Assembly (NCBI GenBank): GCA_026391075.1
Contig: JAPLES010000067.1
Coordinates: forward strand, 1 to 45,824
Direction of reading: 5' to 3'
DNA: 45,824 nt
Source: Bacteroidota bacterium
Lineage (GTDB): Bacteria > Bacteroidota > Bacteroidia > Chitinophagales > LD1
The stretch's first letter is position 1. The number at the start of each line of letters is the position of its first letter. The position numbers and the translations under genes are program-made. Below are positions 1 through 45,824 of this stretch, piece after piece. A model generated the notes under the pieces. That model did not search any database. It saw only the letters and a program-made list of their open reading frames with translations, and was not told the origin of the DNA.

Positions 1-2
1 TA

Positions 3-638
3 ATAGGGCTTCAGCCGCCCCTTCAAATTTCCGCTCAAAGCAGCGGGCGTATCAAAGCCTTTTTTGAAAAACAGAGAGAGGGAGGAACGGTCTCTCTCGG
101 TGTCCGCAACACCATCAGCGCCTTTAGTCATGGTAGTTTGAAAGAGTTTTCGACCGGTGTTGGCGGTCATTTCAGAGTGCAATTGATTAATCGCGTGAAC
201 ACAGAGTTTTATGCTGATGTGTTACCTACGAACATCAACAACAAAGCGCACCGAATGGATTACCATGTAGGTTGGAGTGTTATGTATTACCTTATCGACC
301 CAAAAGGTTTCAAACGAAAGTTTACTCCTTACGTTGTTGCCGGACACTGTTTTGATTTAACCCGAATAAAACTGAATGGTGAAAACACGGAAGCAAAACA
401 ACGTTTGAGTTCTGCTGTGCATGCGGGCATAGGTTGTCATTATAACATCACTCCCCGTTTCGATATTTCGTTGACCACTCAATACATGTTGCATTTAGGA
501 AAAGAACTGCACGCACATGAAGAGGAAGACGGGCGCGTTGAAATCGAAGAACATAAAAACGCAGGATGGGAAGGTCATCTTTTGATAAGTATTAGTGTTA
601 ACTATAAAATCTTCAACTTATGGAACCGCAAAAGCTAA
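3..638 (+). CDS. outer membrane beta-barrel protein, 5' partial
   Basis: The frame is open from the left edge, so the true start and any signal peptide lie outside the window. The visible part has alternating hydrophobic and polar strands with aromatic residues, as in small porin-like barrels of the outer membrane (for example VGWSVMYYLID, FTPYVVAGHCF and the terminal LLISISVNYKIF). A His/Glu-rich loop (about 15 residues around LHAHEEEDG) is probably extracellular and might bind metal. The downstream gene begins before this one ends (ATG at 620), so the two are probably co-transcribed. The substrate is unknown. The barrel assignment rests on pattern only. Confidence 0.6.
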   Translation: MGLQPPLQISAQSSGRIKAFFEKQREGGTVSLGVRNTISAFSHGSLKEFSTGVGGHFRVQLINRVNTEFYADVLPTNINNKAHRMDYHVGWSVMYYLIDPKGFKRKFTPYVVAGHCFDLTRIKLNGENTEAKQRLSSAVHAGIGCHYNITPRFDISLTTQYMLHLGKELHAHEEEDGRVEIEEHKNAGWEGHLLISISVNYKIFNLWNRKS

Positions 639-1294
639 AATCAAATCCATTGATACAATGTGTTGATGGACTACGGGTAAAATACATTTTACAGGTATGC
701 ATCTTTATGTGTTTGAGTTCTCAGAATGTGCTTGCACAAAAAATATGGGAAACACGCAAATGATGTATCCGAACACAGGGAAATTTTTCAGGAGGATACT
801 TGTTTGGCCAAAAAGCAGCATCGGCATATTTAAACGGAGACATTGATGTGTTTGTAGATGACCGTGTTGGAGTTACAGGCTCTGCTTTCTATTCCTTTGC
901 ACTTAACCGCAATAACCAAACAGGTTTAAAAGCAAACCATGCGGTGTTCTTTGGAATCAACTATCACTTTTTAAAACCGCAACGCTTCGACCCTTTCATT
1001 GGTTTCACTCCGGGCATGGGTTTGGTGCAGGCTGCGTACAAAGATGGTGATGTATTAAAACGAACACCTTACGCTGCTGTTCCTTTGTTGTCGGCTAAAA
1101 TCGGGTTCAACTATTACGTAGGTTCTATTTTCAATTTCTTTGCAAAAGTACAAGGCGTTACAGGACAAGTGGTAAGCACCATGCCTTCTGCCATGCGATT
1201 AGATGAATTGAAATTTATGGCTGGCTTAGGATGGAACCTGCGTATGTGGAAACCGAAAGTAAAAGATACATGGAAGGAACCACGCAAATCGTAG
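620..1294 (+). pseudogene. outer membrane beta-barrel gene interrupted by in-frame TGA
   Basis: An ATG at 620 overlaps the end of the upstream barrel gene. It opens a frame encoding a hydrophobic signal-like segment (YILQVCIFMCLSSQNVLAQ) followed by KIWETRK, then a TGA at 761-763. The same frame continues without another stop to 1294 and encodes a typical barrel (GNFSGGYLFGQKAA, AVFFGINYHF, FDPFIGFTPGMG, FNYYVGSIFNFFAKV, FMAGLGWNLRMW). Because the signal peptide and barrel lie in one frame on either side of the stop, I read this as a single gene with a nonsense codon. It could be a true pseudogene, a sequencing or assembly error, or readthrough. A shorter product from TTG 800 would lack an export signal. 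Confidence 0.6.
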
Positions 1295-1313
1295 ACTTCA
1301 CCACAACACAATG

Positions 1314-1352
1314 AAAGGCGCGAATAATATTCGCGCCTTTCTTCTTTTAAGT
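1314..1352 (+). terminator. rho-independent terminator after the barrel genes
   Basis: A perfect 12-bp stem (AAAGGCGCGAAT, arms 1314-1325 and 1329-1340) with a 3-nt loop is followed by a T-rich tail. It sits 20 bp after the stop at 1294 and before the next ATG at 1377. Confidence 0.8.
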
Positions 1353-1376
1353 AATAGTTTCGTTCAAAGAAATAAA

Positions 1377-1781
1377 ATGAAAAAAGTATTCGCGCTGCTT
1401 ACGATGTTGATTTGCATAAGTGCAACTCATAGCCAAACCTCGCTTAAATTTTGCACGGGAGTAGATAATTACAAATGTCAGTTCAATAACACAAAGTTTA
1501 TTACAAGCCCCGATAGTACTACCGCTAAAATTTACATGATGGTTTCGGGTGCCAACGATATTCCGCTCAGCACTACAAAGTTGGTTTACAAAATTTACAA
1601 CATTGATGCAAAGGGAAACGAATTGTATATGGCAACTCTCGACCAAGAAATGAAACCCGATTGGGTCTTTGCCTGGTATCCTTACACGTTCAACACACCC
1701 GGTAAATATGAAGTGAAAATTTACAACGATGTTACTGAAATGCTCAGCACCAAATCGTTTGAATTGTTCGATAAATACTAA
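1377..1781 (+). CDS. small secreted protein of unknown function
   Basis: The product is 134 residues. I chose the ATG at 1377 because it gives a clean signal peptide (MKKVFALLTMLICISATHSQ); the longer upstream start would put the terminator hairpin inside the gene. The mature part has two cysteines near the start (FCTGVDNYKC), then beta-rich sequence such as KLVYKIYNID and GKYEVKIYND, ending FELFDKY. It resembles a single small beta-sandwich exported to the periplasm or cell surface. No C-terminal T9SS signal is visible. I do not recognise the family. Confidence 0.65.
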   Translation: MKKVFALLTMLICISATHSQTSLKFCTGVDNYKCQFNNTKFITSPDSTTAKIYMMVSGANDIPLSTTKLVYKIYNIDAKGNELYMATLDQEMKPDWVFAWYPYTFNTPGKYEVKIYNDVTEMLSTKSFELFDKY

Positions 1782-1804
1782 TTGAAATTCCGCTCCGCAG
1801 AAAA

Positions 1805-2461
1805 CTATCCGTTCACTTTTTTGTAGTCGGCAAGAAATTGCTCCAAGCCAATATCTGTAAGTGGATGTTTGAACAAACCTAGAATAGAAGAAAGCGGACA
1901 AGTAGCAATATCAGCACCCGCCTCAGCACACTTTACTATGTGAAGTGCAGAACGAATGCTCGCAGCCAGCACTTCAGTTTTATAACCATACACTCTATAG
2001 ATGTGAACGATTTGCTCAATCAGTTGCACGCCATCCCAGTTACTATCATCAATTCTTCCAATGAAAGGAGAAACCATTGTAGCTCCTGCTTTGGCAGCAA
2101 GTAATGCCTGCGCTCCACTGAATACAAGCGTGCAATTGGTTTTAATTCCGTTATCACTAAAATGTTTAATCGCTTTTATTCCTTCTTTTATCATAGGCAC
2201 TTTCACCACAATGTTTGGATGAAGCGCAGCCAAATTATTTCCCTCAGCAACCATGCCTTTAAAATCGGTTGAAATTACTTCGGCACTTACTGGTCCGTTT
2301 ACCATTTCGCAAATGGTTACGTAGTGTTTCAGAATATTATCCTGACCTTTGATTCCTTCCTTTGCCATCAACGATGGATTGGTAGTTACTCCGTCAAGAA
2401 TGCCGAGCGATTCTGCTTCTTTAATGTGTTCGAGATTTGCGGTGTCAATGAAGAATTTCAT
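1805..2461 (-). CDS. fsa: fructose-6-phosphate aldolase / transaldolase-like protein
   Basis: The 218-residue length and sequence fit the short transaldolase family (FSA/TalC type). These are TIM-barrel enzymes that either cleave fructose 6-phosphate to dihydroxyacetone and glyceraldehyde 3-phosphate or act as transaldolase in the pentose phosphate pathway. Visible motifs are the N-terminal [14 protein letters not shown], and VVKVPM, whose Lys87 is the expected Schiff-base residue, then NCTLVFS and SPFIGRIDD. The gene stands alone and converges on the small secreted gene upstream in coordinate. Its 5' leader contains an AT-rich repeat also found before the BT_3928-type gene. Family assignment is secure; aldolase versus transaldolase cannot be decided here. 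Confidence 0.92.
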
Positions 2462-2462
2462 T

Positions 2463-2500
2463 TTATTAAGTATTTAGTAGTGAGTATTAAGTATTGAGAT
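2463..2500. repeat. AT-rich word repeat in the aldolase gene leader
   Basis: The segment is built from variants of the word AGTATT(A/G)AG. A similar segment with the same word order lies at 27552-27590. Both directly precede the ATG of a minus-strand gene. Confidence 0.5.
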
Positions 2501-2601
2501 ATATCAGCGCGAATATGAACGCGCAGAAATAAAACTTAGCGAAGAGAAATAAACAGTTTGTGGAAGACCTGGATTTGTTACTCCCGAAAGGGAGGTTTAG
2601 G

Positions 2602-2708
2602 AAAAAAAATAGGGCAAGCTTATCATATCGCACCGCTTCAACCGTCTGCCTTTGCTGCGTTTCCGCCCTGGAGGATTGAACAGGAGCTGATCGTATGAGG
2701 CTCACCCC
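2602..2708 (-). ncRNA. ffs: signal recognition particle RNA (4.5S)
   Basis: The minus strand shows the conserved SRP domain IV hairpin: CCAGGGCGGAAACGCAGC, containing the GGAA tetraloop, followed by AAAGGCAG. The flanking arms pair in the expected order: GGGTGAGC (2707-2700) with GCTTGCCC (2620-2613), TCATA with TATGA, and TTCAA with TTGAA. A run of T (2609-2602) follows the closing helix and would end transcription. The RNA binds Ffh and targets nascent membrane and secreted proteins. The exact ends are inferred from the outer helix. Confidence 0.88.
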
Positions 2709-2712
2709 GCGG

Positions 2713-2720
2713 CAAATTTA
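2713..2720 (-). promoter_or_regulatory. -7 promoter box for the SRP RNA
   Basis: TAAATTTG on the minus strand matches the Bacteroidota -7 consensus TAnnTTTG and lies about 5 bp before the inferred RNA start. No good TTG -33 element is seen at the usual spacing, so only this half is supported. Confidence 0.6.
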
Positions 2721-2765
2721 AAAGACTTATTGAGGTTTGCTAATGGGAAAAGATTCTACGTGGAC

Positions 2766-2812
2766 ATAAAAGTAAAACGGCAAGAAATAAGTTCTTGCCG
2801 TTTTACTTTTAT
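2766..2812 (-). terminator. long perfect hairpin terminator after the TPR gene
   Basis: A 21-bp perfect inverted repeat (arms 2766-2786 and 2792-2812, loop ATAAG) lies 18 bp after the TPR gene's stop. AAAA and TTTT tracts form the outer ends of the stem, so it could act on either strand. It isolates the TPR gene from the SRP RNA. Confidence 0.85.
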
Positions 2813-2829
2813 AAAAATTTGATAGCCGC

Positions 2830-3576
2830 TTAATGTTTCTGCGTTGTTGAAGTTTTAGCAGGTGTTGTTGTTGTTTTAGCGGGAACAGTTTCCTTTTTGC
2901 TGGTAGCCTCTAAATTTCCTTTTGCTAAAACAAATTCAGGAGCAAGTTGAACCGCTTTTGTGAAATTTTCTTTTGCTGCTTCACTCTGATTTAGTTCAAG
3001 TGCACAAATTCCTTTCACGTTATAAGCAGCAGCACGCATAGCCACATCCTGACTTCCGTTTTGCACACGAATATTCACTTTCTGTTTTTCGGATTCGGGA
3101 TTACCAATAATTTGGTCTAACGAAGCCACACACTCACCATAACGTTTCAACTGATATTGGAGCGTAGCCATTTGATAGAGACAGAAAAGTGTTTTTCCAT
3201 CGGCATATAATTTTTCGTAATCAGCCAATGCCTCTTTTACCAAACCAAGATTTTGTTTTGACACTGCGACAAGTTCGAGAATATCATTGCGCTTAGTATT
3301 ATTTCTTAAAATTTCTTCGCCTATCAAATATGCTTGCGGATAACGCTCACCTGCAAAATATAGCAGCGCAAGCGAATCATTTAAATCTGTACGCTCAGGT
3401 TTCAATGCCTGCATGGTATAAAGAGCTACAGTTGCCGCTTGCAAATCGTAATTTTTTAAAGCGCTTTTATAAAATCTCATCTGCACATCAAACGGGTCGG
3501 AAGATGGAGTTGTTTGCGCATAGTTAAGAACAACCATACCTAACAATAATGAAAGAAGAACAAGTTTAATTTTCAT
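2830..3576 (-). CDS. exported TPR-repeat protein
   Basis: The product is 248 residues. The ATG at 3576 gives a direct signal peptide (MKIKLVLLSLLLGMVVLNYAQ); an ATG 24 bp upstream is also possible. The body is alpha-helical with TPR-like pairs, for example LALLYFAGERYPQAYLIGEEIL, VKEALADYEKLY, and a good final repeat AYNVKGICALELNQSEAAKE followed by FTKAVQLAPEF. The tail is Thr/Lys/Pro-rich and low-complexity. Such proteins usually serve as periplasmic protein-binding scaffolds; no partner is indicated by the neighbours. It is divergent from clpP and ends at a strong terminator. Confidence 0.75.
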   Translation of the reverse strand: MKIKLVLLSLLLGMVVLNYAQTTPSSDPFDVQMRFYKSALKNYDLQAATVALYTMQALKPERTDLNDSLALLYFAGERYPQAYLIGEEILRNNTKRNDILELVAVSKQNLGLVKEALADYEKLYADGKTLFCLYQMATLQYQLKRYGECVASLDQIIGNPESEKQKVNIRVQNGSQDVAMRAAAYNVKGICALELNQSEAAKENFTKAVQLAPEFVLAKGNLEATSKKETVPAKTTTTPAKTSTTQKH

Positions 3577-3748
3577 AACTGATTGTTTTTTAAGAGCCAT
3601 AAATGTAGAAGATTTTTCAAGTTGGCAACTGTTGCTATTACAGAACTTAAAAATATACAGTGCGTTGAATCGTCAACATTGCAGCGTGAGTAATCATTTT
3701 TATTTCTCAAAAAACAAATTCATCATTACAATCAGAAATAACAACAAC

Positions 3749-4480
3749 ATGAATATTAAAGAAGCACAGGATTTTAAAAATTATGCAGTGAAGCACCATG
3801 GCATAAGCAGTATGCATTTAGAGAACTATACAAAAAGAGTTTACTCGGGTGTTTCGCCAATTCATGGCGGTAATATCAATGGAGTTCAAAATTTAACTCG
3901 CACCGTAATTGAAGAGCGCGCTATGCCTTTTCGTGAGGTAGATGTTTTTTCGCGTTTGATGATGGATAGAATTATTTTTCTCGGAACTCCTATTGACGAT
4001 TATATAGCCGCCATTATTCAGGCGCAATTGCTTTTTTTAGAAAGCAGTGATGCGCGTAGCGATGTTCAAATTTACATTCACAGCCCCGGTGGTGAAGTTT
4101 ATTCGGGAATGGGTATTTATGATACTATGCAATATGTATCTATGGATGTGGCCACCATTTGTACTGGTATGGCAGCGTCAATGGCTGCGGTTTTATTATG
4201 CGCAGGCGAAAAAGGAAAACGCACTGCTTTGAAACATGCGCGAGTAATGATTCATCAACCGCTTGGAGGAATTGGTGGCAAGGCAAGTGAAATAGAAATT
4301 TCGGTAAATGAAATTCGTAAACTGAAAGACGAACTTTATACAATCATCAGTGAACACTCAGGTCAATCAATGGAGCGTGTAGCTCAGGACAGCGACCGCG
4401 ATTACTGGATGCGCGCTCAAGAAGCCAAAGACTACGGCATGATTGATGAAGTGCTGGTGCGCACAGCTAAGAAGAGCTAA
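3749..4480 (+). CDS. clpP: ATP-dependent Clp protease proteolytic subunit
   Basis: This is the serine peptidase core of the Clp protease in the cytoplasm. The 243-residue product starting at ATG 3749 shows the complete catalytic triad at family spacing: Ser144 (GMAASMAA), His169 (MIHQP) and Asp218 (DSDRDYW). It also has the IHSPGG oxyanion segment and GEKGKR. The N-terminal 60 residues before the ClpP fold are longer than in enterobacteria, as is common in Bacteroidota. The longer reading frame upstream of 3749 is low-complexity and was not used. No clpX follows; the next gene is convergent. Confidence 0.96.
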   Translation: MNIKEAQDFKNYAVKHHGISSMHLENYTKRVYSGVSPIHGGNINGVQNLTRTVIEERAMPFREVDVFSRLMMDRIIFLGTPIDDYIAAIIQAQLLFLESSDARSDVQIYIHSPGGEVYSGMGIYDTMQYVSMDVATICTGMAASMAAVLLCAGEKGKRTALKHARVMIHQPLGGIGGKASEIEISVNEIRKLKDELYTIISEHSGQSMERVAQDSDRDYWMRAQEAKDYGMIDEVLVRTAKKS

Positions 4481-4490
4481 TTACTTCTCT

Positions 4491-4997
4491 TTATTTTTTT
4501 ACAACGCGTTGATAAATTTCTTTTGCCGACAATACAGCTATAGTTAATAGCAACGCAATTAGCAGAACAAATTTAGTATGCACGCACAACGAGTACGTAT
4601 TGTATGAAGCATCGCTGATTTGAGAAATATCCATTCTCAGAAATTTGATAAGATGAACATTCTCAATAGCATCTAATATTCCGGGAAGAATAACCAACCA
4701 CAAATATTTCTGCTTTCTCTTTAACCATGTTGAAGATTCCGTCAATCCTTTCAACGCGAAAAAAATGGTTGCTGTGTAAGTGAGAATGAAAAGAAAATCG
4801 AGTTGTGTGTTTCGTTCAATCCAATCCAAATTACAACTGCCGATCAACAGGTTTTTAAAAGCTAAAGCAGAAGGCGCTAACTCCAACGGAATAATTATCT
4901 GCGCTCCGCAGGTAGCCAGTTTCTCGGTATAAAGCATGCCTTGCATGGTTATCAAAAACACAACAAAGCTGATGAGGAAGAGGTATTTGTTTTTCAT
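4491..4997 (-). CDS. four-helix membrane protein of unknown function
   Basis: The 168-residue product starts at ATG 4997, which places the first membrane helix directly at the N terminus (YLFLISFVVFLITMQGML). Further helices are around LDFLFILTYTATIFFALKGL, YLWLVILPGILDAIENVHLI and FVLLIALLLTIAVLSA. Two cysteines lie in the first extracytoplasmic loop region (ATCGAQ and IGSCNLDW). I do not recognise a named family. It converges on clpP with only 10 bp between the stops, and it is divergent from miaE. Confidence 0.65.
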   Translation of the reverse strand: MKNKYLFLISFVVFLITMQGMLYTEKLATCGAQIIIPLELAPSALAFKNLLIGSCNLDWIERNTQLDFLFILTYTATIFFALKGLTESSTWLKRKQKYLWLVILPGILDAIENVHLIKFLRMDISQISDASYNTYSLCVHTKFVLLIALLLTIAVLSAKEIYQRVVKK

Positions 4998-5053
4998 AAG
5001 AGTGAATTTAGTTAATGCCACGAATACACGAATAGAAAAGACAATGTCATTAG

Positions 5054-5102
5054 TCCCGATAGCTATCGGGAGTCGAAGGACCCTTCGACAAGCTCAGGGT
5101 GA
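5054..5102. repeat. intergenic palindromic repeat (CCCGATAGCTATCGGG plus a second hairpin)
   Basis: An 18-bp perfect palindrome at 5054-5071 (TCCCGATAGCTATCGGGA) is followed by TCGAAGGACCCTTCGA (5073-5088, near-palindromic) and an ACCCT...AGGGT hairpin (5080-5100). I recognise the words CTTCGACAAGCTCAGGGT as a frequent intergenic repeat in environmental bacterial genomes. It lies in the divergent gap before miaE. Confidence 0.65.
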
Positions 5103-5129
5103 CAGTAGTCTTTCCTTTTCAAACAATTT

Positions 5130-5137
5130 TACATTTG
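5130..5137 (+). promoter_or_regulatory. possible -7 box for miaE
   Basis: TACATTTG fits TAnnTTTG, 35 bp before the miaE ATG. There is no TTG at the expected -33 distance, so support is partial. Confidence 0.35.
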
Positions 5138-5171
5138 CCGTTTCTGTTTTACAAAATTCATTTATACAAAA

Positions 5172-5753
5172 ATGCTTGGCTTAAAATTACCTTCCGACCC
5201 GCGATGGGCAAACCTGGCAGGAAAATCAATTGAAGAAATATTAACCGACCACGCTTACTGCGAACAGAAAGCAACTTCAACAGCTATCTCCTTAATTCAG
5301 AACTATCCCGATTACGAAAATATTGTAGTAGCTCTTTCTCCAATTGTAAAAGAAGAATGGGGACATTTTGAATTAGTGGTTGAACATTTGAAAAAACGCG
5401 GATTGAAATTGGGTTTGCAACGCAAAGACAAATACGTGAGCGAGTTACTTAAATACATTCGTCATGGTGATTCAAGAACGAATGGATTGATTGAAAAATT
5501 ATTGTTCTCCGCCTTAATTGAAGCGCGCAGTTGTGAGCGGTTTAAATTGCTTTCCCAAAACATTGAAGACAAAGAACTGAAACAGTTCTACAAAAATTTA
5601 ATGATTAGCGAAGCCGGACACTATCGTTTGTTTTTAGACATGGCTTGTGCCTTAGGCGATGAAAGCAAAGTTCTTTCGCGCTGGAACGAATGGTTAGAAT
5701 ATGAAGCAGGGGTAATGGAGAAACTGGATGTGAGAGGAGATAGAATACACTAG
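5172..5753 (+). CDS. miaE: tRNA-(ms2io6A)-hydroxylase MiaE
   Basis: MiaE is a diiron, O2-dependent enzyme that hydroxylates the isopentenyl side chain of ms2i6A at position 37 of tRNAs reading U-initial codons. The 193-residue helical-bundle sequence shows the diiron ligand motifs in order: DHAYCEQKA, EEWGHFE, EARSCERF and SEAGHYRLF, that is two Glu and two ExxH-type sites. The start MLGLKLPSDPRW is typical of the family. A DoxX-like gene follows 57 bp downstream on the same strand, with a short word repeat between them. Confidence 0.93.
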   Translation: MLGLKLPSDPRWANLAGKSIEEILTDHAYCEQKATSTAISLIQNYPDYENIVVALSPIVKEEWGHFELVVEHLKKRGLKLGLQRKDKYVSELLKYIRHGDSRTNGLIEKLLFSALIEARSCERFKLLSQNIEDKELKQFYKNLMISEAGHYRLFLDMACALGDESKVLSRWNEWLEYEAGVMEKLDVRGDRIH

Positions 5754-5760
5754 TACAAAT

Positions 5761-5794
5761 GTGAGAATTCGGAAATTCGGGAATTTGAAAATGG
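5761..5794. repeat. short AT-rich word repeat (GAATTCGGAAATTCGGGAAT)
   Basis: The words GAATTCGG, AAATTCGG and GAATTTGA recur in tandem between miaE and the DoxX-like gene. It looks like a degenerate tandem repeat rather than a regulatory site. Confidence 0.4.
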
Positions 5795-5810
5795 AATACA
5801 AAAAATACCA

Positions 5811-6164
5811 ATGAAAAAATACAGCGTTTACTTAATGGCCTTGCTTTATTTTTTGGCTGGTGTAAATCATTTTGTACATCCCGATTTTTATTTAAAAATG
5901 TTGAATGGCTTTCTCCCTTACCCTATTGCTTTAAACAATATTAGTGGAGCGGCAGAAATAATTTTAGCAATAGGAATTTGTTTCTCTTCAACAAGAAAAT
6001 TTTCTGCTTACGGCATCATTGCATTGCTCATTGCCATTTTTCCTGCGAACATAAATATGGCGCTACATGCAACTGAATGGAACTTCTCTGCTATTGCACT
6101 TTATGTTCGGCTACCTATTCAATTGCTTTTGATTTGGTGGGCGTACGTTTATACGAAGGAATAA
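5811..6164 (+). CDS. DoxX-like four-helix membrane protein
   Basis: The 117-residue product is almost entirely membrane-embedded. It has the DoxX-like opening (LYFLAGVNHFVHPDFYLKML), a glycine-rich second helix (ISGAAEIILAIGICF), a third (YGIIALLIAIFPANINMAL) and a final helix (LPIQLLLIWWAYVY). Members are small integral membrane proteins, some tied to redox or oxidative-stress functions; the activity of this subgroup is unknown. It probably shares a transcript with miaE. It is unrelated in size to the larger DoxX fusion at 26124-27551. Confidence 0.8.
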   Translation: MKKYSVYLMALLYFLAGVNHFVHPDFYLKMLNGFLPYPIALNNISGAAEIILAIGICFSSTRKFSAYGIIALLIAIFPANINMALHATEWNFSAIALYVRLPIQLLLIWWAYVYTKE

Positions 6165-6240
6165 CAGCATCTCTTTTCTTTCATACAACCTTTTCACTCC
6201 TTCGTTTGTCTTTATACCATTCTACATTAACCACACTACT

Positions 6241-9200
6241 ATGAAACGTTTTCTACTTCTTCTAACAACCTGTTTTATTTTTCTCCATTCTACACAAGCA
6301 CAATCAATCAATACGATTGACGCGCTTTGCTTTGGCCAATGCGATGGTGCCGCATTTCTTACACCTACAGGTGCGGCTGCTTTTTTTCAATGGTCGAATG
6401 GAGATACCGCACAAAATCCTATCAACTTATGTGCAGGCACGTATGATGTAACCATTTTAGACAACGGTTATTTACCTCTCGATACTTTAACTGCAACTAT
6501 TCTTGAACCTTCCATGATTAATTTCGGATTCACCATGACAAATGTTAGTTGCTTTGGCGGCTTTGACGGCAGTGTGGTTTTAAACGCCAACGGTGGAACG
6601 CCACCTTATAGCTATAATTGGTCTAATGGAATGACCGGTGCCTTCGGTTTTAATTTAAACGCAGGTAATTATTTTGTAACCATAACCGATATGAATGGTT
6701 GTACGGCTACCAACGTTTTTGGAGTTGCCCAACCCAACCCAATTGCTATTGCGCTGCTTGATTCTGCTTCCACCACCTGTGCATCATGCGATGGTTCTGC
6801 TCATTCGGTTGCTACGGGAGGTTCATCACCGTACACTTTTATTTGGAGTAATGGGGCAACTACACAAACGCTAACTAGCCTTTGTGTAGGTACTTATACA
6901 CTCACTTTGGTTGATGCTAACGGATGCTCCGCATCCGCAAGTTCCTCGATTAGTGCCCCTACCACTTTATCTGCCACTCAAATTTCGAACCATATTGATT
7001 GCGACCATCCAGTGAGTAACGCAGTTCTTACGATTAACAATGGAATTGCTCCATATTATATTAGTTGGGGCGATGGCACGCAAGATTCTTCGCAACTGAG
7101 TAACGTGTTGAATCATGTGTACGTAACAGAAGGGGTTTATGACATTCTGTATAACGATGGTAGCGGATGTGGTAGCTATATTCTCGACACGATATTCAAT
7201 AACGGATTAGTAGTAAGTATTGGGGTTATTCAACAACCTACTTGTGTGGGAACAAATATTGGAAGGTTAAAGGCTTATCCAGCACAGGGTTCACCACCCT
7301 ATTTCTTTTTATGGAGCACAGGTTCAACGGCAGATTCCACTTCCAATCTTTCAAGTGGAAATTATTCACTCACAGTTACTGACAGCACAGGATGCATGAC
7401 TACTACCAGTTATTATTTGAACGATGTAAGTAGTTTAACTGCAAATGCTATTGGAACTTCAGCTTCCTGCATCAATTCAAATATGGGGAGTGCTATGATT
7501 TATGTTAATGGTGGCACACCCGGCTATACTTATTTGTGGGGAACTGCTCCTCCTCAAACAACACAGGTAGCTACTAATATTGCTCCGGGTCATTATGGTT
7601 TCACTGTAACCGATGCCGTAGGATGCATGGTTGCCAATACCGCAAATATTGCTTTTACCAGTTACAGTTTCTATACCTACATTAGTTTGACTGCTCCATC
7701 AAACTGTGGCATTAGCAATGGTTCACTTGATGCGTATCCATCGGGCGGTACTCCGCCTTACACTTATTTATGGAGCAATAATCAAACTACACAAACTGCC
7801 AGCGGTTTGGGTGTTGGAAATTATACCGTAACTGTAACCGATGCAGGTGGATGTTCAAGCACAGGAACTACTTATTTAAGCAGCACTTGCTACAATACTA
7901 TCAGCGGAAATATTTTTAATGATGCTAACGGCAATTGTATTTACGATAGTGCCGATACTAATCTGAGTGGCTATTATGTTTCTGCTACTAACGGAAACAT
8001 TACAGAGTGGGGCTCTGCTTGGTCGGGTGGTCATTATACTATTTTGGTTCACGATACCGGAACATTTACCGTTACACTTCACAATTACAGTTATGGAAGT
8101 TGCGGAAACCTAACGCCTTGCGGAAATGTAAACCCTGTTCATTTCGGTAGTTTCAATAATGTTTCTTCGAATAATAATTTTGGATTTAGTAGTGCTGCAG
8201 GTTTCGACTTGGCATTACATCCCGGCTGGACTTCTGCTAATCCGGGCTTTTCAAAAGACTATTGGATTTTTTATTACAACCAATCCTATACTCCTTTCAC
8301 AGGAAATGCTACCGTAAGTTTTCAATACGATGCTAATCTTACTTACAACTCTTGCGACCCTCCCTTGCCCACTCATAACTTAGCTACCAGAACTCTTTCG
8401 TGGGTGGTGAATGGTGTGAGTAGTTGGGATTTAAGAGGTCATTGTCATTTTACAGTTTCTCCTTCTACACCGGCAGGCTATCACTTGCAAAGCGATTTTT
8501 GGATTACACCAACTGCAGGCGATTGCGATTCATCAAACAATCATCAGCATTATGCTGAATTGGTAGCCAGTTCTATGGACCCTAACGAAAAAGAAGTGGA
8601 ACCAGCGGGTGCTATTTTGGAGGAAGATTCGGTGTTGACTTACACTATTCATTTTCAAAACACCGGAACCGATACCACATGGTTTGTTATTTTGAAAGAT
8701 ACTTTGGATGCTAATCTTGATGTAGCCTCCGTTCGTAATCTAGCATCAAGTCACACTTATTCAGAATTTAATATTTCAGGCAAAGGAATTTTAACTTGGG
8801 TATTCAATCCTGTTTTCTTAGTTGACAGTGCTACGAACGAACAAGCGAGTAAAGCTTTTGTAAAATTCAGTGTGAAGAAGAAAAGCAATTTACCAGTGGG
8901 CACTCGCATCAGCAACAGTGCCTCTATTGTATTTGATTACAACAGTCCAATTTTAACGAATACAGTAACCGATACCGTTTCAGAACCAAATTATATTTTT
9001 CAAATCAGGGGTATGGAAAACGTTTCGGTGACTGCGGTGCCGAATCCTTTTAGCACTTCAACTACGATTACTGTTGATGGGTTGAAAGAAAAATTTGATT
9101 TCAGTTTGTTTGATGTAACCGGAAGGATGTTGAATTCAATCACTTCAATTGAAACCAAACAGTTTGAATTGAGACGAGATGCAATACCTGCGGGAGTTTA

Positions 9201-9261
9201 TTTCTATAAACTTTCAACCAGTGAAAAGAAAGTTGCAAATGGAAAATTGATTGTTGAATAA
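6241..9261 (+). CDS. SprB-repeat surface protein with T9SS sorting domain
   Basis: This 1006-residue protein has a signal peptide (residues 1-20, ending STQAQ). About seven SprB-type repeats follow over residues 25-550, each with C..G..DG, GGTPPY(T/S)Y.WSN and G.Y.VTVTDA.GC; the first and fourth are degenerate. After these come a Cna-B/SdrD-like segment with an Asp/Asn-rich, calcium-type loop (FNDANGNCIYDSADTN), then a DUF11-like beta-sandwich (DPNEKEVEP, LTYTIHFQNTGTDT). The end is a C-terminal T9SS type A sorting domain (AVPNPFSTSTTITV to GVYFYKLSTSEKK). It should be exported by T9SS to the surface or medium; SprB repeats occur in gliding and surface adhesins. It is a single gene with its own terminator. 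Confidence 0.93.
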   Translation: MKRFLLLLTTCFIFLHSTQAQSINTIDALCFGQCDGAAFLTPTGAAAFFQWSNGDTAQNPINLCAGTYDVTILDNGYLPLDTLTATILEPSMINFGFTMTNVSCFGGFDGSVVLNANGGTPPYSYNWSNGMTGAFGFNLNAGNYFVTITDMNGCTATNVFGVAQPNPIAIALLDSASTTCASCDGSAHSVATGGSSPYTFIWSNGATTQTLTSLCVGTYTLTLVDANGCSASASSSISAPTTLSATQISNHIDCDHPVSNAVLTINNGIAPYYISWGDGTQDSSQLSNVLNHVYVTEGVYDILYNDGSGCGSYILDTIFNNGLVVSIGVIQQPTCVGTNIGRLKAYPAQGSPPYFFLWSTGSTADSTSNLSSGNYSLTVTDSTGCMTTTSYYLNDVSSLTANAIGTSASCINSNMGSAMIYVNGGTPGYTYLWGTAPPQTTQVATNIAPGHYGFTVTDAVGCMVANTANIAFTSYSFYTYISLTAPSNCGISNGSLDAYPSGGTPPYTYLWSNNQTTQTASGLGVGNYTVTVTDAGGCSSTGTTYLSSTCYNTISGNIFNDANGNCIYDSADTNLSGYYVSATNGNITEWGSAWSGGHYTILVHDTGTFTVTLHNYSYGSCGNLTPCGNVNPVHFGSFNNVSSNNNFGFSSAAGFDLALHPGWTSANPGFSKDYWIFYYNQSYTPFTGNATVSFQYDANLTYNSCDPPLPTHNLATRTLSWVVNGVSSWDLRGHCHFTVSPSTPAGYHLQSDFWITPTAGDCDSSNNHQHYAELVASSMDPNEKEVEPAGAILEEDSVLTYTIHFQNTGTDTTWFVILKDTLDANLDVASVRNLASSHTYSEFNISGKGILTWVFNPVFLVDSATNEQASKAFVKFSVKKKSNLPVGTRISNSASIVFDYNSPILTNTVTDTVSEPNYIFQIRGMENVSVTAVPNPFSTSTTITVDGLKEKFDFSLFDVTGRMLNSITSIETKQFELRRDAIPAGVYFYKLSTSEKKVANGKLIVE

Positions 9262-9281
9262 GAGGCTTAAACGTTTATTGT

Positions 9282-9327
9282 AAAACACAACGCCCTTCAA
9301 AAACTTGAAGGGCGTTGTGTTTTTATT
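9282..9327 (+). terminator. rho-independent terminator after the SprB-repeat gene
   Basis: A perfect 19-bp stem (arms 9282-9300 and 9305-9323, loop AAAC) with the core ACACAACGCCCTTCAA is followed by T-rich sequence. It lies 20 bp past the stop. Confidence 0.9.
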
Positions 9328-9380
9328 CATGTTTCTGCATTATCGTCAATCAAATCATTCATTTTTTTTGTCACAGGTAT

Positions 9381-9410
9381 TTGGATAAAAATATTCTTCG
9401 GTTATATTTG
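9381..9410 (+). promoter_or_regulatory. Bacteroidota-type promoter of the rpsP operon
   Basis: TTTG at 9380-9383, a 19-bp spacer and TATATTTG at 9403-9410 match the -33/-7 consensus TTG-N19-TAnnTTTG exactly. It lies 53 bp before the rpsP start, giving a short leader. Confidence 0.85.
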
Positions 9411-9463
9411 CGCTCCCTTAAAAAGGAAATATTAATTAACCAACCCTAAAATTCATTTTAGAC

Positions 9464-10024
9464 ATGGCAGTAAAACTTAGACTTCAGAGACACGGTAGAG
9501 GCAAACGTCCTTTTTACCACATTGTAGCATCAGACAGCCGCGCTCCTCGCGATGGTAAATACATCGAAAGAATTGGCGATTACAATCCGCTTACTAAACC
9601 CGCAACTATCAACGTTAACGTTGATAAAGCTGTTGACTGGTTAGTGAAAGGTGCTGAAATTACCAACACGGTAAAAGCAATTTTCAAATACAAAGGCATT
9701 CTTTACAAAAAACATTTGTTACGTGGAGTAGCAAAGGGTTCTTTTACTGCCGAAGTAGCTGAACAAAAATATTTGCAATGGGTTGATGAGCACAAAAACA
9801 AAGTGCTTGATCACGAAAAGAAACATCACAAAGACAAAACTGAGATTGCCGCTAAGCTTTTAGAAAACGAACAGAAGAAAGCTTCTGATCGCGATGCAAA
9901 ACGCAAGGAAGCATTAGCAGCGGCAGATGAAGCTAAGAAAGTAGCTGACGCACCGGCAGTAGAAGCAACACCGGAAGTTACTACCGAAGCTTCTGCTGAG
10001 ACTACAGAAACTCCTGCAGAATAA
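9464..10024 (+). CDS. rpsP: 30S ribosomal protein S16
   Basis: S16 is a primary binding protein of the 30S subunit. The first 80 residues are canonical (VKLRLQRHGRGKRPFYHIV, ASDSRAPRDGKYIERIGDYN). The protein is 186 residues, about twice the enterobacterial length, with a Lys-rich then Ala/Glu/Thr-rich tail. Such extensions are usual in Bacteroidota. It is the first gene of rpsP-rimM-trmD behind a clear promoter, with rimM starting 10 bp after its stop. Confidence 0.97.
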   Translation: MAVKLRLQRHGRGKRPFYHIVASDSRAPRDGKYIERIGDYNPLTKPATINVNVDKAVDWLVKGAEITNTVKAIFKYKGILYKKHLLRGVAKGSFTAEVAEQKYLQWVDEHKNKVLDHEKKHHKDKTEIAAKLLENEQKKASDRDAKRKEALAAADEAKKVADAPAVEATPEVTTEASAETTETPAE

Positions 10025-10034
10025 AATAACAAGT

Positions 10035-10556
10035 ATGGCTGAATCATTTATTTCAGTCGGAAAAATTGGAAAGCCCCACGGATTAACGGGGGCTTTTCGT
10101 TTTGTATTCTTCCGCGAGCTTAAAAACAAAAAGAAAATACCTGCACATTTTATGTTTCACAAAAACGGAAACTTCCTTCCGTGGTTTGTGAAAGAATTAG
10201 AGTGGAATGGATTTAACGAAGGGTTTCTTTCGTTCGAGGAAATTACCACACCTGAAAAAGCAAAACAGTTTAGCGGTTCTGAAATTTATGTTTCAGAAAA
10301 AGAGGCTGAAATTTTCTTTAAAGATGATGCAGGTGTTTATGATTTTATGATAGGATATAAAGCCTATGAAGAAACAGTTGGACTAATTGGAGAAGTAACA
10401 GAAATAATGGAGAACCCCGGACAACTTCTTTGTGTGCTTAAAACTGCGAATGAGCAAGAAATAGTTATTCCATTTGTGGAAGAGTTTATCATGAAAATAG
10501 AGAAGCGGAAAAAGGAAATTTATTTCTGTCTGCCCGATGGATTGTTAGATATTTAA
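10035..10556 (+). CDS. rimM: ribosome maturation factor RimM
   Basis: RimM helps mature the 16S rRNA 3' domain of the 30S subunit and binds S19. The 173-residue protein shows the N-terminal barrel start ([16 protein letters not shown]) and the C-terminal PRC-like barrel ([40 protein letters not shown], ending LPDGLLDI). Position between rpsP and trmD is the conserved bacterial order and supports the call. Confidence 0.96.
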
Positions 10557-10567
10557 AAACACGTAGT

Positions 10568-11248
10568 GTGAGAATTGATATCATCAGTGTAGTTCCCGAT
10601 TTATTACAAAGCCCGTTTAGTCATTCCATACTCAAGCGCGCTAAGGAAAGAGGTTTGCTAGAAGTGAACGTGATTAACCTGCGCGATTTTTCTACCAGCA
10701 AACAAAAACAAGTGGACGATTATCAATATGGTGGAGGTGCCGGCATGGTAATGATGTGCGAGCCTATTTCAAATTGTATGGAGCATTTGAAAAAGGAAAG
10801 AAGTTACGATGAGATTATTTACATGACACCCGATGGCGAATTGATGAATCAGAAAATGATGAACACGCTTTCACTCAAAAATAATTTCATCATTCTTTGT
10901 GGTCATTACAAAGGCATTGATGAACGCATTCGTCAGTTATACATCACTAAAGAAATTTCGATAGGCGATTATGTACTAAGCGGTGGCGAATTAGCGGCCG
11001 CAGTTTTTACTGATGCCATAGGCAGATTACTGCCGGGTGTATTGAACGATGAAACATCGGCACTCACTGATTCTTTTCAGGATAATCTTCTTTCACCACC
11101 GGTGTACACACGTCCTGAAAATTTCAAAGATTTAATTGTGCCTGAAGTATTGCTGTCGGGTCACGAGAAAAAAATAAACGATTGGCGTTATGAAAACGCT
11201 ATTGAAAGAACTAAAACACGCAGACCTGATTTGCTTAAGGAAGAGTAA
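10568..11248 (+). CDS. trmD: tRNA (guanine-N1)-methyltransferase TrmD
   Basis: TrmD methylates G37 of tRNAs from AdoMet using a trefoil-knot SPOUT fold. The 226-residue protein starts with GTG at 10568, the only start giving the family N terminus ([12 protein letters not shown]). Motifs include YGGGAGMVM, the knot segments [12 protein letters not shown] and [15 protein letters not shown], and the C-terminal [13 protein letters not shown]. It is last in the rpsP operon, 11 bp after rimM, and is followed by a terminator. Confidence 0.97.
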
Positions 11249-11283
11249 GTTCAACTCCTTTGTATCTACCTAAAATAAAAAGA

Positions 11284-11310
11284 CCCGAGTCGAGCGACTC
11301 GGGAATTTTT
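11284..11310 (+). terminator. rho-independent terminator of the rpsP operon
   Basis: CCCGAGTCG and CGACTCGGG (11284-11292 and 11295-11303) form a GC-rich stem followed by AATTTTT. It lies 35 bp after the trmD stop and before the convergent ftsZ. Confidence 0.85.
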
Positions 11311-11375
11311 GGACACACTAACTAAAGGAGAGACTCTTTTCCCGCTAAACTTTTTCAAGTTTCACGGGAGTATCA

Positions 11376-12992
11376 TCAATCTACATTATCATGTAGATAG
11401 GAATTATTCTTTTTTATTTCAGGACGATCAAATGCATCGGTGCTTAAGCTATAACGTGAGGCATCACTTTGAGAAGAGAAATCATTTTGTGTTCCTACTT
11501 CAACACCCTTTCTTTTATAGGCTGGTTCATTTTCTAATTCATTTACATTTTGCTTGTTTCCAAAACGAAAACTTAAACCTGCCAATACTTTTTTCCTTTC
11601 TTCTAGCACTTGGGTTCTATCCTGTTCAGTTGCTAAAGTAGGTGTAGTTTCATAGGTAGTTTTTGTATACACCACAAAGTCTTCCTCCTTTTTTTCAACT
11701 ATAACAATTGGGTCATTTGGTGCAACTGGCTCTTCAGTTTCTGCTGTTACTTCGCTAAGTTGTTGTTCTTCGCGACTTACTTCAAACTCTACACTTACTT
11801 CTTGTTTAGTAGTATCTTCAACCATTGGGGCGAACAAACTATAATTCTCTTCTTCAATCATAGAAGTATTAGCAACAGGTTCTTCTACTTTTGGTTCTTC
11901 TACCGTTACATTTACAGCTGGTTGATTTGTAATTAATGGAAAAGAAGCGTTGGAGTTTTCTTCAGTTTTATCATTCAACTCATAAACCTTCACCACTTTT
12001 TGCTCAATGAAACCACCGGGTTTCTTTACTACTTCAAATCCTGTTGCAATAACTGTTACTGAAAGTTTATCTCCCAAAGAGGGATCATCGCAAGCACCCA
12101 AAATAATATCAGTACTACCGGCTGCTTCTTGTACAAATTCCATGATAGCACCTATTTCATCCATAGTAACCTGTTGTGCTCCGGTGGTAATGTTCACTAG
12201 CACTTTCTTTGCTCCGTGAATTTCTGTATCATTTAATAAAGGAGAATTCAACGCTCCTCTAACTGCAAGCATAGCTCTATCTTCACCTTCGGCAGTGGCA
12301 CAACCCATAATAGCCGAGCCACCATTCTTCATTACCGTTTGCACATCGGCAAAGTCAACGTTTATTTCTCCCGGCACTGTAATAATTTCAGAAATTGCTT
12401 TTGCGGCAGTTGTCAAAATATTATTTGCATGACCAAACGCTTCGCTGCGTTTCAAGTTGCCATACATGCCGCGAATTTTATCGTTATTAATGATTAGAAG
12501 GGTATCAACGTTTTCGCGCAATCTTTCAATTCCTTCAAGCGCATGGTTATAGCGATTCTTACCTTCAAACCAAAAAGGTGTAGTAACAATACCCACTGTA
12601 AGTACTCCCATTTCGCGAGCAATACGCGCTACTACAGGTGCAGCACCTGTTCCAGTTCCACCGCCCATACCGGCAGTTATAAAAACCATTTTCGTATTCT
12701 TCGAAAGCAAATCTTTAATAGCATCTATAGATTCTTCGGCAGCAATTTCACCCACTTTAGGTTGCGCACCAGCACCAAGTCCTTGTGTCGAGTTAGGTCC
12801 TAATTGAATTTTGTTTGGAATCAAACTCATGTCTAATGCCTGTGCATCTGTGTTCAGCACTACGAAGTTCACCCCTACGATACCCTGGTCATACATATGA
12901 TTAACGGCATTGCTTCCGCCACCACCCACTCCAAATACTTTAATAATCGAAGCCTGATCTTTTGGTAAGTCGAATTGAAAAAGTGGTTCCAT
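11376..12992 (-). CDS. ftsZ: cell division protein FtsZ
   Basis: FtsZ is the tubulin-like GTPase that forms the division ring. The start at ATG 12992 (MEPLFQFDLP) is preferred; the longer frame adds a 26-residue segment without family features. The GTPase core (to about residue 330) shows GVGGGGSNAVNHM, the tubulin signature GGGTGTGAAPVVA and NVDFADVQTVM. A long acidic Val/Glu/Thr linker of about 170 residues leads to the conserved end STDAFDRPEIKK, the presumed FtsA-binding peptide. At 538 residues it is long, as usual in Bacteroidota. The expected upstream neighbours (murC, ftsQ, ftsA) are absent: upstream on this strand lie a 247-bp gap and addB. Confidence 0.97.
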   Translation of the reverse strand: MEPLFQFDLPKDQASIIKVFGVGGGGSNAVNHMYDQGIVGVNFVVLNTDAQALDMSLIPNKIQLGPNSTQGLGAGAQPKVGEIAAEESIDAIKDLLSKNTKMVFITAGMGGGTGTGAAPVVARIAREMGVLTVGIVTTPFWFEGKNRYNHALEGIERLRENVDTLLIINNDKIRGMYGNLKRSEAFGHANNILTTAAKAISEIITVPGEINVDFADVQTVMKNGGSAIMGCATAEGEDRAMLAVRGALNSPLLNDTEIHGAKKVLVNITTGAQQVTMDEIGAIMEFVQEAAGSTDIILGACDDPSLGDKLSVTVIATGFEVVKKPGGFIEQKVVKVYELNDKTEENSNASFPLITNQPAVNVTVEEPKVEEPVANTSMIEEENYSLFAPMVEDTTKQEVSVEFEVSREEQQLSEVTAETEEPVAPNDPIVIVEKKEEDFVVYTKTTYETTPTLATEQDRTQVLEERKKVLAGLSFRFGNKQNVNELENEPAYKRKGVEVGTQNDFSSQSDASRYSLSTDAFDRPEIKKNNSYLHDNVD

Positions 12993-13169
12993 GTTGTTTG
13001 CTTTAGTTTCGATTTGTTTTGTGAAAACAAAAACCGAACGTGAATAATGTGTGTGTGCGTTTATTCGCAATACGAATGTGCATACTGAGCGAGTAAGGGA
13101 GAAATATCTGCCGCTTCAATTATCTACTCCAATATGTGTGGTGTAAAAAAAAAGATACAGGAGGCTGTT

Positions 13170-13222
13170 TGTCTTCCTCTTTGAGGAGGGGTCTCGCTGC
13201 TTAGTGCGATACGGAGGAGGAT
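13170..13222. repeat. G/A-rich hairpin element between addB and ftsZ
   Basis: The segment contains TCCTC-TTT-GAGGA and a second GGAGGAGG block about 30 bp later. It lies in the 247-bp gap between addB and ftsZ, which otherwise holds no gene or recognisable promoter. It may be another dispersed repeat; no second copy is seen here. Confidence 0.3.
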
Positions 13223-13239
13223 ACATTCTAAAAATAGAA

Positions 13240-16050
13240 TTACCTCATACAGATTCCCGCAAACTCGCAAAACTTACATCGCTCTACATCTTTTGTTTTT
13301 GAAAACGGAATTGTAGTATCAATCAGTTGGCTCAAAATCTCTTTCAGTTTTTCTTCGAAAAGCAGAATAGTGGATTCATCGAGTAAATCATTCGTTTTAT
13401 CGATGCGAAGTGTTTCTATTTTCTTGTCTTCACTCTTTAACCAATAGATGCCAGAACGAATTGCAAAATCACTTTGTGTTTTTTGTTTGTAATACAGCCA
13501 GGCATAAACCAATAACTGAACAGGTTTTGAATACTTAGGGTCGGTCATGAGTTCGTCCCACACCTCTTCGTCAAGCACTGGAATTTTCTTAGCGCGATTT
13601 GATGTCTTGTAATCGGTAATTTGAATTACTCCGCCTACTTTTTCAATTCTGTCAATCTTGCCGCTTATCAAAATTTCATTTCCGTGGATAATAATCGGTG
13701 CTTGCAATTTTTCTTCAAGCATTACAATTTCTGTTTGCACGCCTACATCATTCATTTGAAGAAGATGAGTTTGTTCAAACTTTAAAAACTCGGATGTTAG
13801 TTTCACGCAAACTTTAAACAACAACAAATTTTTACCTCTGCTGAGAGACTCAATATCAAATCGAGTTTGCAAATATTCTCTTACCAAATTTTCAACCAGC
13901 GAACGATCTTTTAGATAGGTGTCAATGAACTTCGCTTCAATTGCTGTGCCTTCTTTCTGCTCATAAATCTTTTCCAACGCATGATGCACAGCCGAACCAA
14001 TGGTAGAAGCATCGAGACTTTCTTCCATGTCGTCCTGCTCGCGAATGCCCGCTATGTAGCGGAAATAATATTGTAGGGTGCAATTGATATAGGTGTTCAG
14101 CGCAGAAGGTGACATGCCCGATTCGGTAAGCAACTTCATCAACTTCTTCATCACCTCTTCATTCTTTTCAATATGAATAGCTGGTTCGCCTGTTGCAACT
14201 GGTGGGTCAACGGCAAAAATCAAATCTTCGATTTTTATTTTTTCTGAAATCATTTCACGTTGCATCTGAAGAATGAAACGGCTTTTTTCACCGCCACCAA
14301 ATTCTCCGGGTTCTGTGTTGTAAAGTAGAAACACATTTTCTGCCTTTTGAAACAAGCGATAGAAAAGATAGGCCGTATTGGCATCGCGCTCTTTGTGAGT
14401 AGTTAAAAACTCCCTGCGCAATTCATAAGGAATATACGTGTTCGTGTTTTTGCCCGAAGGCAGAATGCCTTCGTTTGCAGAAAGAATAATCACGTTTTTG
14501 AAATCAAGACCCCGTGTTTCCTGCAAACCCATTATCTGTAAACCCTGAACGGGGTCACCTTCAAGCGGCACTCGCTCTGAACGAAAGTTTTCGCGCAACA
14601 TGGCTATGAAAGTTTTAACACTCACCATATTTCCCTCTGAGAAGATAGTTTGAGAAGAAGTAAGTATGTTGAGAATGCGAAAAGTAATTTCAACTTCAGA
14701 AGCCAGTGAGGCATTTCCTTTTTTTGTTTTTGCTATCAACTGTTGCAATAACGTATTGATGTTTGAAGAGAGGAACTGCGCGTATTGATTGGCTTCTGTT
14801 CCGTAGAAGAAAACAGAATCAACTTCACTACCCAATGCTTTTAATATTTCTTCCCTTCTAATCAGAATACGATTCTGCGATTTCATTTCCTCCACAAAGC
14901 CTTCCACTTTTCTTTTGTTGAAAATTAAGCCGAAGAAATTGTGTTGTAACAATTCGAAAACGTCTTTGTAATAAAATCTCTGCGTTCCATCCTTTGCCAG
15001 GTAACGTTGAGTGTTCTCATACAATCGAAAAATTATTTCGAACCACGAAGCAGTATTACTCCCAGCAATGCTTAACCCCATCGTAATGTTTACCGTGTCA
15101 ATATTTGAAGGAAGATGTGCAATGAGCGGAGAAAGTAATTTCTCATCGGGAACCACGATCACCGTATCTAGTGATGATTCGGAATTCAGTTGCAGTTTAT
15201 TTTGCAAAATATCTGCCATCGCTTTTACCTGACCAATATTTTTTGCAGCGCCAATTATTTGAATTTTCTTTTCGCGCGTAGCTATTTCATTCACTAAATC
15301 ACTTTCCGAAATTCTGAATTTCGATTTGTGTTTGCGAAAAAACATTCCTGCTTCCTGTAACTCATCGTTCACATAATACTTATCCGCATCCCACAAAATT
15401 TCAGTTTTTGTTTTCTGTGTTAAGTAAGCAATGGCCTCTTCATCGGTTTTGTTTAAACCGCTAAAGCCAACAAAATAAACTTGCGAATGGTTGACGGCTA
15501 TTTCAGAAATATTTTCAGTCATGTTACGAAGAATCATTCCTCGATAACCTTTCTTTTCACTCACTAATTTCTCACGAAGAGCGTGATACAGCAAGCCAAA
15601 GTCTTCCCAAAACTTTCGATACTTGATTTGATACTCAGTTAACTCTTCACCGGGAACAAAAGTGTTCATGCTTTGCAGCATCTCTAAATTTTTGAAGAAA
15701 AGTTTCGAATCACACATTTGCAAATCGAGTTCGTCAAAATCGTTTAGCATAATATTTGCTGTACCTATAAATTCATCGAGCGTTAAACTTCCGCCAATTT
15801 GTTGATGGCAATTGTAAAGTAAAGTGATGAGCTCAATATTGTCAGCTAATACGAGTTTACTCTTACTAAGCAACCAGTTTTGAAGCGTAGAAATTTCGGG
15901 AGCGACAATGGCACGTTCTGCCAACTGCTGCAATGCGTTTTTGAAATACGTACACGAACGTTGGTTAGGCATAAGCACTAACACATTGCTCAGGTTATTA
16001 CCATGAGAAAGCAGAATTTTTTCAGCAGCTTGTTGTATAAATGTTTTCAT
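13240..16050 (-). CDS. addB: AddB-like nuclease subunit with Fe-S PD-(D/E)XK domain
   Basis: AddB forms, with AddA, the helicase-nuclease that resects double-strand breaks for RecA. The start at ATG 16050 (MKTFIQQAAEKILL) overlaps the addA stop by ATGA, so the pair is translationally coupled. The 936-residue protein has an inactive helicase-like N terminus (VLVLMPNQRSCTYFKNAL, no Walker A). The C-terminal RecB-family nuclease shows ISGKIDRIE and QITDYKTS. Four cysteines typical of the AddB iron-sulfur clasp are present, one in NCTLQYYFRYI and three in CKFCEFAGIC at the very end. Length is somewhat short for the family. Confidence 0.85.
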   Translation of the reverse strand: MKTFIQQAAEKILLSHGNNLSNVLVLMPNQRSCTYFKNALQQLAERAIVAPEISTLQNWLLSKSKLVLADNIELITLLYNCHQQIGGSLTLDEFIGTANIMLNDFDELDLQMCDSKLFFKNLEMLQSMNTFVPGEELTEYQIKYRKFWEDFGLLYHALREKLVSEKKGYRGMILRNMTENISEIAVNHSQVYFVGFSGLNKTDEEAIAYLTQKTKTEILWDADKYYVNDELQEAGMFFRKHKSKFRISESDLVNEIATREKKIQIIGAAKNIGQVKAMADILQNKLQLNSESSLDTVIVVPDEKLLSPLIAHLPSNIDTVNITMGLSIAGSNTASWFEIIFRLYENTQRYLAKDGTQRFYYKDVFELLQHNFFGLIFNKRKVEGFVEEMKSQNRILIRREEILKALGSEVDSVFFYGTEANQYAQFLSSNINTLLQQLIAKTKKGNASLASEVEITFRILNILTSSQTIFSEGNMVSVKTFIAMLRENFRSERVPLEGDPVQGLQIMGLQETRGLDFKNVIILSANEGILPSGKNTNTYIPYELRREFLTTHKERDANTAYLFYRLFQKAENVFLLYNTEPGEFGGGEKSRFILQMQREMISEKIKIEDLIFAVDPPVATGEPAIHIEKNEEVMKKLMKLLTESGMSPSALNTYINCTLQYYFRYIAGIREQDDMEESLDASTIGSAVHHALEKIYEQKEGTAIEAKFIDTYLKDRSLVENLVREYLQTRFDIESLSRGKNLLLFKVCVKLTSEFLKFEQTHLLQMNDVGVQTEIVMLEEKLQAPIIIHGNEILISGKIDRIEKVGGVIQITDYKTSNRAKKIPVLDEEVWDELMTDPKYSKPVQLLVYAWLYYKQKTQSDFAIRSGIYWLKSEDKKIETLRIDKTNDLLDESTILLFEEKLKEILSQLIDTTIPFSKTKDVERCKFCEFAGICMR

Positions 16051-19000
16051 TTTACGACAACCGCTTTTTGACTTTGTGTATAAAACAAAATTTTCTCTTT
16101 CACTTTTATTCCCGCCTCTTCGAGCCATTGAGCGTAATCGCGCAACTGCTGTTGATACTCCGGTCTTTCGTTTCCTGATTTGTAATCGAGCACCGTGGCT
16201 CCGTCTTCAAACAATATTACTCTATCGGGAATTCTGATTTTTTCATTCTTCTTTAATAGCTGACGTTCATTCAAAACAGTTGATGTGCCGTCAAAATATT
16301 TTTTCAAATCAGCATGTTGAAGAACTGAGTGTAGTTGATCGCTTAAGTGCTGCACTTCGTTTTCTTCAATTACTCCTTCAGCAAGTAGAGAGCGTAACAC
16401 AGTTTCTTCATCTCCGGTTTTCTGAATTCGTTTCAATGCTTCGTGCAATAAATTGCCTTCGTTTATTTTTTCTTTGCTCTTATCGTTCCACAACAAATCT
16501 GCCCGCATTCTGATTTTAATATTAGATGCGAGTAAGTTTTTTGAATTGGTTTTTCCTTTTTCGAAGGAAGCAAGTGAAGTATTGTTCCCGTTCCCAAATA
16601 TTTTTACAAACTCTTCATCACCAAAATTATAATTGCGGTAACCTTCCCACAAGCCAGTGCTTTTGAGAAATGAAATAAGAATTGCCGTTACAGAATTATT
16701 CGATATCGGTTCTTTATCTTCTTCTTTCGAAAGAATATAAAGTGCGTCTTCTGCACGTGTAGTGGCTACATAAAGCAGGTTCAACAAATCGAGAAAAGTT
16801 TTTTCTATCTCTTTTTCATACAACAAAGCAAATTCTGTTTCAAGAACATCTTTAGTGTTTGGCAATAATCCAATTGGCAGTTGTGGCAACCAGTTTTTGT
16901 TCAGGTCAATCCAAAAAGAATCTTCACCGGGTTTTTGCTTTTCACTGGCATCGGCAAGTATTACAATTGGAAATTCTAATCCCTTTGATTTGTGAATGGT
17001 CATAATGCGTACTGCATCCATACTATCAGGATAGATAATGCTCTTTTTGTCTTTTACTTTCTCCCACCAATTTAAAAAATCATCAATACTGTTTCCGTAA
17101 CGCGAAGCAAAAAGCAACACTTCATCTAAGAAGAACTGAACGAACGGGTCATCGTTTTCTAATTGGAAAATTTGAATGAGTTGATAGAGCAAATCGCTTA
17201 ATCGTCCTGTAACTAATTCATTGGAGTTAAATTCTAATCCTGTTTGTTTGCGCACATATTCTTCAAACTCAAGGGCAGAAGTTTTTAAATCAATAGTTTC
17301 CAGATGAAGTTCTTTGTTCAGCAAGAGAAAAGCAAAATGAAGAATTTCAGCGCGTGAAATATGGTTGTCTTTTCTATTTAAGTAGGAAAGAATAGCTAGG
17401 AGGAAATGCACTTTTGGCGAATGATGTATCAACAAACTTTCGGGCGATACCACTTTAATACCTTTTGAAACCAGATACGATGCAATGAAACTTGCGTTCT
17501 TGTTAGACCGCGTTAGCACTGCTACCTCTTTGTAATGGTAACCCCGTTGTAAAACATCGTTTACAATTTCTTCCACACGTAATGCGCGAACATCATTTAG
17601 TGATAGTTCAGCTTCTTCTTCTTTCAAAAATTCGATACTTACAAAACCGCCATCGTCTTTTCTTCCTTGCTTTTGAAAATAGTCGGCATAAATATTTTTG
17701 TTTTTGAGTTCGGGCAATTCAAGCAATTCTTTATAAAGCAAATTGTTGAAGTCAACAATTTCTTTTCTGCTTCTAAAATTATTCTCCAACGTAATAACTC
17801 CGGCTCCGTAATTGTTAATGGCAACTTCGCGTCCTTTTAAAATCTCATCGCCATCGCTGCCATAAACTTTCGGGAGTACAGAAAACTGTTCTACTTCACC
17901 ACCACGAAAGCGATAAATCGCCTGCTTACCATCGCCCACCACTAAACTATCTTCGCTTTTGAATTGCGAATTTTCAATCAACGGCAACAAATTTCTCCAT
18001 TGAATAACCGAAGTATCCTGAAACTCATCAATGAGAATATTGTCGTAGCGGTCGCCAATGCGTTCATAGATAATGGGCGCATCTTGTTCTTTCACAATCT
18101 CAAAAACCTTGTGTTGAAAATCGCTGATGTGAAGAATATTGTTTTCGGTTTTTACCTCATCCATCAACTTCTTTAAATCGGTAAGCAGAATGAAAGAGTA
18201 GAAATTTTTCAATAGTAAATCAGCCAGAAAATAATCTTTGCCCTGCTTGTTCCAAAGTTGAGCAATGTTGTTGTAGTGAACATTAAGTTGTGCTTTTTGC
18301 GTTTCGGTAATGGAAGATGTCTTACTCCATTTATCCTCATTAATAGTTGCATTTACATAACTGTTGCCTAAAATTTTGGGAGGAAATTCACTTTCTGCAT
18401 ACGCTTTGAAAAAGCCGAACAAACCTGTATTGCCATAATGAAAATCCTTTGCTGTTAGTCCGTTTGTAACAATAAAGTCAAACGCTTTTTTGCCTTCAGC
18501 AAATACCTGTTGTTCAAACGAAATTTTAAAAGCATAAAGCGAATTGTGAACTTCGCGCAAATCATCGAAGGAAACAAAACTGAGTTGTTGAATTTTGGAT
18601 TGCGCTTTATCAACAAACAATTGTTTGCCAAGTTTTGAAATTTCTTTTTCTACGTTCCAGCTTTTGCCGTCTTCGATTTTTGATTCTGCAAATTCTAAAA
18701 CTGCTTGCGTTACCTGTTGATCTGTTTCATTCAACCTATCAAGCAATAACTGAATAGCTTCATTAAGTAACTCTTTGCTATCCATTTCAATTTCAAAATT
18801 CATGGGCAAATGCAAATCGTAAGCAAACGAACGAACGATGCGATGAACAAAACTGTCAATGGTGCAAACAGAAATATCGGCATAGTTGTGCAACATGTTT
18901 CTGAGAATATTGGAAGCATCACTCTTCAATTCATTTTCACTTTTGCCTGTTAACTCACCCAATTCTTTATTGAGCGATTTATATTTGATTTCGTTTTTCG

Positions 19001-19178
19001 ATAAGCCTTCTAACGCTTCAATGATTCGCGTTTTCATTTCAGCCGCGGCTTTATTCGTGAACGTAATAGCTAGAATATGCCTGAACTGCAAAGGAGATTT
19101 AAGCGCCAATCGCAAATATTCTTTTACAAGGGTGTATGTTTTTCCCGAACCGGCTGAAGCTTTATAAATACGAAGCAT
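16047..19178 (-). CDS. addA: AddA-like UvrD-family helicase-nuclease
   Basis: This is the SF1A helicase and nuclease subunit of an AddAB complex (1043 residues). Motif I is at the N terminus (ASAGSGKTYTLVKEYLRLAL, Lys13), followed by AITFTNKAAAEMKTRI, the Walker B/motif II segment ILIDEFQDTSVIQW, VVGDGKQAIYRFRGG, and motif V/VI features (MTIHKSKGLEFPIVIL, LLYVATTRAEDALYIL). The C-terminal part carries NLLHEALKRI and VLDYKSG, the PD-(D/E)XK nuclease core. It overlaps addB by 4 bp. Both subunits keep nuclease motifs, which fits AddAB better than RecBCD. No recD or recC is nearby. Confidence 0.9.
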   Translation of the reverse strand: MLRIYKASAGSGKTYTLVKEYLRLALKSPLQFRHILAITFTNKAAAEMKTRIIEALEGLSKNEIKYKSLNKELGELTGKSENELKSDASNILRNMLHNYADISVCTIDSFVHRIVRSFAYDLHLPMNFEIEMDSKELLNEAIQLLLDRLNETDQQVTQAVLEFAESKIEDGKSWNVEKEISKLGKQLFVDKAQSKIQQLSFVSFDDLREVHNSLYAFKISFEQQVFAEGKKAFDFIVTNGLTAKDFHYGNTGLFGFFKAYAESEFPPKILGNSYVNATINEDKWSKTSSITETQKAQLNVHYNNIAQLWNKQGKDYFLADLLLKNFYSFILLTDLKKLMDEVKTENNILHISDFQHKVFEIVKEQDAPIIYERIGDRYDNILIDEFQDTSVIQWRNLLPLIENSQFKSEDSLVVGDGKQAIYRFRGGEVEQFSVLPKVYGSDGDEILKGREVAINNYGAGVITLENNFRSRKEIVDFNNLLYKELLELPELKNKNIYADYFQKQGRKDDGGFVSIEFLKEEEAELSLNDVRALRVEEIVNDVLQRGYHYKEVAVLTRSNKNASFIASYLVSKGIKVVSPESLLIHHSPKVHFLLAILSYLNRKDNHISRAEILHFAFLLLNKELHLETIDLKTSALEFEEYVRKQTGLEFNSNELVTGRLSDLLYQLIQIFQLENDDPFVQFFLDEVLLFASRYGNSIDDFLNWWEKVKDKKSIIYPDSMDAVRIMTIHKSKGLEFPIVILADASEKQKPGEDSFWIDLNKNWLPQLPIGLLPNTKDVLETEFALLYEKEIEKTFLDLLNLLYVATTRAEDALYILSKEEDKEPISNNSVTAILISFLKSTGLWEGYRNYNFGDEEFVKIFGNGNNTSLASFEKGKTNSKNLLASNIKIRMRADLLWNDKSKEKINEGNLLHEALKRIQKTGDEETVLRSLLAEGVIEENEVQHLSDQLHSVLQHADLKKYFDGTSTVLNERQLLKKNEKIRIPDRVILFEDGATVLDYKSGNERPEYQQQLRDYAQWLEEAGIKVKEKILFYTQSQKAVVVK

Positions 19179-19185
19179 AAACGCA

Positions 19186-19215
19186 AAATAAGAATTACGA
19201 AATACGAATTATAAA
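19186..19215. repeat. AT-rich word repeat before addA
   Basis: Variants of the word ACGAATTA recur (AGAATTACGAAATACGAATT). The 290-bp gap 19179-19468 otherwise holds no gene; a bulged hairpin at 19412-19440 (GTAGAAG/CTTCTAC) lies nearer the response-regulator gene, without a T tract. Confidence 0.35.
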
Positions 19216-19468
19216 ATGTAGTGCAAGAGTAATGCGACAGAACGCAATGTATGTGCGCGATGATTATTTTTTTTGAATCGGTTCTAAAATGAAGAACTCT
19301 GATTTCAAATTCGCTCCACTCATAAGGAAGAAATGTTTGCTTTATTAGTCATTAGGTTTTCAACGCTAAAACTAATTGCAATCCATCTTAAATTTAGTAC
19401 GCAACTAATTCTGTAGAAGTATGCTCATGCGCATCTTCTACATGAAACTGAACTGGCTGGGGAAAGAA

Positions 19469-20170
19469 TTAAGTGGTTTGATTTTTCAAGATCATCTTGA
19501 AACCTGTACCGTGTATGTTGAGCACCTCAACATTGGTATCGTCTTTCAAATATTTACGAAGTTTGGCTATGTAAACATCCATGCTTCGTCCGGCAAAGTA
19601 AGAATCAGTACCCCAAACCGCATTGAGCGCTACTTCGCGCTCCAAAATGCGACCGCTATAAACAGCCAGCATTTTAAGCAATTCAGATTCTTTGGTAGTA
19701 AGTTTAGTTTCTTTAGTTCCTATTTTTAAAACGCGAAGGGTGTTATCAAAATCAAATTTTCCAATTACAAATTGGTTTTGTGAACTGTCTTCAGTTTTTG
19801 GTAGGCGCTTAAAAATATTTTCCATGCGCAAGCACAACTCATCTACACTAAAAGGTTTGGTGACATAATCATCGGCACCTAGTTTCAAGCCTTCAATGGT
19901 ATCTTCTTTCATAGCTTTTGCAGTAAGAAATATTAGTGGAAGGGTCGCATTCATTCTACGTATGTCTTTGGCTAAAGTAAATCCATCTTTCTTTGGCATC
20001 ATCACATCAAGCAAACACAAATCGTATTTGTTCGCTTTAAATTCCTGAAAGCCTTCTTCGCCATTTCGCTTTAAAACTACTTCGTAATTTTTTTCTTCAA
20101 GGGCATCTTGCAAAATGCTTCCAAGATTAATATCGTCTTCTACTAAAAGAATTTTCTTTTTGGTTGCCAT
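19469..20170 (-). CDS. OmpR-family response regulator
   Basis: The 233-residue protein has a receiver domain (ILLVEDDINLG, phosphoacceptor Asp55 in CLLDVMMPKKDGF, switch Thr in PLIFLTAKA, conserved Lys in YVTKPFSVDEL). A winged-helix DNA-binding domain follows (TTKESELLKMLAVYSG, AVWGTDSYFAGRSMDVYIAKLRKYL, VLNIHGTGFKMI). It follows the histidine kinase gene by 71 bp on the same strand and is its likely partner. The pair resembles RprX/RprY of Bacteroides. The regulated genes are not indicated here. Confidence 0.93.
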   Translation of the reverse strand: MATKKKILLVEDDINLGSILQDALEEKNYEVVLKRNGEEGFQEFKANKYDLCLLDVMMPKKDGFTLAKDIRRMNATLPLIFLTAKAMKEDTIEGLKLGADDYVTKPFSVDELCLRMENIFKRLPKTEDSSQNQFVIGKFDFDNTLRVLKIGTKETKLTTKESELLKMLAVYSGRILEREVALNAVWGTDSYFAGRSMDVYIAKLRKYLKDDTNVEVLNIHGTGFKMILKNQTT

Positions 20171-20241
20171 GGCGTAAATATTTTGGTTAAGAGTTTAACA
20201 CTACAAAACTATTCTTGTTTAAATTGGCTTATGCCGGCTTA

Positions 20242-21831
20242 TCATTTATTAACAGAACTAAAAGGAATAAGTAAATCGAAGCGACAGCCTTTTCCTGTTT
20301 CACTTTCTACACGAATATCGCCACCGTGTGCACCCATTATTACCTGCACATAACTCAACCCTAGACCAAACCCTTTTACATTGTGAATGTTTCCCGTAGG
20401 AACTCGGTAAAATTTTTCGAAAACTTTCTTTTGGTTTTCTTTTGAAATGCCTATACCATCATCTTGAATACTAACAATAACACCTCTCGCGTTATTTTTT
20501 GTGCTGACTATAATTTTTAAAGCTTCTTCTTTTTTGTACTTGATAGCATTATCAAACACATTGTAAAATGCATTGGTCAAATGAAAAACATCGCCTTTTA
20601 CATTTGGATTTGCAGCAGTGAAATTTCGAAGTAATTCACCATTTTCATTTTGAATACGCAAATCAAGTGAGTCGCAAATATCGGTAAGAAGTGTGTGCAG
20701 GTTTACATCGTCAAGTTTCAGTTTAAATTCTCCCCTATCAAGACGAGCTACCTGTAACACGTTTTCAATGTGACCACTTAATCGTTTATTCTCTTCTTCA
20801 ATCATGGTAGCGTAATTCAGAATTTTCTCTTTGTTGTTTTGCACTTTCTCTGTCTTGAGCATTTGGCTCGCAATTGAAATAGTAGCCACCGGAGTTTTGA
20901 ACTCATGTGTCATGTTGTTGATGAAATCTGTTTTTAAATCATCCAATTTTTTCTGCCGATAAATAACATAGAATGAACCACCAAACGAAGCCAGAATAAT
21001 AAAGATAAAAGAGCCGGTGGCTGAAAGCATCAACCACATAGATTGGAAAATGTAATTCTGTTTCTGCGGAAAATTGACCACCAAAAAGCCTGAATTTTCA
21101 TACAAGTCATTAGGGAAAAGTGGGATAGAATAAAAGTTAGTGGTTTGGGCTTCTTCTTTTGTAATGGAAATATTTCCTAACAACATGCCACTCGACCAAT
21201 TATCAAAAACGGCATAATGATAGGGTGTGCTAATGCCTTCTTTATGCAATTCTTCATTGAGCAGTTTCTCAATCATTTCTTTCGAAAGTCGATTGCTCAG
21301 GCATTTGTCATCGAGCATAAACTGCATGGCTAAGTCTTGAAACAAGCGGTTGTATTTTGAAAACTGCATTTCAATAATGTGGCGTTCACGGTTCAAGTCA
21401 TTGTGAGCCATATCACCATCATTTTTTATTTCGTGCATTTTTTCTGCCTTCTCTTTCAGGTAAGTAATGCTTCCCATAAATTTTGAAACAAAGCCAGCAC
21501 TAGTGTCACTAAAACCAAATTTCATGGCATGTTGACCTATGGAATCAACCAAAGTAAATTTAGGAGAGTAAGTTTTAATAGTTTGAACAGTGTCGTACAT
21601 CTTGTTCATGTTTCTTCCAAAATCATTCAATCCGGAAGTTTCAAAATAGTTGACCGCTTCATCGCGCTCTAACTGATGCGCGGTATTGCTTAAAGCAAGG
21701 TATACCCCTTGGTCAAATTTTTCTTCGCGAACCGCGTAGCTTTGTTTAATCCATTTCCACTGAATGTAAATGAGACCGGTAAGTGCAATAGAAATTGCAA
21801 TGATGATAATGTTGACGAGGCGTTTATTCAC
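20242..21831 (-). CDS. membrane sensor histidine kinase
   Basis: The 529-residue kinase has a first membrane helix at about 7-24 (IIIIAISIALTGLIYIQW), a periplasmic domain of about 240 residues, and a second helix near 265-290 (FIFIILASFGGSFYVIYR). These are followed by the HisKA H-box (MTHEFKTPVATIS) and a complete ATP-binding domain (NAFYNVFDNAIKY, DDGIGIS, KGFGLGLSYV). The periplasmic part has no domain I can name. The start is GTG at 21831. The response regulator follows directly. Confidence 0.92.
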   Translation of the reverse strand: MNKRLVNIIIIAISIALTGLIYIQWKWIKQSYAVREEKFDQGVYLALSNTAHQLERDEAVNYFETSGLNDFGRNMNKMYDTVQTIKTYSPKFTLVDSIGQHAMKFGFSDTSAGFVSKFMGSITYLKEKAEKMHEIKNDGDMAHNDLNRERHIIEMQFSKYNRLFQDLAMQFMLDDKCLSNRLSKEMIEKLLNEELHKEGISTPYHYAVFDNWSSGMLLGNISITKEEAQTTNFYSIPLFPNDLYENSGFLVVNFPQKQNYIFQSMWLMLSATGSFIFIILASFGGSFYVIYRQKKLDDLKTDFINNMTHEFKTPVATISIASQMLKTEKVQNNKEKILNYATMIEEENKRLSGHIENVLQVARLDRGEFKLKLDDVNLHTLLTDICDSLDLRIQNENGELLRNFTAANPNVKGDVFHLTNAFYNVFDNAIKYKKEEALKIIVSTKNNARGVIVSIQDDGIGISKENQKKVFEKFYRVPTGNIHNVKGFGLGLSYVQVIMGAHGGDIRVESETGKGCRFDLLIPFSSVNK

Positions 21832-21835
21832 GCCA

Positions 21836-21843
21836 CAAAGATA
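21836..21843 (-). promoter_or_regulatory. possible -7 box just before the kinase gene
   Basis: TATCTTTG fits TAnnTTTG but lies only 4 bp before the GTG start, implying an almost leaderless transcript or a chance match. No TTG is found at the expected spacing. Confidence 0.25.
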
Positions 21844-21933
21844 TTTTTAGCGCGTAAAGGTGGGCTATTTGCTTAACGTATTTTAAGCGCAGCAATGGCG
21901 ATATTCTTTTTAGAAGATACGAGTAGTTATGAC

Positions 21934-23142
21934 TTAGATGCGTTCAATAATTGTAGCTACACCCATTCCTCCTCCTACACAAAGTGTAATTAGTCCCGTT
22001 GATTTATTTGTTCTTTCTAATTCATCAAGCACAGTGCTGATAAGAATTGAACCTGTAGCACCCAGTGGATGCCCCATAGCAATAGCGCCTCCGTTTACAT
22101 TTAATGAGCTATCAGCAATATTCATTTCGCGTTGAAATTTTAAAACGGCACTTGCAAAGGCTTCATTCATTTCCCACAAATCAATATCACTGGTTTTCAT
22201 ACCAGCCACCTTCAATGCTTTTCTTGCACTTAGTGCTGGACCAGTAAGCATAATGGTTGGTTCATCGGAAGTAACTGCGGCACTTATAATTCGAGCACGC
22301 GGTTTCAAACCCATTTTATCTCCTGCTTCATTTGAACCTACAAGCGTAAGCGCAGCTCCATCTACAATGCCCGATGAATTACCCGGAGTGTGTACGTGAT
22401 TGATTTGTTCTACTTCGTAATATTTCAACATAGCCACCGCATCAAAACCAAATTCACCAGGCATTGAAAAAGAAGGAGAAAGTTTTGCCATAGCCTCCAT
22501 CGATGCATCTTCGCGAATGGTTTCATCGTAGTCAAGAATATTTATTCCGCTTTGGTCGGTTACAGGAATAACCGATTTATTGAAGTAACCGTTTTTACGT
22601 GCATGTGCAGCTTTACGATGCGAAGCGAGGGCGTAATTGTCGACCGTTTCGCGGGTAAAGCCTTCGAGCGTTGCAATTAAATCGGCACTTATTCCTTGCG
22701 GAATAAAACCCAAAGCAGAATTTACAGCTGGGTCAAGATACCATGCCCCGCCATCGCTTCCCATTGGAATACGACTCATGCTTTCCACTCCCCCCGCTAC
22801 TACTAGTTCTTCCCATCCGCTGCGAATTTTCATAGCTGCAAGGTTTACTGCTTCTAAACCCGAAGAACAAAAACGATTGATTTGCATACCTCCAGATGAT
22901 AAACTCCAACCGGCATACATACTCGCAATTTTCGCAATGTCGCCTCCTTGTTCTCCAATAGGAGTTACACAACCTAACACTACATCGTCAACCAGCGAGG
23001 TATCGAAATTTTTATTGCGTTTTTGCATGGCGCGAAAAAGCACCGCCAATAAATCAATAGCTTTTACCTCGTAAAGTGAACCTGATTTTTTTCCTCTGCC
23101 GCGGGGAGTGCGAATAGAATCGTAAATAAAAGCGTCACGCAT
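21934..23142 (-). CDS. acetyl-CoA C-acyltransferase (thiolase)
   Basis: The 402-residue thiolase shows the nucleophilic Cys92 ([12 protein letters not shown]), the catalytic His in [15 protein letters not shown], and the second active cysteine in LCVGGGMG. The enzyme cleaves or condenses 3-ketoacyl-CoA. It could serve beta-oxidation or acetoacetyl-CoA formation; sequence alone does not separate these. No fadB-type partner is adjacent: the gene stands alone between the two-component system and the frameshifted coiled-coil gene. Confidence 0.93.
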
Positions 23143-23168
23143 AATTTTGTTTTAGTTTGAATGAACAA

Positions 23169-23176
23169 CAAACATA
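23169..23176 (-). promoter_or_regulatory. possible -7 box for the thiolase gene
   Basis: TATGTTTG (minus strand) fits TAnnTTTG, 26 bp before the ATG. The -33 TTG is not at standard spacing. Confidence 0.35.
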
Positions 23177-23197
23177 AACTTGAAGTTCACAAATAAA

Positions 23198-23225
23198 AAA
23201 GGTGCGAAAATATTTCCGCACCTTT
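23198..23225 (-). terminator. terminator of the coiled-coil gene
   Basis: AAAGGTGCG and CGCACCTTT (23198-23206 and 23217-23225) form a 9-bp stem. On the minus strand it is followed by a run of T. It lies just after the stop at 23248. Confidence 0.8.
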
Positions 23226-23247
23226 CTTTATAACAATTTCCTTTTTC

Positions 23248-24154
23248 TTATTTCAATTCTACCTGTCCCTGACCAATAATGTAACCGCTTTGATAAACTT
23301 CAACTTTGTAAATTCCTGCATCTTTTACATTCTGACTCCAGTAAACAACCACCTTTTTGTTGGTTTGGCTCCAGTCAAAATCAGCTTTTTTGGTGTATTG
23401 AACGTTTTCGCCATTATCAGCTAATTTCAACGTTCCGGAACCTTGATCAGCAACAGAAATAGTTTCGCCTTTAGGATTGATAATGCGCACAAACAAACTA
23501 ATGTTACCCGCCTCTAACACCTTATTATCACCTGTTTCAAAAGTTACACGCAAACTTTCGGTTCTCTTGATTCTCTTCTCGGTAACTTCTTTGCCATTTT
23601 TCTTTTTTGAAATAGCCTCCACTGCAATGTTTTTCAATTGAAGTAAAGAACCGAGTTCAACTTTTTTGCTAAGCCCTTTGTTTTGCTCACTTAACTGCGA
23701 AGTAGTTTGTTTTTCACTACTAAGGTCGGTCGAGAGCTGTTGGTTTTGCGAAGTTAGTACTTGCTTATCCTGAACCAATTGGTCAATTTGTTTCTTCATT
23801 TCAGCAATTGAAGTTTCGAATTGAGCAATCATTTCTTTAGCTTTAGCTAATTCATTACTGGTCATTTTGCCTTTGGCAAATAAACCCGAGATAGTCTTTT
23901 TCTGTTTATCGATTTCAGCTTGTTGACCTACGATTATTCTTTCCTTTGTATGATTCCAATTCCATCTTCTTCGCATCAAGCGTATCGGTTAGGTTTTTGA
24001 AATCGTTTTCGAGAGCAATTTTTTGCTCACTTAAATCCTTTTTAGCCTTGTTTTCAGAATAAAGAAGATAGAGAGCTACTCCGTTAATTAATAGCAAGAG
24101 CGTAATGATGGCAACATATACTTTTTTGTTTCCTCCGCCTTGGTTGTTTTCCAT
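23248..24154 (-). pseudogene. membrane-anchored coiled-coil protein, frameshifted
   Basis: Two overlapping frames belong to one gene. The first (from ATG 24154) encodes a membrane helix (VYVAIITLLLLINGVALYLL) and the start of a coiled coil, ending DAKKMELESYKGK before an out-of-frame tail. The second continues from about 23940 (IIVGQQAEIDKQKKT) with a long Gln/Lys/Glu coiled coil and a C-terminal beta domain (ISLFVRIINPKGETI, KVVVYWSQNVKDAGIYKVEV). Dropping one A in TACAAAGG near 23950 joins them as ESYKERIIVGQQ. The architecture suggests an inner-membrane protein with a periplasmic rod and beta tip. It has a consensus promoter and a terminator. I recall similar unnamed proteins in Bacteroidota; function unknown. 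The shift could be an error, a mutation or programmed. Confidence 0.7.
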
Positions 24155-24201
24155 TGTTTTATTTTTTGGTTGATTAAATGTAACGCAAAACTAAACTTCG
24201 C

Positions 24202-24231
24202 CAAATTTATTTCAAGGTCAATTATAGACAA
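24202..24231 (-). promoter_or_regulatory. Bacteroidota-type promoter for the coiled-coil gene
   Basis: On the minus strand TTG (24231-24229), a 19-bp spacer and TAAATTTG (24209-24202) match the consensus exactly, 47 bp before the ATG. Confidence 0.8.
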
Positions 24232-24299
24232 TGATTTAGTAAAGTAGGTGAAATACTAAACGATTGTTTTGCCTAAAGGAAAGCGAAGATTCTGCTTTG

Positions 24300-25712
24300 C
24301 TACGAAATTTCACAAGGATATTCGAACAGACATTTCTCCTTGATGATATCGGCAACGGTATCGGGCACCATATCTTCCCAACCAGGTTCGCCTGCCTTAA
24401 TCATTTGTATCACCTTAGGCGAGAAAATTTGCAGCACTGTTTGGTCGTATCCTTCCAAGTCTACCAAGAATTTATTTGCTTTTAAATGTGTGTAAAGATG
24501 GATAAGCGATTCGCTAACTTTTAAATTTTCGGTGGTAATTACCGGACGGTTTTTATCAGGTTGATAGGGATACACCAACATGCGCGTGTTGCGCTTAAAT
24601 ATTTCACCGAAGTAGTGCAGTAATTCGCCTTCGGCATTCTCATAATTATTTTCGTTGAACAGTTCCACAATATTTAGGATGCCCAAAATAATTCCAATGC
24701 GTTGCGGTTTACATAAATCAAGATAGTTAATCAGCTTGTCATGTTTATGACAATTAGAAATCATTACCGTGTGCCCCAGATTACAAAGAATATCGGCACG
24801 ATCTAAAAAATCTTTGTTTTCAAAATTACCATCGCCTGCTAAGTTGTTCAGCGTTATTTCAGAAAGCACTACTAAATCATCATCGTTAGGAACTTCTTTT
24901 TTGAAATGTTCAAGACCGCATTTCATCATATCCTCATTTACTTTTGTAACCGGTCTGAATCTTCCGCGCAAACACAAAATATTTTTTTTGTAAAGAATAT
25001 CTTTAGGTTGATACACTTCTTTGTTGGCTGAAAAAATAGTGGCATCAGTAAAATTTTTCTTTACCAGTTCAAGAGCAAGCAAGCGATTATCTACGCCATC
25101 AAAATCGGGTCCCTTCAAGCGTATCATATCAATTTCGGCCTGGTCGGTTGAAAGATTATCGAGTAGCGATTCAATAAAATCATCCATTTGATCGTAGTAC
25201 CAATAGCAGGCAAAAAGCAAATTGGTTCCAATGCCACCTATGACCCGTTGCTGCGATAAACTATCGGTTCCCTTCAAACGCACGTGAATAATCACTTCGT
25301 TAGGTTCTGTGTGCGGCTTTAGTTGGTAGCGCACGCCCATCCAACCGTGCGGGTCGTTATCCTTTTTAAAATTGAGGGTGGTGCAAGTATTGGAGAAAGC
25401 AAAAAATTTCTTTTTGTCATACTTTCCATCGTGTAATCGTTCGCGCAATAAATCAAATTCATGATCCAGCATTTTTTTCAAACGCGAATCGCTAACATAT
25501 CTTCCCGAACCTTCGCTTCCGTAAATGGCATCGGAAAAAGTCATGTCGTATGCACTCATCGCTTTGGCCACTGTGCCTGATGCGCCACCAACTTGAAAAA
25601 AATTGCGAACCACTTCCTGACCTGCGCCTATCTCAGCAAAAGTGCCGTAAATAGATTGGTCGAGGTTAATGCGAAGCGCTTTACGTTTTATTGAGAGTAT
25701 TTCACGATCCAT
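24300..25712 (-). CDS. conserved cytoplasmic protein of unknown function
   Basis: The 470-residue product has no signal peptide or membrane helix. Conserved-looking segments are the N-terminal GTFAEIGAGQEVVRNFF and VGGASGTVAKAMSAYD, FFAFSNTCTTLNF, HGWMGVRYQL, then LYKKNILCLRGRFRPVTKVN, DRADILCNLGHTVMISN and a His/Lys-rich part. I recall close relatives across Bacteroidota, and that some are labelled TonB-dependent receptor; the sequence does not support that label, as there is no signal, plug or barrel. The GAGQE and GGASGTVAKAMSAYD segments might form a nucleotide or ligand site, but this is inference. The gene stands alone. Confidence 0.75.
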   Translation of the reverse strand: MDREILSIKRKALRINLDQSIYGTFAEIGAGQEVVRNFFQVGGASGTVAKAMSAYDMTFSDAIYGSEGSGRYVSDSRLKKMLDHEFDLLRERLHDGKYDKKKFFAFSNTCTTLNFKKDNDPHGWMGVRYQLKPHTEPNEVIIHVRLKGTDSLSQQRVIGGIGTNLLFACYWYYDQMDDFIESLLDNLSTDQAEIDMIRLKGPDFDGVDNRLLALELVKKNFTDATIFSANKEVYQPKDILYKKNILCLRGRFRPVTKVNEDMMKCGLEHFKKEVPNDDDLVVLSEITLNNLAGDGNFENKDFLDRADILCNLGHTVMISNCHKHDKLINYLDLCKPQRIGIILGILNIVELFNENNYENAEGELLHYFGEIFKRNTRMLVYPYQPDKNRPVITTENLKVSESLIHLYTHLKANKFLVDLEGYDQTVLQIFSPKVIQMIKAGEPGWEDMVPDTVADIIKEKCLFEYPCEIS

Positions 25713-25736
25713 ACAACGAAATTATAAAAGCAAAAG

Positions 25737-25771
25737 GAATAGTGGAAGAATGGAATGATGGATAGTTGGAA
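25737..25771. repeat. purine-rich word repeat (GGAATGATGGATAGTTGGAA)
   Basis: Variants of the word TGGAA(T/G) recur in the 147-bp divergent gap 25713-25859. It looks like a degenerate tandem repeat. Confidence 0.3.
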
Positions 25772-25859
25772 CTTGTGAGGATGAAGTTGTTTGCATTCCA
25801 ATTTTTCATTCATTGTACGTTGCCAGGAAACGTTTAGTTTTAGCTTCTCAAATTTTACG

Positions 25860-26042
25860 ATGCAAAAATATTGTACGCAATGCGGCACTACTTTCGAATG
25901 TGGAAGCGATTCAGTTACAAAAACATGTTGGTGTAGGGAATTACCGAAGATTACACCTACTGATAGTTCAGATTGTTTGTGTCCAATTTGTCTTTCCGAA
26001 AAAATAAAAAAGATTGAAGTAGAGAAAGGAACATTGACGTAA
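25860..26042 (+). CDS. cysteine-rich CWC family protein
   Basis: The 60-residue product starts at ATG 25860 (MQKYCTQCGTTFECG). It has cysteines in the arrangement C-x2-C, C, CWC, then CLCPIC, the signature of the small cysteine-rich CWC family, which probably binds zinc. Function unknown. The upstream in-frame ATG at 25791 would add a stretch without family features. It is convergent with the BT_3928-type gene and shares the hairpins between them. Confidence 0.8.
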   Translation: MQKYCTQCGTTFECGSDSVTKTCWCRELPKITPTDSSDCLCPICLSEKIKKIEVEKGTLT

Positions 26043-26044
26043 TT

Positions 26045-26103
26045 TTGAAGAATTTATTCTTCAAAACAAAAATGCCTTTACGGAAATTAGTAAAGGCATT
26101 TTT
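26045..26103. terminator. tandem hairpins between convergent genes
   Basis: Two stems follow each other: TTGAAGAA/TTCTTCAA (26045-26064) and AAAAATGCCTTTA/TAAAGGCATTTTT (26068-26080 and 26091-26103). A/T tracts on both sides allow use in both directions. Confidence 0.85.
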
Positions 26104-26123
26104 GTTTTAAGTTCTCTCCTCAC

Positions 26124-27551
26124 CTACTTTTTCGAAAAATAAGTTGTATTCAACTCTTCAAACGTAGGTAAGTGGCGATAGTGCCATTTGTTGATGACAA
26201 CTCCATTCTTGAATAACAACAAGCCCGGATTAGAGCGAATGATTGTTTTCAATGGCGTTTCATCGGCATGATAAAACGGATAAGCAGTTTGATTGCGATG
26301 GCGGAACTCATCCACATGTCCGTCATTAACGGTTACAGCATAGAACTTTAAACCTAGTTTATCGCAACCTGCCGCAATTTGGTTCAGTTGTTTGAAAGCA
26401 TCTTCGTGCGTCTTTTTCAAATTAGGTGAAACGACCATCAATGAATAATCAGCATTTTGCAAAAGAGTGTCGGTAATATCACCGCCTTCTTCGTTTTCAA
26501 TACGCAGGTTTGTAATCTTTGCAGGAATGCCCGGGTCAAGCACTTTGTCTTTGCGTTCAAGCATACTGTCGTAATCAGCATAATCCATTTTGCCTTGCAT
26601 TACGGAATCGTAAGGAAATTCTTTGAATTTTCCTGTTTTATTACTTCGATAAACAAACACCATTTCAATATCTGCAGGTTTCTTTTCCTTTCGTAAATCA
26701 ATAATGTCATTGCCAATAGCATAGGGACGAAAATCAATTACCGGTTCGTTGCCATAAACATTGTATAAGCAGAATATTAATGCAGCGGCTCCGCTGGTGT
26801 AAGCCATAAACTCACGAATCATATCGCCAAACAGCGGACGAACACTTTTTACATTGATTAAAAGCACGAGAATAATCACATCAAGAATTACATCCTTGTA
26901 AAAAGTCTCCCACGGTTTTAGCTTGATGAAATCACCAAAGCAACCGCAGTCGGTTACCTTCATTCCGGTTTCTGCAAATGCGGTAGTAAAGAATGCACCT
27001 GAGAATTTCGTGAGCAGAAAAACAAGTACAGCAGAACCAATCGAAAAGAAAATAAGATTAATGCGCACCGATTGTTTCTTCGGGAAAGTAGCTGATGCAA
27101 ACAGTAACAGTACAACAGCCGATGCAACAAGAAACAGTTTTGTAGTTCCGAAACCCGAAAGGAAAGTATAGCCTGTTAAGAATGTAAAGAACAACGTGAG
27201 CAACCAAATAATGCCTACAGTGAAACGCGGCTTCCAGCCGATGATAAGCATAAGACCAACGAAGAGTTCAAGCGCAATCATGACCACTGCCATAAAGGTT
27301 GACCAGGTAGCGAGGTATTCCCACATTGGGCGGAAACCTTCTCCCGCAAATGCTTCGAAGTATTCGTGCATTTTATAACTGGTGCCAAGCGGGTCAACGG
27401 CTTTTACAAAACCAGAGAAAATAAAAAATGCTCCTATGAAATCTTGTAGGAACGTAATGATGATATTAGGTGGACGCTTTACCAAAAAGCGAATGAGTGC
27501 AAGAGCAAAGGCAGCAGCTGCAACGAGAGCAAAGATGGTGTAAACGGTCAT
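26124..27551 (-). CDS. BT_3928-type DoxX membrane protein with thioredoxin-like tail
   Basis: This 475-residue protein has an N-terminal DoxX/MauE-like part of about 7-8 membrane helices (residues 1-285, with LQDFIGAFFIFSGFVKAVDP). A cysteine pair DCGCFGD sits in the loop after the fifth helix. The soluble C-terminal region (about 300-475) resembles a thioredoxin fold (SLMVVSPNLKKTHEDAF, GLKFYAVTVND, NPGLLLFKNGVV) but has no CxxC, the position being SPNL. The role is unknown; a redox link is inferred from the cysteine pair. It follows the DUF1599 gene by 52 bp on the same strand. In Bacteroides these two genes are, as I recall, followed by tpiA, which is absent here. Confidence 0.85.
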   Translation of the reverse strand: MTVYTIFALVAAAAFALALIRFLVKRPPNIIITFLQDFIGAFFIFSGFVKAVDPLGTSYKMHEYFEAFAGEGFRPMWEYLATWSTFMAVVMIALELFVGLMLIIGWKPRFTVGIIWLLTLFFTFLTGYTFLSGFGTTKLFLVASAVVLLLFASATFPKKQSVRINLIFFSIGSAVLVFLLTKFSGAFFTTAFAETGMKVTDCGCFGDFIKLKPWETFYKDVILDVIILVLLINVKSVRPLFGDMIREFMAYTSGAAALIFCLYNVYGNEPVIDFRPYAIGNDIIDLRKEKKPADIEMVFVYRSNKTGKFKEFPYDSVMQGKMDYADYDSMLERKDKVLDPGIPAKITNLRIENEEGGDITDTLLQNADYSLMVVSPNLKKTHEDAFKQLNQIAAGCDKLGLKFYAVTVNDGHVDEFRHRNQTAYPFYHADETPLKTIIRSNPGLLLFKNGVVINKWHYRHLPTFEELNTTYFSKK

Positions 27552-27590
27552 TGGTTGTTAGTATTGAGTAGTTAGTATTGAGTAATGAGA
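27552..27590. repeat. AT-rich word repeat before the BT_3928-type gene
   Basis: TTAGTATTGAGTAG occurs in tandem directly before the ATG. It is similar to 2463-2500 before the aldolase gene, with the same orientation relative to the gene. Confidence 0.5.
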
Positions 27591-27603
27591 TAGCAGCCGT
27601 CTT

Positions 27604-28143
27604 TCATTGTTCTGAAAGTTTTATTAGAGCGAAGATGGAGTAGTTCACAATGTCTCTGTAGCCCGCATCAATTCCTTCGCTGATTAAGGTTTTGCCTTTG
27701 TTGTCTTCTATTTGTTTAATGCGCAGCAGTTTCATCAATATCAAATCGGTAAATGAACCTACACGCATATCGCGCCATGCTTCACCGTAATCGTGATTCT
27801 TGGCGAGCATCAATGATTTTATTTCGGCTGCCTGCGTATCATAAAGTTGCAGGGCTTCTTCTTCTTTTAGTTCGGTACGTTTATCTTCTTTCAATTGCAT
27901 TTGAATTAAACCAATGATGGCGTAGTTGATTAAGCCGATAAATTCTGAACGCTCATCTTCATCTACCATTTTGGTTTGTGCTTCTTCAATGGTTTGTATG
28001 CGTTGTGCTTTAATGAAAAGCTGGTCGGTGAGCGAAGCGGGACGCAGCACGCGCCATGAAGTGCCGTAGTCCCGGGTTTTTTTCTGAAATATTTCGCGGC
28101 AGTTTTTTAACTGCTCATCAAATTGTGCTGAGGTGTTTAACAT
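27604..28143 (-). CDS. DUF1599 domain protein
   Basis: The 179-residue product contains two copies of the DUF1599 motif: KKTRDYGTSWRVLRPASLTD (about residues 21-40), then KNHDYGEAWRDMRVGSFTD (about 118-136). Each is followed by a helix with R-I-x-x-I-E-(E/D). The internal duplication suggests a helical, all-alpha MazG-like fold, which is inference. Function unknown. It is the first gene before the BT_3928-type gene and is divergent from folP across 82 bp. Confidence 0.88.
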   Translation of the reverse strand: MLNTSAQFDEQLKNCREIFQKKTRDYGTSWRVLRPASLTDQLFIKAQRIQTIEEAQTKMVDEDERSEFIGLINYAIIGLIQMQLKEDKRTELKEEEALQLYDTQAAEIKSLMLAKNHDYGEAWRDMRVGSFTDLILMKLLRIKQIEDNKGKTLISEGIDAGYRDIVNYSIFALIKLSEQ

Positions 28144-28167
28144 CGGTTCGAAAATAAAAATGAATGA

Positions 28168-28175
28168 TAGATTTG
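28168..28175 (+). promoter_or_regulatory. possible -7 box for folP
   Basis: TAGATTTG fits TAnnTTTG, 50 bp before the folP ATG in the divergent gap. The -33 position reads TTC rather than TTG. Confidence 0.4.
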
Positions 28176-28225
28176 TTCAGGAATTTACTGACACCCGCAT
28201 TCGAATTAACAACAATTAAATTTTA

Positions 28226-29104
28226 ATGACCCTCAATTGCCGCGGAAAAATCATTGACCTTTCTACTCCTGTGGTGATGGGTATTCTGAATCTTACTCCG
28301 GATTCTTTTTTTGATGGAGGAAAGTTTACCAATGAAGAAGCGGTATTGCAGCAAGTGGAAAAATTATTGCGCGATGGCGCAACGATTATTGATGTAGGTG
28401 GCATGAGTTCGAAGCCGGGAGCAGAAGTTATAAGTGTAGAGGAAGAATTGAAGCGGCTATTGAAACCTGTTGAATGTATTCTTGACAAATTTCCTGAAGC
28501 AATTATTTCAATTGATACAATACATGCTCGAGTAGCTGATGAATGTTTGCAGCGCGGTGCGCATATCATTAATGATATTACTGCCGGAAGGTTTGATGCT
28601 GATATGATTCCTACGGTAGCAAAATATAAAGTGCCTTATGTGCTGATGCACATGCAAGGTATGCCGAGTGATATGCAAAAGAATCCTGTTTATGAAAACG
28701 TAACCCCTGAGTTGTTGGATTTTTTTGCAGAGCGAATAAAGGTTTGCCGCAGTGCAGGAATTAATGATTTGATTCTGGATGTTGGTTTTGGTTTTGGTAA
28801 AATGTCCGAGCATAATTTTACGCTGCTCAGAAATCTGAAACTGTTCGGCACGTTTAATTTGCCGGTACTTGCCGGTGTTTCAAGAAAGGGAATGATTTAT
28901 AAAACGCTTGGTATAAAAACCGAAGATGCATTGAACGGAACAACCGTAGCAAATACGATTGCATTACTGAATGGTGCAAATATTCTGCGGGTGCATGATG
29001 TAAAGGAAGCGAGAGAAGCAATTACTTTGGTGACGCAATTGAACCACCAACCCCCTTCCCGCAAGCGGGATGAAACAAAAGGGGGCTTACAGCCAATACA
29101 ATAA
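28226..29104 (+). CDS. folP: dihydropteroate synthase
   Basis: FolP condenses 6-hydroxymethyl-dihydropterin diphosphate with p-aminobenzoate in folate synthesis, the sulfonamide target. The 292-residue TIM-barrel shows VMGILNLTPDSFFDGG, TIIDVGGMSSKPGA, ISIDTIHARVA, INDITAGRFD, MHMQGMPSDMQ, DVGFGFGKM and VLAGVSRKGMI. The last 17 residues, after LVTQLN (HQPPSRKRDETKGGLQPIQ region), are encoded by a dispersed repeat (29047-29086) and are unlike the family. A perfect hairpin ends the gene. Confidence 0.96.
   Translation: MTLNCRGKIIDLSTPVVMGILNLTPDSFFDGGKFTNEEAVLQQVEKLLRDGATIIDVGGMSSKPGAEVISVEEELKRLLKPVECILDKFPEAIISIDTIHARVADECLQRGAHIINDITAGRFDADMIPTVAKYKVPYVLMHMQGMPSDMQKNPVYENVTPELLDFFAERIKVCRSAGINDLILDVGFGFGKMSEHNFTLLRNLKLFGTFNLPVLAGVSRKGMIYKTLGIKTEDALNGTTVANTIALLNGANILRVHDVKEAREAITLVTQLNHQPPSRKRDETKGGLQPIQ
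29047..29086. repeat. dispersed repeat forming the 3' end of folP
   Basis: The core TCCCGCAAGCGGGATGAAAC has a 6-bp stem (TCCCGC-AA-GCGGGA), flanked by CCCCC and GGGGG that extend pairing. A near-identical inverted copy is at 44579-44621, and a related copy lies inside leuS at 32079-32120. Confidence 0.8.
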
Positions 29105-29144
29105 AACAGAAGAGGCGCTGTTTACTGCGCCTCTTCTGTTTTAT
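29101..29144. terminator. bidirectional terminator between folP and flavodoxin
   Basis: A perfect 18-bp inverted repeat (29101-29118 and 29127-29144; AACAGAAGAGGCGC core, 8-nt loop) lies between the two convergent stops, with A and T tracts at the base on both sides. Confidence 0.9.
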
Positions 29145-29156
29145 CTTCTATAATTT

Positions 29157-29678
29157 TCATAATCCAAACTCACCTACAATCTGCTCAACCCATTTTTGGG
29201 TGCGTTCTTCGGTGAGGGTATCCTGATTATCTACATCGAGGCAAAGGCCTACGAATTGGTCGCCACGTTGTGCTTTGGAGAAATCGTGTTCGAAACCAGC
29301 TACGCTCATAAAGCCGTAAAGTTTCCCGCCTTTTTTTTCTACAATTTCAGCAAAGATGCCAAGTGCATCGCAGAAATAAGAAGCGTAACCGTATTGGTCG
29401 CCAAGACCGAAGAAAGCCACTTTTTTATTGGTGAAATCAATTTGTTCCATTTCGGAAATGTAAGATTCCCAATCGCCTTGTAATTCTCCATCGTACCAGG
29501 TAGGCATGCCGAGGATTAGCAAATCGTACTTCGCCATGTCCTCTTTTTTCTTTTTATAAATCTCGTTTAGTTCAATGGTGATGCCCGGCACTTTTGCTTC
29601 GAGAAGTTCTTTAATTTTTTTTGCGCTGCGCTCGGTATTGCCGGTATCGGTGCCGTAAAATAATCCTATAGTTGCCAT
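29157..29678 (-). CDS. fldA: flavodoxin
   Basis: The 173-residue long-chain flavodoxin carries FMN and moves low-potential electrons in the cytoplasm. It shows the phosphate-binding loop FYGTDTGNTE, the aromatic-gate region PTWYDGELQGDWE and GLGDQYGYASYFCDALG. The gene begins 2 bp after the stop of the S41 peptidase gene, so the two are probably co-transcribed although no functional link is evident. Confidence 0.95.
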   Translation of the reverse strand: MATIGLFYGTDTGNTERSAKKIKELLEAKVPGITIELNEIYKKKKEDMAKYDLLILGMPTWYDGELQGDWESYISEMEQIDFTNKKVAFFGLGDQYGYASYFCDALGIFAEIVEKKGGKLYGFMSVAGFEHDFSKAQRGDQFVGLCLDVDNQDTLTEERTQKWVEQIVGEFGL

Positions 29679-29680
29679 AA

Positions 29681-31450
29681 TTACTTTGTGTTTGAAACTA
29701 CTTTTATCTTTTTAATGTGCTTTTGCTTTTTGTTGTTACCAGATTTACCATCGTCTTCTTTTTGCGGTTCTTTTGATTTAAGCGCATCGAATTTAGAAGG
29801 GGTATTAATGACTTGCAATGCTTTTGCATAAACATCATTGATGGTGGCATTGATAACGCGGTAAAACATTCCAGTATCGAATAAGTTGCGACCGATAGTT
29901 GCTTTCAATCGTGATTTAATCAGTTTGTCGCTCTTGGCAAGGTCGCGTTCAAAATTCATGAGCGTATCGTTTTTAATAGCTCCGAAATATTGCCAGAAAG
30001 TTTTCGGGTTCAAACCGTCTTTAATTTTCAATGCGCTGTCGGCTACTGCTGCTTCAAAATATTCAGCCATTAAAACAGTATCTATTTCAAACGCATTAAA
30101 GAATGCATCCTGGTTAGGATAGTTTGAATTGAGTTCGGTGCGGTGTCTGTCAACATACTCTAAACAGAATTTATTTTCTACTCCTTTACGAATAAGCACA
30201 TTGAAAAGCGGTGAGTTCATTGAAGTATCTATGGGTACAAAAAAATCGGGCAGCACTCCTCCACCTCCATAAACGTTTCTTCCGTTTTTGGTATGGAACA
30301 AAAGTGAATCGGCAAAATGGAAAGTGTCTTTACCAAACAACTCACCCGATTCTAAACGGTCTTTGTAATCTTCACGATAGTCTTTGTTGCCTTGCCCGTA
30401 AGGTTTTTGAATACATCTTCCGCTAGGAATATAGTAGTGAGCGGTTGTCAATTTAACTTGCGAACCATCAAGAAGAGTGAATGGTTTTTGCACCAATCCT
30501 TTTCCGAAAGTTCTTCTGCCTACAATCAAACCTCTGTCATTATCCTGAATGCAACCTGAAAGAATTTCAGCAGCTGAGGCAGAGCCTTCGTCAGTCATTA
30601 CAACAAGTCGTCCATCTTTAAACATGCCGTGATTGTTGGAATAATAAGGATAGTAAGACGCGTGCAATCCTTGTGTGTAAACAATGAGTTGATTATCGCC
30701 AAGGAACTGATTGCATAAATCTACAGCCGTGTAGAGATAGCCGCCTACGTTGCCCTGCAAATCGAGAATCAAATCTTTCATTCCCTGTGAGCGAAGTTTT
30801 TCCGTTGCTTGAATAAACTCGGTCATAGTAGTGGCAGAAAATCTTTCGAGGCGCACATAACCTACACTCGGTGTAGACATGTAAGAAGCCGTGATACTGT
30901 AAATGGGAATTTTATCGCGCGTAATCGTGAACTCAATCAAGTTATGTTCGCTCTTACGCATAATGCTCACGTGTACTTTCGTTCCTTTCGGTCCGCGTAG
31001 TTTTTTCACCACCAACTCGTTCGTAAGTTTTACACCGGCAATGGTTGTATCGTTTACCGCAACTATTTTATCGCCTGCGAATAAGCCAACTTTCTCTGAT
31101 GGTCCACCGGGAATAACTTCAAGCACCATCAGCGTATCTTTCAAAATTTGAAAGGTAATTCCTACGCCTTCAAAATTTCCAACTAGTCCTTCTTCGCTCC
31201 GCTTTACATCTTTAGATGCCACATATGAAGAATGCGGGTCGAGGTCTTCGAGCACTTTACCAATAGCATCTTCTACTAATTTCTCATCGTTTACCGTGTC
31301 GGTATAGTAAGTTCTTATGAGGTTGATGAGTTCAGTGAACTTGTCGGTTTGGTCAACTTTTCTTTTTGTTTCCTGAACTGATTGCGCAAATGAATTGCCG
31401 AAAACAGCGAGTAATACAGTGAGAAATAAAATACGAAGGGTTGTTTTCAT
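29681..31450 (-). CDS. S41 C-terminal processing peptidase
   Basis: This is an exported serine protease of the CtpA/Prc family. Domains in order: a signal peptide (to about residue 23, GNSFAQ), a helical region, a PDZ domain (about 90-175, FEGVGITFQI, VIPGGPSEKVGL, GDKIVAVND), the S41 catalytic core with Ser292 (DEGSASAAEI) and Lys317 (RTFGKGLVQ), 25 apart as in Prc, and a C-terminal helical extension of about 200 residues ending in a Lys-rich tail. It probably trims periplasmic proteins. It is divergent from leuS. Confidence 0.94.
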   Translation of the reverse strand: MKTTLRILFLTVLLAVFGNSFAQSVQETKRKVDQTDKFTELINLIRTYYTDTVNDEKLVEDAIGKVLEDLDPHSSYVASKDVKRSEEGLVGNFEGVGITFQILKDTLMVLEVIPGGPSEKVGLFAGDKIVAVNDTTIAGVKLTNELVVKKLRGPKGTKVHVSIMRKSEHNLIEFTITRDKIPIYSITASYMSTPSVGYVRLERFSATTMTEFIQATEKLRSQGMKDLILDLQGNVGGYLYTAVDLCNQFLGDNQLIVYTQGLHASYYPYYSNNHGMFKDGRLVVMTDEGSASAAEILSGCIQDNDRGLIVGRRTFGKGLVQKPFTLLDGSQVKLTTAHYYIPSGRCIQKPYGQGNKDYREDYKDRLESGELFGKDTFHFADSLLFHTKNGRNVYGGGGVLPDFFVPIDTSMNSPLFNVLIRKGVENKFCLEYVDRHRTELNSNYPNQDAFFNAFEIDTVLMAEYFEAAVADSALKIKDGLNPKTFWQYFGAIKNDTLMNFERDLAKSDKLIKSRLKATIGRNLFDTGMFYRVINATINDVYAKALQVINTPSKFDALKSKEPQKEDDGKSGNNKKQKHIKKIKVVSNTK

Positions 31451-31582
31451 TCAAAACTTTTATTGTTCAATCGCAAAACCGAGGCGTGAAAATAGCAATT
31501 TAGAGTTTCGGTGCTACACCATTGCATTTGCAGTAACGCAGAATTAAACTTTCTTCGCAAAAACAATTTTACAGAGATAAAA

Positions 31583-34534
31583 ATGGAATACAAGTTCAGT
31601 GAAATAGAAAATAAGTGGAAGAAGTTTTGGGAGGAGAATGAAGTTTACAAAGTAACCGAAGACCCGAACAAACCGAAATATTATGTGTTGGATATGTTTC
31701 CATATCCAAGTGGTGCGGGCTTGCATGTGGGGCATCCGCTGGGTTATGTGGCGAGTGATATTTACGCGCGTTACAAACGATTGAAAGGATTTAATGTATT
31801 GCACCCAATGGGTTGGGATGCTTTTGGTTTACAGGCTGAACAATACGCGATTGAAACAGGAACGCATCCTGCAATTACCACCGAGAATGCGATTAAGCGT
31901 TACCGCGAGCAGATGGATAAAATCGGTTTCAGTTTTGACTGGAGCCGCGAAGTAAGAACCTGCGAACCGAATTATTATAAATGGACGCAATGGATTTTTC
32001 TGAAGTTATATAACAGTTGGTATAACAAAGAGACGAATAAGGCAGAGCCAATTTCAACCCTTATTGAGAAATTACAAAGTACGAATTACTCCCGCAAAGA
32101 ATCGCGGGATGAAACAAAATTACAAACGAATACAGAAAAGGCATGGAGTGAGTTAACCGAAGCTGAAAAGCAACACGAGTTGATGAACTATCGTTTAGCT
32201 TTTCAGAGTTATAGTGAGGTGAACTGGTGTGCTGCATTAGGAACTGTATTGGCGAATGATGAAATAAAAGACGGCAAGAGCGAACGTGGCGGTCACCCAA
32301 TTGAGCGCAGAAAAATGCGTCAGTGGTTTTTGCGTATAACCGAATACAGCGACCGCTTGCTTGATGGTTTGGATAACCTGGACTGGAGCGATGCTATGAA
32401 GGAAATGCAGCGCAACTGGATTGGAAGAAGTGAAGGAGCATTGGTTAAGTTCAAAGTTCAAAGTTCAAAGTTCAAAGTCGAACAGCCGCTTGAAGTTTTT
32501 ACAACTCGCCCTGACACAATTTTTGGGGCAACCTTTATGGTGATTGCTGCGGAGCATGAATTAGTAAATACCTTGACTACGCCTGAACAAAAAGCAGAAG
32601 TAGAAAAATACATTGCTTATGTAAAAAGCAGAACGGATGTTGAAAGACAACAAGAGAAAAAAGTAACGGGTGTGTTTACGGGTTCGTATGCGGTGAATCC
32701 TTTTACCAATGAAAACATTCCTGTTTACATTGCTGAATATGTTTTGGGAGGTTACGGCACGGGAGCTATTATGGCGGTTCCTGCCGATGATGAACGCGAT
32801 AAGAAGTTTGCCGAAAAGTTCGGGTTGAAGATTGTAGATATAGTTGACAAGAGTATGTATCCGGGTGCAACGATTGAAGACAAAGTGGGTAAGATGATTA
32901 ACTCGGACTTTATCAATGGCATGGAAGTGAAGGACGCTATTAAAGCCGTGATTGCTGAAATTGAGAAGCGCGGAATAGGCAAGAAGAAAGTAAACTACAA
33001 ACAGCGCGATGCGGGTTACAGCCGTCAGCGGTATTGGGGTGAGCCGTTTCCGATTCAGTATAAAGTAGTAGGACAACCTGACCCGCATTTTGAAGGTGGA
33101 GAAACAGATGATATACCAGTGCCTTTAACTCCTGATAAGTTGCCGCTGATTTTGCCTGAGGTTTCTTCTTATAAACCTTCAGGAGATGGTCGTGCGCCAT
33201 TGGCAAACAATGCCGATTGGGTAAAGAACAATTATGAAACTGATACGATGCCTGGTTATGCTGCGAGCAGTTGGTATTTTTTGCGGTACATGGACCCGAA
33301 GAACGACAACGAGTTTGCTACCAAAGACAAGATTGAATACTGGAAGAACGTGGACATATACTTTGGCGGGGCAGAACATGCCGTAGGGCATTTGCTTTAC
33401 AGCCGATTCTGGAATATGTTTTTATATGATTTAGGTTTAGTTCCTTTTGAAGAGCCGTTTAAGAAGTTGGTGAATCAGGGGATGATACAGGGAAGAAGTA
33501 GTTTTGTTTATAGGGTTGAAATCATAAACAGAACAACTGATTTAGTTAGTTCTGAAATTATTGTTTCAAAAGGGATTGCTGATAAAATCAAATTAGGAGA
33601 ATACACCGTATTTCAAATTGTTGATTTGATTGAAAAACAAACAGGAAGAAAAATTGAGGTTGGAGAATACATTTATAAAGGACCCCCTGCGATAGCTGGT
33701 GATATGTCTGTATCTGACATAAGGGTCGATATTTCCTTGGTAAATAATGATGAATTGGACGTACCTGCTTTCACAAATCGAAGAAGAAAGGATGATGATT
33801 TTCTACTTCTACTTACTGAAAACGGCACTTTCATATGCGGTTCCGAAGTCGAAAAAATGTCCAAGTCGAAATACAACGTTGTAAACCCCGATGATGTTAT
33901 AGAAAAATACGGAGCCGATTGCTTTAGAATGTTCGAAATGTTTCTTGGTCCTATTGAGCAGAGCAAGCCGTGGGATGATAAAGGCATTAGTGGTGTAAGT
34001 AACTTCCTGCGCAAGTTCTGGCGTTTGTTTTATGATGATAAAGGATGGAAGGTAAAAGACGAAGAGCCGACCGATGCAGAATATAAAGTGCTGCACAAAA
34101 CGTTCAAGAAAATTGCTGAAGACATTGAGCGGTTGAACTTCAATACTTCGGTTTCGGCATTTATGATTGCTACTAATGAATTGGGGGCTTTGAATTGTTC
34201 GAAGAAGAAAATACTTGAGCCGCTCTTGATTGCTCTTGCTCCGTTTGCTCCGTTTATTACTGAAGAACTTTGGAGTGCATTGGGTAATAAAGAAAGTATT
34301 CACACAGCTACATATCCAACTGTGGAAGAGAAATATCTCGTGGAAAACTCGCACACTTATGCGGTAAGCATTAACGGCAAAGTGCGCGCAGAAATAACTC
34401 TGCCAATTGATATTTCAGCCGATGATGCAAAAGCGCAAGTACTTGCTTTAGATAAAATAAAGCAGTGGACACAAGATGCGGAACCGAAAAAATTCATTTT
34501 CGTGAAAGGGAAGATTATTAATGTGGTGGTATAG
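31583..34534 (+). CDS. leuS: leucyl-tRNA synthetase with in-frame repeat insertions
   Basis: This class I synthetase charges tRNA-Leu. The ATG at 31583 (MEYKFSEIENKWKKFW) is used. It has the HIGH motif as HVGH (FPYPSGAGLHVGHPLGY), the editing domain (VFTTRPDTIFGATFM, YGTGAIMAVPADDERD), the KMSKS loop (EVEKMSKSKYNVVNPDD) and the anticodon domain. At 983 residues it is longer than most. Two segments are repeat-derived: about residues 166-180 (YSRKESRDETK) and about 289-300 (KFKVQSSKFKV). A further insertion of about 100 residues lies before KMSKS (33490-33840); Bacteroidota LeuRS have an insertion there, but this one looks long. The frame is intact throughout. Confidence 0.95.
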   Translation: MEYKFSEIENKWKKFWEENEVYKVTEDPNKPKYYVLDMFPYPSGAGLHVGHPLGYVASDIYARYKRLKGFNVLHPMGWDAFGLQAEQYAIETGTHPAITTENAIKRYREQMDKIGFSFDWSREVRTCEPNYYKWTQWIFLKLYNSWYNKETNKAEPISTLIEKLQSTNYSRKESRDETKLQTNTEKAWSELTEAEKQHELMNYRLAFQSYSEVNWCAALGTVLANDEIKDGKSERGGHPIERRKMRQWFLRITEYSDRLLDGLDNLDWSDAMKEMQRNWIGRSEGALVKFKVQSSKFKVEQPLEVFTTRPDTIFGATFMVIAAEHELVNTLTTPEQKAEVEKYIAYVKSRTDVERQQEKKVTGVFTGSYAVNPFTNENIPVYIAEYVLGGYGTGAIMAVPADDERDKKFAEKFGLKIVDIVDKSMYPGATIEDKVGKMINSDFINGMEVKDAIKAVIAEIEKRGIGKKKVNYKQRDAGYSRQRYWGEPFPIQYKVVGQPDPHFEGGETDDIPVPLTPDKLPLILPEVSSYKPSGDGRAPLANNADWVKNNYETDTMPGYAASSWYFLRYMDPKNDNEFATKDKIEYWKNVDIYFGGAEHAVGHLLYSRFWNMFLYDLGLVPFEEPFKKLVNQGMIQGRSSFVYRVEIINRTTDLVSSEIIVSKGIADKIKLGEYTVFQIVDLIEKQTGRKIEVGEYIYKGPPAIAGDMSVSDIRVDISLVNNDELDVPAFTNRRRKDDDFLLLLTENGTFICGSEVEKMSKSKYNVVNPDDVIEKYGADCFRMFEMFLGPIEQSKPWDDKGISGVSNFLRKFWRLFYDDKGWKVKDEEPTDAEYKVLHKTFKKIAEDIERLNFNTSVSAFMIATNELGALNCSKKKILEPLLIALAPFAPFITEELWSALGNKESIHTATYPTVEEKYLVENSHTYAVSINGKVRAEITLPIDISADDAKAQVLALDKIKQWTQDAEPKKFIFVKGKIINVVV
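32079..32120. repeat. dispersed repeat inside leuS
   Basis: The core TCCCGC (32090-32095), an 8-nt loop and GCGGGA (32104-32109) are followed by TGAAACAAAA. This is the element at 29047 and 44579 with a longer loop. It is preserved in frame as SRKESRDETK. Confidence 0.75.
32447..32478. repeat. 7-bp tandem repeat inside leuS
   Basis: AAGTTCA occurs four times in a row (32447-32474), followed by AAGT. It is translated as KFKVQSSKFKV at the start of the editing domain. Confidence 0.85.
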
Positions 34535-34539
34535 CACCT

Positions 34540-34626
34540 CCCTAAATCCCTCCGAAGGAGGGACTTTAACAGCCGAATAGTTTTTGGGATTTAGTTCCCT
34601 CTCCTTAGGAGAGGGTTAGGGAGAGG
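34540..34626. repeat. two-hairpin repeat between leuS and the phosphorylase
   Basis: TCCCTCC-GAA-GGAGGGA (34547-34563) and CCCTCTCCT/AGGAGAGGG (34597-34615) are each flanked by the CCCTAA/TTAGGG word. The right end contains the phosphorylase stop codon. It may act as terminator for both convergent genes. Confidence 0.7.
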
Positions 34627-35497
34627 TTGTAATTATTTCCAACGATTCTTCAATCATCTTAGCAATAATTTTTTTTGGATTAGTGCTGAAAGTATGATTG
34701 ATTCTATTGGCAAGAATTGCATTTACCGAAAGACATTGATGCCCCAACAATTTTCCTATACCATAAATGGAAGCAGTTTCCATTTCAAGATTGGTGATGC
34801 GAAAATGTTTATGCCGGAACTGATGAATAGTTTCAATAAAATCTGAAAATTCGGGTTGCAAACGAAGTCGTCTTCCCTGTGGTCCATAAAATCCTATGGC
34901 AGTTAAAGTAGTTCCTTGGGGATATTGCGCTTCAAAATTTTTAAGCAACTCCAATGCTGCACTTGCTATGTATGGACGAACTTCACTAAACTTTGGTTTT
35001 ATATAACTGCTAAAAGCTTCGAGATAAACAGTCTCTTGAATTGAATTTTCGTGCATATAAAAATCAAGCAAGCCATCCATTCCAATTGCTGTTTCAGAAA
35101 TTAGAATGGAATCAATTTCTACTTCTTCACTTACAGAGCCTGAAGTTCCCAATCGAATAATTTGAAGTGATCTCAATTCGCTTTTTTGTTGACGTGTAGC
35201 GAAATCAATGTTGACTAAAGCATCCAGCTCGTTCATGAAAATATCAATGCAACCTGCTCCCATGCCGGTAGACATTACCGTCAGCCGTTTATTATTAAGC
35301 ATGCCTGTATGTGTTACAAACTCGCGATGGCTAGCCTTGTGTTGAATAGTATCGAAGTGTTTGCTTACATCTCCTACCCTATTCGGGTCGCCAACGGTGA
35401 TGATGGTTTCTGCAATTTCGTGCGGCAATAAATCGAGATGATAAATTGCTCCTCGTTCGTTAAGCACTAATTCAGATTCGTCAATGCGCTCTTTCAT
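34616..35497 (-). CDS. nucleoside phosphorylase (uridine phosphorylase-like)
   Basis: The 293-residue protein belongs to the PNP/UDP phosphorylase family, which splits nucleosides with phosphate. Visible are the phosphate-binding start (ITVGDPNRVGDVSKHF), STGMGAGCIDIFMNEL, IIRLGTSGSVSEEV and the ribose/base-site segment ITNLEMETASIYG. Uridine specificity is a guess from overall similarity. The final codons and stop lie within the intergenic hairpin repeat. The gene starts 1 bp after the stop of the metallopeptidase upstream. Confidence 0.88.
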   Translation of the reverse strand: MKERIDESELVLNERGAIYHLDLLPHEIAETIITVGDPNRVGDVSKHFDTIQHKASHREFVTHTGMLNNKRLTVMSTGMGAGCIDIFMNELDALVNIDFATRQQKSELRSLQIIRLGTSGSVSEEVEIDSILISETAIGMDGLLDFYMHENSIQETVYLEAFSSYIKPKFSEVRPYIASAALELLKNFEAQYPQGTTLTAIGFYGPQGRRLRLQPEFSDFIETIHQFRHKHFRITNLEMETASIYGIGKLLGHQCLSVNAILANRINHTFSTNPKKIIAKMIEESLEIITTSP

Positions 35498-35498
35498 T

Positions 35499-37262
35499 TT
35501 AATTCACTTTACTCCACTTAAAAGTTTTGTTGAGTTTATCCTTAGCACCTGCGTTAATATTCACATTCACTAAATAAATTCCTGAAGCAAGATTATCATT
35601 TTCGTAGTTCAACATAGCTTTAGTATCATTAAGAACCGCAACGACTTGCCCGTTCACATTCAACACTTCAATTTTCATTTCATACAAATTTGCATTGATA
35701 ATGCTGAATGAATTTGTGTGATTGAAAAACTTAATCGGGAATTCACTCAACTCATTTATACCAACATCACAAGGACTAAACGGATTAGCAGGATTTAAAC
35801 CATGCTGAAACAAACAATTATAAATGGGGCAATAATATTTCCCTCCTGTAAGTAATGTATCTGCATCAATTAAAAGTTGTGCCGCTTCATCCATCAAAAT
35901 ATTTTGCGCGTAAGCATAATGAGTTTGCAAAATCAAACTATCGGTAGCATCTCGCCCTATTGAACCATTCAAACACCAAAGCACAGCTGACCAAATAGAA
36001 GAATTTTTATAGTAACTGCTTCCATCTAGATCTTGCGGATAAACTTTTGTAGAATTCAAAATTCTTCCGTTCCAAAATTCGTTATGACCATCCCAATTAA
36101 AAACCCAAAAATCGTTGAACGAGTTTAAACTGCGCGAATAAGAGCCGGCTAAATAATCTCCAAATGCTTCATCTAAAGCATTGCGTTCAAATCCACTGTT
36201 ACTTCCCGGGGCAGCACCATCTGAAACAAAGTGGCCGTATTCATGCACACATACATCGGCATCTTCGGCATCATCTACTCCACCTGTACCGTAATAAATT
36301 CGTTTTGGATTTGAACCGGAATAAAAAGAATTATCTGCTCCACTCAACGCATGAGGGTCAATCTCTACCAAACCATCCGCTGCATTAAATCCCAAGGCAT
36401 GGATATGATTTTGCATTGTGCTGATGTGGTAGAATGCATTCACATCTTCAAAACCAGTTTGTGAACGATCAAAATAAAATTGCGGAATTGAGGATGTAAC
36501 AGGAGCAAGAGTTGGTAAATCAAAATCAACCACGCGTACATACGCGCTCTGCAAGGAGAATTGTGAACCGTTGAAATTTGCTGTAAAATTTACAGTTTGT
36601 TCCTGTGCATCCAGCCAACTTGCATTTGCGTCACCATTGTCAACATACGAACCGCCATATACCTGACCGGCAGTAGTCAACGGGTCGGGATTAAAAACTT
36701 TTCCGCTCACCATTGAATCGGGTGGAGCAGCATACATATTCATATCGCGGCTGAAAATTGTTTCGCCATTTACACTCAAAATTTCAGTCGAATGATTTTC
36801 AATTTTTCTTTCTGCAACAAGAACTTGTTTCGTTACAGGATGAATGGCAATTACTGAATTCTCATTTGCGTTAGCCGTTGAAAAATTCCATTGCGAAGTG
36901 TTTTCAGAATTATCAAACAACGAATGAATCGTGTTCTGCTTATCGATGTTTACTTTTATTTCGCTTTGGTAAACTTCAACGCCGTTAAACAACTGAGTAA
37001 ACGAATAATGAAAACCTCCCGGGCTTTCATTTCTGTAATTCAATTTCAAAGTCGCGCGCTGGTCTCTCAAATTCTCTAAACCGCTGATCAAATATTTATG
37101 AATATTGGCAGAAGTATTTTCTCTTTCAAACTTCACTTTAGCAAATGAAGATTTGCATCCGCTGTTGTGATAGTACGTGGCAGTATTATTCTCCTCTGCC
37201 TTCTGTGCCACAAGCAAAAAGTGAATGAGCGTAAAACCAAAAAAGAAAATATGCTTTCTCAT
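35499..37262 (-). CDS. secreted thermolysin/fungalysin-like metallopeptidase with T9SS tail
   Basis: The 587-residue protein has a signal peptide (to about residue 19, FLLVAQ), an FTP-like propeptide (about 40-130, YHYSFTQLFNGVEVYQSEI), and a gluzincin catalytic domain with HEYGH and the third zinc ligand Glu in NALDEAFGDYLAGSY. Segments such as DVNAFYHISTMQNHIHALGF resemble the M36 (fungalysin) family. The end is a T9SS sorting domain (FPIKFFNHTNSFSI to LASGIYLVNVNI, final KTFKWSKVN). It should be exported across both membranes and act as an extracellular protease. The nucleoside phosphorylase gene follows with 1 bp between. Confidence 0.9.
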   Translation of the reverse strand: MRKHIFFFGFTLIHFLLVAQKAEENNTATYYHNSGCKSSFAKVKFERENTSANIHKYLISGLENLRDQRATLKLNYRNESPGGFHYSFTQLFNGVEVYQSEIKVNIDKQNTIHSLFDNSENTSQWNFSTANANENSVIAIHPVTKQVLVAERKIENHSTEILSVNGETIFSRDMNMYAAPPDSMVSGKVFNPDPLTTAGQVYGGSYVDNGDANASWLDAQEQTVNFTANFNGSQFSLQSAYVRVVDFDLPTLAPVTSSIPQFYFDRSQTGFEDVNAFYHISTMQNHIHALGFNAADGLVEIDPHALSGADNSFYSGSNPKRIYYGTGGVDDAEDADVCVHEYGHFVSDGAAPGSNSGFERNALDEAFGDYLAGSYSRSLNSFNDFWVFNWDGHNEFWNGRILNSTKVYPQDLDGSSYYKNSSIWSAVLWCLNGSIGRDATDSLILQTHYAYAQNILMDEAAQLLIDADTLLTGGKYYCPIYNCLFQHGLNPANPFSPCDVGINELSEFPIKFFNHTNSFSIINANLYEMKIEVLNVNGQVVAVLNDTKAMLNYENDNLASGIYLVNVNINAGAKDKLNKTFKWSKVN

Positions 37263-37316
37263 AAATTAAAGATACGTTTTAGAAGTAACAAGAGTTCCCT
37301 TGTTATTCACCTCAAA

Positions 37317-38201
37317 TTAGATGGTGTTTGATAGAATAATCATCGCAATAGAAAGAATAGCAAAACCCAAACCGAACAAATTGATTTTGGAAATGCGTTC
37401 TTTGAAAAGCAAAACGCCAACCAACGTAGCAAACAATACCGTTCCTAAATTACTCACTGGAAACACCACCGAACTTCCCCATGAAATAGAGGAAAGTGCT
37501 TTCAAAATAAAAAGAAATGAAAAGTAGTTGACAATGCCAAGTACGATTCCGCCAATTAAACTTTGTAAGTTGAACTTTGCTCTACCTTTTATAAACTGAA
37601 AACTTAGAAGTAGGATGCCCACTATAGCCGCAGCCATAAAAAGAAAAAGGGAGAACTCTTCCATACCATTTGCACCTACATATTTTTTATTGGCAAACTG
37701 CGTTAGCGAATCGCAAGCACCGCTACCTATAAAAACAACCAACGGCAAAATGGCAAACGAAGATTTGTGTTGAGGAGAATGGTTTTCGTCTTTAAGCGAT
37801 GAAAGAATAACCGCTACAAAGGCAAACAGAATTCCTAGCAGTTTCATCCAATTAAAACTTTCTCCATAAACAGTAAACGCCAACATAACCGGAAAAACTA
37901 AACTTAGTTTCATAGCTACTGAAGCTGTAGAAACTCCATAACGCACCGTTGTGATGCTCGTAAAATTAAATACGGTGATAAACAAAGTTCCGAGAAAAAA
38001 TGCAAAAGGAATCCAAGTATGTGTAAAGATAGAACCTGTAACAAGGGAAGTTTTGTCGGGAAGAAACACAAGTCCGCACAACGTTGCGGCTATATAATTG
38101 AAAACGATTGCTTGAAAAACCGGAATGCCACGTTGCTCAAAAACTTTGAAAAGCAAAACGAGCAATGCTGAACAAACAATGGATATAACGAGATAAATCA
38201 T
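37317..38201 (-). CDS. EamA/DMT-family transporter
   Basis: The 294-residue protein has about ten membrane helices arranged as two five-helix EamA repeats, with the repeat start at MIYLVISIVCSALLVLLF and the second after a Lys/His loop (ENHSPQHKSSFAIL). The typical SISWGSSVVFPVSNLGTV and LLFKERISKINLFG segments are present. The substrate is unknown. It overlaps ribD by ATGA, so translation is coupled, which could hint at a flavin-related substrate, but this is inference. Confidence 0.88.
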   Translation of the reverse strand: MIYLVISIVCSALLVLLFKVFEQRGIPVFQAIVFNYIAATLCGLVFLPDKTSLVTGSIFTHTWIPFAFFLGTLFITVFNFTSITTVRYGVSTASVAMKLSLVFPVMLAFTVYGESFNWMKLLGILFAFVAVILSSLKDENHSPQHKSSFAILPLVVFIGSGACDSLTQFANKKYVGANGMEEFSLFLFMAAAIVGILLLSFQFIKGRAKFNLQSLIGGIVLGIVNYFSFLFILKALSSISWGSSVVFPVSNLGTVLFATLVGVLLFKERISKINLFGLGFAILSIAMIILSNTI

Positions 38202-39232
38202 ATTGTGCTATTGATAATTATTTTCAGTTTATCGGTTTCAATTTCTGCTTCTTCAATAACAAATCCCGAAATTGTTGGTGATGGTTTCCCAGCTTTCAAT
38301 TGATGAGGAGTGGTGAATATTCTCGCTTCATCCCACAGATTTTGGGAGATGAAATGTTGCAAGGTATCGGGACCACCTTCAATTATTATGGATTGAATTT
38401 CGTTGGCTTGCAAGTGCTTCATCACTTTTTCCAAAACATTTTTAGAGAAATCAATTTGAATAAAATCTGTTGATGCATCTGTTTTATTTTCAACTTCGTT
38501 GAATACAAACGTTTTTGCCGTGGCGCTGAAAATTTTTCTGTCCGCAGGCAGCGATAGTTTTCTGTCTATTACAATTCTAACAGGATTTTTGCCTGGCCAT
38601 AAACGAGCAGTTAATTCACAATCATCAACAGCCACGGTATTTCTGCCAACTAAAATTCCTTCCTCTTCAGTTCTCCATTTATGCATCAGCTTTTTCGAAA
38701 CTTCGTTGGTAAACCAAAATTGTTTGGGTTCGGTCAATGCCATAAAGCCATCAGCACTTTGCGCAAACTTCAAAATAATGTAGGGGCGATGCTTTGTATG
38801 AGCAGCAATAAATCTTCGATTCAAAAAATCGGATTCTGTTATCAGAATTTCAGTAACTACCTCCACTCCTGCTTCTCTCAATTTCTGAATTCCTTTGCCT
38901 GCAACTTTTGGATTTGGGTCGTAACTTCCAATAACCACACGAGGAATTTTGTTTTGAAGAATCAAATCGGCACAAGGTGGAGTTTTGCCGAAATGAGAAC
39001 AGGGTTCCAGATTAACATAGAGAGTTGATTCTTTTAATAAATCTCTATTGTTTACAGATTGAATCGCATTCACTTCCGCATGTGCCTTTCCAAATTGCTG
39101 ATGATAACCTTCGCCAATTATCTTGTCATCGTGCACAATCACCGACCCCACCAATGGATTAGGCGCAACATTTCCCAAACCTTGAATAGCCAGGTCGAGA
39201 CAACGTTGTATATAATGTTGGTGCATGTGCAT
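38198..39232 (-). CDS. ribD: bifunctional riboflavin biosynthesis deaminase/reductase
   Basis: RibD converts the GTP-cyclohydrolase II product to 5-amino-6-ribitylamino-uracil phosphate by deamination and reduction. The start at ATG 39232 (MHMHQHYIQRCLDLA) is preferred; a second ATG lies 6 bp later. The N-terminal deaminase shows zinc ligands HAEVNAI and PCSHFGKTPPCADL. The C-terminal reductase shows PYIILKFAQSADGFM and IIIEGGPDTLQHFI. The reductase part is divergent but complete. It is divergent from prmC and overlaps the EamA gene. Confidence 0.95.
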   Translation of the reverse strand: MHMHQHYIQRCLDLAIQGLGNVAPNPLVGSVIVHDDKIIGEGYHQQFGKAHAEVNAIQSVNNRDLLKESTLYVNLEPCSHFGKTPPCADLILQNKIPRVVIGSYDPNPKVAGKGIQKLREAGVEVVTEILITESDFLNRRFIAAHTKHRPYIILKFAQSADGFMALTEPKQFWFTNEVSKKLMHKWRTEEEGILVGRNTVAVDDCELTARLWPGKNPVRIVIDRKLSLPADRKIFSATAKTFVFNEVENKTDASTDFIQIDFSKNVLEKVMKHLQANEIQSIIIEGGPDTLQHFISQNLWDEARIFTTPHQLKAGKPSPTISGFVIEEAEIETDKLKIIINSTI

Positions 39233-39291
39233 GAAGCGAAAATAGCAAAGCAGCAAGAACGCGTTCTGTCTGATAAGTTTATTTTCGGGGC

Positions 39292-40155
39292 ATGACATTG
39301 GCTGAGTTGCAGAAAATATTTTGGCAGGAACTTTCCACCTTATACGATGAGCGCGAAGCGCGTGCTATCACCAAAATTGTTTTCGAAAACAAACTTGAAC
39401 TACAAGCGCATCAAATGGCATTTGAGCGTTTTAGAATTCTAACTCAAGAGCAGCAAAAGCAACTCAACGAAATTTTGAAACGACTACTAACTAACGAACC
39501 TCTTCAATATGTTTTAGAAGAAGCTGATTTTTACGGATTGAAATTTAAGGTCAACAAGAGCGTTTTAATTCCAAGACCGGAGACGGAAGAGTTAGTGGAA
39601 TGGATGGTGAGAGAAGACGGCAGACGACAGACGGCAGACGACAGTGAAATGCAAATCCTAGACATAGGAACAGGAAGTGGTTGTATTCCAATTTCGCTTT
39701 CTAAAAAATTCCCAAAAGCAAATATTGAAGCTTGTGATATAAGTGAAGATGCTTTGCAAGTTGCAGAAGAAAACAATCGCGGCCTTCAAACTCGGGTTAA
39801 GTTCTTTAAGCATGATATTCTTACTGAGAAACTTTCAGCAAACAAATACGACATCATCGTAAGCAACCCGCCTTATATTTCTGTGAGCGAAAAAGAAGCA
39901 ATGCGTTCAAACGTTTTGAATTACGAACCACATTTAGCTTTGTTTTTTTCGGGTGATGACGATTTAATTTTTTATAGAAAAATTTCTGAGCAGGCTTCGT
40001 TGGCGCTGAAACCAAATGGGAAAATATTCTTCGAAATAAACCAAGCGAAAGGAATCGAAGTGGTTGAATTGCTTAATAATTTCGGCTTTGTGAATATTGA
40101 GTTGCGAAAAGATTTGAGTGGAAAAGACAGAATGGTGAAAGCGGAAAAAAATTAG
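39292..40155 (+). CDS. prmC: peptide chain release factor methyltransferase PrmC
   Basis: PrmC methylates the GGQ glutamine of release factors RF1/RF2 using AdoMet. The 287-residue protein has the N-terminal helical domain (to about 105), motif LIPRPETEELVEWM, the AdoMet loop LDIGTGSGCIPISLS, and the catalytic NPPYIS. Between them lies a repeat-encoded stretch (about residues 108-118, DGRRQTADD), in the linker before the methyltransferase domain. It begins a plus-strand run with the next four genes. Confidence 0.95.
   Translation: MTLAELQKIFWQELSTLYDEREARAITKIVFENKLELQAHQMAFERFRILTQEQQKQLNEILKRLLTNEPLQYVLEEADFYGLKFKVNKSVLIPRPETEELVEWMVREDGRRQTADDSEMQILDIGTGSGCIPISLSKKFPKANIEACDISEDALQVAEENNRGLQTRVKFFKHDILTEKLSANKYDIIVSNPPYISVSEKEAMRSNVLNYEPHLALFFSGDDDLIFYRKISEQASLALKPNGKIFFEINQAKGIEVVELLNNFGFVNIELRKDLSGKDRMVKAEKN
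39616..39644. repeat. 14-bp tandem repeat inside prmC
   Basis: GACGGCAGACGACA occurs twice back to back (39616-39629 and 39630-39643). It is built from the smaller word GACGGCA/GACGACA and stays in frame. Confidence 0.85.
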
Positions 40156-40182
40156 TTAAAACAAAAAACATAACTTGCTCTC

Positions 40183-40656
40183 GTGGAAGGCAAACTCATT
40201 ATCTATCTCATTATTGGTGTCGTCTATTTTCTTTACTCTATTGGTAAGAAAGTAGAAGCGAATAAGAAGAGTGCAACATCAACTCCTGATGAAACAAAAC
40301 CTGTTTCTCCTCCTGTGGCTAATCCGCTCGAAGAAATTATGCGCGAAATAAAACGCAAACAGACAGAAGCGGATGCAAAGAAAAAAGCAAGCATGCCTTC
40401 TCCGAAACCGCTGACTTCAAGCATTCCTAAAAAAGAACTGCTGATTCACGAAAAACAAAAAGGAGTTTTTGCCGAAGGAAATTATGAACGCTTTTTAACC
40501 GATGAAGAAAAAGTGGAACGCGGTAAATTGCAAATTGAAAATGAAGGTATCTATAAGATAAAACCTATTGGCGAAGAGGAAGAAGAACAAACTGGATTTG
40601 AATTAGATGCCCGCAATGCCATCATTGGTTCTATCATTTTTGAAAGAAAGTTTTAA
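40183..40656 (+). CDS. membrane-anchored protein of unknown function
   Basis: The 157-residue product starts with GTG at 40183. This gives an N-terminal membrane helix (LIIYLIIGVVYFLYSIG) followed by a charged, Lys/Pro/Glu-rich cytoplasmic tail. The middle is low-complexity; the end has LDARNAIIGSIIFERKF, a compact motif that I have seen at the C terminus of similar short Bacteroidota proteins. Function unknown. It lies 27 bp after prmC and 1 bp before the TonB-like gene, within an apparent operon. Confidence 0.7.
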   Translation: MEGKLIIYLIIGVVYFLYSIGKKVEANKKSATSTPDETKPVSPPVANPLEEIMREIKRKQTEADAKKKASMPSPKPLTSSIPKKELLIHEKQKGVFAEGNYERFLTDEEKVERGKLQIENEGIYKIKPIGEEEEEQTGFELDARNAIIGSIIFERKF

Positions 40657-40657
40657 G

Positions 40658-41413
40658 ATGAAGCATCTGTTTCTTTTGTTACTGCTTAGCTCTACGCAGT
40701 TTTTGTTTTCACAAAATTATCAGGCTTATAAACGCGCGCAGATTTTCAATTCAAGAGTTGAAACCGATTCTATCAACTTGTTTAATCGTTCAACTGAAGT
40801 GGCTCAGCTTGCCGAATATCCCGGAGGAGAAAATGAATTGCAGGCGAAGTTGAAGAGGCAAATGCAATACCCGCAAATGGAGTTTGATAATCATCTTACA
40901 GGTACCGTAATGATTCGTGCGTTGATTGATTCAATGGGAACTGTTGTTGATGTAAAAACAATCAACCAAACTTCGAAAGGGTTAGAAAGAGAAGCACTGC
41001 GACTCGTGAAAAATCTTGTATTCGTTCCTGCATTTACCGTGGCGGATAAACCAGTTTCATCCTATTTTGTTGTTCCAGTAAAATTTGAATTACTCGATAC
41101 CGGTGTAGTGTATTCTACTTGCGAGGAAATGCCAAAATTGAAGTTGAACATGAGTGATGAAAATAGAATGAAGTATTTCGAAAACTTAATCAGTTCTCGT
41201 TGCAACGAAGGAGAAAAGAAAAATAATCATTTGGTTGTTTCTTGTATAGTGGAGCCCAGTGGAAAATTGACCAACTATAAAATTGAAAAAACGGTATGCG
41301 AAGAAGTGGATGCAGAAGGTTTAGAAAAACTTAAAAAATTAGAGTTGACAATAGGTAAGCAACAAGGCAAACCTGTTCGAGCTAAGTATACTTTCATTGT
41401 TCCGATTAAATAA
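40658..41413 (+). CDS. periplasmic TonB C-terminal-domain protein, two domains
   Basis: The 251-residue product starts at ATG 40658 with a cleavable signal peptide (MKHLFLLLLLSSTQFLFSQ). A TonB C-terminal-like domain follows (about 55-145: YPGGENELQAKLKRQMQYP, VMIRALIDSMGTVVDVKTI, LVFVPAFTVADKPVSSYFVV). A second, more divergent copy follows (about 165-251: LVVSCIVEPSGKLTNYKIEK, GKPVRAKYTFIVPIK). Unlike true TonB it has no membrane anchor or Pro-rich spacer, so it cannot transduce ExbBD energy in the usual way. It overlaps or abuts its neighbours; aroB starts 1 bp after its stop. Confidence 0.75.
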   Translation: MKHLFLLLLLSSTQFLFSQNYQAYKRAQIFNSRVETDSINLFNRSTEVAQLAEYPGGENELQAKLKRQMQYPQMEFDNHLTGTVMIRALIDSMGTVVDVKTINQTSKGLEREALRLVKNLVFVPAFTVADKPVSSYFVVPVKFELLDTGVVYSTCEEMPKLKLNMSDENRMKYFENLISSRCNEGEKKNNHLVVSCIVEPSGKLTNYKIEKTVCEEVDAEGLEKLKKLELTIGKQQGKPVRAKYTFIVPIK

Positions 41414-41414
41414 A

Positions 41415-42497
41415 ATGAAAAACGTTTTGACGGAAAATATTTTCACTGATTCTACTTCGTTTAAAAGATTGGAAGATTTTTTTCTCTCCAATTCTTTCAC
41501 GCAAACTTTTGTGCTTGTTGACGAAAACACGAATAAGTATTGTTATCCGCTTATTGCTTCTCTCCTGCCATCACATCACTTTATTGAAATTAAAAGCGGA
41601 GAAGAAAACAAAACACTCAGCACCTGCGAATTGATTTGGAATAAACTGACCGCAGAAAATGCCGACAGAAATATTTTGCTCATTAACTTAGGTGGCGGAG
41701 TGATTGGCGACCTCGGTGGTTTTGCAGCAGGTTGTTACAAACGTGGAATTGCATTCATTCAAATTCCAACTACTCTACTTGCTATGGTTGATGCCAGCGT
41801 TGGTGGTAAAACAGGAATTGATTTCAATGGTTTCAAAAATCAAATTGGTTTATTCCATCAACCCGAAGCGGTTTTCATTCATACACCTTTTTTGAAAACA
41901 CTGAAAGAAAGAGAACTGCTTTCAGGTTTTGCAGAAGTGATAAAGCATTATCTCATTGCTGATAAGACTGCCTTTAATCAACTCGAAACCCTCAAGCCGC
42001 AACCTGCCTCTTCGGCAGGCAGGCTCACAACCTTTGACTGGAATTCCATTGTTAAACGCAACGTAAATATCAAGTCTTTTTTTGTTGAACACGACCCAAG
42101 AGAAAAACATATTAGGAAAGCATTGAACTTTGGTCATACAGTTGGTCATGCCATTGAAACTTATTTTTTAAAGCTTGGGAACGAAAAACTTTTGCATGGC
42201 GAAGCCATTGCAATAGGAATGATTTGCGAGAGTTTTCTCTCTGAAAAAATGAATTTAATTACTGCACTTGAACTTGTTTCCGTTTCAACATTATTGCTTG
42301 ACTATTTCAAATTGCCTTCTGTTCCTGAATCTTCTTTTGACCAGATTTTGAAACTGATGAAACAAGACAAGAAGAACAAAGACAATCAATTTCAATTTAC
42401 ATTGCTTAAAGGAATTGGAAACTACTCTATCGATAATTCCGTTGAAGAGAGCATGCTAATTGAATCTTTAAATTATTACAATTGCCTAGTTTCATGA
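41415..42497 (+). CDS. aroB: 3-dehydroquinate synthase
   Basis: AroB makes 3-dehydroquinate from DAHP, the second step of the shikimate pathway, with NAD and a metal ion. The 360-residue protein (start ATG 41415) shows the NAD-site GGGVIGDLGGFAAGCYKRGI, DASVGGKTGID, the metal ligand region FAEVIKHYLI and NFGHTVGHAIE. About residues 196-205 (KPQPASSAGRL) are encoded by a hairpin repeat. It overlaps aroA by ATGA, so the two shikimate genes are coupled. Confidence 0.96.
   Translation: MKNVLTENIFTDSTSFKRLEDFFLSNSFTQTFVLVDENTNKYCYPLIASLLPSHHFIEIKSGEENKTLSTCELIWNKLTAENADRNILLINLGGGVIGDLGGFAAGCYKRGIAFIQIPTTLLAMVDASVGGKTGIDFNGFKNQIGLFHQPEAVFIHTPFLKTLKERELLSGFAEVIKHYLIADKTAFNQLETLKPQPASSAGRLTTFDWNSIVKRNVNIKSFFVEHDPREKHIRKALNFGHTVGHAIETYFLKLGNEKLLHGEAIAIGMICESFLSEKMNLITALELVSVSTLLLDYFKLPSVPESSFDQILKLMKQDKKNKDNQFQFTLLKGIGNYSIDNSVEESMLIESLNYYNCLVS
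42003..42024. repeat. hairpin repeat inside aroB
   Basis: CCTGCC-TCTTC-GGCAGG (42003-42019) is followed by CAGGC. It is in frame as PASSAGR, in a variable helical stretch before the metal-binding HGHAIE-type segment. Confidence 0.7.
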
Positions 42498-43729
42498 GCG
42501 TAGCCACCGTTTCGCACCCTACAAAAAAAGTAAATGCACGCATTCGAATACCAGGTTCGAAAAGCGAAAGCAACCGTGCGCTTATTCTAAATGCCATGAG
42601 TGGGAATAAAATTCAAATAGAAAATCTTTCCACCGCACGCGACACACAAAGGCTCAAAAAAATTCTTGATAACGATCCTACAGAAGTAGATGTTCTTGAT
42701 TCGGGAACGAGCATGCGTTTTCTTACTGCTTTGTATTGTGCTACCAATCGACACAAAATAATTACCGGAACTGAGCGCATGTGTGAAAGACCTATTCACC
42801 CATTGGTAAATGCATTGATTGATATCGGCTTTGATATTCATTACAAAGGCAAAGAAGGTTTTCCTCCGCTTGAAATTCATCCGGTTAATCTTGATCAATT
42901 AGAAAATGAAGTTTGGATAGAAGGAAACATAAGTAGTCAGTTCATAAGCGCTTTATTAATGATTGCTCCTTTTCTTCCCAATGGGTTGAAGATAAAATTC
43001 ACGACAGAAATTTTTTCGCGACCGTATATAGATATGACCTTGAATATGCTCGAGCAATTAGGCATTCCGCATGTATGGGGAGCGAATTCAATTTTAATTG
43101 AACCACATCATCTTTCTATTCTCACCGATCAAATTTCTATTAATGCCGACTGGTCTTCAGCTTCGTATTGGTACTCGATTGCATTTTTAGCCGATGAAGC
43201 TGAATTGTTTTTAGAAGGATTAAAGGATGATTGGAATCAAGGCGATAGAGAAATTGAAGCGTGGATGAAACGCTTTGGTGTGGAAACAAGATTTACTACA
43301 GAAGGTGCTTTGCTTACTAAAAAAGAGGTGAATTATCCGAAGCTCATGAAAATGAACTTTAAAGAGAATCCTGATTTAGCACAAACCTTTGCTGCCATGT
43401 TTGCCGCAAAAAACATTTGCTGCACCATTTCGGGCATTGATAGTTTAAAGATAAAAGAGACCGAACGCATAGTTGCTTTACAAACAGAATTGCGTGTAAT
43501 GAATGTCAATTTTGATTTTGCAACGCAATACGAATTCTATCAACTGAAAGGAGATTTTGTTCTACCTTCATCCAGTATAAAAACTTATAACGACCATCGA
43601 ATGGCTATGAGTTTTGCGCCACTCGCTTTAATAGGTGAAATAAAAATTGAAAACCCCGAAGTAGTCGAAAAATCATATCCAACCTTTTGGAACGATTTAC
43701 AAAAAGCAGGATTTCAGTTGAGTTTATAA
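42494..43729 (+). CDS. aroA: 3-phosphoshikimate 1-carboxyvinyltransferase (EPSP synthase)
   Basis: AroA joins shikimate 3-phosphate and PEP to EPSP. The 411-residue protein starts at ATG 42494 inside the aroB stop (ATGA). It shows IPGSKSESNRALILNAMSG, VLDSGTSMRFLTALY, ERMCERPIHPLV, the basic/acidic site segments (SSASYWYSIAFLADEAEL, FKENPDLAQTFAAMFA) and the end YNDHRMAMSFAPLAL. The GSGTSMR-type sequence here is DSGTSMR; the glyphosate-sensitivity class cannot be told with confidence. It ends the prmC-aroA run. Confidence 0.96.
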   Translation: MSVATVSHPTKKVNARIRIPGSKSESNRALILNAMSGNKIQIENLSTARDTQRLKKILDNDPTEVDVLDSGTSMRFLTALYCATNRHKIITGTERMCERPIHPLVNALIDIGFDIHYKGKEGFPPLEIHPVNLDQLENEVWIEGNISSQFISALLMIAPFLPNGLKIKFTTEIFSRPYIDMTLNMLEQLGIPHVWGANSILIEPHHLSILTDQISINADWSSASYWYSIAFLADEAELFLEGLKDDWNQGDREIEAWMKRFGVETRFTTEGALLTKKEVNYPKLMKMNFKENPDLAQTFAAMFAAKNICCTISGIDSLKIKETERIVALQTELRVMNVNFDFATQYEFYQLKGDFVLPSSSIKTYNDHRMAMSFAPLALIGEIKIENPEVVEKSYPTFWNDLQKAGFQLSL

Positions 43730-43733
43730 AGGT

Positions 43734-44525
43734 TCATCGAACCTTCATTCGTGTAATCATTATTGAAAACAACTTTGGAAAGAAACGTTTCGCCCACACC
43801 GCAAATGCTTCTTTAAACTTCGACACCACAAGTTCTTCTTTCTCTTTTTTAATAGCATCTACTATTTCAATGGCGCATTGTTCCGCGGTTAGTCCATTTG
43901 ATGTGGCTGTATCCATTGTTCCCAATTTTGCCCCACTACCCGTTAATGCATTTACCGAAACATTGGTTTGAATAAAACCCGGACACACTAATAACACCTT
44001 CACTTTGTCTTCATAAACTTCAGCTCGTAACGAATCGAAGAAACCATGCAAAGCATGTTTGCTGGCAGAATAACCACTGCGCCATGGCGAACCAAATTTA
44101 CCAACTGCACTTGTCACCGTAACAAACAGGCCACTCTTCTGCTTTAAAAATTCGGGAAGAACAACTTTAGTCAAAGCAACGGTGCCGAAAAAATTGATTT
44201 CAAAAATTTTACGGTCAACTTCTATAGTAGTATCTTTTGCTAGCGAACGTTGCGAAACGCCTCCGTTGTTAATCAAAACATCGAGCCTTCCGAATTTCTG
44301 AAGCACTTCGTTTTTCTTTGCTTCAAATTCACTTTGTTTTTCTAAATCGAGCGGAAGAATAAAACAGTCACTACCGCACTTAGCTGCCACACGTTCGAGT
44401 TCTTCTTCTCTGCGTGCCGATAGAACAAGCTTCGCCCCTTCTTTAGCTAACTCCACTGCCAGCGCTTCGCCAATGCCCGATGATGCTCCTGTGAGCCATA
44501 CTATTTTTGATTGCAAAGTTTTCAT
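43734..44525 (-). CDS. SDR-family oxidoreductase
   Basis: This is a 263-residue classical short-chain dehydrogenase. It shows the NAD(P) loop TGASSGIGEALA, INNGG, and the catalytic Ser (TVTSAVGKFG), Tyr and Lys (SGYSASKHALHGF). Residues after the core include LVCPGFIQTNVS. The Arg in SARREEEL after the second strand favours NADPH. Substrate unknown. It converges on aroA with 4 bp between the stops; a small AAGGTTC/GAACCTT hairpin overlaps its stop. Confidence 0.93.
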   Translation of the reverse strand: MKTLQSKIVWLTGASSGIGEALAVELAKEGAKLVLSARREEELERVAAKCGSDCFILPLDLEKQSEFEAKKNEVLQKFGRLDVLINNGGVSQRSLAKDTTIEVDRKIFEINFFGTVALTKVVLPEFLKQKSGLFVTVTSAVGKFGSPWRSGYSASKHALHGFFDSLRAEVYEDKVKVLLVCPGFIQTNVSVNALTGSGAKLGTMDTATSNGLTAEQCAIEIVDAIKKEKEELVVSKFKEAFAVWAKRFFPKLFSIMITRMKVR

Positions 44526-44578
44526 AGTGCTAATTAAGCAGATAAAAGATTAACCCTTTAAGTAGGCAGTTGTATGTT

Positions 44579-44621
44579 CCCCTTTTGTTTCATCCAGCTT
44601 GCGGGAAGGGGGTTAGGCGGT
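44579..44621. repeat. dispersed repeat, inverted copy of the folP element
   Basis: Read on the minus strand it gives CCCTTCCCGCAAGCTGGATG then AAACAAAAGGGG, matching 29047-29086 except for one stem base. It lies in the 256-bp gap 44526-44781, which otherwise holds only the rocD upstream region. Confidence 0.8.
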
Positions 44622-44754
44622 GCAACGTTCCTTTAACAAGGTTAGTATGTTTTGCAAACTATATTTTCTAAATATTTTTTTGGCGCAACCAAGTGGTTTT
44701 GACTGCTGTCTTTTACATAATGCTGACCTGCAGAAAGCACCTAAGCAGATTTAC

Positions 44755-44762
44755 TATTTTTG
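44755..44762 (+). promoter_or_regulatory. possible -7 box for the ornithine aminotransferase gene
   Basis: TATTTTTG fits TAnnTTTG, 19 bp before the ATG. No TTG lies at the usual spacing. Confidence 0.4.
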
Positions 44763-44781
44763 AAACGAAAAACATTTTACC

Positions 44782-45824
44782 ATGACAAGCGAAACAATGA
44801 CATCTAAAACCGAACAACTTATTGAAATGGAAGAACGCTACGGAGCGCATAACTATCATCCAATGCCGGTTGTGCTCGACCGCGGTCGCGGAGTTTATCT
44901 TTGGGATATAGAAGGTAAACGTTATTACGATTTTCTTTCGGCTTACTCAGCAGTTAACCAAGGGCATTGCCATCAGTTGCTGGTTGATGTTATGAAAAAA
45001 CAAGCCGAAAAATTGACGCTCACTTCGCGCGCGTTTCATAATTCGGTGCTGGGCGAATACGAAAAATACATTACCGAATACTTTGGTTATGATAAAGTAT
45101 TGCCGATGAACACAGGTGTAGAAGCGGTGGAAACTGCTATAAAACTTGCGCGCAGATGGGCTTATGAAGTAAAAGGTATAAAGGATAAGAAAGCCAAAGT
45201 GATTGTGCCTGAAAATAATTTTCATGGACGCACACTGATGGCTATTTCGGCTTCTACCGACCCATCTAGCTACAAAGGTTTTGGTCCTTTTGTTCCCAAT
45301 TTTGTTCATGTGCCTTATAACGATTTAAAAGCATTGGCTGCGGCATTGGAAGATAAAGATGTTTGCGCTTTTATGGTAGAACCCATTCAGGGCGAAGCGG
45401 GCGTGGTAGTGCCAGATGAAAACTATCTGGCTAAAGCAAAATTTCTCTGTGAGAAAGCGGGTGTGCTATTTATTGCCGATGAAGTGCAAACCGGTTTGGC
45501 ACGCACTGGAAAAATGCTTGCCTGCGACTGGGAAGATGTTCGCCCCGATATTTTGATTCTTGGAAAAGCTTTGAGCGGTGGTATGTTGCCCGTATCTGCT
45601 GTGTTGTGCGATGACCCTATTATGATGAACATTAAACCCGGTGAACACGGCTCTACTTATGGTGGCAATCCGCTGGCGTGCAAAGTGGCTATGGCGGCTC
45701 TGCAAATTATAAAGGATGAAAACCTTGTTTACAATGCCTTTTACCTCGGTAAATATTTCCGTACTGAATTAGAAAAAATAAAACACCCACTCATCAAGCA
45801 AATACGCGGTAAAGGTTTATTAAA
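44782..45824 (+). CDS. rocD: ornithine--oxo-acid aminotransferase, 3' partial
   Basis: The open frame runs to the window edge, so about 348 N-terminal residues are seen (start [20 protein letters not shown]). It is a class III PLP aminotransferase that moves the delta-amino group of ornithine to 2-oxoglutarate. Visible are [70 protein letters not shown], the PLP-binding Asp in [13 protein letters not shown], Lys in [17 protein letters not shown], and [22 protein letters not shown] and NQGHCH point to the ornithine enzyme rather than acetylornithine or GABA enzymes. Confidence 0.94.

Follow-up and report, generated by a model that had tools for sequence, protein, structure and literature searches.

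Of the short repeats that lie in frame within several housekeeping genes of this Bacteroidota genome, one family (F5) is probably owed to a selfish element, in which a DUF559 nuclease gene is bounded by palindromic ends and which persists in its host genes unspliced, and to its non-autonomous derivatives, acting alongside the slippage of heptad arrays. The window, i.e., the whole stretch of 45,824 nucleotides that was analysed, had been described in an earlier note as holding hairpin or tandem repeats inside leuS (two sites), prmC and aroB and at the ends of folP and a nucleoside phosphorylase. All of these are present, the identities of FolP, LeuRS, PrmC, AroB and the phosphorylase are upheld by Pfam, and the reading frames are open across every one of the named sites. 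DUF559, the likely autonomous partner of one of the repeat families (F5), was overlooked there. The sites and the genes that carry them are as follows:

28226..29104, plus strand: folP (open reading frame; Pterin_bind at 18-257 of 292 aa), its C-terminal tail closed by an F5+F1 composite.
29044..29090, plus strand: F5-type palindrome (ACCAACCCCCTT...AAGGGGGCTTA) at the folP end, with F1 nested in its loop.
29057-29078: F1 hairpin (F1 family, by sequence) within this F5 loop, the composite being translated as PPSRKRDETKGGL.
31583..34534, plus strand: leuS (LeuRS, 983 aa; Pfam).
32090..32116, plus strand: leuS site 1, F1 hairpin, peptide SRKESRDETK; site empty in the sister genome G015.
32447..32478, plus strand: leuS site 2, (AAGTTCA)4.6 heptad array, in a slot that elsewhere is that of a DUF559 element.
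34535..34569, plus strand: F5 palindrome after leuS, left member of an inverted pair; missing from G015.
34590..34628, minus strand: F5 palindrome, right member of this leuS-phosphorylase pair; missing from G015.
34616-35497, minus strand: nucleoside phosphorylase, whose final codons and stop come from the right F5 palindrome.
39292..40155, plus strand: prmC (Pfam, PrmC_N and methyltransferase).
39615..39644, plus strand: AGACGRC heptad array of prmC, 21 bp longer than in G015.
41415..42497, plus strand: aroB (Pfam).
42003..42023, plus strand: F4 hairpin of aroB, CCTGCCTCTTCGGCAGGCAGG, a 21-bp in-frame gain vs. G015.
44579..44614, minus strand: intergenic F5+F1 composite, variant GCTGGATGAAAC; missing from G015.

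Alignment to close relatives bore out that these intergenic-type repeats sit in frame in variable loops, and the repeat peptides were not encountered there as ordinary conserved sequence. At leuS site 1, a 27-bp in-frame gain of F1 lies within an ATTACAA heptad tract and, since the G015 site is empty, represents an insertion; at the aroB site, G015 has another short 7-bp repeat (AAACCTG, 2 copies). folP did not turn up in those stretches of G015 that were compared, and its site is thus without an empty-site comparison. Empty sites are seen in G015 for leuS site 1, aroB and the F5 pair. leuS site 2 and prmC are heptad arrays in G015 too: at the former, 7-bp arrays are also seen in G015, G010, G017 and G009, with 4 different units across the 5 genomes, and at the latter G015 has AAGTCCG in about 1.5 copies. 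Slippage, which the earlier note had offered as an alternative, fits these two of the four internal sites and hardly accounts for the F1 and F4 insertions.

The genome-wide search that the earlier note had asked for places F1 and F4 above their controls, with most F1 copies lacking a firm coding signal. GCGGGATGAAAC gave 30 exact and 35 one-mismatch matches vs. 13 for the reversed control, CGGGATGAAACAA gave 38 vs. 0 in the control (own genome), and the aroB-type F4 hairpin was found in 11 places vs. 0. Among the 43 F1 core copies in the genome, 4 are internal to coding sequence (including the leuS copy, L025, which drew a START call as well but is internal) and 1 ends a coding sequence, while 38 are without a firm coding signal (two weak; the weak START calls L011 and L058 were left out of coding). 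These counts cover the F1 and F4 families, with no satisfactory pattern for F5 or for the heptad of prmC; the F5-tail pattern GGGGRCTTWAA (14 vs. 2 in the own genome, 19 vs. 26 in G011) was dropped as a genome-wide marker because it did not exceed its control in many relatives. Some F1 flanks are repeated, but the targets are tandem repeats in their own right. Of 40 DUF559 genes from the same genus, only 4 have F1 within 600 nt, so that its link to DUF559 is weak; F1 and F4 may be moved by the DUF559 nuclease or by another enzyme.

Among 198 genomes sampled from the phylum, 109 have the DUF559 domain. From 92 matches, 90 were read (two at contig ends were left out), and 74 of the 90 scored above 80 bits with enough flank. 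A matched inverted palindrome pair flanks 64 of these 74 full-length genes of relatives, vs. 1 of 107 control ORFs; among cross-pairings, 23 of 364 match. In a named set of 80 loci, 78 of which were scored for ends (2 lacked flank), matched ends occur in 41 of 78 vs. 2 of 142 shifted controls; the named and unnamed sets overlap, with identical ends suggesting that L308 equals L171, L311 L132, L329 L193 and L347 L126. Ten of the 74 genes fall short of the end-matching score, as do 37 of the 78 loci in the named set and each of the six RecG-embedded copies. The end arms are hairpins (stem of at least 7 in 33/64 vs. 6/64), and nuclease identity correlates with end similarity (Mantel r 0.536 for 64 and 0.433 for 48; 0/2000 permutations each). 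The F5 palindrome, as seen at the folP end and in the leuS-phosphorylase spacer, shares the design of these ends. Sequence comparison shows acidic residues to be conserved in DUF559. By profile, the domain is similar to PDB entries 3hrl and 3r3p ('Mobile intron protein'; E 2.1e-5 for 3r3p), and PADLOC gave only weak nuclease matches for three stand-alone DUF559 proteins. GIY-YIG genes were considered as a second owner of matched ends (8 of 23 stand-alone vs. 0 of 7 UvrC-type, in 30 loci out of a longer list); the signal is much weaker than for DUF559, and such ownership is not claimed. Among the titles and abstract openings retrieved from the open-access literature (preprints and most subscription papers being outside this scope), no palindrome-bounded or in-frame DUF559 element was found.

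Embedding in frame within host genes is seen for 23 of the 74 DUF559 genes, with hosts including LeuRS, UvrA, MetH and IleRS (the last also in the own genome), and for 30 of the 80 named loci. The LeuRS slot that corresponds to leuS site 2 holds a DUF559 element in 11 of 60 genomes, and hosts that are 98% identical carry unrelated DUF559 lineages (43.5% identity) in it. Within one genus, the UvrA slot occurs in four states (20 loci: 9 slots read, 5 more with a visible short slot, 6 left out), i.e., empty, with a solo palindrome, with a palindrome pair and with the full nuclease element, G015 having the inverted pair without a nuclease gene. In IleRS (27 slots read out of 30 loci), 17 slots have 14 aa and 7 have 165-168 aa, with one each of 15, 25 and 26 aa. 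The slot of G004 is empty, and in the comparison of the own genome with G015 the insert is younger than its host gene (pS 0.250 in the insert, 0.552 and 0.581 in the host), this being the only one of 21 IleRS pairs with a clearly younger insert. At the UvrA and IleRS slots, some 7-12 codons have given way to the insert, with no clear target-site duplication. No intein family was detected in 17 DUF559-bearing ORFs (scanned along with UroD and FMN-binding fusions) or in L340, nor, with Rfam, any intron in L140, L127, L126 and L131. An AlphaFold2 model of LeuRS with embedded DUF559 (nuclease segment at pLDDT of about 56-85) was unusable for placing the loop because its mean pLDDT was 51.9.

It may be proposed that two processes, heptad slippage and the insertion of palindromic cassettes, fill tolerant loops of housekeeping genes. 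Slippage would grow, shrink and homogenise heptad arrays, as at leuS site 2, in prmC and in those heptad tracts into which hairpins were inserted, and cassette insertion would have placed F1 in leuS, F4 in aroB and F5 at folP and in the leuS-phosphorylase spacer. The F5-type palindromes would all derive from a mobile element, whether as its ends, as solo copies or as pairs that lack the nuclease; its autonomous form would have a DUF559 (Vsr-like, homing-type) nuclease gene between two inverted palindromes. The nuclease presumably breaks the target DNA, and repair of the break would copy the palindrome-bounded element in, replacing a few codons. The host enzyme would tolerate the insert, and in-frame loop copies in essential genes could survive unspliced because both palindromes read stop-free as Pro/Gly/Ser/Glu-rich linkers; such an element, translated straight across ends that act as flexible linkers, would not need splicing.

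Other readings of these patterns may be weighed against this. If the palindromes were a separate repeat family with a mover of its own and the DUF559 genes mere passengers between two copies, the solo palindromes and nuclease-less pairs (the window included) and the DUF559 genes without matched ends would be accommodated; this is nevertheless unlikely, because randomly caught passengers would not show ends that are element-specific and track the identity of the nuclease. F1 and F4 could instead be REP-like and owe their mobility to a RAYT (Y1) transposase, in view of their size and hairpin form and of four matches to Y1 transposases in the genome; yet this is quite unlikely, as the F1 and F4 patterns are absent from all four Y1 loci, and two of the Y1 flanks, read by eye, show other palindromes.

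Vertical inheritance of embedded DUF559 as an accessory domain that the host enzymes have domesticated could be argued from the dN/dS of 0.06 in the IleRS insert, the single clade formed by the IleRS-embedded copies, the recurrence of RecG-embedded copies in several Flavobacteriaceae loci and the divergence of the insert along with its host in G020, G023 and G025, where it equals or exceeds that of the host. Patchy occupancy with empty close relatives, the unrelated lineages in one LeuRS slot and the nuclease-less palindromes in one UvrA slot render it improbable. That every site in the window arose by local slippage or recombination, with no mobile element, is highly improbable: leuS site 2 and prmC are indeed heptad arrays in both the own genome and G015, and in 165 kb of sequence from relatives 7-bp units are the dominant class of strict tandem repeat (6/10), but F1 and F4 are dispersed families, and their absence from the matching G015 sites already weakens this reading.

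Parallels might be struck between the proposed palindrome-ended DUF559 element, with its accompanying cassettes, and several known systems. To our knowledge, the Rickettsia palindromic elements (RPEs), to which the earlier note had likened the repeats, are without a known mobilising gene; the likeness holds for palindromic repeats in frame and not for membership of the family (size, tag). RPEs are palindromic repeats of about 150 bp, tolerated unspliced in frame inside unrelated genes (PMC10969869), with a CGTC tag at one end (PMC3733652). In-frame copies in protein genes are found here too (for F1, 4 internal and 1 terminal out of 43; F4 in aroB), whereas the cassettes here are of about 21-40 bp (cf. 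the 27-bp and 21-bp gains vs. G015), no CGTC tag was seen by eye in the F1 copies, which start with CTCCCG and end with GATGAAACAA, and some versions of the F5 type, at the same slots, carry the nuclease gene. REP elements have a GTAG tag at one end, which was not seen by eye in F1 and F4 copies. REP elements and REPtrons (RAYT) comprise short hairpins, with inverted pairs flanking a nuclease-type gene and cognate gene-repeat pairs, and REPs inside genes are known (PMC3733652). All three features (short hairpins, inverted pairs around a nuclease-type gene, cognate pairing) recur here, but the gene is DUF559 rather than a Y1/HUH transposase, and the inserts that carry it keep the reading frame of the host genes in which they lie.

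Homing endonuclease genes of introns and inteins (EDxHD type, I-Bth0305I) have a catalytic domain homologous to DUF559 (3r3p), and a given site may be occupied in some alleles and empty in others, as is seen for the IleRS, LeuRS and UvrA slots; the present elements differ in that no intron or intein was detected and in their use of several slots within a genome family, their palindromic ends and their solo derivatives. As in MITEs, terminal inverted repeats occur without an enzyme gene (UvrA of G015; window 34535-34628), but the presumed partner is a nuclease rather than a transposase, and no clear target-site duplication was seen. Heptanucleotide repeats in direct array, more frequent than any other class in most surveyed genomes (as told in PMC4679880), are matched by the 7-bp arrays here, with the difference that one coding slot has different units in several species and that hairpins insert into the arrays.

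The balance of the sequence comparisons leans modestly towards a new class of mobile element, with a small Vsr/EDxHD-like nuclease gene, cognate inverted palindromes and in-frame homing into loops of essential protein genes without splicing, whose solo and paired palindromes would account for some of the repeats dispersed in Bacteroidota genomes, certain of them coding within proteins. Such palindromes may even carry segments of host genes between genera, as the IleRS segment bracketed by palindromes is common to G015 and G026. If true, palindromic repeats would enter essential genes as the ends of an unspliced, tolerated nuclease element, and DUF559, a Pfam domain that is frequent but has no assigned function, would gain a testable biology. 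A foreign nuclease domain would then be predicted in LeuRS, IleRS, ValRS, UvrA, RecG, MetH and other proteins of many Bacteroidota, which would bear on both annotation and enzyme work.

All the short repeats that the earlier note had reported at four sites inside genes and at two gene ends are present in the window, which is one whole contig of a 3.6 Mb genome (98% complete; henceforth the source genome). The features concerned, with two others of the window, are as follows.

Repeats and other features of the window
2608-2714 (-), Bacteroidales small SRP RNA, the sole window Rfam match at gathering threshold
27557-27584, GTTAGTATTGAGTA (14 bp) twice in perfect tandem, with an ORF on either side
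32090-32116 (+), leuS site 1, short hairpin F1 (also at the folP end)
32447-32478 (+), leuS site 2, heptad array (AAGTTCA)4.6
34535-34628, pair of F5-family palindromes in the leuS-phosphorylase spacer (family also at the folP end)
39615-39644 (+), prmC, AGACGRC heptads
42003-42023 (+), aroB, hairpin F4
44579, F5+F1 composite

Much of this region is syntenic with the same-genus sister genome G015 at 84–91% nucleotide identity, and the notion of clean insertion stands at leuS site 1 but falls at site 2. At the former, F1 is a 27-bp insertion in an ATTACAA heptad tract that G015 has without F1; at the latter, 7-bp arrays occur in the source genome, G015, G010, G017 and G009, with four different units over the five, and the site, judging by these units, is one slot filled or homogenised repeatedly rather than the point of a single element's entry. 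The aroB hairpin is a 21-bp gain where G015 carries (AAACCTG)2, and the prmC heptads lengthen the gene by 21 bp relative to G015, which there has about 1.5 AAGTCCG units. The F5 pair is missing from G015, which has about 12 other bases there and is thus an imperfect empty site; the composite at 44579 is likewise missing.

In 11 of 60 genomes, the slot of leuS site 2 is occupied by an insert of about 160–180 aa, in frame, in which the Vsr-like nuclease domain DUF559 lies between two inverted F5-type palindromes; the LeuRS of G047 (L091) carries heptads there, next to an F4-like hairpin. One further LeuRS (G052:C6:39995-43312) shows a gap of some 185 aa, with the frame open, at this slot, and G052 gave no DUF559 match. 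Across the 60 genomes, 92 DUF559 matches were found in 36; flanks were examined for 90, of which 74 are full-length with flanks. A matched inverted repeat bounds 64 of these 74 genes, versus one of 107 control ORFs taken from the window and its syntenic relatives; it fell below score in the other 10. Since flanks of different elements match in only 23 of 364 pairings, the end pair is mostly element-specific. The arms form hairpins (stem at least 7) in 33 of 64 elements versus 6 of 64 control segments, and the more alike two nucleases are, the more alike are their ends (Mantel r 0.536 over 64 elements; 0.433 over 48, taking one per synthetase slot; 0/2000 permutations in each case). Among named loci (the best 80 of 531), matched ends occur in 41/78 versus 2/142 shifted controls and 33/308 cross-pairings; none of the six RecG copies reaches the score. 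Two Y1 transposase genes of the source genome (L048, L050) also each lie between their own palindromes, of GGCATGACT and GTGTCAGACAC type; the second, where it ends an adjacent ORF, reads KVSDTSKVSDT.

Embedding in genes is common: 23 of the 74 DUF559 genes continue in one frame into 100 aa or more of host protein on each side, the hosts by Pfam being LeuRS, IleRS (the source genome's own embedded copy), UvrA, MetH, an Eco57I-type methylase, HsdR and a MeaB protein. Among the best 80 of 531 named loci, 30 show 80 aa or more of host sequence on each side, adding by Pfam RecG, chorismate synthase, UDP-GlcNAc epimerase, ValRS, Lhr helicase and MmeI-type enzymes, with the remaining hosts assigned by eye. 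In a phylum sample, DUF559 occurs in 109 of 198 genomes, and at least 31 DUF559 frames, by our own count among the matches listed, are open for at least 280 aa. Several embedded cases come from isolate genomes (Dysgonomonas, Winogradskyella, Tamlana, Ilyomonas), and this speaks against an error of assembly. The scanned ORFs and loci yielded neither an intein nor an intron, and so the host protein should include the DUF559 domain. An HsdR (L146, residues 266-334) has both GIY-YIG and DUF559 domains inserted, and the IleRS ORF of a Bacteroidales MAG (L340) has two DUF559 stretches in a slot differing from the source genome's.

UvrA presents one slot, with the same flanking residues, in four states; about seven codons are replaced on insertion.

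UvrA slot lengths (9 of 20 loci read by script)
13 aa: source genome, G001, G004, G010, G014
17 aa: G013
24 aa, single palindrome: G008
38 aa, inverted pair without nuclease: G015
161 aa, DUF559: G017

IleRS shows a comparable series: among 27 readable loci, the slot is 14 aa in 17 and 165–168 aa with DUF559 in seven; that of G012 (26 aa) looks like a palindrome remnant. At a second IleRS slot (L217 of G015, L220 of G026), palindromes surround about 21 aa of host sequence, which are 90% identical across these genera and only 71% between G015 and the source genome, G010, G004 or G017; in G006 (L239), this region has over 100 extra aa with no evident palindrome.

The F1 13-mer CGGGATGAAACAA occurs 38 times in the source genome, 34 times in G015, 0–15 times in the other 16 genus genomes and at most once in each remaining genome of the 60; the reversed 13-mer occurs 0 times in the source genome and five times in total. 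The genome-wide count that the earlier note had proposed puts four of 43 F1 core copies inside coding sequences (adenylate cyclase L008, DUF255 protein L019, outer-membrane protein L023 and leuS) and one at the end of folP, with 36 lacking coding signal and two weak; as to frame, RDET is that of all but one of the five coding copies. In the copies printed out, F1 commonly lies within an F5-type palindrome loop or heptads, and 7-base periodicity is higher beside 21 exact copies (0.387) than in random window segments (0.265). The F5+F1 composite of L008 reads LSQTL...EGEGLNTNT, resembling the palindrome peptide of the G020 LeuRS DUF559 insert (L094). F1 lies within 600 nt of a DUF559 gene in 4 of 40 same-genus cases, and the source genome's stand-alone DUF559 copy adjoins F1 copies nested in larger palindromes.

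Movement and vertical inheritance may both have shaped these inserts. Between the source genome and G015, the IleRS insert has a pS of 0.250, versus 0.552 in the 5' host part (which in G015 contains a mosaic stretch) and 0.581 in the 3' part; G004 is empty though its IleRS is no further from that of the source genome (pS 0.467, 0.497), G015 being slightly closer by LeuRS. The pair of source genome and G015 is the one of 21 IleRS pairs with an insert clearly younger than its host. Vertical descent would fit the IleRS insert in G020, G023 and G025, where its divergence equals or exceeds that of the host. At the LeuRS slot, an apparent turnover of inserts is seen, the hosts of G028 and G023 being 98% identical and their same-slot inserts 43.5%. 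The IleRS insert has a dN/dS of 0.06.

In the alignment of full-length DUF559 copies, embedded ones included, E16, D56 and E67 are invariant; AlphaFold2 gave a model of low quality. In PDB, the profile matches 3hrl (E 3.2e-34) and 3r3p, 'Mobile intron protein' (E 2.1e-5), which we take to be the catalytic domain of I-Bth0305I. I-Bth0305I is described as an EDxHD homing enzyme (PMC3943268), a Caulobacter DUF559 protein is reported to be required for a DNA-damage response (PMC12907096), and transposase/DUF559 segments are listed among recombination hotspots of an evolution experiment (PMC12308824). The heptad arrays are ordinary in part, given known heptad biology (PMC4679880), and so are the repeats inside genes, gene-internal REPs being known (PMC3733652).

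The best reading of these sequences is that a putative DUF559 nuclease would open the target DNA and repair would then copy the palindrome-bounded element. The heptad arrays would come from slippage, a different process that acts in the same loops, with hairpins inserting into arrays. Solitary palindromes and pairs would be derivatives of the element, acting like MITEs or REPs, and copies within genes would last only where they lie in loops, in frame and free of stops.
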